Below are positions 1-64,000 of a stretch of 64,000 nucleotides of DNA, one piece after another. The notes beneath the pieces are model-generated. The model worked only from the letters and a program-made list of their open reading frames with translations. It made no database searches and had not been told where the DNA came from. Made by a program: the position numbers and the translations under genes. This stretch comes from Loktanella sp. (GTDB lineage Bacteria; Pseudomonadota; Alphaproteobacteria; Rhodobacterales; Rhodobacteraceae): the NCBI GenBank assembly GCA_017390475.1, contig JAFPBO010000030.1, positions 100,969-164,968 of the forward strand. The letters are read 5' to 3'. Each line of letters opens with the position of its first letter. Positions within the stretch are counted from its first letter, which is position 1.

Positions 1-146
1 CCAAAGTCCGCACCGCCGTGCAGAAACGCGCTGCCTATCTGCGCCTGAAAAACGAATTGGCGACAATGCCGCAGGATGTGGCGATTGATCTGGGTCTGTT
101 CCGCGAAGATGCCGCCAAGATCGCCAGCAAGGCAATTTATGGCTGA
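1..146 (+). CDS. DUF1127-like small protein, C-terminal part (5' end outside window)
   Basis: The open frame runs from the window edge to a TGA at 144-146 and gives about 47 residues ending in AIYG. The arginine/lysine-rich stretch followed by a short helix and a D-L-G-L core with a terminal A-x-x-A-x-Y-G is the usual C-terminus of the small DUF1127 (YjiS-like) proteins common in Rhodobacteraceae. Some members of this family act in RNA or phosphate metabolism, but nothing here assigns a role. The start lies upstream of the window. The assignment rests on this C-terminal pattern only. Confidence 0.55.
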   Translation, partial: KVRTAVQKRAAYLRLKNELATMPQDVAIDLGLFREDAAKIASKAIYG

Positions 147-166
147 AACCCGGCCCGATGATGAAT

Positions 167-193
167 AAGCCGCGCCTTCGGGGGCGGCTTTTG
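167..193. terminator. Bidirectional hairpin terminator
   Basis: Arms AAGCCGCGCC and GGGGCGGCTT pair around a TTC loop with one imperfect position. T-rich sequence follows on the plus strand and A-rich sequence precedes it. It lies between the convergent DUF1127 gene and coaD and can serve both. Confidence 0.7.
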
Positions 194-198
194 CATGT

Positions 199-693
199 TT
201 AGCGCCGCAGCCTGTCTACCAGCGCCCGATTGACCGCAGGGGTGACGAATTTCGACACATCGCCGCCCAGCCGCGCGATTTCCTTGACCAGTTTCGATGC
301 AATCGCCTGATGTTCGGCTTCTGCCATCAGAAAGACGGTTTCGATTGAATTATCCAGAATGCGGTTCATGCCGACCATCTGATATTCATATTCGAAATCG
401 GCAACAGCACGCAGGCCACGGATGATCAGCCCGGCGCCGACATCGCGGGCGCAGTCGATCAGTAGGTTTTCAAACGGATGGGCGACGATTTCGCAGCCAA
501 CAGCGGCCCCCAGCGGGACGCATTCCGCCTCGACCATGGCGACACGTTCTTCCAATGAGAACAGCGGGCCCTTGTCGCGGTTGATCGCGACGCCGATGAC
601 CAGCCGGTCCACCAAACTTGCTGCGCGCCGCACGATATCGATATGCCCCAGGGTCACCGGATCGAATGTGCCGGGGTAAAGTCCTATACGCAT
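199..693 (-). CDS. coaD: Pantetheine-phosphate adenylyltransferase
   Basis: Cytoplasmic enzyme that transfers AMP from ATP to 4'-phosphopantetheine to form dephospho-CoA, the penultimate step of CoA synthesis. The 164-residue product begins MRIGLYPGTFDPVTLGHIDI and carries the nucleotidyltransferase T/HxGH signature (TLGH). It also has the family blocks RGLRAVADFEYE and a C-terminal region with KLVKEIA. The length fits the family (about 160). The ATG at 691-693 is chosen because an AGAGGTG ribosome site precedes it. The longer upstream frame lacks homology. It stands alone, convergent with the DUF1127 gene. Confidence 0.95.
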   Translation of the reverse strand: MRIGLYPGTFDPVTLGHIDIVRRAASLVDRLVIGVAINRDKGPLFSLEERVAMVEAECVPLGAAVGCEIVAHPFENLLIDCARDVGAGLIIRGLRAVADFEYEYQMVGMNRILDNSIETVFLMAEAEHQAIASKLVKEIARLGGDVSKFVTPAVNRALVDRLRR

Positions 694-849
694 GACGCAC
701 CTCTTGAAATATTGTTGCGCGCTAGAAACAGCATCGCGTGGAAAGATGCAACGGGGCACAGCATTTCGGCAAAAACCTGGATCGTTTTTCGCTGCCTTTC
801 GCCTTGTTCGAGCGCGAAAAGCGGTGCGTCACCTATGTCCCGAAACGCC

Positions 850-1284
850 TTAGTGCCCCATGATCATACCTTCGAGGGCATCTTTTTCCATCGACAGTTC
901 CGCCAGCCGGGCCTTGACCACATCACCGATGGAGATCAGGCCAATCATCTGGCCGTTGTCCATCACCGGCAGGTGACGGAATCGCCCTTCGGTCATCATT
1001 TGAAGCACTTTATCAGCGCTGTCAGACGTGGTGCAGGTGGTCAGTTTCGCTGTCATCATCTCTGACACGGGGGCAGACAGAACCTCGACCCCGCGCTTGC
1101 CCAGTTCACGCACGATGTCGCGTTCGGACAGGATACCGTCCAGCGTTTGCCCATCGCCAGAGACAACGACGGTGCCGATCCGCTTTTCCGACAGCAAAGC
1201 CACGGCAGAGGAGACGCGATCTGTCGGCTTGACCGAGACCACGCCCATATCGAGCTTGGATTTGAGGATTTGTGCCACGATCAT
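850..1284 (-). CDS. CBS-domain pair protein
   Basis: A 144-residue protein made almost entirely of two CBS domains (about residues 10-65 and 78-135). Each has the usual core, for example GTVVVSGDGQTLDGILSERD and HLPVMDNGQMIGLISIGDVV. Free-standing CBS pairs of this size bind adenine nucleotides such as AMP or NAD and act as sensors; the partner is unknown here. The start MIVAQIL at 1282-1284 is chosen because a GGGAGG ribosome site lies just upstream, six residues inside the longest frame. No operon partner is evident. Confidence 0.85.
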   Translation of the reverse strand: MIVAQILKSKLDMGVVSVKPTDRVSSAVALLSEKRIGTVVVSGDGQTLDGILSERDIVRELGKRGVEVLSAPVSEMMTAKLTTCTTSDSADKVLQMMTEGRFRHLPVMDNGQMIGLISIGDVVKARLAELSMEKDALEGMIMGH

Positions 1285-1340
1285 GATGCTGCCTCCCTGC
1301 AATACCGGTTTCTTAGCGTGTCAAACCAAGGGGCTGTCTG

Positions 1341-2222
1341 TCAAGCGGCCATGGCTTCGAGCCGCGCGACCTCTGCCCTGATTCCGTCGCTGATCGCGGT
1401 GGCGATCCGGGTCAGCCGGTCGGATTGCCGCGCCGATCTATGCCGCACCAGATAGAAGGACCGGGTCAGCGCCAACTGATCAATCAGGATCCGCTGCAGT
1501 TCCGGCGCAAAGGGCAGCGCGAAATCATGCACGATACCGACACCGGCCTGCCGGATCATCTGCAATTGCACGGCAACAGAATTAGAGGCTAGTTGCACAC
1601 CCCCTGCCCCAAGCTGTCCCAGATAATCCAGTTCCTTGTCGAAAATCATATCGGGGATATAGCCGACCATGGCGCGGGTTTTCAGATCGTCCAGGCTGTT
1701 GACCGGTGGCGCGTCTTTACGCATCGCCAGATGCAGCTGATAATCGGTGATTTTCTGCACAATCAATTGCCCGGCGGCGGGCAGGCTGACGGTGATCGCC
1801 ATATCCGCCTCGCGTCGCGACAGGTTGACGACGCGGGGCAAGGCCAGCACCTGTAATTCCAGATCGGGGTTGTTGCGTTGCAAGGCGGCACAGACCTGCG
1901 GCAGCAGGAAATTCGCCGCCCCGTCCGGCGCGCCGATACGGATCTGCCCGGTCAGGGCGTTGGTTGCGCCACGCGATTCCTCGACCGCCAGCGCCAGTTG
2001 TGTTTCGGCATCGGCGGCGCGGTCGCGCATCCGTTCGCCCAGATCGGTCAGCGCATAGCCTTGCGGGGATTTTACGAAAAGAGCCGCGCCCAGATGCCGT
2101 TCCAGCCGTGCGATCCGGCGGCCCAAAGTGGCCGGGTCCATTTTCGTCAACGGCGCAGCAGCAGACAGGCTTTCGGCACGGGCCACCGCCAGAAACACCC
2201 GCATGTCATCCCAATTATCCAT
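1341..2222 (-). CDS. LysR-family regulator, probable regulator of the valine degradation operon
   Basis: A 293-residue LysR-type transcription factor. The N-terminal winged helix-turn-helix covers about residues 5-65 (MRVFLAVARAESLSAAAPLT, then ATLGRRIARLE). The C-terminal part is a periplasmic-binding-protein-like effector domain. It is transcribed divergently from mmsA with a 96-base gap that contains an inverted repeat near its own start. That arrangement is typical of a LysR protein controlling itself and the neighbouring operon. The effector would plausibly be a valine or isobutyrate intermediate, but that is inference from position only. Confidence 0.85.
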   Translation of the reverse strand: MDNWDDMRVFLAVARAESLSAAAPLTKMDPATLGRRIARLERHLGAALFVKSPQGYALTDLGERMRDRAADAETQLALAVEESRGATNALTGQIRIGAPDGAANFLLPQVCAALQRNNPDLELQVLALPRVVNLSRREADMAITVSLPAAGQLIVQKITDYQLHLAMRKDAPPVNSLDDLKTRAMVGYIPDMIFDKELDYLGQLGAGGVQLASNSVAVQLQMIRQAGVGIVHDFALPFAPELQRILIDQLALTRSFYLVRHRSARQSDRLTRIATAISDGIRAEVARLEAMAA

Positions 2223-2240
2223 CAGCGTCCTGCATTATTG

Positions 2241-2253
2241 CAAAATGGTTTTG
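2241..2253. promoter_or_regulatory. Inverted repeat in LysR/mmsA divergent region
   Basis: CAAAA-TGG-TTTTG is a perfect 5-3-5 inverted repeat, 18 bases upstream of the LysR start and about 65 bases from the mmsA start. LysR proteins often bind such interrupted palindromes in divergent promoters. No experimental motif supports it. Confidence 0.35.
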
Positions 2254-2318
2254 ATAACTTGGCCCTGTTACCTGCAAAAACGCAAGCCTATAGTCACGGC
2301 AACCAATGGAGGTATCTT

Positions 2319-3818
2319 ATGCAAGAACTGACTCATTATATCGACGGCGCGCATGTCAAAGGCACGTCTGGCCGTTTTGCCGATGTCTACAACCCCGCCA
2401 CCGGCGAAGTGCAGGCGCGTGTGCCGCTGGCCAATGCCGCCGAGATGGACAAGGCCGTGCAGATTGCTGCCGAGGCGCAGCCGAAATGGGCAGCCGTAAA
2501 CCCACAACGCCGGGCGCGGGTGATGATGGCTTTTGTGGGGCTGTTGAACCGTGACATGGACAAGCTGGCCGAGGCCCTGTCCCGCGAACATGGCAAGACC
2601 ATCCCCGATGCCAAAGGCGATGTGCAGCGCGGGCTGGAGGTTGTCGAATATTGCATCGGCGCGCCGCAATTGCTGAAAGGTGAATTCACCGACAGCGCTG
2701 GCCCCGGCATTGATATGTATTCGATGAAACAGGCGCTGGGTGTGACGGCTGGCATCACGCCGTTCAACTTTCCGGCCATGATCCCGATGTGGATGTTCGC
2801 CCCGGCGATTGCCTGTGGTAATGCGTTTATTCTGAAACCATCCGAACGTGATCCGTCGGTGCCCCTGATGCTGGCCGAATTGATGGAAGAGGCAGGCCTG
2901 CCCAAGGGCATCCTGCAGGTCGTCAATGGCGATAAAGAGGCCGTGGATGCGATCATCGACCATGATGTGATCCAGTCGATCGGCTTTGTCGGCTCGACCC
3001 CGATTGCGGAATATATTTATGGCCGTGGCTGTGCCGCAGGCAAGCGCGTGCAGGCCTTTGGCGGCGCGAAAAACCACATGATCATCATGCCGGATGCCGA
3101 TCTGGATCAGGCCGCCGATGCGCTGATCGGTGCCGGTTACGGGGCGGCGGGCGAACGCTGCATGGCGATTTCCGTGGCCGTGCCAGTGGGCGAAGAAACC
3201 GCCGACCGTCTGATCGCAAAGCTGGTGCCCCGGATCGAGGCGCTGAAGGTCGGCCCCTATACATCGGGCAATGACGTGGATTACGGCCCTGTCGTGACGG
3301 CGGCGGCCAAGGCCAATATCCTCAAGCTGGTGGAAAGCGGTATCGCGCAGGGTGCCGAACTTGTCGTCGATGGCCGTGATTTCAAATTGCAGGGCTATGA
3401 GGATGGGTTCTTTGTCGGCCCGCATCTATTCGACCATGTCACTAAGGATATGGATATTTACACCAAGGAGATCTTTGGCCCGGTCCTGACCTGCGTGCGC
3501 GCCCAGACCTATGAAGAGGCTTTGGGTCTGGCGATGGATCACGAATACGGCAATGGCACTGCGATCTTTACCCGCGATGGCGATGCGGCGCGTGACTTTG
3601 CGAACCGGGTGAATATCGGCATGATCGGCATCAATGTGCCGATCCCGGTGCCTTTGGCCTATCACACCTTTGGCGGCTGGAAGAAATCCATGTTCGGCGA
3701 TCTCAACCAGCATGGGCCGGATGCGTTCAAATTCTACACCCGCACCAAAACGGTCACCTCGCGCTGGCCATCAGGGATCAAAGAGGGTGGCGAATTTTCG
3801 ATCCCCTTGATGGAATAA
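2319..3818 (+). CDS. mmsA: Methylmalonate-semialdehyde dehydrogenase (CoA-acylating)
   Basis: A 499-residue aldehyde dehydrogenase that converts (methyl)malonate semialdehyde with CoA and NAD to propionyl-CoA or acetyl-CoA, the last step of valine catabolism. The oxyanion Asn is N150 (TPFNFPA) and the catalytic Cys is C281 in GAAGERCMAIS. The motif FGGAKNH (about 248-253) replaces the usual general-base region of hydrolytic aldehyde dehydrogenases and is diagnostic for the CoA-dependent MMSDH subfamily. The start MQELTHYIDG follows an AATGGAGG ribosome site. It is first in the valine block and divergent from the LysR gene. Confidence 0.95.
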   Translation: MQELTHYIDGAHVKGTSGRFADVYNPATGEVQARVPLANAAEMDKAVQIAAEAQPKWAAVNPQRRARVMMAFVGLLNRDMDKLAEALSREHGKTIPDAKGDVQRGLEVVEYCIGAPQLLKGEFTDSAGPGIDMYSMKQALGVTAGITPFNFPAMIPMWMFAPAIACGNAFILKPSERDPSVPLMLAELMEEAGLPKGILQVVNGDKEAVDAIIDHDVIQSIGFVGSTPIAEYIYGRGCAAGKRVQAFGGAKNHMIIMPDADLDQAADALIGAGYGAAGERCMAISVAVPVGEETADRLIAKLVPRIEALKVGPYTSGNDVDYGPVVTAAAKANILKLVESGIAQGAELVVDGRDFKLQGYEDGFFVGPHLFDHVTKDMDIYTKEIFGPVLTCVRAQTYEEALGLAMDHEYGNGTAIFTRDGDAARDFANRVNIGMIGINVPIPVPLAYHTFGGWKKSMFGDLNQHGPDAFKFYTRTKTVTSRWPSGIKEGGEFSIPLME

Positions 3819-3826
3819 TGACGCAG

Positions 3827-3852
3827 GGCAAGGCCGTATCAACGGCCTTGCC
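3827..3852. terminator. Perfect 11-bp hairpin after mmsA
   Basis: GGCAAGGCCGT and ACGGCCTTGCC form a perfect stem with an ATCA loop between the mmsA stop and the next gene. No U-tract follows, so it may be a partial terminator or an mRNA-stabilising hairpin that sets mmsA apart from the downstream genes. Confidence 0.6.
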
Positions 3853-3905
3853 AAACCGATCCGCCGCGCGGCATAATTAAACGTGCGTTCATTTCCGGGA
3901 GGGGC

Positions 3906-5045
3906 ATGATGGATTTTGCGTTGAGCGAGGAACAGACCGCGATCTATGATATGGCGCTGGCCTTCGGGCAGGATCATATCGCCCCTTTCGCACGGGATTG
4001 GGAGGCGCAGGGCACGATTCCGAAAGAGCTGTGGCCAAAGCTGGCAGAGCTGGGTTTCGGCGGCCTTTATGTGTCCGAAGACAATGGCGGCGCTGGTCTG
4101 TCACGGCTGGATGCGACATTGGTGTTCGAGGCTTTGTCATACTCCTGCGCCTCGGTTGCGGCATTTTTATCAATCCACAACATGTGCGCCAAGATGATCG
4201 ACAGCTATGGCTCCGACGATCTGCGTGCCCGTCTGTTGCCGCCTGCCTTGTCGATGGAGCTGATCCTGTCCTATTGCCTGACCGAACCGGGGTCGGGCTC
4301 TGACGCGGCGGCGCTGAAAACCCGCGCCAGCCGCAGCAATGAAAACTATCGGCTGAACGGAACGAAAGCTTTCATTTCCGGCGCAGGTTATTCCGATGCC
4401 TATATCATCATGGCCCGCACCGGCGACGCCGGCCCAAAGGGCATCAGCGCGATTATTGTCGAAAGCGACGCCCCCGGCCTGTCCTTTGGCGGGTTAGAGG
4501 ACAAGATGGGCTGGCGGTCGCAACCCACAAGGCAGGTGCAACTGGATGATTGCGCTGTGCCTTTGGGCAATCTGCTGGGCGAAGAAGGCCGCGGGTTCAC
4601 CTATGCCATGGCCGGGCTGGACGGCGGGCGGTTGAACATCGCGGCCTGTTCCATCGGGGCGGCCCAATGCGCGCTGGATCAGACGCTGGCCTATATGAAA
4701 GACCGCAAGGCATTCGGGCAGTCGATAGACCAGTTTCAGGGGCTGCAGTTCCGGCTGGCGGATGCCGAGATTGCCTTGCAAGCGGCGCGGACATTCCTGC
4801 GGCAGGCAGCATGGAAGCTGGACACGGGTGCCCCGGATGCGACGAAATTCTGCGCTATGGCGAAGAAACTTTGCACCGAAACCGGCAGTATGGTCGCTGA
4901 CCAATGCCTGCAATTACACGGCGGCTATGGCTATCTGGCGGATTACGGGATCGAGAAAATCGTCCGCGATCTGCGGGTGCATCAGATCTTGGAAGGCACC
5001 AATGAGATCATGCGCCTGATCACCGCCCGCGCGCTGATCCGATGA
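3906..5045 (+). CDS. Acyl-CoA dehydrogenase, probable isobutyryl-CoA dehydrogenase
   Basis: A 379-residue FAD-dependent acyl-CoA dehydrogenase. The N-terminal helical domain is MDFALSEEQ..., the FAD/substrate loop is CLTEPGSGSDAAAL (about residues 125-138), and the C-terminus has LQLHGGYGYLADY and ILEGTNEIMRL, where the Glu is the expected catalytic base. Its place between mmsA and a 3-hydroxyisobutyryl-CoA hydrolase points to isobutyryl-CoA to methacrylyl-CoA oxidation in valine breakdown. Either of two adjacent ATGs (3906 or 3909) may start it, after a GGGAGGGG ribosome site. The exact chain specificity is inferred from context. Confidence 0.9.
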   Translation: MMDFALSEEQTAIYDMALAFGQDHIAPFARDWEAQGTIPKELWPKLAELGFGGLYVSEDNGGAGLSRLDATLVFEALSYSCASVAAFLSIHNMCAKMIDSYGSDDLRARLLPPALSMELILSYCLTEPGSGSDAAALKTRASRSNENYRLNGTKAFISGAGYSDAYIIMARTGDAGPKGISAIIVESDAPGLSFGGLEDKMGWRSQPTRQVQLDDCAVPLGNLLGEEGRGFTYAMAGLDGGRLNIAACSIGAAQCALDQTLAYMKDRKAFGQSIDQFQGLQFRLADAEIALQAARTFLRQAAWKLDTGAPDATKFCAMAKKLCTETGSMVADQCLQLHGGYGYLADYGIEKIVRDLRVHQILEGTNEIMRLITARALIR

Positions 5046-6055
5046 GCGATGCGATCATCCGCGCAGAGGGCCGCGCCGGGCGGATCACGCTGAACCGGCC
5101 AAAGGCGCTGAACGCGCTGACCTGGGACATGTGTCTGGCGATTGAGACCGCGCTGGACCGGTGGCGCGATGACCCCGCTGTCGTGCTGGTGCTGATCGAC
5201 GGTGCCGGTGACCGCGCCTTTTGCGCAGGTGGCGATATCGCAGAGATGTATGCGACGGCGAAACGTGGTGATTACGCCTATGGCCAGCGCTTCTGGCGCG
5301 ATGAATACCGGCTGAACCGGAAAATCCATCACTATCCCAAACCTGTCGTGACTTTCCTGCATGGTTTCACCATGGGCGGCGGTGTCGGCATCGGCTGCCA
5401 CGCCAGCCACCGGATCGTGGGCGAGGATAGCCGGATCGCGATGCCGGAATGCAGCATCGGTCTGGTCCCGGATGTGGGCGGGTCGCTGCTCCTCGCCCGC
5501 GCGCCGGGGTTTGTGGGCACCTATCTGGGGCTGACCGGGGATCGGATGGATGCGAGCGATGCGATATTCGCGGGGTTCGCGGATCATTATGTTACCGCAC
5601 AGGACTGGGATGCGGTAAAGGCCGGGTTGGTCGCGGGTGATCTGGATGCGATCAAGGCGCGCCCTGCCCCGCACAGCGATCTGGCCGCATGGCAGGACGC
5701 GATTGATACAATCTTCAGCGGTGCGACGATTGATGACATTCACCGCGCCTTGGCTGCTGCGCAAGGTCCTGCCGCTGAAAAGGCGCGCAAATTGATCGGT
5801 GCGAATGCCCCGCTGGCGATGGCGGTGGCGGTGCAGATCATCGCAACGGTCAGGGCAGACCCACGGATCGAAACCGCCCTTGACCATGAATACCGCTACA
5901 CGCACCGCGCCGCCGCACAGGGCGATTTCATCGAAGGCATCCGCGCCGCGATCATCGACAAGGACCGTGCGCCGAAATGGCAGGATTACGGGTCAGAGGA
6001 TGTCGCCAGAATGACCGCCCCCTTGGGCACAGATGCATTGATCTGGGAGGATTGA
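5042..6055 (+). CDS. 3-hydroxyisobutyryl-CoA hydrolase (enoyl-CoA hydratase/isomerase family)
   Basis: A 337-residue crotonase-fold protein. The oxyanion-hole segments are FCAGGDIAEMY (about 60-70) and HGFTMGGGVGIG (about 103-114), followed by PECSIGLVPDVGGS. The length and the extended C-terminus match HIBCH-type hydrolases rather than 260-residue enoyl-CoA hydratases. It would release free 3-hydroxyisobutyrate from its CoA ester, the substrate of the next gene product. It overlaps the preceding dehydrogenase by ATGA, implying translational coupling. A simple enoyl-CoA hydratase is the alternative but fits the context less well. Confidence 0.88.
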   Translation: MSDAIIRAEGRAGRITLNRPKALNALTWDMCLAIETALDRWRDDPAVVLVLIDGAGDRAFCAGGDIAEMYATAKRGDYAYGQRFWRDEYRLNRKIHHYPKPVVTFLHGFTMGGGVGIGCHASHRIVGEDSRIAMPECSIGLVPDVGGSLLLARAPGFVGTYLGLTGDRMDASDAIFAGFADHYVTAQDWDAVKAGLVAGDLDAIKARPAPHSDLAAWQDAIDTIFSGATIDDIHRALAAAQGPAAEKARKLIGANAPLAMAVAVQIIATVRADPRIETALDHEYRYTHRAAAQGDFIEGIRAAIIDKDRAPKWQDYGSEDVARMTAPLGTDALIWED

Positions 6056-6057
6056 AT

Positions 6058-6924
6058 ATGAAAATCGGCTTTATCGGGCTGGGCAATATGGGCGCACCGA
6101 TGGCGGCCAATCTGGCAGGCCAGCATGACGTCGTGGCGTTTGACCCGGCGGCAAAACCCGCCGGGCTGACACTGGTGGACAGTGCCGAAGATGCCGCGCG
6201 GGACGCCGATGTGGTGATCACCATGCTGCCCGATGGCAAAATCCTGCGGGCGGTGGCGGCGCAAATTCATCCGGCGATGAAACAAGGCGCGGTTCATCTG
6301 GATTGTTCGACCGTGGATGTGGACAGCGCCCGGGCGGTCGCGGCACAGGCAGAGGCACATGGGCTGCTGGCCGTGGATGCGCCGGTCTCTGGCGGGACTG
6401 TGGGGGCAACCAATGGCACGCTGACCTTCATGGCAGGTGGGCCGCTGGCGGGTTTCGATCAGGTCAAACCCCTGTTCGAGATCATGGGGCAAAAGGCGGT
6501 GCATTGTGGGGCCGCAGGCAATGGGCAGGCGGCGAAAATCTGCAACAACATGATCCTCGGCGTCACGATGATCGCAACCTGCGAGGCGTTTGCCCTGGCT
6601 GATAAACTCGGGCTGGACCGGCAGGCCATGTTCGACGTCGTCAGCACATCATCCGGCGCGTCATGGTCAATGAATACCTATTGCCCCGCGCCGGGGATCG
6701 GGCCGCAAAGCCCAGCGGATAATAACTACAAACCCGGTTTTGCCGCAGAATTGATGCTCAAGGACCTGCGCCTGAGCCAGATCGCCGCCGAAGTCGCAGA
6801 TGCCGATACGCCGATGGGGCAAGCCGCAACAGCCCTCTACACAGCTTTCGTCGAAACCGAAGACGGGCGTGGCCGCGATTTTTCGGCGATGCTGCCACGG
6901 TTCACATCGCGGCAGCGCCAGTAA
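6058..6924 (+). CDS. mmsB: 3-hydroxyisobutyrate dehydrogenase
   Basis: A 288-residue NAD-dependent beta-hydroxyacid dehydrogenase that oxidises 3-hydroxyisobutyrate to methylmalonate semialdehyde, the substrate of MmsA. The N-terminal Rossmann motif is GFIGLGNMGAPMA, the substrate-binding motif is DAPVSGGTVGA (about 107-117), and the catalytic Lys is K160 in GNGQAAKICNN. The start MKIGFIG lies 2 bases after the hydrolase stop. It ends the valine cluster, and the hairpin at 6962-6978 follows. Confidence 0.94.
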   Translation: MKIGFIGLGNMGAPMAANLAGQHDVVAFDPAAKPAGLTLVDSAEDAARDADVVITMLPDGKILRAVAAQIHPAMKQGAVHLDCSTVDVDSARAVAAQAEAHGLLAVDAPVSGGTVGATNGTLTFMAGGPLAGFDQVKPLFEIMGQKAVHCGAAGNGQAAKICNNMILGVTMIATCEAFALADKLGLDRQAMFDVVSTSSGASWSMNTYCPAPGIGPQSPADNNYKPGFAAELMLKDLRLSQIAAEVADADTPMGQAATALYTAFVETEDGRGRDFSAMLPRFTSRQRQ

Positions 6925-6957
6925 CTTCTTTTTTCCAAAAGTACTCCCGCCGGAGGC
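6923..6957 (-). repeat. Roseobacter-type short intergenic repeat
   Basis: Read on the minus strand this is a GCCTCCGGCGGGAGTA box followed by an A-rich tail ending in GAAG. The layout is a GC-rich CCTCCGGCGGG box, a short AT core, then a GGAARA-like tail. It matches the elements at 48799-48824 and 56029-56054, although the cores differ. It sits between the convergent mmsB and uvrA genes. Confidence 0.45.
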
Positions 6958-6961
6958 CCGT

Positions 6962-6978
6962 CCCATCCAAAGGATGGG
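6962..6978. terminator. Hairpin between convergent mmsB and uvrA
   Basis: CCCATCC-AAA-GGATGGG is a perfect 7-bp stem directly downstream of the uvrA stop and 38 bases after mmsB. There is no clear U-tract on either strand, so the terminator role is inferred from position. Confidence 0.5.
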
Positions 6979-6982
6979 GCGG

Positions 6983-9847
6983 TCATTCCGCCGCGACTTT
7001 ACGCCCCGCCAGCATCGGTTTCAGGTAATGCCCGGTGAAACTTTCCGTGACATCTGCGACCTGCTCCGGCGTGCCGACGGCCACGATCCGGCCACCGCCA
7101 TCGCCGCCTTCGGGGCCGATATCGATGATATGATCGGCGGTTTTCACCACATCGAGATTATGTTCGATCACGATCACCGAATTGCCCTGATCGACCAGTT
7201 CATGAAGCACTTCCAACAGCTTGCGCACGTCTTCGAAATGCAGACCTGTCGTCGGTTCATCCAGAATATAGAGCGTGCGACCAGTGGACCGGCGCGCCAG
7301 TTCCTTGGACAATTTCACGCGCTGCGCCTCGCCGCCTGAGAGCGTCGTCGCCTGTTGGCCGACCTTGATATAGCCCAGACCGACGCGCATCAGCGCATCC
7401 ATTTTTTCGCGGATGGATGGGACGGCGGTAAAGAAGTCCTGCGCCTCTTCGACAGTCATATCCAGCACATCGGCGATGGATTTGCCTTTGAATTTCACCT
7501 CCAACGTTTCGCGGTTATAGCGCGCGCCTTTGCAGGTTTCGCAGGTGACATAGACATCGGGCAGGAAGTTCATCTCGATCTTCAGCACGCCGTCGCCCTG
7601 ACAGGCCTCGCACCGCCCGCCTTTGACGTTGAAGCTGAAACGCCCCGGTTTATAGCCGCGCGCCTTGGCTTCTGGCAGGCCCGCGAACCAATCGCGGATC
7701 GGGGTGAAGGCGCCGGTATAGGTCGCGGGGTTGGATCGCGGGGTGCGGCCAATCGGGCGCTGGTCGATGTCGATGACCTTGTCGAGATGTTCGAACCCCT
7801 TGATGGTCTCGCAAGGCGCAGGGGCCTGCCGCGCGCCATTCAGCTTTTGCGAGGCATTCTTGAACAGGGTTTCAATCGTCAGCGTGGATTTACCGCCGCC
7901 AGACACCCCGGTGACACAGACGAACATGCCCAGCGGGAAATCCACGGTGATATTCTGCAGATTATTGCCGGTCGCCTTGACCACAGTCAGTTTCTTGCCT
8001 TTGCCTTTGCGGCGGGTTTTCGGCACGGCAATTTCGCGTTTGCCGGTCAGATATTGACCAGTGATGGAGTTTTCATCCGCCATGATTTCGGCTGGCGTGC
8101 CTTTGGCCACCACACGGCCCCCATGCACACCGGCCCCCGGGCCGATGTCGAAGACATAATCGGCCTCGCGGATCGCCTCTTCGTCATGTTCGACGACGAT
8201 CACGGTATTGCCTTGATCGCGCAGGTTTTTCAGCGTTGTCAGCAGGCGGTCATTGTCGCGCTGGTGCAAGCCGATGCTGGGTTCGTCCAGCACGTAAAGC
8301 ACGCCTTGCAGGCCCGAGCCGATCTGGCTGGCAAGCCTGATGCGCTGGCTTTCTCCCCCCGACAGGGTGCCGGAATTGCGCGCCAAGGTCAGGTAATCCA
8401 GCCCGACATTGTTCAGGAACCCCAGCCGTTCGCGGATTTCCTTGAGGATCGCGACCGCGATCTGGTTTTTCTGATCGCTCAGATGTTCCGGCACCGTCAG
8501 GCACCAATCATAGGCTTCCTTGATCGACATCTGCACGACTTGCCCGACATGCTGCCCCCCGATTTTCACTGCCAAAGCCTCGGCCCGCAGGCGGTAGCCG
8601 CCGCAGGTGCCGCAGGGGCGGTTGTTCTGATAGGCTTCGAATTCTTCGCGAATCCAGTTGCTGTCAGTCTCGCGATAGCGGCGTTCCATATTCGGAATCA
8701 CGCCTTCAAACGGGCGTTCGACTTGGTAAACCCGCCCGCCTTCGTCGTAGCGGAACTTGATTTCTTGCTTGCCTGAACCGCGCAGGAACACCTCCTGCAC
8801 CTTGGGGTCGAGGTCTTTCCAGCGGGCGTTTTTGTTGAAACCGTAATGTTTGGCGATGGCTTCGATGGTTTGAAGGAAATAGGGCGATTTGCCTTTGCGC
8901 CATGGGGCCAGCGCGCCATCGGCGATCTTCAGTGTCACATCGGGGACGACAAGCTGTTCGTCAAAGAACAATTCCACCCCCAGCCCGTCGCAATCGGGGC
9001 AAGCGCCAAAGGGCGCGTTGAAGGAAAACAGGCGCGGTTCGATTTCAGGGATTGTGAAGCCGGACACCGGACAGGCAAATTTTTCCGAGAATGTGATGCG
9101 TTCCGGCTCGCCCTCACCCTCGCCCGGGGCGGTTTCCAGTACGGTGATGCCATCGGCCAGATCAAGCGCGGTGCGGAATGAATCAGCCAGCCGGGTTTCC
9201 AGCCCTTCACGGACGACGATCCGGTCCACGACCACGTCGATATCGTGGCGGAATTTCTTGTCCAGGGTCGGCGGTTCGTCCAATTCATAGAATTGCCCAT
9301 CCACCTTGACCCGCTGAAACCCCTGTTTGCGCAGGTCGAGGAATTCCTTGCGATATTCGCCCTTGCGGTCGCGGATGATCGGGGCAAGCAGATAGCCACG
9401 CGTCCCTTCGGGCAGGGTCATGACGCGGTCGACCATATCCTGCACCTGCTGCGCCTCAATCGGCAGGCCGGTGGCGGGGGAATAGGGCGTGCCCGCGCGG
9501 GCGAACAAAAGGCGCAGGTAATCGTAGATTTCGGTGATTGTGCCGACCGTCGAACGGGGGTTCTTGCTGGTGGTCTTTTGTTCAATCGAAATGGCAGGGG
9601 ACAGGCCGCTGATGTGATCAACGTCAGGCTTTTCCATCATATCAAGGAATTGCCGCGCATAGGCCGACAGAGATTCGACATAGCGCCGCTGTCCTTCGGC
9701 ATAGATCGTGTCAAACGCCAGGCTGGATTTCCCCGACCCCGACAGGCCGGTGATCACCACCAATTGGTCGCGCGGAATGTCCACGTCGATGTTCTTGAGG
9801 TTGTGTTCGCGCGCGCCGCGCACTTCGATATGTTTCAGCTCAGCCAT
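6983..9847 (-). CDS. uvrA: Excinuclease ABC subunit A
   Basis: A 954-residue DNA damage sensor of nucleotide excision repair that acts as a dimer and loads UvrB. It has two ABC ATPase modules: Walker [15 protein letters not shown] near residue 34 with [12 protein letters not shown] near 500, and [14 protein letters not shown] near 650 with [13 protein letters not shown] near 840. Zinc-binding cysteine pairs are visible in CPVSGF/CPDCDG and in [15 protein letters not shown]. The length is normal. The start MAELKHIEV fits the family. It is a single gene, separated from the next plus-strand gene by 258 bases with no identified feature. Confidence 0.97.
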
Positions 9848-10105
9848 TCTGACCCCCAGGGCAACATTTATGACATAGCAGTGGATGCCGACACTACCAG
9901 AGCCGCTTTAGAACATTAACGGAACATTTGCAAAATTTATTCGACCGGCAAGCATGATGCACGGCGTCACGCGATCATACACGAAGCGTCGCAGCATTTA
10001 GTTTCGCGATCACATTAAGTTTTATTACATTTACAATCAATGACTTAGACTCCACCTATAGGTCATCCAAGGCGTAATGCCAAGCCAAGTGAAAAGGATC
10101 ACGCG

Positions 10106-10951
10106 ATGAAAAAGACATTGATGACTGCTTCTACCCTCGCCCTGCTGGGTGCGCCTGTTTTTGCACAGGATAACGCCGTGACCGGCTATGCGCTCGGCGC
10201 TGACGGGACCAGCCTTGTTACCCTGCCCGGTCTGATGGAAACCGGCGAGACGGTGACATTGTCCGGCATCCTCGGTGCCATTGCCTATCGTCCGGTGACT
10301 GGCGATCTGATCGGGATTGCGCCCAATGGTGCTGTTTACGAGATCGACACAGCCTCTGGCGAGTTGACACCGACCGAAAACCTGATCGGCGAAAATGTCG
10401 GGATCACCGAAGGTGCCATGGTCGGGTTTGATTTCAACAACAACATTGATGCCGTGCGGATTGTGGCGACAGACGGGTCGAACCATGTCTATTTCCCCGC
10501 AGGTTTCGGCGACAATGACGAACGCGCCAACACCGTGCTGCGCTTTACCGACCTGTTCTACGCGGATGGTGACGAGAACGCAGGGATGACGCCTGCCGTC
10601 TTTGCCAGCGCCTATACCAACGCGATTGTGGGCGAGACCGCATCCGCAACAGTGCAATATGTGCTGGATGCCGAAACCAACGCGCTGGCCAATCTGGCCA
10701 ATAACGAAGGTACGCTGACAACCGTCGCAGCGCTGACGCTTGATGGCGAAGCTGTCGACATCAGCGCCATGGGCGATCTGGAAATCATCTCTCCGGCCGA
10801 GGGCGAGAATATGGCCTATGCGGTGCTGATGATGGAAGGTGCCGACACATCGGGCATCTATGCTGTCGATCTGGAAACCGGCGCGCTGACGATGCAGGCC
10901 GATCTGGGTGCGATGGGCTATAACGGCTTTGCTGCCATGCTGGCGAACTAA
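10106..10951 (+). CDS. Secreted DUF4394 domain protein
   Basis: A 281-residue protein with a Sec signal peptide (MKKTLMTASTLALLGAPVFA, cleavage about residue 20). The rest is a single DUF4394 domain with repeated beta-propeller-like strands such as ITLSGILGAIAYRP-type blocks, an LIGIAPNGAVYEIDTASGEL strand and VGFDFNNNIDAVRIV. DUF4394 proteins are predicted extracytoplasmic propellers of unknown function. It is acidic and has no cysteine. A ribosome site AAAAGGA precedes the start. It stands alone and ends at a strong terminator shared with lpdA. Confidence 0.75.
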   Translation: MKKTLMTASTLALLGAPVFAQDNAVTGYALGADGTSLVTLPGLMETGETVTLSGILGAIAYRPVTGDLIGIAPNGAVYEIDTASGELTPTENLIGENVGITEGAMVGFDFNNNIDAVRIVATDGSNHVYFPAGFGDNDERANTVLRFTDLFYADGDENAGMTPAVFASAYTNAIVGETASATVQYVLDAETNALANLANNEGTLTTVAALTLDGEAVDISAMGDLEIISPAEGENMAYAVLMMEGADTSGIYAVDLETGALTMQADLGAMGYNGFAAMLAN

Positions 10952-10993
10952 GTCCCCCTGCCTGATCATCTGTCCCAGGGATCAGGCAAAACG

Positions 10994-11025
10994 AAAATGG
11001 CCGCGCCCAAGCGCGGCCATTTTTG
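10994..11025. terminator. Bidirectional rho-independent terminator
   Basis: AAAATGGCCGCGC-CCAA-GCGCGGCCATTTT is a perfect 13-bp stem with A- and T-tracts at the base. It lies between the DUF4394 gene and the stop of the convergent lpdA gene. A second, weaker hairpin (CCTGATC...GATCAGG) sits just before it. Confidence 0.9.
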
Positions 11026-12420
11026 TTACATATGGATCACGCGATCATAAGCGTCGAGCACGCTTTCATGCATCATTTCCGACAGGGTCGGATGCGGGAA
11101 GACGGTGTTCATCAGATCTTCTTCCGTCGTTTCCAGCTGACGCCCGATCACATAGCCCTGGATCAGTTCGGTGACTTCCGCGCCGACCATATGCGCACCG
11201 AGCAATTCGCCGGTTTTGGCGTCAAAGATCGTCTTGACCATGCCTTCGGGTTCGCCCAAAGCCACCGCCTTGCCATTGCCGATGAAGGGGAAACGGCCGA
11301 CCTTGATGTCATAGCCAAGTTCTTTCGCCTTCGCTTCGGTATATCCGACGCTGGCGACTTGCGGGTGGCAATAGGTGCAGCCTGCGATGCTTTCCGGTTT
11401 CACCGGATGCGCATGTTTGCCTGCGATCAGATCGGCGACCATCACGCCTTCATGGCTGGCTTTATGCGCCAGCCAGGGCGCGCCCGCGATATCGCCGATG
11501 GCGTAGAGGCCATCGACGCCGGTGCGGCAATATTCGTCCGTCACCACATGGGTGCGGTCGATCTTGACGCCCAGTTCTTCCAGCCCCAGCCCTTCGGTAT
11601 TGCCGACGATGCCGACAGCGCTGATCACGGTGTCAAACTCGATCTTCTCAACCTTGCCGCCGGTTTCGATATGGGCGGTCACCTTGTCCTTGCCACGGTC
11701 AAGCTGCTTGACCACGGATTTTTCCATGATCTTCATGCCCTGCTTGACGAACTGCTTTTTCGCAAAGGCCGAGATTTCGGCGTCTTCCACTGGCAGCACA
11801 CGATCCAGCACCTCGACCACGGTCGTGTCCGCGCCAAGAGTGTTATAGAAACTCGCGAATTCGATCCCGATCGCACCTGATCCGATCACCAGCAGCTTTT
11901 TCGGCATATGTGGCGGCACCAGCGCGTGACGATAGGACCAGACGCGTTCGCCGTCTGCTTCCAGCCCCGGCAGGTTGCGGGCGCGGGCGCCGGTGGCCAG
12001 CACGATGTTCTTGGCGGTCAACTCTTCGGTGCCTGCCTCGCTCTTGACGCTGACCTTGCCTTTGGCGGGGATCGTCGCCTCGCCCATGAAGACGGTGACC
12101 TTGTTCTTTTTCATCAGATGTTTGATGCCGCTTTCCATCTGTTTCGCCACACCGCGCGAGCGTTTGACGACAGCATCCAGATCATAGCCGGGCTTTTCAA
12201 CGGTCAGGCCGAATTCCTTTGCACGGTGCATCAGGTGGAAAACTTCAGAGGAGCGCAGCATCGCCTTGGTCGGAATACAGCCCCAGTTCAGGCAGATGCC
12301 GCCCAGATTTTCGCGTTCGACAATCGCCACGTTTTTACCGAGTTGCGATGCCCGGATCGCAGCCACATAGCCGCCGGGGCCTGCCCCGATGACGATCAGA
12401 TCAAAGTTCTTCGCAGCCAT
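11026..12420 (-). CDS. lpdA: Dihydrolipoyl dehydrogenase
   Basis: A 464-residue flavoprotein (E3) that reoxidises dihydrolipoamide in 2-oxoacid dehydrogenase complexes with NAD. The FAD-binding motif is VIGAGPGGYVAAIRASQLG (about 11-29), the redox disulfide is GGICLNWGCIPTKA (about 40-53), the NAD-binding glycine motif is VIGSGAIGIEFASF, and the C-terminal catalytic His/Glu is in FPHPTLSEMMHE. The length is typical. No E1/E2 genes lie next to it here, so the partner complex cannot be read from the context. Confidence 0.95.
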   Translation of the reverse strand: MAAKNFDLIVIGAGPGGYVAAIRASQLGKNVAIVERENLGGICLNWGCIPTKAMLRSSEVFHLMHRAKEFGLTVEKPGYDLDAVVKRSRGVAKQMESGIKHLMKKNKVTVFMGEATIPAKGKVSVKSEAGTEELTAKNIVLATGARARNLPGLEADGERVWSYRHALVPPHMPKKLLVIGSGAIGIEFASFYNTLGADTTVVEVLDRVLPVEDAEISAFAKKQFVKQGMKIMEKSVVKQLDRGKDKVTAHIETGGKVEKIEFDTVISAVGIVGNTEGLGLEELGVKIDRTHVVTDEYCRTGVDGLYAIGDIAGAPWLAHKASHEGVMVADLIAGKHAHPVKPESIAGCTYCHPQVASVGYTEAKAKELGYDIKVGRFPFIGNGKAVALGEPEGMVKTIFDAKTGELLGAHMVGAEVTELIQGYVIGRQLETTEEDLMNTVFPHPTLSEMMHESVLDAYDRVIHM

Positions 12421-12496
12421 CTTGGCCCTCCACTTGAATTTAGTTGACCATTAAACCATTTCTGCGTCGACCTCTAGTGACCTTGGGTCATAACCG

Positions 12497-13081
12497 CTAT
12501 CCGGTGGTCGCAGATTGCACCGCGCGCAGCGCCGCCATATAGCCGCCGTCATTCAGAAATGCTTGTTCTGCTGGTGATGTGCGCCGCCCCAACGCGTCAT
12601 TGCGGTAAGGAAAGCGCCCGAAATCGCGGATGATTGCCCGGTGCGCGCAAGCATGGTCGCGGTTGTTGTGGCCGGTTTCGGGCATCCGCGACCAGATCAG
12701 CCGCACGGCGCGATCCTGATCCGACAGGGTTTCGGAATGCATCAGGGGCAGATAAAAGAACTGCCGCGCGGGTTCTGCAATCTTCATGTCCCAGTGACGG
12801 TCAATCGCCATCTTGGCGGCGGCCAGCCCCAGCAGGTCGGTCGAAAACGCCTTGCCCTGCCCGCGGAACATGTTGCGCGGAAACTGATCAGTCAGGATGA
12901 TATAGGCCAAGGTCCCAGATGCATGGGTGAGCCAGAGGCCCAGCGCCCCTTCGGTTGCGGACACCCACATATCGTGGAACTTGTCCCGAATCAGCGCGTC
13001 GAAATCAGGATCGACCTTGTACCAATCCGCCGGGGTGCATTCGTCCAGCCAAAAGCCCAGAACCTCGTCTACCTGCGACAC
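12497..13081 (-). CDS. DUF924 family protein
   Basis: A 194-residue alpha-helical protein that matches the DUF924 family over its whole length. Landmarks are VLGFWLDECTPADWYKVDPDFD at the N-terminus (split here as a pattern), LILTDQFPRNMFRGQGKAF-type sequence in the centre, and FFYLPLMHSE followed by GRFPYRNDALGR near the end. The fold is TPR-like. The biochemical role is unknown. It follows lpdA on the same strand after a 76-base gap and is not obviously co-transcribed with it. Confidence 0.8.
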   Translation of the reverse strand: MSQVDEVLGFWLDECTPADWYKVDPDFDALIRDKFHDMWVSATEGALGLWLTHASGTLAYIILTDQFPRNMFRGQGKAFSTDLLGLAAAKMAIDRHWDMKIAEPARQFFYLPLMHSETLSDQDRAVRLIWSRMPETGHNNRDHACAHRAIIRDFGRFPYRNDALGRRTSPAEQAFLNDGGYMAALRAVQSATTG

Positions 13082-13180
13082 TGACTGTTCCTCCCCAGGG
13101 TCGTTACGTTAAGATCAAACGAAACAGACAAATCGTGACGTGACAAGGCTTTCTTGTCCGATAGCGCTGATTTGCACCGA

Positions 13181-14446
13181 TCAGGCGGCTTCGTTCGGCG
13201 CATCGTCGATTTGTGCTTCGATATAGGCCTCTTGCGCGACCTCGACCGCCACGGCAGAGGAACTGGCAGAGACCGGCGCATAGGGCACCTGATCCAGATC
13301 CATCGCACCCCGGTCACGCTGTCGCGCCCGGATCATGCCGTAGCCTGCAAGGCTGAGCATCAGCACAGCTGTGAACAGCCAGAACCCGTTATTGCCGATC
13401 ACATCCATCATCACACCGACAATCAGCGGCCCCATGACCGCGCCCAGCCCGTTGATGAACAGCAAGCCACCGGAGGCAGCGGCCATATCCTCTTTCTCAA
13501 GGTAGTCATTGGTATAGGCGATCAGCAGCGCATAAAGCGGGTTCGATGTGCCGCCGACGATGGCCCCGCTGATGACGATCAGCACGAAATAACCCGGCAC
13601 CAGAAAGGCGATCAGCGATCCCAGCCCGCCGAACAGCGCGATCCAGATGATCAGGGTCCGTCGGTCCATCCGGTCTGAAAGCCAGCCGATGGGATATTGC
13701 AGCACCAGTGCCGCAATATAGATCGCCGAGATAAAGAAAGAGATTTCCCCGACGCTGAGCCCGACCCGGCTGCCGTAAACTGCGGACATGCCGAATTGCG
13801 CGGCAAAGACGCCGCCCAGCAGGAACATGCCGGCGCAGCCCAGCGGTGATGTCTTGATCAGGTCCCTGATCTTCATCGGTTTGGTGGCGGAAAAGGCGGG
13901 CATAGGCCGCGCCGACAGCAGCACCGGCGCAAAGGCGAGCGAGACCAGCACCGAAGGGATGATAAAGATGACATAGCCCGACACATCGCCCTGGCTGACG
14001 ATATATTGCGCGGTGACGATGCCGCCCATCTGCACGATCATGTAAAGCGACAGCGCCTTGCCCCGGTTGGCATTGCTGGACGCATCGTTCAGCCAGCTTT
14101 CGGCGGTGATGTAGACGCCGCAGAAACAAAAGCCGATCAGCACGCGCCCGATTGTCCAGGCGATCGGATCCACCAAAGTTGGATAAAGGATCAAAATCGC
14201 CGAAATCATCGACCCCATCGCGGCAAAGACCCGCACATGGCCGACCCGGCGGATCAGTTCAGGCGTGAACCGGGACGAGAACAGAAAACCAAGGAAATAG
14301 GCCGACATGACCACAGACAACGCAAGCGTGCTGAACCCTTCAAGCTCGCCGCGCAGGCCCAGCAGGGTGCCTTGCAGGCCGTTGCCCACCATCAGCAGGA
14401 ACATGCCCAAGAAAAGCGCCCATGACCCTGTCAAAACCTGAAACAT
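13181..14446 (-). CDS. MFS transporter, YcaD-like
   Basis: A 421-residue inner-membrane protein with about twelve hydrophobic helices in two halves. After helix 2 there is an RRVGHVRVF loop, and the second half has the matching loop WLSDRMDRRTLIIW, the MFS A-motif. The layout and length resemble the YcaD/YfkF-type MFS proteins, whose substrate is not established. The last 50 residues form an acidic, alanine-rich cytoplasmic tail (ending DDAPNEAA), longer than in many relatives. It is a single gene upstream of queA on the same strand. Confidence 0.82.
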   Translation of the reverse strand: MFQVLTGSWALFLGMFLLMVGNGLQGTLLGLRGELEGFSTLALSVVMSAYFLGFLFSSRFTPELIRRVGHVRVFAAMGSMISAILILYPTLVDPIAWTIGRVLIGFCFCGVYITAESWLNDASSNANRGKALSLYMIVQMGGIVTAQYIVSQGDVSGYVIFIIPSVLVSLAFAPVLLSARPMPAFSATKPMKIRDLIKTSPLGCAGMFLLGGVFAAQFGMSAVYGSRVGLSVGEISFFISAIYIAALVLQYPIGWLSDRMDRRTLIIWIALFGGLGSLIAFLVPGYFVLIVISGAIVGGTSNPLYALLIAYTNDYLEKEDMAAASGGLLFINGLGAVMGPLIVGVMMDVIGNNGFWLFTAVLMLSLAGYGMIRARQRDRGAMDLDQVPYAPVSASSSAVAVEVAQEAYIEAQIDDAPNEAA

Positions 14447-14527
14447 ATTCTATCCCTTCCGGGCGCTGTCGCCGTTGCCGCCGTCTGACCCTTCCTTAAC
14501 GAGATTGCAATGTCGCGGGCATGACAA

Positions 14528-15583
14528 TCACGCATTATTGGGGAGCAAAAGCGACGCATCACCGTAAGAGAAGAACCGGTAGCGTTCCGCGATGGCATGG
14601 GCATAGATCGCCTTGATCCTGTCCACCCCCATCATCGCCGACACCAGCATCATCAGCGTGGATTTCGGCAGGTGGAAATTGGTCATCAATCCATCGGCAA
14701 TCTGGAACCGGAAACCGGGGGTGATGAATATATCGGTGGGGCCGGTCCAGGGGTGCAGTTGCCCGTCCTTTGCGGCGGATTCGATCAACCGCAATGCCGT
14801 GGTGCCCACCGGGATTACGCGCCCGCCTGCGGTGCGGGTGGCGTTGATCTCGGTCGCAGCCTGTGCTGTGACCTCGCCCCATTCGGCATGCATCTTGTGG
14901 TCCGCGATGTCATCGACCTTGACCGGCAGAAAGGTGCCCGCGCCGACATGCAGGGTGACATAGGTCATTGTGACACCGCCCGCGGCAAGGGCCTGCAACA
15001 AAGGGCCATCAAAATGCAACGATGCGGTGGGCGCTGCGACGGCACCGGCGTGGCGCGCCCAATAGGTCTGATAATCGTCCTTGTCGGCGGCATCGGCGGG
15101 CCGTTTGGCGGCGATATAGGGCGGCAGGGGCATCGCGCCGACGGCATTCAGCGCGGCGTCGAAATCATCTCCACTGAGGTTGAACGACAGCCGCGCCTGC
15201 CCGTCATCACGCCCCGCAACGGTAGCGGACAGGGCGGCGGAAAAGCGGATCACCTCGCCGTCTTTCACCTTTTTCAACGGCTTGACCAAGGCAGACCACG
15301 TGCCATCTGCTTGCGGTTCCAGCAAGGTGACCTCGATCCGCGCCTCTGTCGCGCCTGCCTCGCCTGACCGCGCACGGCTGCCGGACAGGCGCGCCGGAAT
15401 CACCTTGGTATCGTTCAACACCAGCCGGTCACCGGGTTGCAGGATATCGACAAGATCACTGACCACCCGGTCGGCGATGCTGTCACCCTGCGCCAGCAAC
15501 AGCCGCGCCGATGACCGGGGCCGCGCCGGGCGGGTGGCGATCAGATCATCAGGCAGGTCAAAATCGAAATCACTCAGTTTCAT
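14528..15583 (-). CDS. queA: S-adenosylmethionine:tRNA ribosyltransferase-isomerase
   Basis: A 351-residue cytoplasmic enzyme that transfers and isomerises the ribosyl group of SAM onto 7-aminomethyl-7-deazaguanine in tRNA, giving epoxyqueuosine. It starts [19 protein letters not shown] and has the family blocks [44 protein letters not shown], and [20 protein letters not shown] split across the C-terminal half. Its start overlaps the stop of the upstream AsmA-like gene by ATGA, so the two are likely co-translated. Confidence 0.95.
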
Positions 15584-18500
15584 TGGGTCAGTTCCGGTGG
15601 CGGGCGGCGGAAAATTTCGCGGAACATGCCCGGCGTCAGGATCGACAGCGGATTCACACCAACGCTTGGCGCGTCGCTGGTTCCGGCGATGGTGAAGTTG
15701 ATCCCAACCAGCCCTTCGCCCCGGCGGGTCAGGAACGACCCGATGCTGTTGATCAGATAAAATGGAGACACGACACCCTGCAGGTCAAATTCTTTGTTGG
15801 CCAGCCCATAGATCCCATCGACCGAGATGCCAAGCCCCGGACCCACCGCAGACGCCTGCGTCACGATGACCTGCGCGGGTGTCAGGCGGAACTGCGCATC
15901 GACGGTATCAAAGGCCAGCCCCTGCCCGTCCAATTGCTGGATCAGCCCGACGACGCTGATCGCATCCAGCAAGGCGGCGATAGAGGGCGCATCACGCACC
16001 CGCAGGCTGCGCACCGCAACAGTGCCGTCAAATGTACCTTCGCCACCCGCAGGCAGCAGCGTCAGGTCCAGCGATCCACCAAGCGCGGTGCGGAAAAACC
16101 CCGCCGCCTGCAGCACAGCGCCCGCATCATCGCTGCGCAGCCGCACGGCAGAACGGCCATCGCGCGGCGCAACCGTACCGGTGACGGCGGCCGCGCCATT
16201 GACCAAGGCGCTGAACTGGCCGGTAAACCCGGCCATCGTGGTGAACCCACCGCGGAAATTGGTCAGCGAAATGCCTTCGGTCACGATCAACCGGTCCAGC
16301 GCGATCTGCACCGGCCCGCCGCCTGCCCCACCATCACCGCCACCCGCGCCAAAACGCGCGCGGCGCAGATCCAGCATGCCGCCGCCGATCTCGACCCCTA
16401 ACGGCTGCCCGGCACCACGCCCGCGCAGCGTGACCGGCGCATCCATCCAGTCGCCGATGCGCAACCGCGACAGGACCGCCCGGTCCAGACCGCCAGAGGC
16501 CGCAAGGTCAATCCGCCCTTCGGCCTGCAACCCGCCGCCGCTGATGGTCAGGCGCGAGATAACAGGCACCGGGCCCAGCGTGCCTTCGATCCGCAGCGCG
16601 CCGGTGGTGCCCGGCCCTTTTGACCAGCCCACCGCCGGAATCGCGATCCGCAGCCCTTGCAGATCCGATGTCAGCACGAATTGCGGCGGCGCACCAGGTT
16701 GTGGGATGACCTGAAGTTGACCGCGCCCTTCGCCACTGATCATGCCAGGGGGCAGCTGGATATCGAAGGCGCGCAACGCCTCTGCCGACAGGGTCACGTC
16801 GGCGGCAAGCTGGCTGCTGGCCTGACCGGGGGGGCCAAAGCGCTGGGTCCATTGCGCATCTGCCGCCACCCCATCCAGCGACACCGGCCCGGAAATCGAC
16901 AAGCCGTCGTCATTCACCGCCAGCTGCATCGCTGCGGCTCGCAATTCGCGCCCGGGGATCAGGATATTGCTGCGCACGCCGTAAAGATCGACATCAAAAT
17001 CAAACCGCACGGTATCGCGCGGTGGGCGTGGCAGCAGCGGCCATGTCACCGTGCCGCGGGTGCGCGCCGTCCCATCGGCGAGAGTGACCGGCAGATTGGC
17101 CTTATCCATGAACGCAAACGGCGGCTGATTGATCATCGACAACAGCGACGGCAGGCTGCTTTGCGATTGCAGGGTCAGGGTGGCGGGACTGGGCCGCTGG
17201 CGCAGGTCCTCGATCGCGAGCGTGGTGCCATCCACCACCACATTGCCGCCTTCGGGTGCGGTCATGGTGCCATGGTCCACCACCACGACAAAGCGGTGAT
17301 CAATCAGGCTGCCTACGCCGCGCGCATCGGTGACCAGCGGCAGGTCGGGCATGGCGATAACATCGGCGGTGTCAAAGGCGAAATTGGCCGCCACCTCTGC
17401 CGCTTGCCCCGGCGCGACGCGAAAACCGAAATGCAGGTCAGACAAGCGGCCTGCCTTGACGTTATTGCTCATCCAATTGCGGGTGCCGGGCCGGAACCCA
17501 TTGGGCCAGAGCGCCAGCAGGCGGTCCGGTGCGATCTCGTCGATGCGGCTGTCCAGCCCGATCCGCCAACCGGCATCGGTGGCGGCCATCTGGCCCTGCA
17601 GCAGCAACCGGCTGGGTCCGTCGATCACCACCACCTGCCCGATATCGACCACAAAAGGATCCAGCCGCAGCCGCAGATCAACCCGTGCCTCGTCGATCAG
17701 GGGCGGCACGTCGAACAGGCCGGGCGGGTTCAGGGCCACATCTCGCAACCGCAGTTGCGCCAGCAGCGCGCGCGGCAGCCCGGCTTGAAAGTCGCGCAGA
17801 TAGGCGTCGCCGCTGGCACGCAGGCTGCCCCAGTCCGATTGAACCGCGATATCGCTGAACCGGATCAGATCCAGCACCGGATCATAGCGCAGGGTCGCCC
17901 TGGCGGCGGAAAAGCGGACAGGCTCTGCCGCCGGGTTGGGTTGCAGCGCGCCTGCGCCGATTTCCAAAGTCGTATCCAGCGGCCCCAGCGCGCCATCGGC
18001 ATCCAGTTCGGTGCGCAGCACCGCCGACAGCGGCGCATTCACATCGCGCAGCCAGTTCAGCGCCGGGGATTGTGCGGCGATGTCGCGCGCCTCGATATCG
18101 CTGACGGTCAGTGCCAGTTGTGACGCACGGCTGTTGCGCGGGCTGGTATAGGACATCACGGCAGTCGACACCTCGGCCCGGCCTGACAGCAGCGCGAATT
18201 CCGCATCCAGTTGCGTCTGCCCATCGCGCAGATCCAGCGCCAACTGGCCGCCATCCACCGTCCAACTGCGCCCGGCGCGCGCATCATCGAAATTCACGAT
18301 CAGCCCGGTGGCCGTAACGATGCGCAAGGCCTCCAGCACAGGGGTTTCAAAGAACAAGTCAATCTGGTCCAGCAATTCGGGCAGGTTGCGGGCCCGTTGC
18401 GCAGTGCCCGCCCCCAGCGCAAAGCTGAGGCTACCGTCAGCGGCCCGGCGCAGATTGACCTGCGCCCCCGTCGCCCGGACCTGTTGCACCAATAGACTGC

Positions 18501-18888
18501 GTTGCAGGATCAAGCCGCGCGGCGACAGATCAGCCTCGATCACTGGGACGCGGGTGACCAGACCGCCGTCGCGATCAAGGACGCTGGTATCGATCAGGCG
18601 GATCGCCGGGCGCAGGTCGCGGCTGATCCGCACCGAGATCGCCCCAAAGCGCAGGCTGCCGCCATCCAGCACCTCTGCGGCGCGGTCCTGTACCAGTTGC
18701 GTGACCCAAGACGGCGCGGTAATGTTGCGTTCGATCAGCATGATCGCAGCGGCGCCGGCAAAGATCACCGGCATCAGCCCCAGCAACAGCAGCCCACGCA
18801 GCACGATCCAGCCCGCGCGCCTGCGCCGCTTGACGGGGGCGGGTCCGGTGCTGGCCGCCTGTTCCTGGTCCTGCTGTGGCAATGTCAC
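15580..18888 (-). CDS. Large AsmA-like/DUF3971 inner-membrane-anchored protein (YhdP type)
   Basis: A 1102-residue protein. A short basic N-terminus is followed by one transmembrane helix (about 28-50, [20 protein letters not shown]), then a very long periplasmic region of repeated beta-strand blocks. The C-terminal block is an AsmA-like domain ([19 protein letters not shown], then [20 protein letters not shown]). This is the bacterial bridge-like lipid-transfer superfamily; YhdP, TamB and YdbH move phospholipid to the outer membrane in E. coli. The same role here is inferred from the family. It overlaps queA by ATGA and is divergent from bcp. Confidence 0.85.
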
Positions 18889-18974
18889 TGCGCCTTTAGG
18901 GTTATCTGTCCCTTTATCTTTGCCACTATGGAGCTAAAAAGAACCAAACAAAACCAAAGTATAAAGGATCAGCC

Positions 18975-19442
18975 ATGACCCAGCCTGCAATCGGCGAAAC
19001 AGCGCCTGACATCAGCCTGCCGCGCGATGGCGGCGACATCGTAAATCTCTCGGATTTTGCCGGCAAAAAGGTCGTTGTCTATTTCTACCCCAAAGACGAC
19101 ACCCCCGGCTGCACCAAAGAGGCTGTCGGCTTTACTGATCTTGCCGATGATTTTGCCGCCGCAGGGGCGGTCGTGCTGGGCGTGTCCAAGGATTCCGTCG
19201 CCAAACATGACAAATTCATCGCCAAACATGATCTGAAAATCGCCCTGCTGTCAGATGAAAACGGCGATGTCTGTGAACGCTATGGCACCTGGGTCGAGAA
19301 AAGCATTTACGGCAAGACCTATATGGGCATCAACCGCGCCACATTCGTGATCGGGCCGGATGGCAAGATCGCGCAAGTCTGGCCCAAGGTCAAAGTCCCC
19401 GGCCATGTCGAGGCGGTGCTTGATGCGGTGCGCGCACTGTGA
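18975..19442 (+). CDS. bcp: Peroxiredoxin, Bcp/PrxQ type
   Basis: A 155-residue thioredoxin-fold peroxidase that reduces hydroperoxides. The peroxidatic Cys is C46 in YPKDDTPGCTKEA. The usual Bcp resolving Cys five residues later (position 51) is a valine, leaving C100 (DENGDVCERYG) as the only other cysteine. The enzyme is therefore either 1-Cys or uses an atypical resolver. The start follows an AAAGGA ribosome site. Its stop overlaps the GTG start of the next gene (GTGA), so the two form an operon divergent from the AsmA-like gene. Confidence 0.93.
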   Translation: MTQPAIGETAPDISLPRDGGDIVNLSDFAGKKVVVYFYPKDDTPGCTKEAVGFTDLADDFAAAGAVVLGVSKDSVAKHDKFIAKHDLKIALLSDENGDVCERYGTWVEKSIYGKTYMGINRATFVIGPDGKIAQVWPKVKVPGHVEAVLDAVRAL

Positions 19443-20248
19443 CTTTGGCAGAAATGGCCGTGGCGGTGCTGACAACCGCCGATGGCCGTGAAAAGACCGC
19501 CCTGTCGCGCCGCTATGCCGCGCAGTGGCAGGCGGCGCGTGCGGCAGGCCATGCGGTGCAGATCGGCAGCGCCGCCCCGCCGCTGCATCCCGCCCGCCCG
19601 CCGCTGCCGGAACTGCTGGCCCCCCGCGATGTGCCGCAGCGCAAATCCGGCACCGCGGCGGGGCGTCTGGCCCTGCTGCATGCGGTAGCGCATATCGAAC
19701 TAAATGCGGTCGATCTGCATTGGGATATCATCGCGCGGTTCACAGACGTGAAAATGCCGCTGGGTTTCTGTGATGACTGGGTCAAATCTGCCGACGAAGA
19801 ATCCAAACATTTCAACCTGATGTGCGATTGTCTTGAAGCAGCAGGCAGCCATTATGGCGCGATGCCCGCCCATGCCGGGATGTGGCGCGCCGCGACCGAT
19901 ACCGCCGATGATCTGATGGGTCGTCTGGCCGTCGTGCCAATGGTGCTGGAAGCACGCGGTCTGGATGTCACCCCTGGCATGATCGCGATCTTCGAAAAAG
20001 CCGGGCAGCAGGATGCGGTGGACGCCTTGCGGATCATCTATGCCGAAGAGGTGCATCACGTCGCCTATGGGTCAAAATGGTTTCACTTTTTATGTGGCCG
20101 TCATGATCTGGACCCGGTGGGCGTGTTCCACGATCTGGTCCAGCGCTATTTCCATGGCGCGCTGAAACCGCCTTTCAACGAGGAAAAAAGGGCCGAGGCG
20201 GGGATACCGCCGGATTTCTATTGGCCGCTGGCGCAACACCGAAGATAA
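19439..20248 (+). CDS. Ferritin-like DUF455 protein
   Basis: A 269-residue protein of the DUF455 (COG2833) family with a ferritin-like four-helix core. Candidate di-metal ligands are HAVAHIELNAVDLHWD (about 81-96), ADEESKHFNLMCD (about 119-131) and IYAEEVHHVAYG (about 200-211). These repeat the E-x-x-H spacing of diiron carboxylate proteins. The function is unknown; pairing with a Bcp peroxidase suggests oxidative or metal stress, which is inference. The GTG start overlaps the bcp stop; ATG at 19454 is an alternative start. Confidence 0.78.
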   Translation: MTLAEMAVAVLTTADGREKTALSRRYAAQWQAARAAGHAVQIGSAAPPLHPARPPLPELLAPRDVPQRKSGTAAGRLALLHAVAHIELNAVDLHWDIIARFTDVKMPLGFCDDWVKSADEESKHFNLMCDCLEAAGSHYGAMPAHAGMWRAATDTADDLMGRLAVVPMVLEARGLDVTPGMIAIFEKAGQQDAVDALRIIYAEEVHHVAYGSKWFHFLCGRHDLDPVGVFHDLVQRYFHGALKPPFNEEKRAEAGIPPDFYWPLAQHRR

Positions 20249-20335
20249 ATCGTGATTTCGGCGGAACTTTGCGCAGGGCGGGCGCGTTTGGCGGATATTC
20301 GGGAAAATCCGGCATTCCTTGTTGCGACAAAGGCT

Positions 20336-20388
20336 ATCTGTGGCTAACAGATGGCGGATGCTGGCTCTCTGGGCAGAGAGACAGCCAG
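20336..20388 (+). promoter_or_regulatory. Tandem hairpins in the leader of the M23 peptidase gene
   Basis: ATCTGT-GGCTA-ACAGAT (20336-20352) is followed by CTGGCTCTCT-GGGC-AGAG with an AGAC bulge and AGCCAG (20361-20388). Both lie 24-76 bases before the GTG start. They could be an mRNA structure controlling the peptidase or a rho-dependent end for the upstream gene. No U-tract is present. Confidence 0.4.
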
Positions 20389-20411
20389 AAACGACTAAAG
20401 GCGGATGACTG

Positions 20412-21719
20412 GTGCGTTCTCGACTGATGAAACCGATCCATGCCACGCTGGAGCGGTGGTTCCCGGAAAAACGTCTGTTCCTGCGTTCTGACACCGAAAC
20501 CCGGTTTATCCGTCTGACCTCGGAAACGCAGCTTGTCGCCTGGACCGGCAGCACCATTGTCGTGGGCTGGACAATCGTGGCGACTGCAATCCTGCTGATG
20601 GACAGTATCGGCGCGGGCAATTTCCGGGCACAGGCGGAACGCTATCAATGGACCTATGAACAACGGCTGAACTCGCTTTCCGTTGACCGTGACAGCAGCG
20701 CGGCAGAGGCCGCATCGGCACATGCGCGGTTCGAGGTGGCACTGGAACAGATCTCGATCATGCAATCCGAATTGCTGGCGACCGAGGAAAAACGTCGCGA
20801 ACTGGAAACCGGGCTCGAAGTCGTGCAAACTACGCTGCGCAATACGATGAAAGCCCGCGAAGAAGCCCGCCAACAGGTCGCAACCCTGACCGAAAACGGC
20901 GAAAACGGCGTCGCCAACGGCATGCCGGACGAGGCGGTAGGCACTGTCAACCTGCTGGCCGAAGCGCTGGCCGAAACCGCTGCTGAACGCGACCAGATCG
21001 CGGCTGATGCTGAATTCGCACTGGAACAGGCCGCCGACATGCAACTGGAACTGCGCCTGCTGCAGGAACGCAACGACCAGATTTTCCGCCAACTGGAAGA
21101 GGCGATGCTGGTCTCGGTCGAACCGTTGGACAATATGTTCCGCGCCGCAGGACAGAACCCTGACTCGCTGATTGAACAGGTGCGCCGTGGCTATTCCGGC
21201 ACCGGCGGGCCACTGACCCCCATGCGGTTCACCACCAGCACTGGCGAACCAGACCCCGACAGCGAACGCGCCAACGCGATCCTGGCCTCGATGGACCGGA
21301 TCAACCTGTATCGGCTGGCGGCCAACAAACTGCCGCTGGCGATGCCGGTGCGGTCCAATTACCGGCTGTCATCCGGTTTTGGCCAGCGCTGGGGCCGCCT
21401 GCATGCCGGCACTGATTTTGCAGGGCCGGTCGGCACACCGGTATATTCCACCGCCGATGGCGTGGTCACGCAGGCTGGCTGGTTGTCCAGCTATGGGCGG
21501 CTGATCACGATCCGGCATGACTTTGGCATCGAGACCCGCTTTGCGCATCTGAACAAGATTGACGTGAAGGTCGGCCAAAGGGTATCGCGCGGCGAGAAGA
21601 TTGGTGATATGGGGAACTCGGGTCGCTCGACCGGTCCCCACCTTCACTACGAGGTGCGTGTTAATGGCAACCCCGTCAATCCGATGACTTATATAAGAGC
21701 TGGACAGAATGTTTTCTAA
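20412..21719 (+). CDS. M23 family metallopeptidase, membrane-anchored with coiled coil
   Basis: A 435-residue bitopic protein. One transmembrane helix (about 43-65, TGSTIVVGWTIVATAILLMD) is followed by a long glutamate/alanine-rich coiled coil (about 75-235). The C-terminal LytM/M23 domain has zinc ligands in GRLHAGTDFAGPVG and GPHLHYEVRVNG (H-x(3)-D and HxH). It should cleave peptidoglycan cross-links in the periplasm; all visible zinc ligands are intact, so it is probably active. The GTG start is chosen for the AAAGGCGG site upstream. Its end overlaps the bactofilin start by 11 bases, the conserved LmdC-BacA type pairing. Confidence 0.9.
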   Translation: MRSRLMKPIHATLERWFPEKRLFLRSDTETRFIRLTSETQLVAWTGSTIVVGWTIVATAILLMDSIGAGNFRAQAERYQWTYEQRLNSLSVDRDSSAAEAASAHARFEVALEQISIMQSELLATEEKRRELETGLEVVQTTLRNTMKAREEARQQVATLTENGENGVANGMPDEAVGTVNLLAEALAETAAERDQIAADAEFALEQAADMQLELRLLQERNDQIFRQLEEAMLVSVEPLDNMFRAAGQNPDSLIEQVRRGYSGTGGPLTPMRFTTSTGEPDPDSERANAILASMDRINLYRLAANKLPLAMPVRSNYRLSSGFGQRWGRLHAGTDFAGPVGTPVYSTADGVVTQAGWLSSYGRLITIRHDFGIETRFAHLNKIDVKVGQRVSRGEKIGDMGNSGRSTGPHLHYEVRVNGNPVNPMTYIRAGQNVF

Positions 21720-22221
21720 ATCCAAAATCAATGAGCCCGGTCCCAAGGCGACCGAAACCCCTGCACCTGCCACCGCAGATGCCAGCAAGACCGGCAGCAT
21801 GGCTACGGATTACAAAGCCGCAGCGCCAAAGGCCAAACCACCGGCATCGGTGCTGTCGTCTGACCTGCTGGTCACCGGGAACCTGAAAACCTCGGGCGAT
21901 ATCCAGGTCGAAGGTCAGGTTGATGGCGATATCCGCGCCCATCTGCTGACTGTCGGCGAAGGTGCCACCGTCAAGGGCGAGATTGTCGCCGATGACGTCG
22001 TGGTCAATGGCCGCGTGATCGGCCGGGTGCGTGGGCTGAAGGTCCGCCTGACATCCACCGCGCGGGTCGAGGGTGACATCATCCACAAGACCATCGCCAT
22101 CGAATCCGGTGCCCATTTCGAAGGCTCCGTGCAGCGTCAGGACGATCCTTTGTCAGCCAATGGCAAGAAAATGCCGACAATGCCGGTGACCGAGCCCAAG
22201 ACAGACGCCGACAAGGCCTGA
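21709..22221 (+). CDS. Bactofilin (polymer-forming cytoskeletal protein)
   Basis: A 170-residue protein with a disordered N-terminus (about 1-45), a right-handed beta-helix bactofilin domain (about 45-135), and a disordered tail. The domain blocks are SDLLVTGNLKTSGDIQVEGQ, VDGDIRAHLLTVGEGATVKG and IVADDVVVNGRVIGRVRG. Bactofilins polymerise without nucleotide on the inner membrane and localise cell-wall enzymes. The overlap with the M23 peptidase gene implies that the two proteins act together in local wall remodelling, as shown for such pairs in other alphaproteobacteria. Confidence 0.92.
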   Translation: MFSKSKINEPGPKATETPAPATADASKTGSMATDYKAAAPKAKPPASVLSSDLLVTGNLKTSGDIQVEGQVDGDIRAHLLTVGEGATVKGEIVADDVVVNGRVIGRVRGLKVRLTSTARVEGDIIHKTIAIESGAHFEGSVQRQDDPLSANGKKMPTMPVTEPKTDADKA

Positions 22222-22243
22222 TCGGCGATCACATGATGAGACA

Positions 22244-22267
22244 GGGGCGCCTTTCGGGCGCCCTTTT
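22244..22267 (+). terminator. Rho-independent terminator after bactofilin
   Basis: GGGCGCC, loop TTTCG and GGCGCCC followed by TTTT, 24 bases after the bactofilin stop. It closes the M23-bactofilin operon. Confidence 0.85.
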
Positions 22268-22392
22268 CGCGTTGGGCATCCAACCGGCGGCAGGCCGCAG
22301 CGGCGGTAACCGTGTCATGCCCTGCTTGCTGTCACAGGATGGGCGGGACCAGTCGTCCTGCCCCGCCGATCCTGTTACTGTTCCAGCCTCGG

Positions 22393-24465
22393 TCAGAAAC
22401 GCAGCGACACGCTCAGCGCGCTCTGCACCCGGTCGTCATCGTCATAACGGGCCTCGGCCCTGGCATTCCAGCGGATCGGGCCGCTGATTCCGCCAATATC
22501 GGCACCAAGGCTCAGCATCGCGCGATCCGTATCTGCGACGCCAAAGCTGGTCGATGCGCCGTTCAGCGACATGGTGACATCGCTATTGGTGTCGCGGATC
22601 ACATGCGCGCCGACAAACGGACGCACAGTGGTGGATTGCGTCATGGCATACAGCAGTCCGGCCTCGACCGAGGCAAAGGCAGTGCTGGTATCGCGGCTGT
22701 CAAAGCTGGCCCCGCCCAGACCAGAGGCGGCAAAGCTGTCGAAACTGCTCGCAATGACACCCAGCTGCCCGGACAGGTCATAGCCGAAGGACCCGCCGGT
22801 GCTGGCGGCCGGGACCTGATAATCGGCGCGTGTCGTAAGGCCGTAATGCACGCCATCGCTGTCACCGTTGCCGCTGCCAAGCGCGGGGCTGGTCAGCTCC
22901 ATCCGGCTGTGCCCGACAAAGGCTGCCCCACTGATGCTGGTGTTCAGGCCAAAGTTATGGCTGGCGCGCAAACCGATGCTTGTGCCGGTCATGTCAATCT
23001 CGTGCTGGTCATCGGCACGATCAGCGTTTGCCCTGTTGGTGGCAACAAAAACCCCGAAAGGTCCGAAATCACGCCCAAGTGTGACAGCGTTGGCGCGGTC
23101 GTCATCCTCGGCCGTGACAGCCCCGGCGACCCACCAGCCTGCCCCGTCCTGTTGCGACAAAGCCACCTGTGACAGCGAAAAGGCTGCATCTGAAAACAGC
23201 CTGTCCGCAGTGCTGAAAACCTTTGGTTCGGCGCTGACCAACGTCGTCCCCGAGAACAGCGAAGTGCCCCCCGTCGCGGTCAGATCGATGATCTGCGGTG
23301 CGGCTTCAAAGTTGACGACCCCCACACCGGTGCTGAGAACACGCAAAGTATTGGTACCGCCACCCAGATCGACGGTGCCAAAGATACGCCCGCCGTTCAG
23401 TTCAAGCGTATTGTCCCCGCCCCCCAGCGAGATCGCAGTGCCAGACCGCCCGCGCAGCGTGCCGCTGTTGCGGATGGTCACCGGCGAGCTATGCGCAGGG
23501 TCAACGCCGATGGCATAGAGACCTTCGATATAGCCTTCGTTGATGATGGTTACCGGACCAGACACGCGGGCCGTTCCCACGGTCGGTTCAAACATCGGAT
23601 CGATGTCGATGCCGCTGCCGCCGGATCGTGGGTCATTCGCCGCACCAGTCGAGACTATAACACCAGTTTTATAGTTGTGAATTACGCCTTCGTCGATATC
23701 GATGCCGTCATCGGTGCCGAGGATAACACCGTAATTGTCGACACGGCCGCTTGCGAATTGCACACCATCCTCGTCAGAGGTGGCGCCATTATTGGTCCAG
23801 CGCCGGGTGCTGGCATCCCAATCCAGACCGTTCAGCGCGACTAGGCCGTAATTTTCCAGCGTGAAATCCTCGCGGGCTTCGATGACTTCTTCGCCGCCAC
23901 GCAGCGTGCCGTGGTTGATCACGGTACCGCCCGGACCACGGGTCTGGATCGCACGGCCTTCGGTGCTTTGGATCAGGCCGTGATTGGTGATCATGGCGTT
24001 GGCCAGCGGGTTGTCTTCGTCCAGCCGCACCGCTTGCCGAAGTGCGAAAATCTGGCCGGTGGCAAGGTTGTTCAGGGTAAAACCATTCGCATCATTCTGG
24101 AGCCGGACGCCCCGGTCGCCGCCACGGATCGTGCCGGCGTTGGTGATTTTCAGATTTTCGCCTCTGCCACGGATGGCATCATCATTGCCACTTTCGATCA
24201 GGCCATTATTGACGACCGACTGATCCGAACCGGTCAGCTGCACGGGACGACCGTTTGCGCGAACAAGTTCTGCATCGCTGTCAACGGTGATCGCAAGGTT
24301 GTCGCGCCCATCATTGATATTGCCACTATCGGTGGCGGTGCAAGTCAGTGTCGGATTGCTGGCATCGCCGCCAGAGATGCAATTGGCATAGGCTGCTGGT
24401 ACAACAAAAACCTGCAATGCCGTCACTGCGGCGGCGATTGCGGTGGTAGTGTGAAGATGCGACAT
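22393..24465 (-). CDS. Autotransporter (type Va) with short beta-helix passenger
   Basis: A 690-residue outer-membrane/surface protein. It has a signal peptide (about 1-27, ending PAAYA) and a passenger of about 370 residues with repeated N-x-G-x-I-x-(G/S) rungs (VVNNGLIESG, ITNAGTIRGG, VINHGTLRGG, IINEGYIEG, IRNSGTLRGR). The C-terminal 12-strand barrel (about 430-690) ends with the hallmark aromatic SVSLRF. Two cysteines near the passenger start (ANCISGG, LTCTATD) may form a disulfide. No enzymatic domain is visible, so adhesion or a surface role is inferred. The gene is isolated between the bactofilin terminator and prfB. Confidence 0.88.
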   Translation of the reverse strand: MSHLHTTTAIAAAVTALQVFVVPAAYANCISGGDASNPTLTCTATDSGNINDGRDNLAITVDSDAELVRANGRPVQLTGSDQSVVNNGLIESGNDDAIRGRGENLKITNAGTIRGGDRGVRLQNDANGFTLNNLATGQIFALRQAVRLDEDNPLANAMITNHGLIQSTEGRAIQTRGPGGTVINHGTLRGGEEVIEAREDFTLENYGLVALNGLDWDASTRRWTNNGATSDEDGVQFASGRVDNYGVILGTDDGIDIDEGVIHNYKTGVIVSTGAANDPRSGGSGIDIDPMFEPTVGTARVSGPVTIINEGYIEGLYAIGVDPAHSSPVTIRNSGTLRGRSGTAISLGGGDNTLELNGGRIFGTVDLGGGTNTLRVLSTGVGVVNFEAAPQIIDLTATGGTSLFSGTTLVSAEPKVFSTADRLFSDAAFSLSQVALSQQDGAGWWVAGAVTAEDDDRANAVTLGRDFGPFGVFVATNRANADRADDQHEIDMTGTSIGLRASHNFGLNTSISGAAFVGHSRMELTSPALGSGNGDSDGVHYGLTTRADYQVPAASTGGSFGYDLSGQLGVIASSFDSFAASGLGGASFDSRDTSTAFASVEAGLLYAMTQSTTVRPFVGAHVIRDTNSDVTMSLNGASTSFGVADTDRAMLSLGADIGGISGPIRWNARAEARYDDDDRVQSALSVSLRF

Positions 24466-24520
24466 TGGGCGCCCTTTTTACGCTTACGGTCCCCGTGCCA
24501 TAGAAAACAAACACAAAAGT

Positions 24521-24539
24521 GATGTGACATTTTCACATC
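24521..24539. promoter_or_regulatory. GATGTGA-N5-TCACATC palindrome upstream of autotransporter
   Basis: A perfect 7-bp inverted repeat with a CATTT spacer, 56 bases upstream of the autotransporter start. It resembles a Crp/Fnr-family half-site pair, but the TGTGA/TCACA spacing is 5 rather than the usual 6. It could equally be a hairpin. Confidence 0.45.
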
Positions 24540-24596
24540 TGATTACAGCACTGCCATGATAGAAAAGGCGGCGGCGTCACAACCGCCCTGTGGCAG

Positions 24597-25721
24597 TTAG
24601 TCCGCATGGCCGCTGTCGCGGCCCTTGCCGGACATGTCCAGCGCCAGTGTCGCGCCCATCAGACCATCCAGATCGCCGTCCAGCACGCCTTTGGTGTCGG
24701 AGGTTTCAAACCCGGTGCGCAGGTCTTTGACCATCTGGTAGGGTTGCAGCACATAGGACCGGATCTGGTTGCCCCAGCCCGCGTCGCCCGCGTTTTCATG
24801 CGCCTCGTTCACCAGCGTCGAGCGTTTGTCGAGTTCCATCTGGTAAAGCCGCGATTTCAGCGCTTTCATCGCGATATCGCGGTTCTGGTGCTGGGATTTT
24901 TCCGATGATGTCACCACGATCCCTGTCGGAAAATGTGTGATCCGCACGGCGGAATCGGTCGTGTTGACGTGCTGACCGCCCGCCCCCGATGACCGGTAGG
25001 TATCAAGGCGGATATCGCTTTGCTTGACCTCGATTTCGATATTGTCATCGACGACGGGGTAGACCTTGACCGACGTAAAGGACGTGTGCCGTTTCGCAGC
25101 ACTGTCAAACGGCGAGATGCGGACCAGACGGTGCACGCCGCTTTCGGATTTCAGCCAGCCATAGGCGTTATGGCCCATGATTTTATAGGTGACGGATTTG
25201 ATCCCGGCCTCGTCGCCTGATTGCATGGATTGCAATTCGACCTTGTAGCCCTTTTTCTCGGCCCAGCGGACATACATCCGTGACAGCATATTGGCCCAGT
25301 CACAGCTTTCAGTGCCACCCGCGCCGGCATTGACCTCCAGAAAGGTGTCATTGGCATCAGCCTCACCGTCCAGCAGCGCCTCAAGCTCTTTCTGGGCAGC
25401 TTTTTCGCGCAGGGCTTTCAGCGATTCTTCGGCCTCGGTGATGATGTCTGCGTCATCCTCTGCCTCGCCCATTTCGATCAGTTCGATATTATCGGCCAGC
25501 TCTTGCTTGATGCTGTCGTGCATCGCCAGCGTATCGACCAGCACCTGACGGTCGCGCATCAGTTTCTGCGCAGCTTCGGGATCATCCCACAGCGACGGAT
25601 CTTCGACCCTTGCATCGAATTCTTCCAGCCGATAGCGGGCGGTTTCATAATCCATCCGCTGTGCCAGCAGGTTCAGCGATTTCTCGATCGCATCGATATT
25701 GTTCTGCGTTTCAGCGCGCAT
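24597..25721 (-). CDS. prfB: Peptide chain release factor 2
   Basis: A 374-residue class I release factor that recognises UGA and UAA. The stop-codon recognition tripeptide is SPF (LVRISPFDSAAKR), and the peptidyl-hydrolysis motif is GAGGQHVNTTDSAVR. The start MRAETQNNIDAIEK is chosen to match the family N-terminus. The frame reads straight through the region (LLAQRMDYETARYRLEE) where many prfB genes have a programmed +1 frameshift, so this gene lacks the autoregulatory frameshift. It lies downstream of mrcA on the same strand, with 66 bases between the mrcA stop and this start. Confidence 0.95.
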   Translation of the reverse strand: MRAETQNNIDAIEKSLNLLAQRMDYETARYRLEEFDARVEDPSLWDDPEAAQKLMRDRQVLVDTLAMHDSIKQELADNIELIEMGEAEDDADIITEAEESLKALREKAAQKELEALLDGEADANDTFLEVNAGAGGTESCDWANMLSRMYVRWAEKKGYKVELQSMQSGDEAGIKSVTYKIMGHNAYGWLKSESGVHRLVRISPFDSAAKRHTSFTSVKVYPVVDDNIEIEVKQSDIRLDTYRSSGAGGQHVNTTDSAVRITHFPTGIVVTSSEKSQHQNRDIAMKALKSRLYQMELDKRSTLVNEAHENAGDAGWGNQIRSYVLQPYQMVKDLRTGFETSDTKGVLDGDLDGLMGATLALDMSGKGRDSGHAD

Positions 25722-25787
25722 ATGGGGCACCTGTTCTATGGACGTGTTGAGGGGTCTTACAACCCGCATCACCCAGCGGCAAGGCGG

Positions 25788-28307
25788 TCAGTAAAGACCG
25801 CCAGAGGACAATGTGCCAAAGGTGGCCCGATCACCGACCGTTGCAGTGCCACCGGACGAGGTTGTCACCTCGCGCGAGACGCGCGGCACTTCGTCATAGA
25901 GCGGTAAATCAGCGGCCATTGCAAAACCGCCGTCATACATGATGCCGAAAACCGGTTCTTCGCCTGCGCGGAAACATTCAGCGACAACATTCTCGCCACT
26001 GGCGTCGTTGGGCAGCCGCGCGCCGGTGAACCGGTCAATCTTGATGAACTGGCAGTTGCTGGGCACGGCGAAATTCGGCGCGCCATAGCTGGCGATCGCT
26101 TCGCGCATGAACCGGTTGAACACCGGCCCGCACATCCCCCCGCCAGAGGCCCCGCGGCCCAGACTGCGCGGCGTGTCATAGCCGATGTAACAGCCAGCGA
26201 CGATATTGGATGAAAAGCCCACGAACCAGACATCTTTGCTGTCATTGGTCGTGCCGGTCTTGCCGGCGATCTGGGCTGGCAGGTTCACTGACCCGGCCGC
26301 AGTGCCGCGTTCAACCACGCCCTGCATCATCGAGGTCAGCTGATAGGCTGTCACCTCATTCATCACGCGGGTGCGGTTCGAGATGATATCAGGCGCTTGT
26401 CCGGCAGGCAGGTTCAGGTCGGCACAATCCGGGCATTGACGGTCATCATGCAGATAGACGGTATTGCCATAGCGGTCCTGCACCCGGTCAACCAATGTGG
26501 GTTCCACCCGTTCGCCGCCATTGGCGAACATCGCATAGGCTGCGACCATCTTGAACAAAGTGGTTTCATCCGACCCCAGCGAGGCCGCCAGCACCGGGTT
26601 CATCCGTTCGTAGACACCAAAGCGTTCAGCATATTCGGCGACCCGTTCGATCCCGACCTCTTGTGCCAGACGCACAGTCATCAGGTTGCGCGACCGTTCG
26701 ATCCCGGTGCGCAAAGGCGTCGGGCCGTAAAACTGGTTTGACGCATTGGTCGGCCGCCACATGCCTTGTGGCGTCATCACCTCAATCGGGGCGTCGACCA
26801 CGATGGTCGCGGGGGAATAGCCGCTGTCCAATGCGGCGGCATAGACGAAAGGTTTGAACGACGAACCGGGCTGGCGCTGTGCCTGCGTGGCACGGTTAAA
26901 CACAGAGGTCTGATAACTGAACCCGCCCTGCATCGCGATCACCCGGCCGGTGTTGACGTCCATCGCCATGAAACCGCCCTGCACCTCTGGCACCTGCCGC
27001 AGCGTCCAACGGATAAAGGCCCCGTCAGAATCCTGCACCATGCGCCGGACATGTACCACGTCACCGGGGGTAAAGTTATCGACGAAATTACCGCGCATCC
27101 ATTCGATATCATTGCGCGGCACAACAAATGGTTCTGCCGCTGTTTCTTCGACGCCTTCGATGCCGAGCCGCAGTTCATTGTCGCCGACCGCCAGTACCAC
27201 GGCCGGATGCCATTGCGCCACCAGAGTGATATCGCGGGCCACATCAACCGACCGCAAGGCTGCGCGCCAACTGGATTCATCTGCCAGCGCCTCTTGCGGG
27301 ATGGTCAGACCGGTCCCGCGCCAAACGCCATTGCCGCGGTCGAATTCTTCCAATGCCTGTTGCAGCGAATGCGCGGCAGTAACCTGCAGATCAGGGTCCA
27401 CCGTCGCCCGGATCGACAGGCCGCCGGAAAAGAACTCATCCTGCCCGAAATCCTGGCTGAGCTGGCGGCGGATTTCATCGGTGAAATAATCGCGGTCTGG
27501 CAGGGTAGAACGGAAATCGGGATAATCGCCGCCCTGCACCGACAACAGTGGCGCGGCGCTTTCTGCCTCAAGCGTCGCGTCGTCGATATAGCCGTTCTGA
27601 TGCATCAGCCGCAAAGTGTTGTTGCGCCAGAACACCGCAATTTCACGGTCGCGCACCGGATGGCGGTTGCTGGGTGATTTCGGCAGCGATGCCAGATAAG
27701 CCGCCTCGCCCACTGTCAGTTCGGTCAGCGGTTTGTTGAAATAGGTAAGTGCCGCCGCAGTCACGCCAAAGGAATTCTGCCCCAAAAAGATTTCATTGAG
27801 GTAAAGTTCCAGGATCCGGTCCTTGGACATCGCCTGTTCGATCCGCACGGCAAGGATGATTTCCTTGATCTTGCGTTCGGCGGTCACCGACCCGTCCAGC
27901 AGGAAGTTTTTCATCACCTGTTGCGTAATGGTCGACGCACCGCGCAATTCCTGGCCGCGCGATTCAATCGCATCGACCACGGCAGAGACCATGCCAGCCA
28001 CGTCAAAGCCTTGGTGGGTATAGAAATTCCTGTCCTCGGCGGAAATAAAGGCGTTTTTCACCAGATCGGGAATATCCTCTGCCGGGGTGAAAAGACGGCG
28101 TTCGACGGCGAATTCGTCGATAATCTCTCCCTCGCGCGAATAGACACGGCTGATCGTCTTGGGGGTATATTGCGACAGCGTTTCGTAGCTGGGCAGATCG
28201 CGGCCATAGACAAAAATCACGCCACCCACCACAAAGGCCCCCATGATCATCGCCATGGTGAAAAAGGTAAAAATACCGCCGAAGAATGAGAAAATAAAGC
28301 GCAGCAC
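25788..28307 (-). CDS. mrcA: Penicillin-binding protein 1A (bifunctional class A PBP)
   Basis: An 839-residue peptidoglycan synthase. The N-terminal transmembrane helix covers about 10-32. The GT51 glycosyltransferase domain has SAEDRNFYTHQGFDVAG, GASTITQQVMKNF and RKIKEIILAVRIEQ. An OB-like/ODA insert is followed by the transpeptidase domain with the SxxK nucleophile in QPGSSFKPFVYA and the KTGT box in AGKTGTTNDSKD. The length and order are those of PBP1A. The amidase gene lies upstream on the same strand, so two wall enzymes are adjacent. Confidence 0.95.
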   Translation of the reverse strand: MLRFIFSFFGGIFTFFTMAMIMGAFVVGGVIFVYGRDLPSYETLSQYTPKTISRVYSREGEIIDEFAVERRLFTPAEDIPDLVKNAFISAEDRNFYTHQGFDVAGMVSAVVDAIESRGQELRGASTITQQVMKNFLLDGSVTAERKIKEIILAVRIEQAMSKDRILELYLNEIFLGQNSFGVTAAALTYFNKPLTELTVGEAAYLASLPKSPSNRHPVRDREIAVFWRNNTLRLMHQNGYIDDATLEAESAAPLLSVQGGDYPDFRSTLPDRDYFTDEIRRQLSQDFGQDEFFSGGLSIRATVDPDLQVTAAHSLQQALEEFDRGNGVWRGTGLTIPQEALADESSWRAALRSVDVARDITLVAQWHPAVVLAVGDNELRLGIEGVEETAAEPFVVPRNDIEWMRGNFVDNFTPGDVVHVRRMVQDSDGAFIRWTLRQVPEVQGGFMAMDVNTGRVIAMQGGFSYQTSVFNRATQAQRQPGSSFKPFVYAAALDSGYSPATIVVDAPIEVMTPQGMWRPTNASNQFYGPTPLRTGIERSRNLMTVRLAQEVGIERVAEYAERFGVYERMNPVLAASLGSDETTLFKMVAAYAMFANGGERVEPTLVDRVQDRYGNTVYLHDDRQCPDCADLNLPAGQAPDIISNRTRVMNEVTAYQLTSMMQGVVERGTAAGSVNLPAQIAGKTGTTNDSKDVWFVGFSSNIVAGCYIGYDTPRSLGRGASGGGMCGPVFNRFMREAIASYGAPNFAVPSNCQFIKIDRFTGARLPNDASGENVVAECFRAGEEPVFGIMYDGGFAMAADLPLYDEVPRVSREVTTSSGGTATVGDRATFGTLSSGGLY

Positions 28308-28454
28308 GGGTCAGGATTGTCCTTTCAGGATTCCCGGCGCTTATACGCCCTGCCCGGCCATTGGTCAAAAGCGCAATGGTCGAATTGCAGCTATCGCAGC
28401 GTCGCGGCGATCACAATCAACTGATCCGGCAACTGATCCGGCAATTGATCCCGC

Positions 28455-29624
28455 TCAGCGGCTGGCAGGCAGAGCAGCGATATGATCGGCCACAGCGGCG
28501 GTGATGGCGGCCACCAGCGGCCTGCGCCTTGCCGGATCAGTCAGGGTCTCGCGGTCCTGCGTGTTTGACAAAAACCCCGCCTCGACCAGCACGCTGGGAA
28601 AATCGGCAGCCAGCAGCACCGAAAACCGCCCTGACCGCCGCGGATGCGAATTCAGCCGCACGCCCTGCGCCTGCATCGCTGCCACCAGCCGGTCGGCGAA
28701 ACCATCGGCACGCGGCGCGGTGGACCGGCGCGCCAGATCCATCAGCACCCCCGCGACGCGATCATCTGTCACCGACAGATCGACCCCGGCCAGCAGATCG
28801 CCGCGTTCATGCCGTTCGACCAGCCGCTGCACGGCCATATCGCCACTGCCCTCGGCCAAAGTATAGACGGAGGCCCCCCAGGCATCATCCTGTTCCAGCG
28901 CATCGGCATGGAGTGAAATGAACAGATCGGCACCGGCCGCACGCGCGATCGACATCCGGCCATAAAGCGGGACAAAGCTGTCATCGGACCGGGTCAGCGC
29001 CACCGCCACCCCCTCCAGTCCGCGCAGGCTGTCGGCGATTTCATCGGCGAAGCGCAGCATCAGATGCGCCTCGGTCACGCCGCCGCGTTCGGCTCCGGGA
29101 TCAATGCCGCCATGACCGGGGTCCAGCACGACGACAAAGGCGTCAGCATCCGCCTGTTCCAGCCCGGCCAGCGCCTGCTGGGTCAGCGCGTCCCAGCCGG
29201 GATCAGGCGGCGCACCTGCATTGGCGGCAAAGGCGGCGGCTGTCGTGCGGCCCAGTTGCACGGACAGCCGCGCGCCCTGCGTCTCGCTGGTCATCGCCGC
29301 CTTTTGCAAGGTCAGCGGCTGCCCCAGGTCCAGCACCATCCGGGTCCAGCCCGGCCGGTACGGACCGAACCGCACCGCTGTCACCCTGCGCGCCTGATTG
29401 ATCGCCCCGGCGCTGATTCCGCCGCTGTCGAGACCCTGAAAATCCAGCACCAGGCGGCGCGGATCATCCAACGTAAAAATCCGATAAGGCACAATATCCG
29501 ACAGACCGAGATCAATCTGGACTGACCGCCAGCCATCACGGATGCTGGACCTGTCAGGGTCAAACTGCGCCTGCGCCGTGGCGCCGGTCGCCAGCAGCAT
29601 CAGGACAGCCAGCCAGCGGATCAT
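28455..29624 (-). CDS. amiC: N-acetylmuramoyl-L-alanine amidase, AmiC type (AMIN + Amidase_3)
   Basis: A 389-residue periplasmic zinc amidase that splits daughter-cell peptidoglycan. The signal peptide is MIRWLAVLMLLATGATAQA. An AMIN domain (about 25-125) precedes the Amidase_3 domain with zinc ligands in VLDPGHGGIDPGAE, the first E of the MLRFADEIAD region, DLFISLHADAL and VLVEAGFLSN. The start is chosen at the ATG that gives a clean signal peptide and overlaps the upstream aminotransferase stop by ATGA. The regulatory helix of EnvC-dependent amidases cannot be judged by eye. Confidence 0.9.
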   Translation of the reverse strand: MIRWLAVLMLLATGATAQAQFDPDRSSIRDGWRSVQIDLGLSDIVPYRIFTLDDPRRLVLDFQGLDSGGISAGAINQARRVTAVRFGPYRPGWTRMVLDLGQPLTLQKAAMTSETQGARLSVQLGRTTAAAFAANAGAPPDPGWDALTQQALAGLEQADADAFVVVLDPGHGGIDPGAERGGVTEAHLMLRFADEIADSLRGLEGVAVALTRSDDSFVPLYGRMSIARAAGADLFISLHADALEQDDAWGASVYTLAEGSGDMAVQRLVERHERGDLLAGVDLSVTDDRVAGVLMDLARRSTAPRADGFADRLVAAMQAQGVRLNSHPRRSGRFSVLLAADFPSVLVEAGFLSNTQDRETLTDPARRRPLVAAITAAVADHIAALPASR

Positions 29625-30766
29625 CCCTGCCGCACCTGCATGAAACGGGCGATGCGGGCCAGACCTTCGGTGATATCGGCGGTGGATCGTGCATAGGAAA
29701 ACCGCAGCCAATGATGCCCCCGCGCGGCGTCGAAATCGAGCCCCGGTGTCACCGCAACCCCGGCCTGATCCAGAATGTCAGCGGCAAACTGCAGCGCGTC
29801 ATCGGTATAGGCCGAAACATCGACATAGACGTAAAACGCGCCATCAGGCGGCGCAAAGGCGCCCAGCCCAGCTGCGCGCAGCCCGTCGATCACCAATTGC
29901 CGGTTCGTGGCATAGACCGCCTTGTTCGCGTCAAGCTCCTCTGGGCAATCCATCGCATGCAGCGCCAGCCGTTGCGCGGCATGGGGCGCGCAGATGAACA
30001 TATTCTGCGCCAGCCGTTCGATACGGCGGACATGATCATCCGGCACCACCATCCAGCCGACGCGCCAGCCGGTCATCGAGAAATATTTGGAAAAGGAATT
30101 GACGACATAGACCTCGTCGGTGACTTCCAGTGCCGAAACCGGGCGCAGATCGTAGTCGATACCGTGGTAGATTTCATCCGAGATAAAGGCGGCATCGCGC
30201 GCGGCACAGGCGTCGGCCAGCGCTTTGATCTGTGCCGCATCCAGCATCGTGCCGGTCGGATTGGCGGGGGATGCAACGATCAGCCCTGCCAGATCATGTT
30301 CAGCGACGTGATGTGGTTGCGGCTGGAAACGGTCGGCCAGATCGGTGGGAATATCGACCGGAGTCAGCCCCACCGCGCGCAGGATTTGCCGGTAGGACGG
30401 ATAGCAAGGCGTGCCAAGACCGACACGTTCGTCATTGTCGAACAGGGCGGAAAAGGCGAGCAGAAAGGCCCCCGACGCGCCAGAGGTGATCACCACGCGC
30501 GCCGGATCAAGGTCAAGCCCGTACCAATCGCCGTAGTGCTGCGCGATCCGGGCACGCAATTCCGGCAGGCCAAGGCCCACGGTATAGCCCAAGGGTTCGG
30601 CCATATCCCGGATCAGCTTTTCGCGCGCGGCGGATGGCGCGCCGGTGCCGGGCTGACCGACCTCCATATGGATGATGTGGCGGCCTGCGGCCTCTGCCTG
30701 TCGGGCGGCCTCCATCACATCCATCACGATGAAAGGGTCCACGTCACCGCGGGTTGCGTGTCGCAT
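29621..30766 (-). CDS. PLP-dependent aminotransferase, class I/II
   Basis: A 381-residue fold-type I aminotransferase. It starts MRHATRGDVDPFIVMDVMEA, has the substrate/cofactor motif VASPANPTGTMLDAAQ (about 170-185), and the PLP-binding Lys in VVNSFSKYFSMTGWRVGW (about 225-242). The sequence resembles aspartate/aromatic-like aminotransferases of Rhodobacteraceae, but the amino donor cannot be set from sequence alone. It overlaps the amidase gene by 4 bases and follows ispG on the same strand. Confidence 0.87.
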   Translation of the reverse strand: MRHATRGDVDPFIVMDVMEAARQAEAAGRHIIHMEVGQPGTGAPSAAREKLIRDMAEPLGYTVGLGLPELRARIAQHYGDWYGLDLDPARVVITSGASGAFLLAFSALFDNDERVGLGTPCYPSYRQILRAVGLTPVDIPTDLADRFQPQPHHVAEHDLAGLIVASPANPTGTMLDAAQIKALADACAARDAAFISDEIYHGIDYDLRPVSALEVTDEVYVVNSFSKYFSMTGWRVGWMVVPDDHVRRIERLAQNMFICAPHAAQRLALHAMDCPEELDANKAVYATNRQLVIDGLRAAGLGAFAPPDGAFYVYVDVSAYTDDALQFAADILDQAGVAVTPGLDFDAARGHHWLRFSYARSTADITEGLARIARFMQVRQG

Positions 30767-30797
30767 GCTCAGCCTCGTTCTTGCTGGGGCGTCCGGC

Positions 30798-31922
30798 CTA
30801 TTCGGCAGCCAGATCGTCCCGTGCGGCGATCTCTGCCGCCTTCTTCTCGACCTGTTCGACGATATGTTCGATCATATCTTCATTCGACTGCTTATGGCTT
30901 TGCTTGCCCGCCAGATAGACCATGCCGGACCCTGCCCCGCCGCCGGTAAAACCGACATCGGTCATCAGCGCCTCGCCCGGGCCATTCACCACGCAGCCGA
31001 TGATCGACAACGACATCGGCGTCTTGATATGTTCCAGCCGCTTTTCCAGCGCCTCGACCGTCTTGATCACGTCGAATCCCTGCCGCGCGCAGGAGGGGCA
31101 AGAGATGATGTTGACGCCGCGATGGCGCAGGCCGAGGGATTTGAGGATCTCGAACCCCATCTTGACCTCTTCCACCGGATCGGCGGACAGCGACACGCGG
31201 ATTGTGTCACCAATCCCCATCCACAAAAGATTGCCCATGCCGATGGCGGATTTCACGGTGCCGCTGATCAGACCACCCGCCTCTGTGATGCCCAGATGGA
31301 TCGGCGCATCGGTCGCATCGGCCAGTTGCTGATAGGCGGCGGCAGCCATGAACACGTCTGACGCCTTGCAGGAAATCTTGAATTCGTGGAAATCATTGTC
31401 CTGCAGGATCTTGATATGATCCAATCCGCTTTCCACCATCGCATCGGGGCAAGGTTCGCCGTATTTTTCCAGCAGATGCCGTTCCAGCGATCCGGCATTC
31501 ACGCCGATGCGGATAGAACAATTATGGTCACGCGCGGCGCGGATCACTTCCTTGACGCGCTTTTCATCGCCGATATTGCCCGGGTTGATGCGCAGACAGG
31601 CCGCGCCCGCCTCTGCCGCTTCGATCCCGCGTTTGTAGTGGAAATGGATATCCGCGACGATCGGGACAGAGACATTGCGCACGATCTCTTTCAATGCGCG
31701 CGACGAATCCTCATCTGGCACCGAAATCCGCACGATATCTGCCCCGGCATCGGCGGCGGCCTGCACCTGCGCGATGGTGCCTTTGATATCGGTGGTCAGT
31801 GTATTGGTCATGGTCTGCACCGTGATCGGTGCATCACCGCCCACCGGCACATTGCCGACCATGATCTGACGGGATTTGCGGCGGTAGATGTTCCGCCAGG
31901 GGCGGATGTGGTTCAAAGACAT
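30798..31922 (-). CDS. ispG: 4-hydroxy-3-methylbut-2-enyl-diphosphate synthase
   Basis: A 374-residue [4Fe-4S] enzyme of the MEP isoprenoid pathway that converts ME-cPP to HMBPP. The N-terminal TIM-barrel part has [18 protein letters not shown] and [14 protein letters not shown]. The cluster cysteines are in [14 protein letters not shown] and [13 protein letters not shown] near the C-terminus. The length is usual. It is in line with the aminotransferase and amidase genes (31-base gap). Confidence 0.96.
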
Positions 31923-31994
31923 CGGAACGCTTTCACAAGACTGCGGTTTGATCGCAACCTAAGCGCCCTGACGCCACGGGGCAAGCGGCTGCGG

Positions 31995-33191
31995 CTATTG
32001 ATCCGTCACGGCTTCGGCGACGCGGACGATCTGGGCCAGATCATTGTCACGTTCCAGATCGGCCAGCGCGAAAGTATTTGTCAGGCTGTCGGCGGACAGC
32101 ACCACATTCGAGGTCACGACACCACGCTGCCCGACAGGGCCATAATGCACGCCATTGACTGCAAAATACATCGCGCCGCTTTCGCCGACCCGCAAGGTGG
32201 CAGGTTCTTCGGTGGCGGGCAGGACAAAGTTCTGGCCCGGTTCCATGATACCTTCCAGCAGGATCACGCCATCGGCGGCCTGCACCCGCACCCATGCCGG
32301 GCGCGCGGCGACCAGTTGCACTTCGGGCACCGGTGGTTCCACCACCTGAATGCTGGGGAGCAGCGGATCGTCAGATCCATCAGCCACGGCGGTCTCGCGC
32401 ATGGAAGGAACAGTTGCCTGCGGGGCCAAGGCCCCGATCATCTGCGGGTTCAGTGTCGAAATCGGCGTATCCCGCGCGACCAGCACCGGCACATCCAGCG
32501 CCTGCGGGCGATAAAGCCTGTCCAGCGCCTCTGGCGACGGCAACATCATTCCCCCCAGCGCATCGCTGGTTTCAATCACATTGGCGCTTCCGGCCAGCGG
32601 GTCCAGATCAGAGACCACGACAGGGGCCTGTTCGACCGGGGCAAACTGGACGCGCTGTACTTCTTGCAGGACGGTCCAGCCGCCATAGCCCAGCCCGGCC
32701 ATCATGGCGATCAGCAGCAAGACCGACCCAATGGCGCGCAATTCCAGCTGGGCAAAAATCGATTCCTTGGCCGGAATGAATGGTGTGCGCGACGACAGAA
32801 AGATATCCTTGCCCACCGGCGGGCGATTTGCATTCGACGTGCGGTTTTTGAGCGATGACGCTTCTTCGGACATACCATGCGCGGTGGTAAAACCGCTTTC
32901 GCGGCAGAACCCGGCAAAGGCGGCATCGGGGTCCATCCCCAGATAACGGGCATAGGACCGTACATAGCCGGCGATGAAACCGGGCGTGTCAAAGGCGGAA
33001 GGATCAGCATTTTCAATAGCAGCGATATAGGCGGCCTTGATTTTCAGCTCCCGCTGCACATCCAGCAGGCTTTTACCAAGCGTCGCACGTTCGCCGCGCA
33101 TCAGATCGCCAAGACGCAATTCGTAGTCGTCAAACCCTTTGGCTTGAACGTCCTCCGCCGCGCTGGCACGCCTGAAGGTCTTTCCGATCAT
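31995..33191 (-). CDS. RodZ-like protein: HTH_25, one membrane helix, DUF4115
   Basis: A 398-residue bitopic protein. The cytoplasmic helix-turn-helix (about 22-95; LGDLMRGERATLGKSLLDVQ, then GFIAGYVRSYARYLGMD) is followed by a linker, one transmembrane helix (about 152-175; AIGSVLLLIAMMAGLGYGG), and a periplasmic DUF4115 beta domain (about 275-360). This is the RodZ architecture; RodZ links MreB to the elongasome. It lies upstream of ispG, an arrangement known from several proteobacteria. The MreB link is inferred from the family. Confidence 0.85.
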   Translation of the reverse strand: MIGKTFRRASAAEDVQAKGFDDYELRLGDLMRGERATLGKSLLDVQRELKIKAAYIAAIENADPSAFDTPGFIAGYVRSYARYLGMDPDAAFAGFCRESGFTTAHGMSEEASSLKNRTSNANRPPVGKDIFLSSRTPFIPAKESIFAQLELRAIGSVLLLIAMMAGLGYGGWTVLQEVQRVQFAPVEQAPVVVSDLDPLAGSANVIETSDALGGMMLPSPEALDRLYRPQALDVPVLVARDTPISTLNPQMIGALAPQATVPSMRETAVADGSDDPLLPSIQVVEPPVPEVQLVAARPAWVRVQAADGVILLEGIMEPGQNFVLPATEEPATLRVGESGAMYFAVNGVHYGPVGQRGVVTSNVVLSADSLTNTFALADLERDNDLAQIVRVAEAVTDQ

Positions 33192-33306
33192 CGACTGTCC
33201 CGTCGCTCAATGCCTCAAAAAACATTCTGTCGCCGAATCAATTCGACAGTAACGCCTTAGAAAGCAATAGCATGTCAGCGCTGCGCTTGCACATCGGCAA
33301 TAGGCG

Positions 33307-34533
33307 CTAACCCGCCAATTCGGCCCGGTTCAGCGCGCAATGTGACCATAAACCGTCCAAAGCGCCGACCAATGCATTCATTTCACGCGGCCCATGCACT
33401 GGCGACGGGGTGAACCGCAGCCGCTCGGTGCCGCGGGGCACGGTCGGAAAATTGATCGGCTGCACGTAGATCCCGAATTCGGACAGCAGCATATCGGACA
33501 GTTTTTTGGTGTGTTTCGGGTCACCCACGATCAGCGGCACGATATGGCTGCCATGGTCGATGATTGGCAGACCCAGCCCTTTCAGCCGCAGTTTCAGGAT
33601 TTTCGCCTGTGTCTGATGCTGTTCGCGCAGGGACTGATCTTTTTTCAGATGTGCAACCGACGCGGCCGCCCCTGCCGCCACCGCCGGTGGCAGGCTGCTG
33701 GTAAAAATGAATCCGGGCGCATAGGACCGCACCGCATCGCACATCTTCGCAGAGGCTGCGATATAGCCGCCGACGACGCCAAAGGCCTTGGCCAGCGTGC
33801 CGTTGAAAACATCAATCCGGTCCATCAACCCGTCACGTTCAGCCACGCCGCCACCGCGGGGGCCATACATACCGACAGCATGGACTTCGTCACAATAGGT
33901 CAGCGCGCCGAATTCATCGGCCAGATCGCAGATTTCCTTGATCGGGCCGAAATCGCCATCCATCGAATAGATCGATTCAAAGGCGATCAGTTTCGGTGCT
34001 GCCGGATCATCGGCTGCCAGCAATTCGCGCAGATGCGCCACGTCATTGTGACGGAAAATCCGCTTGGCCCCGCCGTTGCGCCGCACACCTTCGATCATCG
34101 AGGCGTGGTTCAGCGCATCGGAATAGATGATCAGGCCCGGAAACAGCCGTGGCAAGGTGCTGAGCGTCGCGTCATTGGCATTATAGGCGCTGGTGAACAA
34201 CAAGGCCGCTTCCTTGCCGTGCAGATCGGCAAGTTCAGCCTCTAACCGTTTGTGGTATACAGTGGTGCCAGAAATATTCCGCGTCCCGCCAGACCCTGCA
34301 CCGGTGGCTTCAATCGCTTCATGCATGGCGGCCAGAACCACCGGATGCTGGCCCATGCCCAGGTAATCATTGCCACACCACACGGTGATCGGCGTCTCGG
34401 TGCCATCGGGCTTGATCCATGTCGCATGGGGAAACTGACCGCGTTTGCGTTCGATATCGATAAAGGTCCGGTAACGGCCTTCTTCGTGCAAGCGGTTGAT
34501 TGCGGTATCCAGTTGGGCGTTATAATCCACCAA
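33307..34533 (-). CDS. hemA: 5-aminolevulinate synthase
   Basis: A 408-residue PLP enzyme that condenses glycine and succinyl-CoA to 5-aminolevulinate, the first step of tetrapyrrole synthesis by the alphaproteobacterial Shemin route. Blocks are [12 protein letters not shown]-type N-terminus, [44 protein letters not shown], and the PLP Lys in [13 protein letters not shown]. The length is normal (about 405). It is a single gene, divergent from the M20 peptidase with a 239-base gap holding nothing I recognise. Confidence 0.95.
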
Positions 34534-34772
34534 TCCGTCCTTCTTTGCGTGTCAGAGCACCTGTCAGTGGCACCTTGAATCGTTCTAAACTGCATATAGG
34601 GCAGATCGCGCCCGGACAAGACGCTACAAACTGTCGCCCCTTGCCGTGGCACCATAACGGTCTGTCGCGCCAGGTCACCATGATCTGGATCAAGAAAGCG
34701 CCGCCACCAGCCATTGACCTCTGCCCCGAAGAGGTCAACCCTGCGCCCGAATGCAATAGAAAGGCCCATTCC

Positions 34773-36164
34773 ATGACCCTTGATCCCGTCCTTGCCCGTA
34801 TCGATGACGATCTGCCGCAATCTGTCGAACGGCTGAAAGAATTGCTGCGCATCCCGTCAATTTCGACCGATCCGGCCTTTAAAGCCGATTGCGATACAGC
34901 CGCTGACTGGCTGGTGGCTGATCTGATTTCGATGGGCTTTACCGCATCCAAACGGGCCACGCCGGGTCATCCGATGGTGGTGGCCCATAGCGAGGGGGCA
35001 CATGACAAGACCAGCCCGCATGTCTTGTTCTACGGCCACTACGACGTGCAACCCGTTGATCCGCTGCATCTTTGGGACCGCGACCCTTTTGATCCGCAGG
35101 TCGAGGACACCGCTAACGGGAAAGTGATCCGGGGCCGTGGCACATCGGATGACAAAGGCCAGCTGATGACCTTTGTCGAGGCTTGCCGCGCCTGGAAAGC
35201 GGTGCATGGCACCCTGCCCGGCAATATCACCCTGTTTTTTGAAGGTGAGGAGGAATCAGGTTCCCCATCGCTGGTTCCCTTCATGAAAGAGAATGCCAAG
35301 GAACTGACCGCCGATATCGCCTTGATCTGCGATACCGGGCTTTATGGCGACAGCACGCCTGCGATCATCACCCAATTGCGCGGGTTGCTGGGTGAAGAAA
35401 TCACCATCACCGGCCCGAACAAGGACCTGCATTCCGGCATGTATGGCGGCCTTGCCATGAACCCGGCCCGCGTGCTGGCCCGCGTCATCGCGGCGCTGCA
35501 TGATGATGACGGACGGATCACGGTGCCCGGATTTTATGACGGCGTGCCGGAATTGTCGAACGAGCTGGCCGCCGCCTGGGACGACCTGAAATTCGACGAA
35601 AAGGCATTTCTGGGCGACGTCGGTCTGTCGGTGCCCGCCGGTGAAAAGGGCCGCCGCCCGCTGGAAATGATCTGGTCGCGCCCGACCTGCGAGGTCAATG
35701 GCATGTGGTCCGGCTATACCGGCGATGGGTTCAAAACGGTGCTGCCGTCAGAGGCGCATGCGAAAATCAGTTTCCGCCTTGTCGGCACACAGGACCCTTT
35801 GGCGATCCGCGATGCATTCCGCAAAATGGTGCAGGACATGATCCCCGCCGATTGCAGCGTGACCTTTGCGCCGCATGGGGCCAGCGCGGCGGGTCAGATG
35901 ACCACCACCCACCCTGCCTTTGATCAGGCGCGCAAAGCGCTGTCGGACGAATGGCCCAATGCGGCGGCTTACGTGGGTTGCGGCGGATCGATCCCGATTG
36001 CGGCCTATTTCAAGAATATCCTCGACATGGACGCGATGCTGATCGGCTTTGGCAAGGATGACGACCAGATCCATTCGCCGAATGAAAAATACGACCTGTC
36101 GTCGTTTCACAAAGGGATCAGATCATGGGCACGTATCCTGCATGAGATGACGGCGGCGGCCTAA
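34773..36164 (+). CDS. M20 family dipeptidase/carboxypeptidase
   Basis: A 463-residue zinc aminoacyl peptidase of the ArgE/DapE/CNDP superfamily. Metal ligands and catalytic residues are in LFYGHYDVQPVDP (H and following D), GRGTSDDKGQLM (bridging D), FEGEEESGSPSL (E-E), ICDTGLYGD (D) and the late H of DQIHSPNEKYD. The large M20 size with a lid domain suggests a dipeptidase such as carnosinase-like enzymes. The substrate is not readable. The start MTLDPVLARIDD is taken from the family N-terminus; the longer frame upstream has no homology. Confidence 0.88.
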   Translation: MTLDPVLARIDDDLPQSVERLKELLRIPSISTDPAFKADCDTAADWLVADLISMGFTASKRATPGHPMVVAHSEGAHDKTSPHVLFYGHYDVQPVDPLHLWDRDPFDPQVEDTANGKVIRGRGTSDDKGQLMTFVEACRAWKAVHGTLPGNITLFFEGEEESGSPSLVPFMKENAKELTADIALICDTGLYGDSTPAIITQLRGLLGEEITITGPNKDLHSGMYGGLAMNPARVLARVIAALHDDDGRITVPGFYDGVPELSNELAAAWDDLKFDEKAFLGDVGLSVPAGEKGRRPLEMIWSRPTCEVNGMWSGYTGDGFKTVLPSEAHAKISFRLVGTQDPLAIRDAFRKMVQDMIPADCSVTFAPHGASAAGQMTTTHPAFDQARKALSDEWPNAAAYVGCGGSIPIAAYFKNILDMDAMLIGFGKDDDQIHSPNEKYDLSSFHKGIRSWARILHEMTAAA

Positions 36165-36291
36165 GGACCGGCCCGACTGAAACGCCGTCGCAATTTTGCA
36201 AGGCGCATGAATGGCTCCATGCGCCTTGCCGTATCCACGTGATCATTCAGCGCGTTTTGGCGAATCTGACTGTCTCACGCTCTTTGCCGGT

Positions 36292-36933
36292 TCAGGCGAC
36301 TTGTGTGACGATGGTTTCGCGCGGTTTGCGCACTTTTTCCATCGGCAGCAGCCAATCGCCTGTCGCGTCACGATAGCCCAGCGGCAGCAGCACGACGGAC
36401 CGCAAGCCGCGCTCTGTCAGGCCAAGGATCTTGTCAACGGCGGCGGGATCAAACCCTTCCATCGGTGTGCTGTCGACTTCCTGTTCGGCGGCAGCAACAA
36501 GGGCCACACCCAAGGCAATATAGGCCTGACGGGCGGCATGGGCATAGTTTTCATCAGCCTCGCGCGGCAGGTAAGTGGCCTTGAGCTTATCGTAGTATTC
36601 ACGCAGCGTCGAAAGGTCGCCGCGGGCATCGACGTTCAGCTGCACGACTTCGTCAATCCGCTCTGCCGTGTAATTGTCCCAGGCTGCGAAAACCAGCAGA
36701 TGCGACCCATCGGTGATCTGTGCTTGCCCGTAGGCCGCTTCGGCGATCTGAGCGCGGATTTCCGGGTTTGTCACGACGATCAGCTCGAACGGCTGGGTGC
36801 CGCTGGAGGTGGGGGCCATGCGGATCGCCTCGATGATGGCATCGACTTTTTCCTGCGGCACCGCCTTTGCAGAATCCATTTTCTTGGTGGCATAGCGCCA
36901 GTTCAGGTGATCGTTCAGGGTCTTGTGTGTCAT
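36292..36933 (-). CDS. Nitroreductase family NAD(P)H oxidoreductase (NfsB-like)
   Basis: A 213-residue FMN enzyme. FMN-contact blocks are LNWRYATKKMDSAKAVP, IRMAPTSSGTQPFELIV (about 38-54) and the C-terminal LPLGYRDATGDW. Family members reduce quinones, nitroaromatics or electrophilic aldehydes. It is divergent from an HxlR regulator, the arrangement of HypR/HypO-like electrophile-stress pairs. The start MTHKTLNDHL is preferred because GGAAA sits 8 bases upstream; an ATG nine codons earlier is possible. Confidence 0.87.
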   Translation of the reverse strand: MTHKTLNDHLNWRYATKKMDSAKAVPQEKVDAIIEAIRMAPTSSGTQPFELIVVTNPEIRAQIAEAAYGQAQITDGSHLLVFAAWDNYTAERIDEVVQLNVDARGDLSTLREYYDKLKATYLPREADENYAHAARQAYIALGVALVAAAEQEVDSTPMEGFDPAAVDKILGLTERGLRSVVLLPLGYRDATGDWLLPMEKVRKPRETIVTQVA

Positions 36934-37058
36934 AATCGTGTTTCCATTGTCAGAGGCCATAAAAGGCGGTATACATTTGTAACTCGATATCTAATGAGAA
37001 CCAAAAGACGCCACAAGAGGGCACATTTCTGATCCTCGGTCACAAAAAGGGAACCAAG

Positions 37059-37424
37059 ATGCTTGACACTGCCGGATGTCCCGATTGCAAACGTATCAAC
37101 GAGGTCCTGTCGCGCGTGGGCGACCGGTGGAGCGTACTTGTCGTGATCGCGCTGGCCCGCGACGGGACATTGCGGTTCAACGAACTGAAGAAAGCTCTTG
37201 GCATATCGCAGCGCATGCTCAGCCTGACGCTGAAAGAGCTGGAAAGAGATGGGTTGGTGCAAAGAACCCACCACCCCACGATCCCGCCAAAGGTGGAATA
37301 CACATTAACCGAAATGGGCCGGTCATTTCGGGAACCCGTGGGTGCGCTGGGGTATTGGGCGTTGGAAAATCTGGGCCGGATCGACGCAGCGCGCGCGGCC
37401 TATGACAAAGCCGCCGCCAGCTAG
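37059..37424 (+). CDS. HxlR-family transcriptional regulator
   Basis: A 121-residue winged-helix regulator. The N-terminus has two cysteines (TAGCPDCKRI, C7 and C10), then the HxlR block VGDRWSVLVVIAL, a recognition helix region SQRMLSLTLKELERDGLV, and the wing (PPKVEYTLTEMGRSF). A conserved N-terminal Cys is the redox switch in YodB/HypR-type members. The gene is divergent from a nitroreductase, which it probably represses until thiol-reactive compounds appear. This role is inferred from family and synteny. Confidence 0.88.
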   Translation: MLDTAGCPDCKRINEVLSRVGDRWSVLVVIALARDGTLRFNELKKALGISQRMLSLTLKELERDGLVQRTHHPTIPPKVEYTLTEMGRSFREPVGALGYWALENLGRIDAARAAYDKAAAS

Positions 37425-37465
37425 CCCGGCAGCACGGCACCTGATCGGAACGGGCAAGAGGAAAA

Positions 37466-37542
37466 TGGCGCGGTTGACGGGGCTCGAACCCGCGACCCCC
37501 GGCGTGACAGGCCGGTACTCTAACCAACTGAGCTACAACCGC
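37466..37542 (-). tRNA. tRNA-Asp(GTC)
   Basis: A 77-nt cloverleaf on the minus strand. Acceptor GCGGTTG pairs with CAACCGC, the discriminator is G, and CCA is encoded. The D-arm is GCTC...GAGT. The anticodon stem CCGGC/GCCGG carries loop CTGTCAC with anticodon GTC. The T-arm is GCGGGTTCGAGCCCCGT-type. It is identical to the copy at 37649-37725. Confidence 0.96.
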
Positions 37543-37597
37543 GCGTGAGGGGCGGGATAATCGGGGATGCCTTGGGCGTCAATTGCAAAAAGACGAA

Positions 37598-37621
37598 ATG
37601 CCGCGCTTTTTGGCGCGGCAT
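37598..37621 (-). terminator. Hairpin between the two tRNA-Asp genes
   Basis: ATGCCGCGC and GCGCGGCAT form a perfect 9-bp stem with a six-base loop. It lies 28 bases downstream of the first-transcribed tRNA-Asp (37649-37725), with a short T run on the minus strand. It could end or process that transcript. Confidence 0.6.
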
Positions 37622-37648
37622 GTTCTGGTCGTCTTGGGGGGAATGCAG

Positions 37649-37725
37649 TGGCGCGGTTGACGGGGCTCGAACCCGCGACCCCCGGCGTGACAGGCCGGTA
37701 CTCTAACCAACTGAGCTACAACCGC
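37649..37725 (-). tRNA. tRNA-Asp(GTC), second identical copy
   Basis: Same 77-nt sequence and fold as 37466-37542, offset by 183 bases. Anticodon GTC in loop CTGTCAC, CCA encoded. The flanks beyond the tRNA differ, so the duplication covers little more than the gene. Confidence 0.96.
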
Positions 37726-37923
37726 GCATCTGCTTGCCAACATCGCTGTTGGTGTGGCGCTTCTAAGTGCGGCGGCGGACCCCGTCAAGCGGTCTTACGC
37801 CATCTGCTGCATTATCTTTGCCGGACAGAAACAACCCGGCAGCAAGTGCGCGCCGGGGGCGATCCTAATCCTGCCATAATTGCATCGTTTAAGGGCGGCG
37901 ACCACGGCAGCACGGACAAGCCC

Positions 37924-40104
37924 ATGACAGAACAGCCCTTTCCCCGGTCCCGGACCGGCCTGGTGCCGGTGTTATTCACCCTGACCATCTTTCTATCCGC
38001 CGCGCTGCTGTTTTTCGTGCAGCCCCTGTTCACCAAAATCGTGCTGCCCTATGTCGGCGGCGCGCCTGCGGTCTGGACCACGGCGATGCTGTTTTTTCAG
38101 ACGGTCCTGATTCTGGGCTACCTTTATGCGCATCTGTCGACCCGCTACCTGCCGGTGCCGGCGCAGATCGGTCTGCATCTCGCGCTCTGGGCGGTCGCGC
38201 TGACCGTTCTGCCGCTGTCGGTCGAAGCGGGATGGCAATTCAACCCCGACCAACCGATAGCCCTGCAAACCCTGATACTGTTTGCCTTCGGCGTCGGCAT
38301 GCCCTTTGCGGTCTTGTCGGCCAATGCGCCGCTGATCCAAAGCTGGTATGCAAAAAGCGACGGTCCCTCGGCGGATGATCCCTATTTCCTTTACGGTGCA
38401 TCCAACCTTGGCTCGCTGATCGCGCTGCTGGCCTTTCCACTGATCGCCGAACCGCTGCTGGGCGCGCGCCAGATCGGGATCGGCTGGGCCGGTGGTTTTG
38501 TCGTTCTGGGCCTGTTTCTGGGGCTGAGCGGTCTGGCCGCGCGCAAGGGCACATTGCACCGCCCGGCACCGCGGATCAGCGCGCCACCGGGCTGGCATCA
38601 CTATGGCTGGTGGCTGATCCTTGCCTTCGTGCCGTCGTCACTGATGCTGGCCGTGACCAGCAAGATCAGCACCGATCTGGGGTCGTTCCCACTGATCTGG
38701 GTGCTGCCGCTGGCGCTGTATCTGCTAAGCTTCGTGCTGACCTTTACCAACCGGCCTCTGTTCAGCGACCGGGTGGTGCATCTGGTCTTTGTGATCAGCC
38801 TGGCGTTTTTCGCGACGATCTTTACTTTTCAGCTGTTGGCGGTCGTCACGCTGATCCTGACGCTGGTGCTGTTGCTGGCGTTTTTCTTTGTCGCGATGAA
38901 GGCACATCGCACCCTGTATGAAACGCGCCCGGATCATGCCAATCTGACGCTGTTCTATGTCACCATGTCGGTCGGCGGTGCCTTGGGCGGGTTGTTTAAT
39001 TCGCTGATCGCCCCGGCCATCTTTGCCGATTTGCAGGAAGGCAGGGTCACCATTCTGCTGGCGCTGCTGATACTGGCGGCGGGTGCCTGGGCGATTCCCA
39101 CCCGGCGGCTGGCCATCGCGCTGATCGGCGGGGCCATCGTGCTTGTGCCGGTGCAATTGCTGCAGGCGTTTCCGGACAGCGATCACCGTTATTTCTATGC
39201 GCTGCATTTTGTGGTGCTGGGGCTGGTGCTGTATGGGCTGCGCCATAACCGGGCGCAGCAAGCGGTGCCGCTGGCAATCCTGCTGCTGGTCGGGGCCTTT
39301 ATCCAGACGCAATCGGTGGTGTTTCAGGACCGCAGTTTTTTCGGCACCCACCGGATATATGATCAGGCCGGGCTGCGGATCTACTCCAACGGCACCACCA
39401 TCCACGGGGCCCAGTTGCTGGCCGATCTTGATGGCAGTGACAGACCCAAGCCGCTTTATTACTATCACCCTGACGGTCCGATGGCCCAGATCCTGACCGC
39501 GCCCGTGGGCAGTGCCGCGCGCGAGATCGGCATCGTCGGTCTGGGTGTCGGATCGCTGGCCTGTTATGCGGGTCCGGGGCAGAACTGGGCATTTTACGAA
39601 ATCGACGTGCTGGTGGACAAGGTGGCGCGGGACCCGGCCTTGTTCAGTTTCATCCCATCCTGTGCCCCGGATGCGCCGACCTATATCGGCGATGCACGGG
39701 TCGTGCTGGACCAGCAGACCGACAAGGCCTTTGATATCTTGGTGATCGACGCCTATTCATCCGATGCCGTGCCGGTGCATCTGACAACCCGCGAGGCGAT
39801 CACGCTCTACCGCGACAGGACCACACCCGGCGGAGTGATCGTTCTGCATATTTCGAACCGGTACTTTGACATCGCCCGTCCGCTGGGGCGCAGCGCGGCC
39901 GATCTGGGCTTGGTGGCAATGATCCAAAGCGACCCGACCCGACCCGATGATCCGACCCATAACGCCTCTACCGTGGTGGTCATGGCCAGAACTGCGGATG
40001 ACCTCACCGGGTTCACCGCATCCGGCCCTTGGCAAGTGCTGGCGGATGACGGCGGGCGGGTCTGGACCGATGATTATGCCAATCTGCTGGAGATTCTTAA
40101 CTAG
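37924..40104 (+). CDS. Fused MFS/spermidine-synthase-like membrane protein
   Basis: A 726-residue protein. The N-terminal part (about 1-440) has roughly ten to twelve hydrophobic helices, including FLSAALLFFVQPLFTKIVLP at the start. The C-terminal part (about 460-720) is a SpeE-like Rossmann methyltransferase/aminopropyltransferase fold with GIVGLGVGSLACYA, FYEIDVLVDKVARD and DILVIDAYSSDAVPVHLTT. Such fusions are annotated as fused MFS/spermidine synthase. Their true reaction is not established, and the usual polyamine-binding tyrosine/aspartate set is hard to place here. Start chosen at MTEQPFPRSRTG. It stands alone after the tRNA genes. Confidence 0.83.
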   Translation: MTEQPFPRSRTGLVPVLFTLTIFLSAALLFFVQPLFTKIVLPYVGGAPAVWTTAMLFFQTVLILGYLYAHLSTRYLPVPAQIGLHLALWAVALTVLPLSVEAGWQFNPDQPIALQTLILFAFGVGMPFAVLSANAPLIQSWYAKSDGPSADDPYFLYGASNLGSLIALLAFPLIAEPLLGARQIGIGWAGGFVVLGLFLGLSGLAARKGTLHRPAPRISAPPGWHHYGWWLILAFVPSSLMLAVTSKISTDLGSFPLIWVLPLALYLLSFVLTFTNRPLFSDRVVHLVFVISLAFFATIFTFQLLAVVTLILTLVLLLAFFFVAMKAHRTLYETRPDHANLTLFYVTMSVGGALGGLFNSLIAPAIFADLQEGRVTILLALLILAAGAWAIPTRRLAIALIGGAIVLVPVQLLQAFPDSDHRYFYALHFVVLGLVLYGLRHNRAQQAVPLAILLLVGAFIQTQSVVFQDRSFFGTHRIYDQAGLRIYSNGTTIHGAQLLADLDGSDRPKPLYYYHPDGPMAQILTAPVGSAAREIGIVGLGVGSLACYAGPGQNWAFYEIDVLVDKVARDPALFSFIPSCAPDAPTYIGDARVVLDQQTDKAFDILVIDAYSSDAVPVHLTTREAITLYRDRTTPGGVIVLHISNRYFDIARPLGRSAADLGLVAMIQSDPTRPDDPTHNASTVVVMARTADDLTGFTASGPWQVLADDGGRVWTDDYANLLEILN

Positions 40105-40115
40105 GGCAGGTTCGG

Positions 40116-41045
40116 CTATCTGTCCGGCAGCGGGATAAATTCGGCATCATCGCCCGGTGGTAGCTGAAACCGCCCGTTTTCCCAGTCGCCCGCGCGCCAC
40201 GCCTCTTTCGCCTCTTCGATCCGTTCCTTGGACGAAGCCACGAAATTCCACCAGATATAACGTGGCCCTTCCATCGTCGCCCCGCCCAGCAGCATGACAC
40301 GTGCGCCCTGATTGCCTGCTTTCATGCTGACCCCGTCGCCGGGACGAAAGATCATCATCTTCCCCGCGGGGAAGGTTTGACCTGCGATCACAACCTCACC
40401 TTCGAGCACGTAGGCACCACGATCCTCGTGGTTATCGGGCAAGGGGATCGTGGCACCCGGTTGCAGGATCGCGTCGAGATAGAACATCTCTGACGGCGTC
40501 GGCACCGGTGCGCGCGCGCCATAGGCATCGCCCAGAATCAGGCGCACCTCTTTGCCTTCGCCTTGCAGGACCGGCAGATCAGCGGCGGGGGCGTGGATAA
40601 AGGCGGCTGCCCCATCCTCTGCCCCTTTGGGCAGGGCGATCCAGCTTTGAATGCCGAACAGCCGGTGACTGGCGGCACCATCGGTGCGTTCGGAATGGGT
40701 GATGCCATGGCCCGCCTGCATCAGGTTGACGGCACCGGGATTGATCCATTGATCGGTGCCCAGAGAGTCGCGGTGATGAATGGTGCCGCTGTGCAGATAG
40801 GTCACCGTCGCCAGACCGATATGAGGATGCGGGCGCACATCGATCCCCTGCCCGGTCACGAATTCCGCCGGGCCCATCTGGTCGAAAAAAATGAACGGCC
40901 CGACCATCTGACGGCGCGGCGCGGGCAAGGCGCGGCGCACCTCGAACCCACCGATGTCACGTGCGCGCGGCACGATGACGGTTTCGATCGCATCGACGGC
41001 ATCGCCGGTTGGGCAATCGGGGTCCAGGGCGGGGTTCCAGCTCAT
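40116..41045 (-). CDS. Pirin family cupin protein
   Basis: A 309-residue bicupin. The N-terminal cupin holds the likely metal site in RPHPHIGLATVTYLHSG (two His), TIHHRD and the later Glu/His of AGHGITHSERTDG. The C-terminal pirin domain includes APVPTPSEMFYLDA and GDWENGRFQLPPGDD. Bacterial pirins such as YhhW/YhaK act as quercetin dioxygenases or regulators; the physiological role here is unknown. It is on the same strand as the ccm genes but 12 bases upstream of none of them: ccmG ends at 41058, so read-through from ccmG is possible. Confidence 0.9.
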   Translation of the reverse strand: MSWNPALDPDCPTGDAVDAIETVIVPRARDIGGFEVRRALPAPRRQMVGPFIFFDQMGPAEFVTGQGIDVRPHPHIGLATVTYLHSGTIHHRDSLGTDQWINPGAVNLMQAGHGITHSERTDGAASHRLFGIQSWIALPKGAEDGAAAFIHAPAADLPVLQGEGKEVRLILGDAYGARAPVPTPSEMFYLDAILQPGATIPLPDNHEDRGAYVLEGEVVIAGQTFPAGKMMIFRPGDGVSMKAGNQGARVMLLGGATMEGPRYIWWNFVASSKERIEEAKEAWRAGDWENGRFQLPPGDDAEFIPLPDR

Positions 41046-41057
41046 CCGCTGTCCTTC

Positions 41058-41600
41058 TTAGTCGGCTCCGGTGGCGCGCGCGAGTGCGGGCAGGAACCTT
41101 TGTTCATAATCCGACCCGATCAGCGGGCCGACGAAACGGAACAGGACAGTGCCATCACCGTCCACGATGAAGGTTTCAGGTGGCGCTGTCACGCCCCAGT
41201 CAATCGCCGACCGACCGCGGAGATCAAAACCGGTGGCAAAGAACGGATCTTCGTAATTGGTCAGATATTCGGACGCCTGCGCCTGCTGATCGCGAAAATT
41301 GATTCCCGCAACCCGATAGCCCTGCGCATCCAGATCCAGCAGGATCGGATGTTCAGCCCGGCATGGCGGGCACCAGCTGGCCCAGAAATTCACGATTGTA
41401 ACCTCGCCCGTGCGCAGATCGGCATCGGTCAGTTGGGCGGTGCCATCGACCGCCTCTGCCGGAACCACCGGTGCTGGCTGGCCAACAAAGGTTGATGGCA
41501 GCTCGTCGGCGTTGTCCCGCAGGATACCGGCCAGCGCCAACCCGGCGAAAGCGGCAAAGATCACCGGCGGGAGGATCATCAAAGGGGATATTTTAGCCAT
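41058..41600 (-). CDS. ccmG: Thiol:disulfide oxidoreductase CcmG/DsbE
   Basis: A 180-residue membrane-anchored thioredoxin-like protein that keeps apocytochrome c thiols reduced for haem attachment in the periplasm. The N-terminal anchor helix is about 7-27 (LMILPPVIFAAFAGLALAGI). The redox site is NFWASWCPPCRAEHP. The CcmG-specific glycine/acid segment is VTAPPETFIVDGDG. The ATG at 41598-41600 is used; it overlaps the end of ccmD by 8 bases. It is last of the ccm run ccmA-B-C-D-G. Confidence 0.93.
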   Translation of the reverse strand: MAKISPLMILPPVIFAAFAGLALAGILRDNADELPSTFVGQPAPVVPAEAVDGTAQLTDADLRTGEVTIVNFWASWCPPCRAEHPILLDLDAQGYRVAGINFRDQQAQASEYLTNYEDPFFATGFDLRGRSAIDWGVTAPPETFIVDGDGTVLFRFVGPLIGSDYEQRFLPALARATGAD

Positions 41601-41736
41601 TCTTTTCAACCTGTTCCAAGGCAGAGCGCACGCGGACGTACCGTCGCCAGCTCAGACCTACAATGATTGCCAGCAGTGCGATGCTGACCAGATAGGCTGC
41701 TGTCACCTCGACCGCGTAATTTCCCAGATCAGGCAT
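41593..41736 (-). CDS. ccmD: Haem exporter protein CcmD
   Basis: A 47-residue protein, MPDLGNYAVEVTAAYLVSIA at the start and a basic tail WRRYVRVRSALEQ. It has one transmembrane helix (about 14-32). Size, position between ccmC and ccmG, and the tyrosine near the N-terminal side of the helix match CcmD, which aids release of holo-CcmE from CcmABC. Its start overlaps the ccmC end by 8 bases and its end overlaps the ccmG start by 8. Confidence 0.88.
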   Translation of the reverse strand: MPDLGNYAVEVTAAYLVSIALLAIIVGLSWRRYVRVRSALEQVEKNG

Positions 41737-42457
41737 GCTGCCCCCTTGCTTGCAGCGCCTTGATCCGGCGCGCGCGGATTTCCGTGCGGGTGCGCATCAG
41801 CACCAATGCGATGAACAGCAAAACAAATCCCGCGATACAGATCAACAGCGGGTAGTAAAACACATCGGCCACATTCTGTTCCGCGTCCAGCGACAGGGAT
41901 GATCCCTGATGCAGACCCTGATTCCAGAAAAACACCGCATAGCGCGACAGGATCGCAAAGATTGATCCGACGATACACAGGATCGCGGTCAGATCGGCGG
42001 CGGTGTCGGGATCTTCGATTGCTTCCCACAGGGCGATATAGCCCAGATAGAACAGGAACAGGATCAGGAATGACGTCAGCCGTGGGTCCCAGGCCCAATA
42101 GGTGCCCCACATCGGTTGCCCCCAGATGCCACCCGTGAACAGCGCGATCAACGTCATCACCACGCCGACCGGGGCCGCAGCGCGTGCCGCAAGGGCCGAG
42201 ACATGGTGACGCCGCACGACCCAGATCAGCGAGGCGACCAGCATCATGATCCAGGCGTTGATCGCCATCAGGGCGGAAGGAACATGCAGATAGATGATCT
42301 TGACGGTGGACCCTTGCCGGAAATCATCGGGGGTAAAGAAGAACCCCCAGACCAGCCCGACGACAAGGCAAAGCCCGGCCAGCGCAAAGCTCCATGGCAG
42401 GACCGGTCGGGTCCAGCTCATGAACAGCCTCGGATTTGCATATTCCCATAGCGACAT
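41729..42457 (-). CDS. ccmC: Haem exporter permease CcmC
   Basis: A 242-residue six-helix membrane protein that, with CcmD, presents haem to CcmE. It has the haem-handling tryptophan-rich signature WGQPMWGTYWAWDPRLTS (about 113-130) between conserved histidines (IYLHVPSALMAIN, and the late NQGLHQGSSL). Start MSLWEYANPRLF. It follows ccmB with a 42-base gap and overlaps ccmD. Confidence 0.95.
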   Translation of the reverse strand: MSLWEYANPRLFMSWTRPVLPWSFALAGLCLVVGLVWGFFFTPDDFRQGSTVKIIYLHVPSALMAINAWIMMLVASLIWVVRRHHVSALAARAAAPVGVVMTLIALFTGGIWGQPMWGTYWAWDPRLTSFLILFLFYLGYIALWEAIEDPDTAADLTAILCIVGSIFAILSRYAVFFWNQGLHQGSSLSLDAEQNVADVFYYPLLICIAGFVLLFIALVLMRTRTEIRARRIKALQARGQHA

Positions 42458-42499
42458 GGCGTTTATCTATCCTTCTGATACTTCTGTCTCAATCCCCGA

Positions 42500-43156
42500 T
42501 CACCGCAGATTGATGCGTAACACAGCCGCAGTGGCAAATGGCAGGATCGCAAAACATCCTGCCGTGATCCCCGCCTGCAAGATCAAGGGCGCGCTGGCGT
42601 CCAGTCCGGCAGCGCCGCGCCGCACCGCCTCCGCCCCGAAGATCAAGGTAGGCACATAGAGCGGCAGCACCAGCAGCGACAACAGCAAACCGCCGCGTTT
42701 GAGCCCCACCGTCAGCGCCGCACCGAAAGTGCCGATCATCGACAGGGCCGGCGTACCAATCAGCAACGAGACCAGCAGATAACCATAGGCGGTTGTCTCC
42801 ATGCTGAGCAGGAAGCCGAACAAGGGTGCGGCCAGCGTCAGCGGCAGGCCGGTGGTGATCCAATGCGCCGTCGCCTTGACCAGCCCCGCAGCCTCCAGCG
42901 GCAGCGGCGATGTCGCCAGCAGTGCCAGCGAGCCATCCTCAAAATCCAGCGCAAAGATGCGGTCGAGCGACAGCAGCGCCGCCAGCAGCGCCCCGACCCA
43001 CAGGATACCGGGGGCGATGCGCGTCAGCACATCCGCCTCTGGCCCCACGCCGAAGGGGACCAGCACCACGACGATCAGGAAAAACGCCAGCCCCAGCCCG
43101 AAACCACCACCGGCACGCAGGGCCAGGGCAAGGTCGCGTTTGAGCAGGGCGATCAT
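42500..43156 (-). CDS. ccmB: Haem exporter permease CcmB
   Basis: A 218-residue membrane permease with six hydrophobic helices. It begins MIALLKRDLALALRAGGG and has the family region LFALDFEDGSLALLATSPLP-like (residues about 66-86) and STLGAALTVGLKRGG-type loop. It is the membrane part of the CcmAB ABC transporter that drives CcmE release. ATGA overlap with ccmA shows translational coupling. Confidence 0.94.
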   Translation of the reverse strand: MIALLKRDLALALRAGGGFGLGLAFFLIVVVLVPFGVGPEADVLTRIAPGILWVGALLAALLSLDRIFALDFEDGSLALLATSPLPLEAAGLVKATAHWITTGLPLTLAAPLFGFLLSMETTAYGYLLVSLLIGTPALSMIGTFGAALTVGLKRGGLLLSLLVLPLYVPTLIFGAEAVRRGAAGLDASAPLILQAGITAGCFAILPFATAAVLRINLR

Positions 43157-43767
43157 AGAAACGCCTCATCCGTGCCACCGCCAGTGCCGGGGGCGGATTT
43201 GAACGGGGTCAGGTCGAGTGCCGGCGCATCAATGCCAAGGTCGATATGGGTGGCGATCACAGCAATGCCGCCTTGTGCCAGATGGCTGTCCTGCAACCAG
43301 CGCGCAAACATCGCCACAGATCCGGTATCCAGCGACACGGTCGGTTCATCCAGAAACAGGATTTTCCGCCCGATCACCGCCAGCCGCGCCAAGCCCAACC
43401 TGCGCTTTTGCCCGGCAGAAAGCGTCCCCCCTTGCCGGTCGCGCAGATCGGCCAGATCAAAGCGGCGCAGGATCGCGGCATCAAATGTCAGCCCGTAAAC
43501 TTCGGCCCAGAAACGCAAATTCTCGGTCACTGTGAGGGCAGTCTTGATCCCGTCGGCATGGCTGGCATAGGCGGCGGATTCTTCGGGCATGGTCACGTCA
43601 CCCGACAGCGCCGGTTGCAGCCCGGCCAAGGTGCGCAGCAGCGTGGTTTTGCCGACACCATTCGGGCCCCGCAAAATCAACGCCTGCCCTGCACGAAGAT
43701 CAAAGCTGACGTCCCTCAGCACCGCGGCACCGCCGCGCGCACAGCCCAGATTTGTGACGTGCAACAT
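43153..43767 (-). CDS. ccmA: Haem exporter ATP-binding protein CcmA
   Basis: A 204-residue ABC ATPase. Walker A is RGPNGVGKTTLLRTLAG (about 34-50), the signature LSAGQKRRLGLARL is near residue 117, and Walker B KILFLDEPTVSLD is near 136. It powers the cytochrome c maturation complex with CcmB and CcmC. It is first of the ccm run and starts directly after the stop of the Mth938-like gene. Confidence 0.95.
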   Translation of the reverse strand: MLHVTNLGCARGGAAVLRDVSFDLRAGQALILRGPNGVGKTTLLRTLAGLQPALSGDVTMPEESAAYASHADGIKTALTVTENLRFWAEVYGLTFDAAILRRFDLADLRDRQGGTLSAGQKRRLGLARLAVIGRKILFLDEPTVSLDTGSVAMFARWLQDSHLAQGGIAVIATHIDLGIDAPALDLTPFKSAPGTGGGTDEAFL

Positions 43768-44121
43768 TCAGACCGGGATCAGGGCGACAGCAACGCGGCG
43801 CCCTTCGGACAACAGCACGTTATATGTGCGGCAGGCAGCAGGTGAGGCCATGCTTTCGACGCCTATTCCAGCCTCTTCCAATGTGGTGCGGAAGGTGGCC
43901 GGCAGATGCGCGATTTCCGCGCCGGTGCCGATAAAAACCACATCGACATCCGCCGCCCGTTCCAGGATCGCCCCGGTATCGCTGAACCCGTCCCAGCCGG
44001 TGACACCGGTCGGAAAGACCAGCACCGGTCCACGCAGGACCTTGCCGCCGATGCGGAAGAAGCCCGGACCATAGCCGTCGATCGGGACGGAATCGTTATA
44101 TCTGATCTCGTTCAGGCGCAT
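43768..44121 (-). CDS. Mth938-like (DUF498) domain protein
   Basis: A 117-residue single-domain protein of the Mth938/NDUFAF3-like fold. Blocks are the N-terminal YGPGFFRIGGKVLRGPVLVFP, then VVFIGTGAEIAHLP and CRTYNVLLSEGRRVAVALIP. The mitochondrial relative NDUFAF3 assists complex I assembly; the bacterial role is unknown. It is commonly found beside secDF in alphaproteobacteria, as here (secF stop is 10 bases upstream). The start MRLNEIRYND matches the family. Confidence 0.85.
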   Translation of the reverse strand: MRLNEIRYNDSVPIDGYGPGFFRIGGKVLRGPVLVFPTGVTGWDGFSDTGAILERAADVDVVFIGTGAEIAHLPATFRTTLEEAGIGVESMASPAACRTYNVLLSEGRRVAVALIPV

Positions 44122-44131
44122 GGTTTTCCGC

Positions 44132-45100
44132 CTATGTGTCGATGTGACCGTATTTTGTACCGGCTGCGGGGTCTTTCTTGGACCAGTCGCGTTTGACACC
44201 CAGCATCAGCACGACGTTCTTGGCAACATAGAGCGATGAATAGGTCCCGACAATGATACCCCATGCAATGGCAAAGACAAAGCCACGGATCACATCCCCG
44301 CCCAGCACGATCAGCGCGATCAGCGCCAGCAAGGTGGTGCCAGACGTCATCATCGTCCGGCTGAGCGTTTCATTGGCCGAGATATTGAGCACCTCGACCA
44401 ATGGCTTGGCCTTGTATTTGCGCAGGTTTTCGCGTGCGCGGTCAAAGACGACGACAGTGTCGTTGATCGAATAGCCGACAATGGTCAGCAGTGCCGCGAT
44501 GATCGCCAGATCGAAACGGATCTGCACCAACGAAAACAAGCCTATCGTCAGCACCACATCATGGATCAGCGCCGCGACCGCACCCACCGCGAATTGCCAC
44601 TCAAACCGCAGCCAGATGTAGATCACGATAGCGGTCAGCGCCCCCAGCACCGAGAGAATCGCGGTACGGATCAATTCGCCAGAGACTTTTGGTCCGACGC
44701 TTTCAACCGACGGAAAGGTGATATCCGGTGCCACGCCGCGCAGCGCTGTCTGGATCTCGGCGATCATTGCGGGAGAAATGCTTTCCTCGCCATCTTGGGC
44801 CTGAATGCGGATCATTGCAACATTCTGAGTCTCGCCAAAGGTCGGATCAAAGACCTCTGTAATGCTGACATCGCCCAGATTCATCGGGGCCAGCGCATCG
44901 CGGTAGGCGGCGATATCCACCTGTTCCGTCGATTGGGTCCGGATAGAGGTACCGCCCCGGAAATCGATCCCGAAGTTCAGCCCATAGATCAGGAATACCA
45001 CGATCGACAGCACCATCATCACCGCCGATGCGCCAAAGGTCAGCCAGGCGTAGCGGAAAAAGTTGATGTTGGTCTCGTCCGGGATCAGGCGCAGGCGCAT
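44132..45100 (-). CDS. secF: Protein translocase subunit SecF
   Basis: A 322-residue RND-type membrane protein with six helices that works with SecD to pull proteins out of SecYEG using the proton gradient. N-terminal helix 1 is near residues 17-40, followed by FGIDFRGGTSIRTQ. The C-terminal half has VGYSINDTVVVFDRARENLRKY and ANETLSRTMMTSGTTL. It follows secD after 4 bases. Confidence 0.96.
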   Translation of the reverse strand: MRLRLIPDETNINFFRYAWLTFGASAVMMVLSIVVFLIYGLNFGIDFRGGTSIRTQSTEQVDIAAYRDALAPMNLGDVSITEVFDPTFGETQNVAMIRIQAQDGEESISPAMIAEIQTALRGVAPDITFPSVESVGPKVSGELIRTAILSVLGALTAIVIYIWLRFEWQFAVGAVAALIHDVVLTIGLFSLVQIRFDLAIIAALLTIVGYSINDTVVVFDRARENLRKYKAKPLVEVLNISANETLSRTMMTSGTTLLALIALIVLGGDVIRGFVFAIAWGIIVGTYSSLYVAKNVVLMLGVKRDWSKKDPAAGTKYGHIDT

Positions 45101-45104
45101 GTGA

Positions 45105-46766
45105 TCAAACCTCGATTGTCTTGGGTCGGCGATATGCGAACCAGATGGAAATCAGTGACCGGGTGACAAAGATCGCGGTGAAGACCGATGTGATGATCCC
45201 CAACCCCAGCGTGATGGCGAAACCGCGCACCGGGCCGGACCCTAGCGTGAACAGGATCACCGCGACCATGAAGGTGGTAAAGTTACTGTCCACAATCGCC
45301 GAAAGCGCCCGTTCATAGCCCAGTTCAATGGCGCGGGCGGGGCCTTTGGCGGTTTTCATCTCTTCGCGGATCCGTTCAAAGACCAGCACATTGGCATCGA
45401 CCGCCATACCCACGGTCAGCACGATCCCGGCGATCCCCGGCAAGGTCAGAGTCGCGCCGAGCAACGACAGAGCGCCGAAAATCAGCCCCATATTGATGGC
45501 CAGCGCGATATTGGCAAACCAGCCGAACAGCCCGTAAGTCATCGCCATGAACAGGATCACCAGCACCGAACCGACCATCGCGGCCAATTTGCCGGCGTCG
45601 ATACTGTCCTGCCCCAGTTCCGGGCCGATGGTGCGCTCTTCAAGAAAGGTCAGTTCCGCAGGCAAAGCACCGGCACGCAGCAGAACCGCCAGATTTGTCG
45701 CCTCTTCAGTGGTGAAATTGCCGGTGATGATGCCGGACCCGCCGGGAATATGGCTTTGGATCGTGGGGGCAGAGATCACTTCGTTATCCAGCACGATGGC
45801 AAAGGGAGAGCCGATATTGGCCAGCGTGTAATCGCCAAAAATCCGCGCGGCCGAGGTGTTGAACCGGAAACCGACGGCGGGCCGCCCGTTCTGGTCAAAA
45901 TCCAGCTGGGCGTTTTCCAATTGTTCGCCGGTGACGACCGGACGGCGTTCCAGAATATAGTACAGCCCCGGCTCGTCCACCGATGGCACCAGAAAATTGC
46001 CGGTGCCAGGTGACTGACCCGCGTCAGAGGTGCGCGCCACAACAGGATTGAATGTCAGCTGTGCGGTGGTACCCAGAAGATCCTTAACATCTTGCGCCGA
46101 TCCGACGCCGGGCACCTGCACCAGCACGCGGTCAGACCCCTGCCGCTGAATGGTGGGTTCACGGGTGCCGACCTCGTCAATCCGGCGACGGATGATTTCG
46201 AGCGTCTGCAGCATCGTGCGTTCGTCCATCGCAGAGACTTCTGCCTCGCTCAGCGTGACGGTCAGCAAGGTGCCATTGATCCGCACATCGATATTGGACG
46301 CCGCCGCCCCGGTGAAAGAGGTCACGGGACGGCCCAAGCCCCGCACCAGTTCAAAGGCGCGGTTCGCCCCCGCCGCCTCTGAGATACGTACGCGCAATTC
46401 GGTGCCGGGCCCGTCTTCGCGGGTAACGAAACCGACCGTATCACGCTCAGCGGCCAGCACATCACGGACCTGTGGCCAGAAACCTTCGAGGAACGCCTCA
46501 TGCACATCCTCGACTGCGACCTCGACCAGCAGATGCGCGCCGCCGCGCAAATCAAGGCCAAGATTGACAAGGTTGGACGGCAGAAAACCGGGCCAGCGTC
46601 CGGCATCTTCTTCCAGCACAGCATTGCTCTGGCCGCTGTCGATCAGCGCGCGTGCGTCATTGGCGGTTTCGACACGGGCGTAGAATCCGTTCGGCAGTGC
46701 CATCATCAGACCGACCACGACGGTCAGCCAGATCATGATCTGCTTGGGATAGGAAATGGTCAGCAT
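45105..46766 (-). CDS. secD: Protein translocase subunit SecD
   Basis: A 553-residue membrane protein. The first helix is followed by NLGLDLRGGAHLLVEV, the large periplasmic P1 domain (about 60-370), and five helices with VGMAVDANVLVFERIREEMK and DSNFTTFMVAVILF. The conserved DxxD-like acid in helix 4 (AVDANVLVFER) is in the proton path. Order yajC-secD-secF is the standard operon. Confidence 0.97.
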   Translation of the reverse strand: MLTISYPKQIMIWLTVVVGLMMALPNGFYARVETANDARALIDSGQSNAVLEEDAGRWPGFLPSNLVNLGLDLRGGAHLLVEVAVEDVHEAFLEGFWPQVRDVLAAERDTVGFVTREDGPGTELRVRISEAAGANRAFELVRGLGRPVTSFTGAAASNIDVRINGTLLTVTLSEAEVSAMDERTMLQTLEIIRRRIDEVGTREPTIQRQGSDRVLVQVPGVGSAQDVKDLLGTTAQLTFNPVVARTSDAGQSPGTGNFLVPSVDEPGLYYILERRPVVTGEQLENAQLDFDQNGRPAVGFRFNTSAARIFGDYTLANIGSPFAIVLDNEVISAPTIQSHIPGGSGIITGNFTTEEATNLAVLLRAGALPAELTFLEERTIGPELGQDSIDAGKLAAMVGSVLVILFMAMTYGLFGWFANIALAINMGLIFGALSLLGATLTLPGIAGIVLTVGMAVDANVLVFERIREEMKTAKGPARAIELGYERALSAIVDSNFTTFMVAVILFTLGSGPVRGFAITLGLGIITSVFTAIFVTRSLISIWFAYRRPKTIEV

Positions 46767-46789
46767 AAACGGCGGCCTTTTCGGGCGGA

Positions 46790-47071
46790 TCAGGTTTTGG
46801 TCGGTTCGGTTTTGTTCAGCACCGATACAATGGTGCCTTTGATGACACGGACATTGACGCCGGGGGCGATTTCGACATCGACCTCTTCAACCTCATCCTT
46901 GACCTTGACGATCTTGCCGATGACACCGCCCTGAGTGACAACCTGATCACCACGGCGCAGGCCAGCCAACAGGGCCTTATGTTCCTTGAGCCGCTTTTGC
47001 TGTGGCCGGATCAGCAGGAAATACATGATCCCGAAGATCAGGACTAACATAATCAGGTCGGCAGGTCTCAT
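46790..47071 (-). CDS. yajC: Preprotein translocase subunit YajC
   Basis: A 93-residue protein with one N-terminal membrane helix (LIMLVLIFGIMYFLLIRPQQ) and the conserved LRRGDQVVTQGGVIGKI block. It is the small accessory of the SecDF-YajC complex. First gene of the yajC-secD-secF run, 23 bases before secD. Confidence 0.95.
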   Translation of the reverse strand: MRPADLIMLVLIFGIMYFLLIRPQQKRLKEHKALLAGLRRGDQVVTQGGVIGKIVKVKDEVEEVDVEIAPGVNVRVIKGTIVSVLNKTEPTKT

Positions 47072-47460
47072 ATCACATCCCTTGTGTTGGTCAGGGCAAG
47101 GCTGCCCATAGGTCGCGAGAACCTAGAAGCTGCAAAGATGATTTGCAACAGGATCGGTTCACCCCTGCCATATGGGCCAAGGGCGGGGGTGATGCAATCG
47201 GGCAGGCTTTTATTGCGGTGATTTTCGCGGCAGGCGCGGAATCAAGGCCGCAGGCCGCCGCGCCATCGCCGACCCGCCCCCCGGGGCGGCGATTGGCCAG
47301 TGCTGTGGCAAGCAATCATGTCCGACCACCGTTGCTGGCATAAATTGCCACGCGCCAGTGTCTGATCGCCTTCCCGCGTGTCGGCGATGGCGCTCCCACT
47401 TTCCTCTGCGCGCAAGATGCGGCATATGTGCCGCCAAGCAAATAGCCAAGGACCTGACCC
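47072..47460. other. 389-base intergenic region between divergent yajC and serS
   Basis: No convincing gene. It holds a strong GC hairpin: ATCGCC (47265-47270) pairs with GGCGAT (47288-47293) and encloses CCGCCCC/GGGGCGG. Short open frames on both strands here have neither ribosome sites nor recognisable homology. Promoters for yajC and serS must lie here but none is clear. Confidence 0.4.
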
Positions 47461-48753
47461 ATGCATGATATCCGTTTGATCCGCGACAATCCGGATGCGT
47501 TTGATGCGGCTTTGTCCCGCCGTGGGCTGGCCCCGGTGGCGGCACAGGTGCTTGCGCTGGACGAGGCGCGGCGCAAGCTGATCCTCGCAGCGGAAACGGC
47601 GCAGGCCGAGGCGAACAAAGCGGCGAAAGAAGTCGGCGCCGCCAAGGCGCGCGGCGATGACGCGGAATTTGACCGGCTGCGCGCTCTTGTCGCGGAAAGC
47701 AAGGCGCAGATCGCCGCGATGAATGACGAGGCCAAGGCGCAGGATGCTGCCCTCAATGATCTGCTCGCCACCCTGCCGAACCTGCCTGACGCCAGCATTC
47801 CTGATGGCAAGGATGAGGCAGATAATGTCGAAATCCGTCGCCACGGCAATCCGCGCAATTTCGCCTTCACCCCGGTGGAGCATTACGAGATTGCGGGCAT
47901 CAGGCCGGGCATGGATTTCGAGACGGCGGCGAAACTGTCGGGCAGCCGGTTCGTGCTGCTGTCGGGCGCTGTCGCACGGCTGCACCGGGCGCTGGCGCAA
48001 TTCATGCTGGACCTGCATGTTGATGAACATGGACTGACGGAAACGATCACCCCGGTGCTGGTGCGCGAAGACATGATGTATGGCACCGGGCAGTTGCCGA
48101 AATTCGGCGAGGATTCGTATCAGACCACCAATGGCTGGTGGCTGATCCCCACGGCAGAGGTCACGCTGACCAATATCGTCAACGGCGAAACGGTGGATGA
48201 ATCCACCCTGCCCCGTCGCCATGTCGCCCATACGCTGTGTTTTCGGTCAGAGGCAGGGTCGGCGGGCCGCGATACATCCGGCATGCTGCGCCAGCACCAG
48301 TTCGAAAAGGTCGAGATGGTCAGCGTCACGACGCCTGATGCCTCTGCCGCCGAACATGACCGCATGACCCGCTGCGCCGAAACTGTGCTGGAGCGGTTGG
48401 AATTGCCCTATCGCACAGTCGTGCTTTGCGCCGGTGACATGGGCGCGGGTGCCACCAAGACCCATGATATCGAGGTCTGGTTGCCAGGTCAGAACGCTTA
48501 TCGCGAGATCAGTTCGATTTCCGTCTGCGGCGATTATCAGGCGCGGCGGATGAATGCGCGGTTCCGCCCTGCGGCGGGCGGCAAGCCGGAATTTGTCCAT
48601 ACGCTGAACGGCTCCGGGCTGGCCGTGGGGCGGACCCTGATCGCCGTGGTCGAGAATGGCCAGCAGGAGGATGGGTCGGTCGACTTGCCCGCCGTGCTGC
48701 ACCCCTATCTGGGTGGCAAGACGCGGATTGATGCGGCCGGGCAATTGGTGTGA
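47461..48753 (+). CDS. serS: Seryl-tRNA synthetase
   Basis: A 430-residue class II aminoacyl-tRNA synthetase. The N-terminal coiled-coil arm (about 25-105, rich in E/K/A) grips tRNA-Ser. The catalytic core has motif 2 in [20 protein letters not shown], the serine-specific [13 protein letters not shown]-like loop, and motif 3 near [16 protein letters not shown]. Start [15 protein letters not shown] is the family start. Confidence 0.96.
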
Positions 48754-48798
48754 AAACATTGACCGCTGGTGGCTGTGTGACGGCAGGAGCCTCCGGCG

Positions 48799-48824
48799 GG
48801 GATATTTATGCTCGGAAGATGTGA
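48799..48824 (+). repeat. Short intergenic repeat, copy A (identical core to 56029-56054)
   Basis: The 26 bases beginning GGGATATTTATGCTCGG and ending GATGTGA are identical to those at 56029-56054. Similarity continues into GTCTGG and TTTTA beyond the identical block. It is preceded by GCCTCCGGC, the box also seen in the element at 6923-6957. It lies between serS and the next gene. Confidence 0.75.
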
Positions 48825-48876
48825 AGGTCTGGGTTTTAGCCCTGTGCAAGAAAACAACCTGTGATAGAGTGACATT

Positions 48877-49587
48877 ATGAAAAACATACGCGCCATCCTG
48901 ACCCTGCTGTTCACCGTGACCTTTGTGGTCTCACCCTATTTCACCAGCCCGTTTTCGGGGTTCCGGGCCGATCAATTGCCGGTCCCGCAAATTGACCCGC
49001 CAATCCAGCCTGCGGGCTACGCTTTCGCGATCTGGGGGCTGATCTATGGCTGGCTGCTGGTCTCTGCTGTTTACGGGATCTGGAAACGTCCGCGCAACAA
49101 TGCGTGGAACCGGGTGCGCACGCCGTTGATCATCTCTCTGGTGCTGGGCACGCCATGGCTGGCGGTGGCGAATACCAGCGCAATCTGGGCAACGATGTTG
49201 ATATTCGCGATGGCCGCAGCAGCGATTGCAGCGCTTTTGGCAGCTCCCAAGGCAGACCGCTACTGGCTGCGCGCGCCGGTCGCTGTCTATGCGGGCTGGC
49301 TGACGGCGGCTGCATTCGTTTCACTGGGCAGCACGGCGGCGGGTTATGGCGTGCTGATGGGCGCGCTTGGCTGGGCCTATGTCGGGATTATCGCAGCCCT
49401 TGGCGTGGCCGCTTTCGTGCAGATCCGCAGCCGCGCGCCGGCCTATGGGCCGACCGTGATCTGGGCGCTGTTTGGCATCATCATGGCCAATGGCATGGGC
49501 CAGCTGAGCGTTAGCCTGCTGGCCGGTGCAGGGATTGCGGTGATGACCATCTTGACCATCACCAGCGCGGGCCGCCCTATTTCTTGA
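48877..49587 (+). CDS. TspO/MBR-related integral membrane protein
   Basis: A 236-residue membrane protein with about seven hydrophobic helices. The segment [17 protein letters not shown] (about 46-62) resembles the FxxxWxxxY segment of TspO/tryptophan-rich sensory-protein relatives that are longer than classical 160-residue TspO. Tryptophans recur in [12 protein letters not shown] and LGWAYVG. The ligand and role are unknown. It overlaps the end of the convergent der gene by 11 bases. Confidence 0.6.
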
Positions 49588-51019
49588 GGTGTTTTGACAG
49601 GCGCGAGGGCTGCGAGGATTTCTTGTCCTTGTAAGGGTTCTTGTCGCCCTGATCGCGCAGATAAAGCCGGATCGGTGTCCCCGGCATATCAAAATCAACC
49701 CGCAACCCATTGACCAGATAGCGTTTATAGCTTTCTGGCATCAGGTCGGGATGGGACGTCATCACCACAAATGCGGGCGGACGGGTCTTGACCTGCGTGG
49801 CGTAACGCATCTTGATCCGCTTGCCGCCGGGTGCGGGCGGCGGGTGCTGTTCCAGCATACCGATCAGCCAGCGGTTAAGTTGCGCAGTCGTCACACGCCG
49901 GTTCCAGACGTCATGCGCGCGCATGATCGCCTGTTGCAGCTTATCCAGCCCCTTGCCGGTCTTGGCCGAAACCGTAACCAAAGGCGCGCCGCGCAATTGC
50001 GGCAGCAGACGTTCGAAACTTTCACGGAGTTCGCGCAATTTATCCTGCTTGTCGTCTTCGGTATCCCATTTGTTCACCGCGATGACCACGGCGCGGCCTT
50101 CGCGTTCCGCCAGATCGGCGATGCGCAGATCCTGCTGTTCAAAGGGGATTTCCACGTCGAGCAGCACGACCACGACTTCGGCGAATTTCACCGCGCGCAA
50201 CCCGTCAGAGACCGACAGCTTTTCCAGCTTTTCCTGAATCCGCGCCTTTTTGCGCATCCCTGCGGTGTCGAAAATCCGCATCGGGACACCGTCCCAGACC
50301 TGTTTGACGGAAATCGCGTCGCGGGTGATCCCGGCTTCTGGCCCGGTCAGCAGGCGTTCTTCGCCGATGATCTTGTTGATCAGGGTGGATTTGCCCGCAT
50401 TGGGGCGGCCCACCACGGCGATCTGCAAGGGTTTCGCGATGGTCGGGACGCGCGGGGCGTCTTCGTCATCTTCACCGACGTCGACATCCGTCTCGGGCGC
50501 GTCCAATGCAGCGCGTTCCTCGAAAGCATCGGAAATCGGGCGCAGGACGTCCATCAATTCGCCCATGCCTTCGCCATGTTCGGCGGAAATGCGGATTGGC
50601 TCGCCCAGACCAAGGGCATAAGCCTCCAGAATCGTGGCGTCAGCGGCGCGGCCTTCGCCCTTGTTCGCGGCGAGGATCACATTGGCATTTTTCTTGCGCA
50701 GGATATCGGCAAAGACCTGATCGGCGGGCAAGACCCCTGCCCGCGCGTCGATCATGAACAGGCAAACATCGGCCATTTCCACAGCGCGTTCGGTCAAGCG
50801 GCGCATCCGGCCTTGCAGGCTGTCATCTGTCGCCTCTTCCAGGCCCGCGCTGTCGATCACCGTGAACCGCAGATCGGCCAGCCGCCCTTCGCCTTCGCGC
50901 AGGTCGCGGGTGACGCCGGGCTGATCATCGACCAAGGCCAGCTTTTTTCCAACCAGACGGTTGAACAAGGTGGATTTGCCCACATTCGGGCGGCCCACGA
51001 TGGCGAGGGTAAAGGTCAT
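49577..51019 (-). CDS. der: Ribosome-assembly GTPase Der (EngA)
   Basis: A 480-residue double-G-domain GTPase required for 50S maturation. G-domain 1 has [16 protein letters not shown] (about 8-23), DSAGLEEA and AANKGEG (an NKxx site with G). G-domain 2 has [16 protein letters not shown] (about 205-220), [10 protein letters not shown] and [12 protein letters not shown]-like C-terminal domain ends with a basic tail ([17 protein letters not shown]). It lies downstream of bamB, giving yfgM-bamB-der order. Confidence 0.96.
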
Positions 51020-51067
51020 GATAGGGCTCCAGACGGGTCTAAACCCGTCCGCTACACCATTCGCGCG

Positions 51068-52363
51068 TCAACGGAAAGCGTGCAATTGCCCGGTTTTGCT
51101 GATGACATAGAGCGTCTGACCCGCCACTACCGGGGCAGAAGCCGCGCCGCCGGGCAGATCAAGGGTGCCGATCAGCGCGCCGGACGCCGGGTCAAACTGC
51201 CGGATCAATCCGTCCGACGAGGCCACGATCAAACGCCCCCCGGCCAGGATCGGGCCGAAATGCGCCACGACGCTGCGCTGGCGGCGGGTGTTTTCGCCCA
51301 GGAAATCAGGCAGTTCCGTGCGCCAGACCGGTGCGCCGGTGCTGGCATCAAGCCGGACCAATTCGCTCATGTCATTGACCATAAAGACCGAGCCACCAGC
51401 GGGCCACATCGGGCCAACCGCGCCTTCATCAGCGGTCCAGACCCGGCTACCATCGCGCAGATCAAAGGCGACGCTGCGGCCACCGAAGCTGGCAACATAG
51501 ACACGGTTGCCGTCAATCACCGGCCCGCCTGCAATGTCGCTGATGACGCTGGCTGCGCGCCCGACCCGGTCGCCCGAGACGACGTTGGTCCAGCGGGGCA
51601 AACCACCCTGCGGGTTGGTTGCCAGAATTTCACCCGAGGGAAACGGGATTACGACATTTTCACCACTGACCGCGGCAGAGGCGCTTCCGCCGAAAGTCGT
51701 GACCGAAGGTGTACCGCTTTGCTGCCAGCGGGTCAGGCCGGTTGCCGCATCCAGCGCCCAAGCGGTGCTGTCGCGGGCGATCACATACAAAACATCACCG
51801 TTGAAAGTCGGGGCGGCATTGACCGGAGCATTCAGGTTCTTGTTCCAGATCACTTCGCCAGTGGCGGCGTTCAGCGCGGTGACCTCGCCGAACCCGGTCG
51901 TGACATAGACCCGGCCGCCGCCAAATGACACCGCCCCACCAGAGGCGGCGCGCGGGTTGAACCGCTCTGGCGTCAGATTACGGGACCATAACGCTTGCCC
52001 ATTGGTCGCTGTCGCTGTCACTGTGGCGCGGGCATCGACGGTATAGATTACACCGCCCGCGACAACCGGTTCGCCGGTGATCCGGGCGCGACGGCTGTCA
52101 CCCTCGCCGATATTCGCAACGAACAACGGTTGCAGCGCGGTGCCGAGTGCAGGATGTGCAATCAGATGCGCCGGGCCGCCGTTGCGATGGGTCCAGTCGG
52201 CGTTCACCTGCGCCTGTTGCAGGCCGATCGGGCGCACCTCATTCGAGGTAACCGGGGTGGGGCGCAGATCGAATCTGTCACCCGGCAGAATGACCTGTTC
52301 TTCGCCGCAGGCCGCCAGAACCGACAGAACCACTGCGGCACCGATGAATGATCTCAGTTTCAT
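51068..52363 (-). CDS. bamB: Outer-membrane assembly lipoprotein BamB-like (PQQ-like beta-propeller)
   Basis: A 431-residue lipoprotein. The signal ends in the lipobox LSVLAAC (Cys 19), and the rest is an eight-bladed PQQ-like propeller with repeated blocks such as VNAAPTFNGDVLYVIARD, AWALDAATGLTRW, RVYVASFGGRSVAFDL and GGRLIVASSDGLIRQFD. BamB is a scaffold of the beta-barrel assembly machine on the periplasmic side of the outer membrane. The start at the ATG of MKLRSFIGAAV gives a clean lipoprotein signal. Flanking yfgM and der support the assignment. Confidence 0.9.
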   Translation of the reverse strand: MKLRSFIGAAVVLSVLAACGEEQVILPGDRFDLRPTPVTSNEVRPIGLQQAQVNADWTHRNGGPAHLIAHPALGTALQPLFVANIGEGDSRRARITGEPVVAGGVIYTVDARATVTATATNGQALWSRNLTPERFNPRAASGGAVSFGGGRVYVTTGFGEVTALNAATGEVIWNKNLNAPVNAAPTFNGDVLYVIARDSTAWALDAATGLTRWQQSGTPSVTTFGGSASAAVSGENVVIPFPSGEILATNPQGGLPRWTNVVSGDRVGRAASVISDIAGGPVIDGNRVYVASFGGRSVAFDLRDGSRVWTADEGAVGPMWPAGGSVFMVNDMSELVRLDASTGAPVWRTELPDFLGENTRRQRSVVAHFGPILAGGRLIVASSDGLIRQFDPASGALIGTLDLPGGAASAPVVAGQTLYVISKTGQLHAFR

Positions 52364-52379
52364 GGTCGGTCCTATCCGG

Positions 52380-53039
52380 TTATTGCGTTTGCGTCGCGGT
52401 GGCAGGCTCTTCACCCAAAGCGATCATCAGCGTTTGTGCACGTTCGCGCAAGCCGCGTGTGACGGCGGCATCTTCTTCGATCTGGCGCAGCACGACAATG
52501 GCGCCGGCGGTATCGCCGCTTTCCAGCGTCAGATAGGCAATCTGTTCCAGTGCCAACAGGCGGAACGGTTGGCCGGGTTGGGCCAACGCCTCTAGCGCGG
52601 TCAGTCGCGTGGGCAGATCACCGACCGGTAGCATGGCCGCTTTGATAGCCGCCAGATCGCGGTAGATCGGGGACAGATCAGACCGGCTGGCCAGATCACG
52701 CAGCGTGGCGGCAGCAGCTGCGTAATCTTCCGCCTCTTCCTGCGTGGCTGCGGTCAGCATCGCCGTGATCACCGCCGAATTTCCACTGGCCGACACATCA
52801 GAGATCGCCATCGCGCGGGCTGCGGGGTCGTTTTCGGCCAAAGCGGCAAGCAATGCATCACCCGCAGCCTCTGCTGCGGCACGGTCCTGCGCGCTGCGGT
52901 ATTCGTTCCAGGCGGTGCCGCCGACGATCCCCAGCACGATGACAACCGCGATCCAGCCATAGCGGCGCAAATAGCCAAACAGCTTTTCACGGCGCATTTC
53001 GTCGGTGACTTCATTGATAAAGCTGTCTGAATCGCTCAC
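52380..53039 (-). CDS. YfgM-like tetratricopeptide membrane protein
   Basis: A 219-residue protein with one N-terminal membrane helix (about 23-43, YGWIAVVIVLGIVGGTAW) and periplasmic TPR-like repeats rich in alanine and leucine. The N-terminal SDSDSFINEVTDEMRREKL block is typical of alphaproteobacterial relatives. In E. coli, YfgM joins SecYEG and the chaperone PpiD. The GTG at 53037-53039 is chosen because a GGGGGTCCGG ribosome region precedes it; the ATG four codons earlier is the alternative. It lies directly upstream of bamB. Confidence 0.78.
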   Translation of the reverse strand: MSDSDSFINEVTDEMRREKLFGYLRRYGWIAVVIVLGIVGGTAWNEYRSAQDRAAAEAAGDALLAALAENDPAARAMAISDVSASGNSAVITAMLTAATQEEAEDYAAAAATLRDLASRSDLSPIYRDLAAIKAAMLPVGDLPTRLTALEALAQPGQPFRLLALEQIAYLTLESGDTAGAIVVLRQIEEDAAVTRGLRERAQTLMIALGEEPATATQTQ

Positions 53040-53336
53040 CCGGACCCCCATTTTGTGCCCAAGCGGCACCCTGTTTGCGGCGTTCATATCGTGAAGCGCG
53101 CCCATGGGACAAGAGCCGAGCGCAGATTGCGACCGGGCATGGGTAAATTCATGCTTGTCCAGCGGCCCTGTCCTGACATGATTGTGTCGCACCGTGATCG
53201 GATATCGACCGCAGATTGACTGCGCCGCGCTTAAGGCGGGATCGAATCACCGCTGTCGGCTTTTTGATCGGATCGGGCTGGGCTATCCGCCGTAGCATGT
53301 TAACTATTGCCCAGACAGTCGCGAAAGGATCTGCCT

Positions 53337-54641
53337 ATGACCCATCCGGACCGGCGGCTGACCGCGGCAGAAACCAAGGGTTTGCGCACCGCCAAAGAAC
53401 TTGAGGCGCATGTCGCCTGGCTGGATACATTCACCCCGGCGGCCTTGGGCATTCTGGCGATTGCATCGGGCATCTATACCTATCTGGGCGTGTCATCATT
53501 GCTGGAAGACACCGGCGCGATGAGCTTTTTTGCCGCTGTCGCCTATTCGGTCGCGGTCTCGGTCGGTATTTTCGTGTTCTGGAGCTTCATGCTGCGGCTT
53601 TTACCCGCGATGCGCAGTGCGGCGGGATATACCGGGCTGACGGTGATGATGATCGTTGGATCGATGGCGATCATCGCGATGTCAAGCTGGCTGAACGCGG
53701 CGGCCCTTGCCGGGTCAGCGGCAGTCGAACAGCATCTGGACACCACGGTGCGCGATTATCAGTCATCGCTGGAACAGGCGCACAACATCGCCCTGTCGGC
53801 GCAATCCCTACGGCAGGAAGTGCGCCGCGCCCGCGAAGCGTTCGAGGCTTTGGCCGAGCAGGAACGGTCCGGTGAATTGTCCGGCACTGCCGGCGAAGGC
53901 GCGGTCTATCGTGTCTTGCGGCAGAAAACAGAAGAATTACTAAGCCTTGAAAACCAAATCGGCGAACAGCAACCCCTGATTGAAGCCGCCTATGAACAGG
54001 GAAATGCGACATTGGGCCGGATGCGCAGCCTGACTGTGGCCCCCGGCCCGGTCGAACAAAGGTCAGTCACATTTTCCGAAGAAAGCGTACGGCTGGCGGG
54101 GGTGATTTCCAACCTCAACCAATATTCGGTGGCCCTGCTGGTCGCACGGGCGGCAGCGGATCTGCCCGCCTCGGTCGTGCTGCCGGAACTTGACGGGCGC
54201 ACGGCGACGATCAGGGATGCGCAATCCTCGACCATCGGGTCGGTGCTGGATGCACTGGATCAGCGCAGTCAGTCGCTGGGCCGCGCCGCTGCCGAAGTGC
54301 TTGCGTTGGAGCCACCACAGGAAACCGCCTATAACCCCATTTCCAGCGCCGATGCGGTGATCCGCTATGCTGGGAATTTTGGGCCAAGCTGGGCCGGGGC
54401 GATTGCGATTGACCTTTTGCCGGGCGTGCTGGTCTTCATCCTTGCGATCACACAATCGGCCATCCGCAACGGGCGCGACGGGCTAAGCATCGAAGACACG
54501 CTGACACTGGCCGACCTCAAGGCCGCGATCAGCGCGATGAAGGATGTCGAGGCAACCATGGGCGATGCCGATGCGGAAATACTGCGCCGGCTGCGCGATG
54601 ATGAAAGGCCTGATCCGCCCCGCGATTCAGGACCGACATGA
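53337..54641 (+). CDS. Uncharacterised four-helix membrane protein with periplasmic coiled coil
   Basis: A 434-residue protein with no family I recognise. Three helices near the N-terminus (about 33-53, 63-86, 99-118) are followed by a soluble region of about 230 residues rich in Glu, Ala and Gln with coiled-coil character (about 130-230). A fourth helix (about 352-374) precedes a short cytoplasmic tail with a second helix pair. With the N-terminus inside, the loop faces the periplasm. The AAAGGA ribosome site fixes the start MTHPDRRL. It overlaps the ClpP-like gene by ATGA, so the two products are made together. Confidence 0.8.
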   Translation: MTHPDRRLTAAETKGLRTAKELEAHVAWLDTFTPAALGILAIASGIYTYLGVSSLLEDTGAMSFFAAVAYSVAVSVGIFVFWSFMLRLLPAMRSAAGYTGLTVMMIVGSMAIIAMSSWLNAAALAGSAAVEQHLDTTVRDYQSSLEQAHNIALSAQSLRQEVRRAREAFEALAEQERSGELSGTAGEGAVYRVLRQKTEELLSLENQIGEQQPLIEAAYEQGNATLGRMRSLTVAPGPVEQRSVTFSEESVRLAGVISNLNQYSVALLVARAAADLPASVVLPELDGRTATIRDAQSSTIGSVLDALDQRSQSLGRAAAEVLALEPPQETAYNPISSADAVIRYAGNFGPSWAGAIAIDLLPGVLVFILAITQSAIRNGRDGLSIEDTLTLADLKAAISAMKDVEATMGDADAEILRRLRDDERPDPPRDSGPT

Positions 54642-55432
54642 CCCAGCCACTGACCGACAAGCCCCGCGGGATGAACGTGGGTCGGGGTCTGCGAATGATC
54701 TTTGTCGCGCAGATCGTGATCGCGGGCTTGCTGATCGGCATCGATCTGTCATCGCGCTGGCAGCTTGACGTGACCCGTTCAGACCCTGCGCCAACCGGCC
54801 CGGTTGCCCCCGGTGATCAGGTGCGCCGCTATGATCCGTCGCGTCCAACACCGCAATTTTCCAACCCAGGCGCAAGGCCTAACATCACGATGCCCGCCAA
54901 CCTGCCGCCGCAGTTGGACTTTACGCTGGAGGATGATCCCGACTTTGGCCGGATTCTGATGATGAATGGTGCGATTGATCAGGGCGATGCCGACAGGCTG
55001 GCGACCTATCTCGACACGCTGGACACGATTCCCGCAACGATCAGCGTCAACAGCCCCGGCGGCAATGTGGATGAAGCCCTGATCATCGGTCGGTTGATCC
55101 GCGAAAAAGCGCTGAACACGCTGATCCTGCCCGGCATGGCCTGCCTGTCCGCCTGCCCCTACCTGCTGGCTGGCGGTATCGAACGGCAGGTTTCGCAGAC
55201 AGGGGCGGTGGGGCTGCATCAGCATTATTATGAGACGCCGGGCTATATGCCCGCTTATTTTGCGGTCGAGGATATCCAGCGCAGTCAGGGCGCTGTGATG
55301 CGCTATCTGATCGAGATGGGGATCGACGCGGGCGTCATGGTACATGGGCTGACCACCCCGCCGAATGAAATCTACGTGTTGGTGGACAGCGAATTGCTGG
55401 ACAGCCGATTGGCCACCGAAGTGACAGAATAG
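54638..55432 (+). CDS. Membrane-anchored ClpP/crotonase-fold protease-like protein
   Basis: A 264-residue protein with one N-terminal signal-anchor (about 19-39) and a periplasmic ClpP-like domain (about 95-250). Candidate active-site elements are the oxyanion stretch VNSPGGNVDEA (S139-P-G-G), the nucleophile Ser171 in GMACLSACPYLLAGG, and His194 in VGLHQHYYE. Two cysteines (C169, C173) flank the serine. This is the COG3904-type predicted periplasmic ClpP-like family, which has no established substrate. It overlaps the coiled-coil gene and is followed after 37 bases by a small gene. Confidence 0.8.
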   Translation: MTQPLTDKPRGMNVGRGLRMIFVAQIVIAGLLIGIDLSSRWQLDVTRSDPAPTGPVAPGDQVRRYDPSRPTPQFSNPGARPNITMPANLPPQLDFTLEDDPDFGRILMMNGAIDQGDADRLATYLDTLDTIPATISVNSPGGNVDEALIIGRLIREKALNTLILPGMACLSACPYLLAGGIERQVSQTGAVGLHQHYYETPGYMPAYFAVEDIQRSQGAVMRYLIEMGIDAGVMVHGLTTPPNEIYVLVDSELLDSRLATEVTE

Positions 55433-55469
55433 CGGTGCAGTTCCGTGCCTATCCTGTTAGATCTGGCCC

Positions 55470-55856
55470 ATGCTCAGATTTTTCAACATGTTTGGCCGCT
55501 CTTCCGCATTGATTGCCCTTGATGAGGCGTTGCGCGCCACCGGCTTGCATCCGCTGTTGATCCCGGAACCGGTCAAGCTGACAATCCTGCAATTGCACCG
55601 GAAATATGGCACGGCACCGGATCCCGAGGCGGGTCTGGCGGCAGCGGCACAGCTGCTGGCCTATTGTGTGCTGGAACCCGCGCAATTCGTGATGGTCAAT
55701 GGTGACACCGCCGCAGAGGAAACAGAGGCACGGGTCGCGGCAGCCATGACGACCGGCGGTTCGCTGGATGCAAAGCTGATCCTGCTGGCATTTCATTCCG
55801 GCGTGATCTCGGAGGCGATGGCGGATCGGTTCGATATGGAGCAGGATGGTGGGTGA
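55470..55856 (+). CDS. Conserved hypothetical small protein
   Basis: A 128-residue soluble, mostly helical and acidic protein (MLRFFNMFGRSSALIALDEA at the start). No domain is recognised. It follows the ClpP-like gene on the same strand and may be the third member of that operon. Its last ten bases lie inside the oppositely oriented tRNA-Val gene, the TGA stop being formed by the tRNA acceptor sequence. Confidence 0.65.
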   Translation: MLRFFNMFGRSSALIALDEALRATGLHPLLIPEPVKLTILQLHRKYGTAPDPEAGLAAAAQLLAYCVLEPAQFVMVNGDTAAEETEARVAAAMTTGGSLDAKLILLAFHSGVISEAMADRFDMEQDGG

Positions 55857-55922
55857 TGAGAGGCTCGAACTCCCGACATCTTCCGTGTAAAGGAAGCGCT
55901 CTACCAACTGAGCTAATCACCC
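55847..55922 (-). tRNA. tRNA-Val(TAC)
   Basis: A 76-nt cloverleaf. Acceptor GGGTGAT pairs with ATCACCC-type 3' strand, discriminator A and CCA encoded. D-arm GCTCAGTTGGTAGAGC. The anticodon stem CTTCC/GGAAG carries loop TTTACAC with anticodon TAC. T-loop TTCGAGC. The 3' end overlaps the end of the upstream hypothetical gene. Confidence 0.95.
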
Positions 55923-56028
55923 GTGCGCGTGGCTTTAGGCTATTGTGCCGCCCGGTGCAAGAGGCAGCGTCACCGGGAACCAGCCCCTGTCCTTTGTCAA
56001 GAAACCGGGGGCCAGCCCCCGGACCCCC

Positions 56029-56054
56029 GGGATATTTATGCTCGGAAGATGTGA
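56029..56054 (+). repeat. Short intergenic repeat, copy B
   Basis: The 26-base core is identical to 48799-48824. Here it is preceded by a GGGGGCCAGCCCCCGG palindrome instead of the CCTCCGGCGGG box. It lies just before the 3' end of the convergent phosphatase gene. Confidence 0.75.
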
Positions 56055-56063
56055 CGTCTGGCT

Positions 56064-56648
56064 TTATTCCAGCAGGACCTGCTGGCCGTCTTTGAGGTGG
56101 TAGACACAGCCCTGCCCACCATGCGACGTGACTTCGGCAGTCGCAGCCTCGCCCACGACGATACGGCGCAGCACCCGGCTGGTGATGCTGTGGGTGACTA
56201 GAACGGCGGGGCCGGTCAGATCATCCAGAAAAGCGCGGGCGCGGATTTCGAGCCGCGCGAAACCTTCGCCATTCGGGGCCATATCATATTGCTGCGTATA
56301 AGGGTCAGGACCATCGGGCAAAGGCAGCGTATCGCGCAACAGGCCCGACCAATCACCGACCCTGATTTCGCGCAGGCGGTCATCGGTGTGGATATCCTGC
56401 GCGATCCTGGCAAGGGCAATGGCTGCGGTCTGGATCGCCCTTGCCTGCGGGCTGGACCAGAACCGGAACCCGGTCAGGTCACAGGTGGAAAGGATTGCGG
56501 CCTGCCTTGCGGCATCCGCCTCGCCCTTGGGCGTCAGGGGCGAGTTCAGCGCGCCCTGCATCCGATGTTCGGCGTTCCATTCGGTTTCGCCGTGGCGCAG
56601 GATGTAAAGCTCTGGAAACGGCATCGGGGCTCCGGTGTCTTGTGACAT
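56064..56648 (-). CDS. Histidine phosphatase (phosphoglycerate mutase-like)
   Basis: A 194-residue histidine-phosphatase superfamily protein. The phospho-histidine motif is LYILRHGETEWNAEHRMQG (RHG), with a second histidine in VLVTHSITSRVLRR and the acid in LREIRVGDWSGL. Substrates of these small members vary (phosphosugars, phosphoglycerate, adenosylcobalamin-type phosphates). The start is chosen at MSQDTGAPMPF; the MPF residue eight later is possible. It lies 34 bases downstream of the second cytochrome gene and could be read through from the amine dehydrogenase operon, but is not a known part of such clusters. Confidence 0.85.
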   Translation of the reverse strand: MSQDTGAPMPFPELYILRHGETEWNAEHRMQGALNSPLTPKGEADAARQAAILSTCDLTGFRFWSSPQARAIQTAAIALARIAQDIHTDDRLREIRVGDWSGLLRDTLPLPDGPDPYTQQYDMAPNGEGFARLEIRARAFLDDLTGPAVLVTHSITSRVLRRIVVGEAATAEVTSHGGQGCVYHLKDGQQVLLE

Positions 56649-56682
56649 GCCCCGCCCCGATAGCCGATGCCAGACATGTGGT

Positions 56683-57195
56683 CTAGGGCCAGGGATAATC
56701 AGCGATGCTGACCCCTTCGGCGGCCAGTTCCTGCACCACCAGACGGCGATAGGCGACCACATCCTCGACCGGAATCGCGCGGCGGGCGTTGACCTCTGCC
56801 TCTGTATAGGGCGCGGCGTTTCCGTCCGACCATTGCGACAGGATGAAGTTCATCACATCCGCGATTTCGGCATTGCTGAGGCTGGCCGAGATCACACCCG
56901 GCACATGCATCATATAGGTGCGGCCAATATCGCTTTCTGCGATATGGCCGACAGAATTGGGGAAGGTCGGGACTTCGCCATCCGGGGTGCCCAGACCGGC
57001 CGTACCGTGGCAGCCGGAACAGCGCAGGATGAAATTTGTCTGCGCCGAATAGCTGGGCGGCTCTGTCGGCATCACCGCGCGGGCGACCGGGCGGATGCCA
57101 TTGCCCGACCAACTGCCGCGTTCAGCATGGGCGGGCAAGGCGAGCGTCAGACCAAGGGTGATGGCCAACGGGCGCAGGATCGTGGAACGGGTCAT
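56683..57195 (-). CDS. Monohaem cytochrome c, second of the amine dehydrogenase cluster
   Basis: A 170-residue periplasmic class I-like cytochrome c. The signal peptide ends at about residue 24 (PAHA). The single haem motif is C59-SG-C62-H63, and a methionine in GRTYMMHVPG (about 94-95) is the likely sixth ligand. An extended C-terminus follows, with EVNARRAIPVEDVVAYRRLV. It lies 2 bases after the first cytochrome gene. A role as electron acceptor of the amine dehydrogenase is inferred from position; the A. faecalis aau cluster has one small monohaem cytochrome (orf-2) there. Confidence 0.85.
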   Translation of the reverse strand: MTRSTILRPLAITLGLTLALPAHAERGSWSGNGIRPVARAVMPTEPPSYSAQTNFILRCSGCHGTAGLGTPDGEVPTFPNSVGHIAESDIGRTYMMHVPGVISASLSNAEIADVMNFILSQWSDGNAAPYTEAEVNARRAIPVEDVVAYRRLVVQELAAEGVSIADYPWP

Positions 57196-57197
57196 GA

Positions 57198-57647
57198 TTA
57201 CTCCTCGGATTGGCGCATGGCCAGAAGATCGGCGTGACTGGGCGGATCGGCGCGCAGCGCCGCCAGCGTGTCAGCCGATAGGGTCTGGTCGCTGTCGGCA
57301 AAGCTGGACAGGATATGATCGGCGATCATCGTGATCTCTTCATCGTCCAGATAGGCTTGGTTCGGCATAGACACACCCACAAAGGTCTGCCCCCCATCCG
57401 CCACGATCCGCCCGGCCAGACCCGACACGATCACACCGCCCAGGTAACGGGGCGCGTCATCGCCCATCGCCTGCCAGAATGCGGGTCGGTCGAGTTTGGG
57501 GGCGAAACCGGGGATGCCTTCGCCCGCTGCCCCGTGGCAGGCACCGCAGGCATCGGTGAAGACTGCGGCGGGATCGGCAAATGCCGGGAGGACGTTGAAA
57601 GTCAGGCAGCCCAGAAGGGCTGCCTTTTGCAATATGGGCGAAGTCAT
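57198..57647 (-). CDS. Monohaem cytochrome c, first of the amine dehydrogenase cluster
   Basis: A 149-residue periplasmic cytochrome c with signal peptide (about 1-24, ending PAFA) and one haem motif C34-GA-C37-H38 in TDACGACHGAAGEG. A methionine near FVGVSMPNQAYL is the likely distal ligand. The ATG start overlaps the light-chain stop as TAATG, so translation is coupled to the small subunit. The longer upstream frame reads through mauA sequence and is rejected. The acceptor role is inferred from this tight linkage. Confidence 0.86.
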   Translation of the reverse strand: MTSPILQKAALLGCLTFNVLPAFADPAAVFTDACGACHGAAGEGIPGFAPKLDRPAFWQAMGDDAPRYLGGVIVSGLAGRIVADGGQTFVGVSMPNQAYLDDEEITMIADHILSSFADSDQTLSADTLAALRADPPSHADLLAMRQSEE

Positions 57648-58174
57648 TAAGTGGCCTGCCCCACGACAACGGCGACAGTGCAATAATAACCCTGGGCATC
57701 ACTATTCGCCATGCACCAGTTGATGTCGTTATAAAGCCCCATCCGATAGCCGGGCCGTTCACGCTCGGACCGGAAACAGAAGGTCGCCGTGGTGTTCATC
57801 GCCTTACCGCAGCAATCGTTATAGCTGACCAGATAGTCGCGTTCATCCTCGGGGTTGTGGCAGGTGCCGACCCAGGACACGGCAGAGGCTTCGGACCCGA
57901 CAGGGCAGGATGTCATCGAGCCGCCGGTTTCCTGACACAGGAACCCGTCAAGCGCACAATTGCGCCAGTAAGCGCAGACATCGCCGCCCGCACCTGCCGC
58001 AGCATTTGCGCGCCGGTCAAAAGGCAGGATCGGGGTCATGACAGCAGCACCGACGATGGTACCGCCAAGCCGGGCCAGAAAGCTGCGGCGTCCGTGGCTG
58101 CGGGCCTGTGCCCGGCTGCCGGATTCAGCGGCGCGGTCAAGGCGGCTGAGAAGTGTGTCGATCAGTTTCGTCAT
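57647..58174 (-). CDS. aauA: TTQ amine dehydrogenase small (light) subunit, aromatic-amine type
   Basis: A 175-residue catalytic subunit. A twin-arginine signal (HGRRSFLARLG, about 28-38) is followed by a mature domain from about residue 60. The two tryptophans that form tryptophan tryptophylquinone are W101 (AVSWVGTC) and W153 (NDINWCMAN). The catalytic/biogenesis aspartates are D76 (ALDG) and D120 (YNDCC). RERPGY and NDINWCMAN resemble aromatic amine dehydrogenase more than methylamine dehydrogenase. Ten cysteines remain; the partners of MADH Cys38 and Cys86 are E82 and T131, so one disulfide is missing. Substrate type is inferred. Confidence 0.93.
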   Translation of the reverse strand: MTKLIDTLLSRLDRAAESGSRAQARSHGRRSFLARLGGTIVGAAVMTPILPFDRRANAAAGAGGDVCAYWRNCALDGFLCQETGGSMTSCPVGSEASAVSWVGTCHNPEDERDYLVSYNDCCGKAMNTTATFCFRSERERPGYRMGLYNDINWCMANSDAQGYYCTVAVVVGQAT

Positions 58175-58188
58175 AGGTTTTCTCCGGT

Positions 58189-58800
58189 TCAGATGGGCTG
58201 GGGAAGAGGTTGCTGCGCCTGCACAAGCGCCTGAATCGACGGCATGCGCATTTCAGCAGCGGTAAAGAGGCTTTCAAGCTGTTCGCGGTTGTTCACCAGG
58301 CCTTTGGCCCGGATATTGCCGGTCTCATCGATCAGCACCGCAAACGGCAGTTTGGCAACTTTGAACGTCAGGCCAAGGTCGGGCGACAGCACATAAGGAA
58401 AATCCGCCAGACCTTCATTCGCGATCAGATCGCGGTGTTTGGCGGCTTTGCCGTCAGAGGCCAGCACGATGTCGAGCCAGTCTTTTTCCGACCCTTTCAT
58501 CGACCGCAATGCAGGCAGCAACGCCTTGCAGATCGGACAGGATGTGGACAGGAAAAAGAACATCTGGCTGCGCCCGGGGGCGGTTTTTCCCAGAATGATC
58601 TCTGCCCCGTTCAGATTGGGCAGGGTCAGGTTGGGCACCTGCGTGCCCATATCGGGGCCTGCATCCGAAATCATCGCACCGACGGGGGTGACCCGTTCAA
58701 ACAGCACGCCGATCTGGCGCGACAGGGCCAGCGTGACCGCGATCTGCACCAGCATCACGATCCAGAGCGCAATGACCAGAAACAATAGAAGCGTCGTCAT
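58189..58800 (-). CDS. mauD: Amine dehydrogenase maturation thiol-disulfide protein MauD
   Basis: A 203-residue membrane-anchored thioredoxin-like protein. One N-terminal helix (about 5-25) precedes a periplasmic domain with the redox motif FFLSTSCPICKALLP. MauD/AauD proteins are needed to form the many disulfides of the light chain, and mutants lack the small subunit. It starts 2 bases after mauE and ends 14 bases before the light-chain gene. Confidence 0.92.
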   Translation of the reverse strand: MTTLLLFLVIALWIVMLVQIAVTLALSRQIGVLFERVTPVGAMISDAGPDMGTQVPNLTLPNLNGAEIILGKTAPGRSQMFFFLSTSCPICKALLPALRSMKGSEKDWLDIVLASDGKAAKHRDLIANEGLADFPYVLSPDLGLTFKVAKLPFAVLIDETGNIRAKGLVNNREQLESLFTAAEMRMPSIQALVQAQQPLPQPI

Positions 58801-58802
58801 AT

Positions 58803-59360
58803 TCAGCCTTTCTTTGCATTTTGTGCCGCGGCCCGGCGCATCTGGCCACGGTTGGCATCAAGGGTTTCCAGCACGATGATCGCAAACCACAGCGTCAGCG
58901 CGACCAGTACCGCAGCCCCAGCCTGCACCGGGACCACCTGGCCGGATGGGACAATCGCCACGCCTAACGCGATCAGCGTCAACACGGCATTGCGCCCCAG
59001 GGTCACAGCGGAAATGGTCTGTGGCGGGCCGCCGCAGCCGCATTGGATACTGGTCTTGCCCGCCCGCAATGCCGCGAACATGGCCAGCCCGTATCCGGCA
59101 AACAGCACCCCCGCCACCAGACCGCCAAAGGGGCGGGTCACCGGCAAAAGCAGCAGCAGGATCGCCACTGCCTCTGCCCCGGCGAGGCCGCGGACGGCGG
59201 GTGCGGTCCAGCTTTCGGGGATGAGGTCGTAGTCGCGGGCAAAGCCCACGACCTCCCAGAAGGCGGTTGTCTTGTGCCAGAAGGCCTGCAGCAGGATCAC
59301 CACGACCAGCGCCGTGCCCGCCAGCCCGAACAGGCCTGTGACATCAGCAAACAGGGTCAT
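58803..59360 (-). CDS. mauE: Amine dehydrogenase maturation membrane protein MauE
   Basis: A 185-residue four-helix membrane protein of the MauE/DoxX-like type. A cysteine pair in the motif IQCGCGG (about 106-112) resembles the redox cysteines thought to pass electrons to or from MauD. MauE/AauE is required for assembly of the light chain in the periplasm. The start overlaps the large-subunit stop by ATGA. Confidence 0.92.
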   Translation of the reverse strand: MTLFADVTGLFGLAGTALVVVILLQAFWHKTTAFWEVVGFARDYDLIPESWTAPAVRGLAGAEAVAILLLLLPVTRPFGGLVAGVLFAGYGLAMFAALRAGKTSIQCGCGGPPQTISAVTLGRNAVLTLIALGVAIVPSGQVVPVQAGAAVLVALTLWFAIIVLETLDANRGQMRRAAAQNAKKG

Positions 59361-60499
59361 TCTGCCGTCGCCATCATGGAAATGGACCCGATGCCGTCAA
59401 AACTGTCGACCAGTCGCGCCGCCGAACGTGCAGCCGGATCAATGTCATACACATAGATCGCATTGCCACCTGCACCGTACAGCCGTGGGGTTTCTGTCTG
59501 CGCCATCAGCAGTGAATTTTCCCCGTTTGAATTGGACCGATAGAGCAATTCCCTGGCTGCGAAATCATAAGCCCAGATTTCCGTCGAATCGTCCTTGTGC
59601 GATCCGTCATAGGCATCGCCATGCATCAGCACGAACAAAACGCCGGTGCCTTCGTGATAGGTGATCAGCTCTGACCCGGTGGGTGCGAAATTACCGTCGA
59701 TCCCGTCGGTCATGGCAATCGTTTCGGTCAGCACCGGCACATCGCCGCTGTCATCCACGACGAACAGATTGCCTTCGTAGGAGGCGAAGACCATCATCTC
59801 GCCGACCCGCGCGCCATTGGTGAACAGGGCATCGCCGTCGGGGTCAAAGATCACTTCGGATTTCGCCGGGTCACCAAAGCTGCCATCGGCGTCAAAGGTA
59901 AAGCTGGCAAAAGTGCCGTCGCCGCAGATCGTGGTGAATTTCGGGCCAGTCACAGCGGGGATGATGATCCAGCAGCCGGGTGTCGGGATTTCGGCAAGGA
60001 CATCGCCTGCTTCCAGATCGACGACGGTAACGGATGTGGCGGGGGTGGCGTTCTGCACCAGCAGATATTTTTCGTCATCGACCAGCGACATCAGGCCGGG
60101 CTGCACTTCGACCATGGCGATTTTAGCTGGGATTTCGATTTCGCGGGTGATGCTGGCGGTTTCGACGTCGAATTCATGCACGATGGATGTACGCGGACCA
60201 TAGGCGATCCGTTCCAGATAATTCGAGGCTGAAAACACCGTTGTGCCAGCCGCGTTCAGCACCATCAGGGCCTGCATGCCGGGGCTGACATTGCCCTTCA
60301 TCGACAGATCATCGGCGCCGACGATGAAAATATTGCTGACGCCGGACCAAGAGGAATCAATCGCAAAAAGGTTCGGGCCCGGAGCAATCGCTTCTTCGAC
60401 CGTCAGGGTCTCGGGCTCGATCGGGGGTGGCACGTCCTGGGCCATGACCTGCGCCGCAAGACCGGAAAGGGTCACGGTCAGCGCTGTTCTAAGAATCAT
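59357..60499 (-). CDS. aauB: TTQ amine dehydrogenase large (heavy) subunit
   Basis: A 380-residue periplasmic seven-bladed propeller subunit that binds the TTQ light chain. The signal peptide ends about residue 20 (AQVMA). Blades contain TSIVHEFDVETASITREIE-like strands, and a likely disulfide joins the Cys of TPGCWIIIPAV to that of TTICGDG, as in the heavy chains of known enzymes. STEIWAYDFAARELLYRS near the end matches the family. AGGAG lies 8 bases before the start. It is first of the B-E-D-A-cyt-cyt operon and divergent from an AraC regulator. Confidence 0.92.
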   Translation of the reverse strand: MILRTALTVTLSGLAAQVMAQDVPPPIEPETLTVEEAIAPGPNLFAIDSSWSGVSNIFIVGADDLSMKGNVSPGMQALMVLNAAGTTVFSASNYLERIAYGPRTSIVHEFDVETASITREIEIPAKIAMVEVQPGLMSLVDDEKYLLVQNATPATSVTVVDLEAGDVLAEIPTPGCWIIIPAVTGPKFTTICGDGTFASFTFDADGSFGDPAKSEVIFDPDGDALFTNGARVGEMMVFASYEGNLFVVDDSGDVPVLTETIAMTDGIDGNFAPTGSELITYHEGTGVLFVLMHGDAYDGSHKDDSTEIWAYDFAARELLYRSNSNGENSLLMAQTETPRLYGAGGNAIYVYDIDPAARSAARLVDSFDGIGSISMMATAE

Positions 60500-60592
60500 C
60501 GTCTGTCTCCTGATTGGTATGAGTGAGGTCAGACTAGGCGGTGCAACAGACGGGCGGCTATCCAGCCGGACCCGCGAAATGCGCTAAAAATT

Positions 60593-60607
60593 TCATCAGT
60601 TTGATGA
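60593..60607. promoter_or_regulatory. Inverted repeat TCATCA-GTT-TGATGA between aauB and the AraC gene
   Basis: A perfect 6-3-6 palindrome 94 bases upstream of the large-subunit start and about 90 from the regulator start. It is followed by AGGGGC-CGTCT-GCCCCCT. It is a candidate operator of the divergent AraC-family protein; no motif comparison was possible. Confidence 0.4.
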
Positions 60608-60695
60608 CAACAGGGGCCGTCTGCCCCCTTGCCAAACTGGACATCTACCGCGGTGCAGTTCCGATATTGGCCATTCAAGACGAAAGGATATGTCG

Positions 60696-61685
60696 ATGGA
60701 TGCGCTTTTAGACCCACAAAACGCGACCGCCACGACCGGACCCGACCAGACCACGATCAGTACCGGCCAGTATCACCAGCATGTGCTGCAAGAGGATGCC
60801 CTGACCGGCTGGCAACAGGAATATCACCTGCTGCAGGGCGGTGCCTTTCACGGCGAGGTCGCGCAGATCGATTTCGGCGATATCGCGATCTTTCGCGAGA
60901 AAACCAATCTGCCGATGATCAACCGTTTTTGCCTGCCGCAGGACAAGGTCTATTTCACGGCAGCCTTGCCGGGCAGTGCCGATGCTTTCAACCATTATGG
61001 CGCGTTTCACGGCGGCGAAACCTATCTGATGCATTTCGCTGAAGAACGCGAAGTGATGATCAGCGGGCCTGTAGACATGATCGGCGTCACCTTCACACCG
61101 CCGCCCGGAATCACCGAAACCCCACGTTACTGGCAACAGGTCGCCGGGCAGACCAGCGATTTTGTATCATGGATCGCGTTGTTGCTGGGCAGCTTCGCGC
61201 GCAACAGCGACACCAAAGACCTGCACCGGATCGCGCCGCTGCTGATAGCCGACCGGCTTAGCTATGTGCTGGACCAGTTGACGGCGGAAGACACCCGGCG
61301 CCACATTGTTGTAAGCGCCCGCCGCGGCGACCCGACCGATTTGGTCCGTGCCAGTCTGGACGCACTGCGACATTTGCCGAAAAGCGATATTTCGGTCGTC
61401 ATGCTGGCAGAAGAAGTCGATCAGCCCCCTGCCACACTACGCAAAGCCTTTCGCGATGCGCTGGATCAGGACCTTGACGCAATGCTGGTTGCCCTGCGGA
61501 TGTCGCATGTGCATCGCATCCTGACCCACGCCCATCCGCGCGATGTCACCGTTTCGGCCGTGGCGGCGGACCACGGGTTTCTGCATTGGGGCCGTTTCGC
61601 GCAACGCTACCGGGCGATGTTCGGCGAACTGCCGGTGGCAACGCTGCGGCGTAGCGACAGTCACAAGCGCGCGGTCGTCGGTTAG
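60696..61685 (+). CDS. AraC-family transcriptional regulator, probable amine dehydrogenase activator
   Basis: A 329-residue regulator. The N-terminal two-thirds is a sensor domain with many aromatic residues, without a recognised fold name. The C-terminal 100 residues carry the double helix-turn-helix (ISVVMLAEEVDQPPATLRKA, then VSAVAADHGFLHWGRFAQRY). The ATG at 60696 is chosen because GAAAGGA lies 7-8 bases upstream; the ATG at 60690 is too close to it. Divergent position makes it the likely activator of the cluster, replacing the LysR-type MauR of Paracoccus. The inducer is unknown. Confidence 0.85.
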   Translation: MDALLDPQNATATTGPDQTTISTGQYHQHVLQEDALTGWQQEYHLLQGGAFHGEVAQIDFGDIAIFREKTNLPMINRFCLPQDKVYFTAALPGSADAFNHYGAFHGGETYLMHFAEEREVMISGPVDMIGVTFTPPPGITETPRYWQQVAGQTSDFVSWIALLLGSFARNSDTKDLHRIAPLLIADRLSYVLDQLTAEDTRRHIVVSARRGDPTDLVRASLDALRHLPKSDISVVMLAEEVDQPPATLRKAFRDALDQDLDAMLVALRMSHVHRILTHAHPRDVTVSAVAADHGFLHWGRFAQRYRAMFGELPVATLRRSDSHKRAVVG

Positions 61686-61770
61686 CAGGCCATCCATATT
61701 TTGCCGTTGACAGCGCCTGTGCCAAGGATCAGCTTGCCGGATTCTAAGATCAGCCGCACAGGATCACGTC

Positions 61771-62433
61771 ATGGCAAAAGAAACCCGAAGCTTCACCGTC
61801 ATCGGTCTGGGGGCTTTCGGCTCTGCGGTGGCGAGCGAGCTGGCGCGCTTTGGCAATCAGGTTCTGGGCGTCGACACCGATGAGAAGCGCGTGACGCAGA
61901 TGTCCAACACATTGGATAACTGCGTGATCCTTGACACCACCGATGAAGTTGCGTTGCGCGAGGCAGGCATCGATCAATATGATGTGGCGCTGATCGCGAT
62001 TGGCCGCGACATTCAGGCCAGTATCCTGACCACGATGAACCTCAAGATGCTGGGGGTCGAGACGATCTGGGTCAAAGCCTCGAACAAGACGCATCACCGG
62101 ATATTGTCGAAACTGGGGGCAGACCGCGTGATCCTGCCGGAACAGGAAATGGGTCGCCATATCGCGCAGATGCTGAACAATCCGGTGGTGCAGGATTATG
62201 TCAGTCTGGGCAATGGCTATAGCGTGGTCAACATCGTCATCCCGGAAAGATTGAAGGGCAAGCCATTGAAATCGCTTGGTATTGGCGAAAGGTTTGATCT
62301 ACGCCTGCTTGGTTTGATGCGCGGCACCGAATTCCGCGCCGGCGATACCGCAGAAATGACCTTGGAACCTGCTGACAAGTTGATCCTTCTGGGAAAACGG
62401 CCCGAACTGCGCCGCTTTGGCGATGCATTGTAA
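61771..62433 (+). CDS. ktrA: Potassium uptake regulatory subunit, KtrA/TrkA type
   Basis: A 220-residue cytoplasmic RCK protein. The N-terminal Rossmann domain has VIGLGAFGSAVASELARFG (about 9-27) for nucleotide binding, and the C-terminal RCK_C domain ends in LILLGKRPELRRFG. The size (about 220) is that of KtrA rather than the duplicated 460-residue TrkA. It gates the KtrB channel in response to ATP/ADP. The potassium channel gene follows after 18 bases. Confidence 0.9.
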   Translation: MAKETRSFTVIGLGAFGSAVASELARFGNQVLGVDTDEKRVTQMSNTLDNCVILDTTDEVALREAGIDQYDVALIAIGRDIQASILTTMNLKMLGVETIWVKASNKTHHRILSKLGADRVILPEQEMGRHIAQMLNNPVVQDYVSLGNGYSVVNIVIPERLKGKPLKSLGIGERFDLRLLGLMRGTEFRAGDTAEMTLEPADKLILLGKRPELRRFGDAL

Positions 62434-62451
62434 CAACCTGCAGGTCTTTGC

Positions 62452-63795
62452 ATGACATTTTCTTCTGTGCGGTTTCTCAAGATTTTTGGGCGACTGCCGC
62501 CGCCGCTGATCCTGGCGGCACTTTATGCCGGTTTGATCGTCATAGGCGCCGTGCTGCTGATGCTGCCTGTCGCGCGAACTGTGCCGATTGCGTGGTCCGA
62601 TGCGATCTTTACCTCCGCCTCGGCCGTCACCGTGACCGGGCTTGTCGTGATAGACACCGGCGCCGATCTGACGGTTTTCGGGCAAGCTGTCGTAGCCTTT
62701 CTGATCCAGATGGGCGGGCTGGGGCTGATGACCTTCGCCGTGCTGATCCTTGGCGCGCTGGGAATGCAGGTCGGCATCACTGGCAAGACGTTCCTGCGCG
62801 ACGATCTGAACCAAAGCTCGGTCAGTCAATTGTCACAGCTGGTGCTGACGATCCTCAAAGTCGTGGTGATCTGCGAAGTCGTCGGTGCCGCCCTGCTCGC
62901 CTTTGTCTTTGTGCCCGAATATGGAATTGCCCAAGGGCTATGGGAGGCTGTTTTTCATTCCATCTCTGCCTTCAACAATGCGGGGTTTTCAACCTTTCCC
63001 AATGGGCTGGTCCCCTATGCAACCGATGTCATCGTGAACATCGTGATCCCTGCCCTCTTCATCATTGGTGGCATCGGCTATGTGGTGCTGCATGATGTCT
63101 TTACGCGCAAAGGCTGGCGGGCCTGGTCGCTGCATAGCAAGATCATGCTGGTCGGCACCGCGGTGTTGATCCCGTGGTCAGTGGCGACATTCGCTGTGCT
63201 GGAATGGACCAATCCCGGCACCTTGGGGCAATTCGACAGCGCCGCAGCGAAACTGACCGTCAGCTGGTTTCAGGGCGTGACCACCCGTACCGCAGGTTTC
63301 AACACGACCGATATTGGGGCTTTGCATGACAGCACATCAATGATGTTCATTTCGCTGATGCTGATCGGCGGCGGGCCAGCCTCGACCGCTGGCGGGATCA
63401 AGGTCACGACCTTTGTGGTGATGATCATCGCAACGGTGGCCTTTTTCCGGCGGCAGAAACAATTGCATGCTTTCGGGCGCAGTATCGGGCTGGAGCAGGT
63501 GCTGAAAGTCATGGCGCTGACCGCGATCAGCCTTGTGCTGGTGTTTGTCGGCGTGTTCCTGCTGACCGCTTCGCATGACGGCCATTTCCTTGACATCAGT
63601 TTCGAGGTGGCCAGCGCCTTTGGCACCGTCGGCCTGTCGCGCGGCTATACGGCCGAGCTGAACGATTTCGGCCGCTCCGTGATTGTCGCCATCATGTTTC
63701 TGGGCCGGGTCGGGCCGCTGACGTTGGGTTTTTTCCTGGCCACCCGCGCGGTACCACGGGTGCGGTATCCGGAAGGTAAACTATATCTGGGATAG
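62452..63795 (+). CDS. ktrB: Potassium uptake channel subunit, KtrB/TrkH type
   Basis: A 447-residue membrane protein of four repeated M1-P-M2 units. The selectivity-filter glycines are in SASAVTVTGLVVID, SAFNNAGFSTFP, TTRTAGFNTTDI and ASAFGTVGLSRGY. The length matches KtrB. It forms a dimeric potassium channel with an octameric KtrA ring. Its stop is followed after one base by a tRNA 3' fragment, so the gene end lies at the probable island boundary. Confidence 0.92.
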   Translation: MTFSSVRFLKIFGRLPPPLILAALYAGLIVIGAVLLMLPVARTVPIAWSDAIFTSASAVTVTGLVVIDTGADLTVFGQAVVAFLIQMGGLGLMTFAVLILGALGMQVGITGKTFLRDDLNQSSVSQLSQLVLTILKVVVICEVVGAALLAFVFVPEYGIAQGLWEAVFHSISAFNNAGFSTFPNGLVPYATDVIVNIVIPALFIIGGIGYVVLHDVFTRKGWRAWSLHSKIMLVGTAVLIPWSVATFAVLEWTNPGTLGQFDSAAAKLTVSWFQGVTTRTAGFNTTDIGALHDSTSMMFISLMLIGGGPASTAGGIKVTTFVVMIIATVAFFRRQKQLHAFGRSIGLEQVLKVMALTAISLVLVFVGVFLLTASHDGHFLDISFEVASAFGTVGLSRGYTAELNDFGRSVIVAIMFLGRVGPLTLGFFLATRAVPRVRYPEGKLYLG

Positions 63796-63796
63796 A

Positions 63797-63838
63797 TGGT
63801 GGGTGATAAGGGATTTGAACCCCTGACATCTTCGATGT
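63797..63838 (-). mobile_element. tRNA 3'-half fragment, probable att site at a genomic island boundary
   Basis: On the minus strand this reads from about the anticodon loop (ACAT) through CGAAG, the variable region ATGTC, T-arm AGGGGTTCAAATCCCTT, acceptor strand ATCACCC, A and CCA. It resembles the tRNA-Val at 55847 but is not identical. No matching acceptor 5' strand, D-arm or anticodon stem exists upstream, so the tRNA is broken. Such 3' halves are left at the distal end of islands that integrate into tRNA genes. The island would lie to the right. Confidence 0.6.
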
Positions 63839-63920
63839 TAGATTTCCGACCCAACATATGCTAACCCGAATTATTCATGAGGGGTTGGCGAGGGTAGCTT
63901 AAGCGTTTGAAAGGATGTAT

Positions 63921-63943
63921 TTTTTGGTTGTCTCGACCAAAAA
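63921..63943. promoter_or_regulatory. TTTTTGGT-N7-ACCAAAAA inverted repeat
   Basis: A perfect 8-bp inverted repeat in AT-rich DNA just inside the supposed island edge, 30 bases before a possible start codon. It may be an operator or a recombinase arm site; no family can be named. Confidence 0.4.
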
Positions 63944-63972
63944 TGCAAATTCCAAAGCCCGGCACCCTCACC

Positions 63973-64000
63973 ATGAAACACTCTATCTCCACAGCACCAG
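63973..64000 (+). CDS. Possible start of a reading frame at the right edge
   Basis: ATG at 63973 opens a frame (MKHSISTAP) that runs to the window edge. There is no clear ribosome site. If the boundary at about 63838 is an island end, this could be an integrase or other island gene, but nine residues cannot show it. Confidence 0.2.

Follow-up and report, generated by a model that had tools for sequence, protein, structure and literature searches.

Probable stepwise loss of two neighbouring disulfides in a clade of AADH-type amine dehydrogenase light chains

The light (small) chain of a TTQ-type amine dehydrogenase is encoded on the minus strand (57647..58174) of the window analysed here, a stretch of 64,000 nucleotides from Loktanella sp.; it possesses ten cysteines and most likely has lost two disulfides. 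Comparison with its relatives makes it highly probable that this is a chain of the aromatic amine dehydrogenase (AADH) type whose clade shed two neighbouring disulfides, in order, from an ancestor with 14 cysteines. The clade would first have lost the pair 38/86 (numbered after the Paracoccus light chain), and a large part of it, including the window chain, would then have lost 39/83, leaving five predicted disulfides. The original prediction that exactly one disulfide had been lost is true against Paracoccus only, since 39/83 is likewise absent when the chain is compared with the AADH light chain of Alcaligenes faecalis and with 55 other rows of 14 cysteines.

The light chain matches PF02975 (E 4.1e-47; 159.7 bits against a curated cut-off of 25), and its translation runs from ATG to stop as a precursor of 175 residues with zero internal stops. 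The leader (about residues 1-59; 57998..58174; all light-chain features lie on the minus strand) contains RRSFLARLG, which we take to be a Tat-signal-like motif. The ten predicted cysteines are confirmed (residues 67, 73, 80, 90, 105, 121, 122, 133, 154 and 165) and align with Paracoccus positions 23, 29, 36, 46, 61, 77, 78, 88, 109 and 121. E82-T83 (57926..57931) occupy the columns of Cys38-Cys39 in 14-cysteine relatives, N127 (57794..57796) that of Cys83, the partner of Cys39 by co-variation, and T131-F132 (57779..57784) the Cys86 column and position 87, respectively; by alignment both partners of 38-86 are indeed gone, with E82 at Cys38 and T131 at Cys86. Both TTQ tryptophans and both aspartates are kept, again as predicted: W101 (57872..57874) corresponds to TTQ Trp57 and W153 (57716..57718) to TTQ Trp108, each Trp in 123 of 123 aligned light chains, while D76 (57947..57949) corresponds to Asp32 (Asp in 108/123) and D120 (57815..57817) to Asp76 (Asp in 123/123). 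Elsewhere in the sample Asp32 is replaced by Ser in 12 of 123 chains (loci L041, L042, L058, L081, L087, L090, L129-L132, L134 and L135), by His in two (L110, L111) and by Gly in one (L139). AlphaFold2, run on 24 sequences from the window and the loci, gave a poor model (mean pLDDT 61.6, pTM 0.50).

The gene is part of a cluster on the same strand, in which a heavy chain (59357..60499; PF06433, E 2.8e-30) is followed by a MauE-type membrane protein (58803..59360; PF07291, E 5.7e-19), a MauD-type thiol-disulfide protein with a CPIC motif (58189..58800; TIGR02661, 171.2 bits, below the cut-off of 188.6), the light chain and two monohaem cytochromes c with one CxxCH each, the first overlapping the end of the light-chain gene (57198..57683; PF00034, E 2.6e-9) and the second at 56683..57195 (PF00034, E 7e-5). 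A divergent AraC-type protein on the plus strand (60690..61685; HTH_18, E 1.3e-10) is, by its position, a possible regulator of the cluster. The nearest solved chain to the window light chain is that of an AADH (2agl_D, E 9.4e-39, 136.4 bits; best methylamine dehydrogenase, MADH, 119.3 bits), and the same is true of the heavy chain (2h3x_A, E 1e-41, 146.6 bits; best MADH E 1.6e-25, 93.4 bits). Similarly, the chains remain below the equivalog cut-offs of TIGR02659, methylamine dehydrogenase (amicyanin) light chain (136.4 against 196.85 bits), and TIGR02658, methylamine dehydrogenase (amicyanin) heavy chain (108.9 against 454.45 bits), and phmmer searches with Paracoccus queries (E 1e-5) gave zero matches to MauG, MauF, MauJ and amicyanin in window positions 50001-64000. 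Since both chains are nearer to AADH, the MADH equivalog cut-offs are missed and these four proteins are unmatched, the cluster is, by sequence, AADH-like (aauBEDA-like) rather than methylamine dehydrogenase. Chistoserdov is said to have described in 2001 an aau cluster with the order heavy-E-D-light, then cytochrome c, without mauG. The window gene order fits this type, with heavy-E-D-light, then cytochrome c, and no MauG match, and the annotation of LT969519 shows the same order (aauB-mauE-mauD-aauA-cycA).

To place the window chain among its relatives, light chains were collected from a scan across genome contigs (44 loci), from PF02975 searches of 398, 295, 341 and 347 genomes, which gave matches in 13, 6, 40 and 25 of them (overlapping sets, with a few matches below cut-off), and from 31 plasmid records, 15 of which were taken in. 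From 148 rows we removed six partial or repeat rows (L140, L043 in two pieces, L044, L141 as partial, and L001, a repeat of the window) and four divergent Thermomicrobium rows (L120), which left 138 rows and 123 distinct sequences; Pden_PDB duplicates L119 in shortened form. Three chains (L187, L188, L189) were added afterwards and stand outside the 123. The sample is uneven, being weighted towards relatives of the window protein and three orders of Proteobacteria. Among the partial rows left out, L141 has both 38/86 and 39/83, the L043 pieces have 39 and 83, and L044 has a loop without cysteine. Two of these are broken genes: in Devosia sp. A8/3-2 (L043, 6001-6526) the light-chain match is split over two frames, and on a Sphaerotilus plasmid (L141, 6001-6270) the light chain is truncated. 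The Thermomicrobium roseum plasmid NC_011961.1 (L120) carries a number of divergent ORFs that are rich in cysteine and resemble light chains, and a protein close by is annotated MauE/DoxX; a heavy-chain match was sought at this locus and none was found.

The MADH light chain is about 130 residues long, and its disulfides in Paracoccus we take to be 23-88, 29-61, 36-121, 38-86, 46-77 and 78-109. A total of six disulfides is given for the MADH light chain in PMC7876137. Across the 123 distinct chains, four pairs are invariant (23/88, 29/61, 46/77 and 78/109 in 123/123), and the others come and go as whole pairs. For 38/86, both cysteines are present in 65 chains and neither in 58, so that the loss seen in the window is common to many relatives; no chain has a half-state (0/123 discordant), in accordance with the matched loss that had been predicted. 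The pair 39/83 is complete in 77, absent from 44 and half present in two (L110, L111), where the partner cysteine is placed one residue later. Finally, 36/121 is complete in 120, jointly absent from three and never halved; these three chains (L133, L136 and L137, from genomes G692, G703 and G928) have A or S with S in its place and keep both 38/86 and 39/83. The agreement does not depend on alignment, as the number of cysteines at 37-39 equals that in 79-107, Cys88 excluded, in 123 of 123 chains; other pairings of the six variable columns, by comparison, gave 24 to 61 discordant rows. The three chains added later conform as well: L187 lacks both 38/86 and 39/83, L188 has 39/83 only and L189 has 38/86 only. 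The 123 rows are clustered by descent and are therefore not independent observations. On the strength of this co-variation, Cys39-Cys83 is a candidate seventh bridge in AADH.

Cysteine totals in the aligned region are 14 in 56 rows, 12 in 29 and 10 in 38. The window chain, which lacks both 38/86 and 39/83, shares its ten-cysteine pattern with 37 other distinct chains in the sample, and with L187 besides. It is thus not special, and recurrence in so many distinct sequences indicates that its state is neither chance nor sequencing error. The idea that the family offers a natural experiment on how many disulfides are needed is supported. The argument that paired loss speaks for selection and not decay can be kept in part: lone half-pairs are unseen, yet an advantage of the loss itself does not follow. 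Disulfide halves are usually lost together, and since joint loss is the common expectation, the surprise is moderate.

Among the loci with a ten-cysteine light chain, 40 of 41 have matches to both MauE and MauD, the exception being L013. An ORF with four CxxCH motifs lies downstream of the ten-cysteine light chain in L003, L014, L022, L123, L184 and L185, and that of L123 is annotated as a cytochrome c3 family protein. Two AADH-type light chains occur together in genome G1288, both with ten cysteines (L187 among them), and G1287 has one ten-cysteine chain and one with 39/83 only (L188). Ten-cysteine clusters are plasmid-borne in L115, L116, L117, L123 and L146 (Pseudomonas, Chimaeribacter, Paracoccus, Haematobacter), and this location in several genera suggests lateral spread of these clusters.

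The history of the pairs was read from a partner-protein tree (heavy chain, MauE and MauD), which excludes the trait itself and comprises 94 loci, 93 of them with a light-chain state. It was rooted on six MADH rows of our choice, with which two further rows grouped. On this tree 38/86 changes once, its absence coinciding with one side (60 rows) of a branch at 100; all 59 scored rows of this clade lack the pair, and the 60th, L043, has no readable state. Of those 59, 40 also lack 39/83, which suggests that in this clade 38/86 was lost before 39/83. Over the whole tree there are three changes of 39/83 and one of 36/121. Independent contrasts number at most three for 39/83 and a single one for 38/86, which does not suffice for a sign test. 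In these contrasts one locus of 93 scored as discordant for 38/86, which we put down to the sequence anchors used, since DCC and WC are also found at 37-39 and 87-88; the alignment-free count above relies on stricter anchors. A light-chain tree built without the trait columns was less resolved and gave two changes for 38/86. In a tree of 36 rows picked by us from the 94, the 18 ten-cysteine rows form one side of a branch with support 77; L036 and L186, apart in the partner tree, come together in this subset tree (support 77), so that 39/83 may have been lost either once or twice within the clade.

Why the fold might tolerate such losses can be read from the position of the bridges. Both missing ones would link the residues directly following Cys36 to the loop between Cys78 and Cys88. 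This segment would still be anchored by 36-121, and the ends of the loop by 78-109 and 23-88; with these anchors remaining, the fold and the TTQ site would keep their core and one loop would be freed. MauD and MauE serve the oxidising periplasm. In such surroundings a lone cysteine would mispair, and half-states would be purged by selection, which may explain why the halves of a pair disappear jointly. We infer from the sequences that the cysteines form the stated bridges and that the enzyme is active.

The freed loop would tend towards an additional residue and a Phe before Cys88. Where 38/86 is present, the spacing from C78 to C88 is mostly 10 (60 of 65 rows); where it is absent, 11 or 12 prevails (50 of 58 rows). 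The window chain has one additional residue in this loop relative to Paracoccus. Likewise, Phe87 is found in 49 of the 58 rows without 38/86, against one of the 56 fourteen-cysteine rows, where position 87 varies widely; it also occurs in two of the three rows without 36/121, which retain 38/86. Lengthening of the loop and Phe87 could be compensation for the lost bridges, an association confounded by common descent. One fixed residue pair standing in for the cysteines at 38/86 was considered as a compensating change and is ruled out by the 20 different letter pairs found there.

These same differences in loop length and Phe87 in the clade without 38/86 might alternatively mean that bridge loss was favoured, the loop being reshaped for a cytochrome c acceptor encoded by the neighbouring gene instead of amicyanin or azurin. 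The distribution of acceptors is partly in keeping with this: the MADH side of the tree has matches to MauG and MauJ in 8/8 loci and to amicyanin in 6/8, while off that side there are zero amicyanin matches and in most loci one, two or three haem ORFs follow downstream. However, AADH-type loci with 14 cysteines (L118, L122, L144, L176, L177 and L178) also have two monohaem ORFs downstream, so the type of acceptor does not track bridge loss, and we regard this explanation as unlikely.

The direction of change also deserves attention, because the numbers of changes are independent of the root and cannot by themselves separate gain from loss. The ten-cysteine form might accordingly be ancestral, with 39/83 and 38/86 gained stepwise. 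When the MADH rows serve as root, fourteen-cysteine rows occur on both sides (3/8 on the MADH side and 23/85 scored on the AADH side), so that both pairs would have to have arisen in parallel, in identical columns, and the ten-cysteine forms fall inside the AADH side; we therefore consider stepwise gain quite unlikely. The occurrence of 14 cysteines on both sides instead makes 14 cysteines and seven disulfides the most likely state of the common ancestor of the light chains, as far as sequence can indicate, and ordered loss remains the preferred reading.

With this polarity, the choice of Paracoccus MADH as reference for the original prediction proves unfortunate: the window is AADH-like, and the 12-cysteine MADH of Paracoccus most likely is itself a derived form, which lost 39/83 on its own (five Paracoccus-type MADH rows without the pair, at 99). 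Against that one sequence precisely 38-86 is missing, as if a six-disulfide light chain of the Paracoccus kind had lost this bridge in an individual event in the window lineage. Such an event is very unlikely, given that 39/83, a pair absent from Paracoccus, belongs to a set of 14 cysteines in 56 of 123 light chains, that the window lies inside the AADH-type clade of 60 loci in which all 59 scored lack 38/86, and that its ten-cysteine state is common to 37 other rows. Decay to a non-functional copy is barely credible: the window offers nothing in its favour and broken relatives are found only elsewhere (L043, L141), whereas reading frame and cluster are intact, the TTQ Trp and Asp residues, the four core pairs and 36/121 are retained, and the ten-cysteine pattern recurs in 38 distinct rows.

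Besides disulfides, the MauG-family proteins associated with TTQ vary among the holders of these clusters. Near the gene, MauG matches were found in 8/8 tree loci on the MADH side and in 1/86 others (L161), some loci ending at contig ends; in the genome of this exception, G815 (L090 and L161; light chain substituted at Asp32), the MauG-like neighbour matches with phmmer E 3.7e-107. At the genome level we searched 29 genomes or records, six of them MADH holders; the other 23 come down to 21 distinct AADH-type genomes once G435 and G1286 are counted as the single genome that they are and G1289, which carries a MADH light chain as well, is set aside. The MauG model TIGR03791 had no match in 12 of the 29, including the window genome (G000, 99.99% complete). 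The wider CCP_MauG model PF03150 gave zero matches in the window genome and none in 10 of the 11 other TIGR03791-negative genomes, G823 having one short match. An annotated MauG on the Paracoccus denitrificans plasmid reaches only 94.6 bits against the TIGR03791 cut-off of 443.85; as a known MauG can thus fall far below the cut-off, weaker matches are not dismissible and only match-free genomes were counted. By both models, MauG-family proteins are without a match in 11 of the 21 AADH-type genomes, i.e. the window genome and 10 of the 20 others (G000, G1209, G834, G692, G1285, G1288, G1290, G1292, G1293, G1295 and G1296), a count backed by a completeness figure for the window genome and by none for genomes reached through loci; the remaining 10 have at least a weak match. 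The light chains of the match-free genomes retain both TTQ tryptophans. A Paracoccus MauG query likewise found no match in the window genome, in a search without positive control.

Taken together, these observations allow a broader proposal, which we put forward tentatively and at somewhat below even confidence: a clade stripped to five disulfides in order (14, 12 and 10 cysteines) would have replaced a bridge by a longer loop and a favoured Phe, and would make its TTQ partly in cells free of MauG-family proteins, so that both the full disulfide set and the MauG step may be dispensable.

The bridges of MADH and AADH light chains sort into a core (23/88, 29/61, 46/77, 78/109), meaning those not lost in this sample of 123 sequences, and pairs that vary (38/86, 39/83, 36/121). 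The ordered series of 14, 12 and 10 cysteines provides ready natural variants for asking what disulfides do, and gains or losses of whole pairs hint at the links the fold can do without. The candidate seventh bridge of AADH can be checked in existing structures, and genomes free of MauG-family matches are a place to seek another route to TTQ. Among the matches listed in a literature search, judged by title and abstract start and with subscription journals mostly outside its coverage, no paper dealt with disulfide loss in TTQ light chains.

Clusters of this kind have been noted in Rhodobacteraceae before. According to PMC7574528, 'mau' clusters occur in this family, e.g. in Celeribacter halophilus and Donghicola sp. 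KarMa, and were labelled methylamine dehydrogenase by bioinformatics. In our sample C. halophilus is represented by CGMCC 1.8891 (L025), which may differ from the strain treated there; its light chain has ten cysteines, falls in the clade of the window and is 66% identical over residues 1-174. The light chain MauA of Paracoccus denitrificans (PDB 2bbk among others) shares the family and the TTQ residues with the window chain (46/106 aligned residues identical) but has 12 cysteines, with 38/86 and without 39/83, and its cluster has MauF, MauJ, MauG and amicyanin, none of which was matched near the window cluster. Closest in enzyme type is the AADH (aralkylamine dehydrogenase) light chain AauA of A. 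faecalis (PDB 2agl among others), which has PF02975, the TTQ Trp pair and both Asp in common with the window chain and is identical to it at 60 of 106 aligned residues, and which differs in possessing 14 cysteines, including 38/86 and 39/83, where the window chain has ten.
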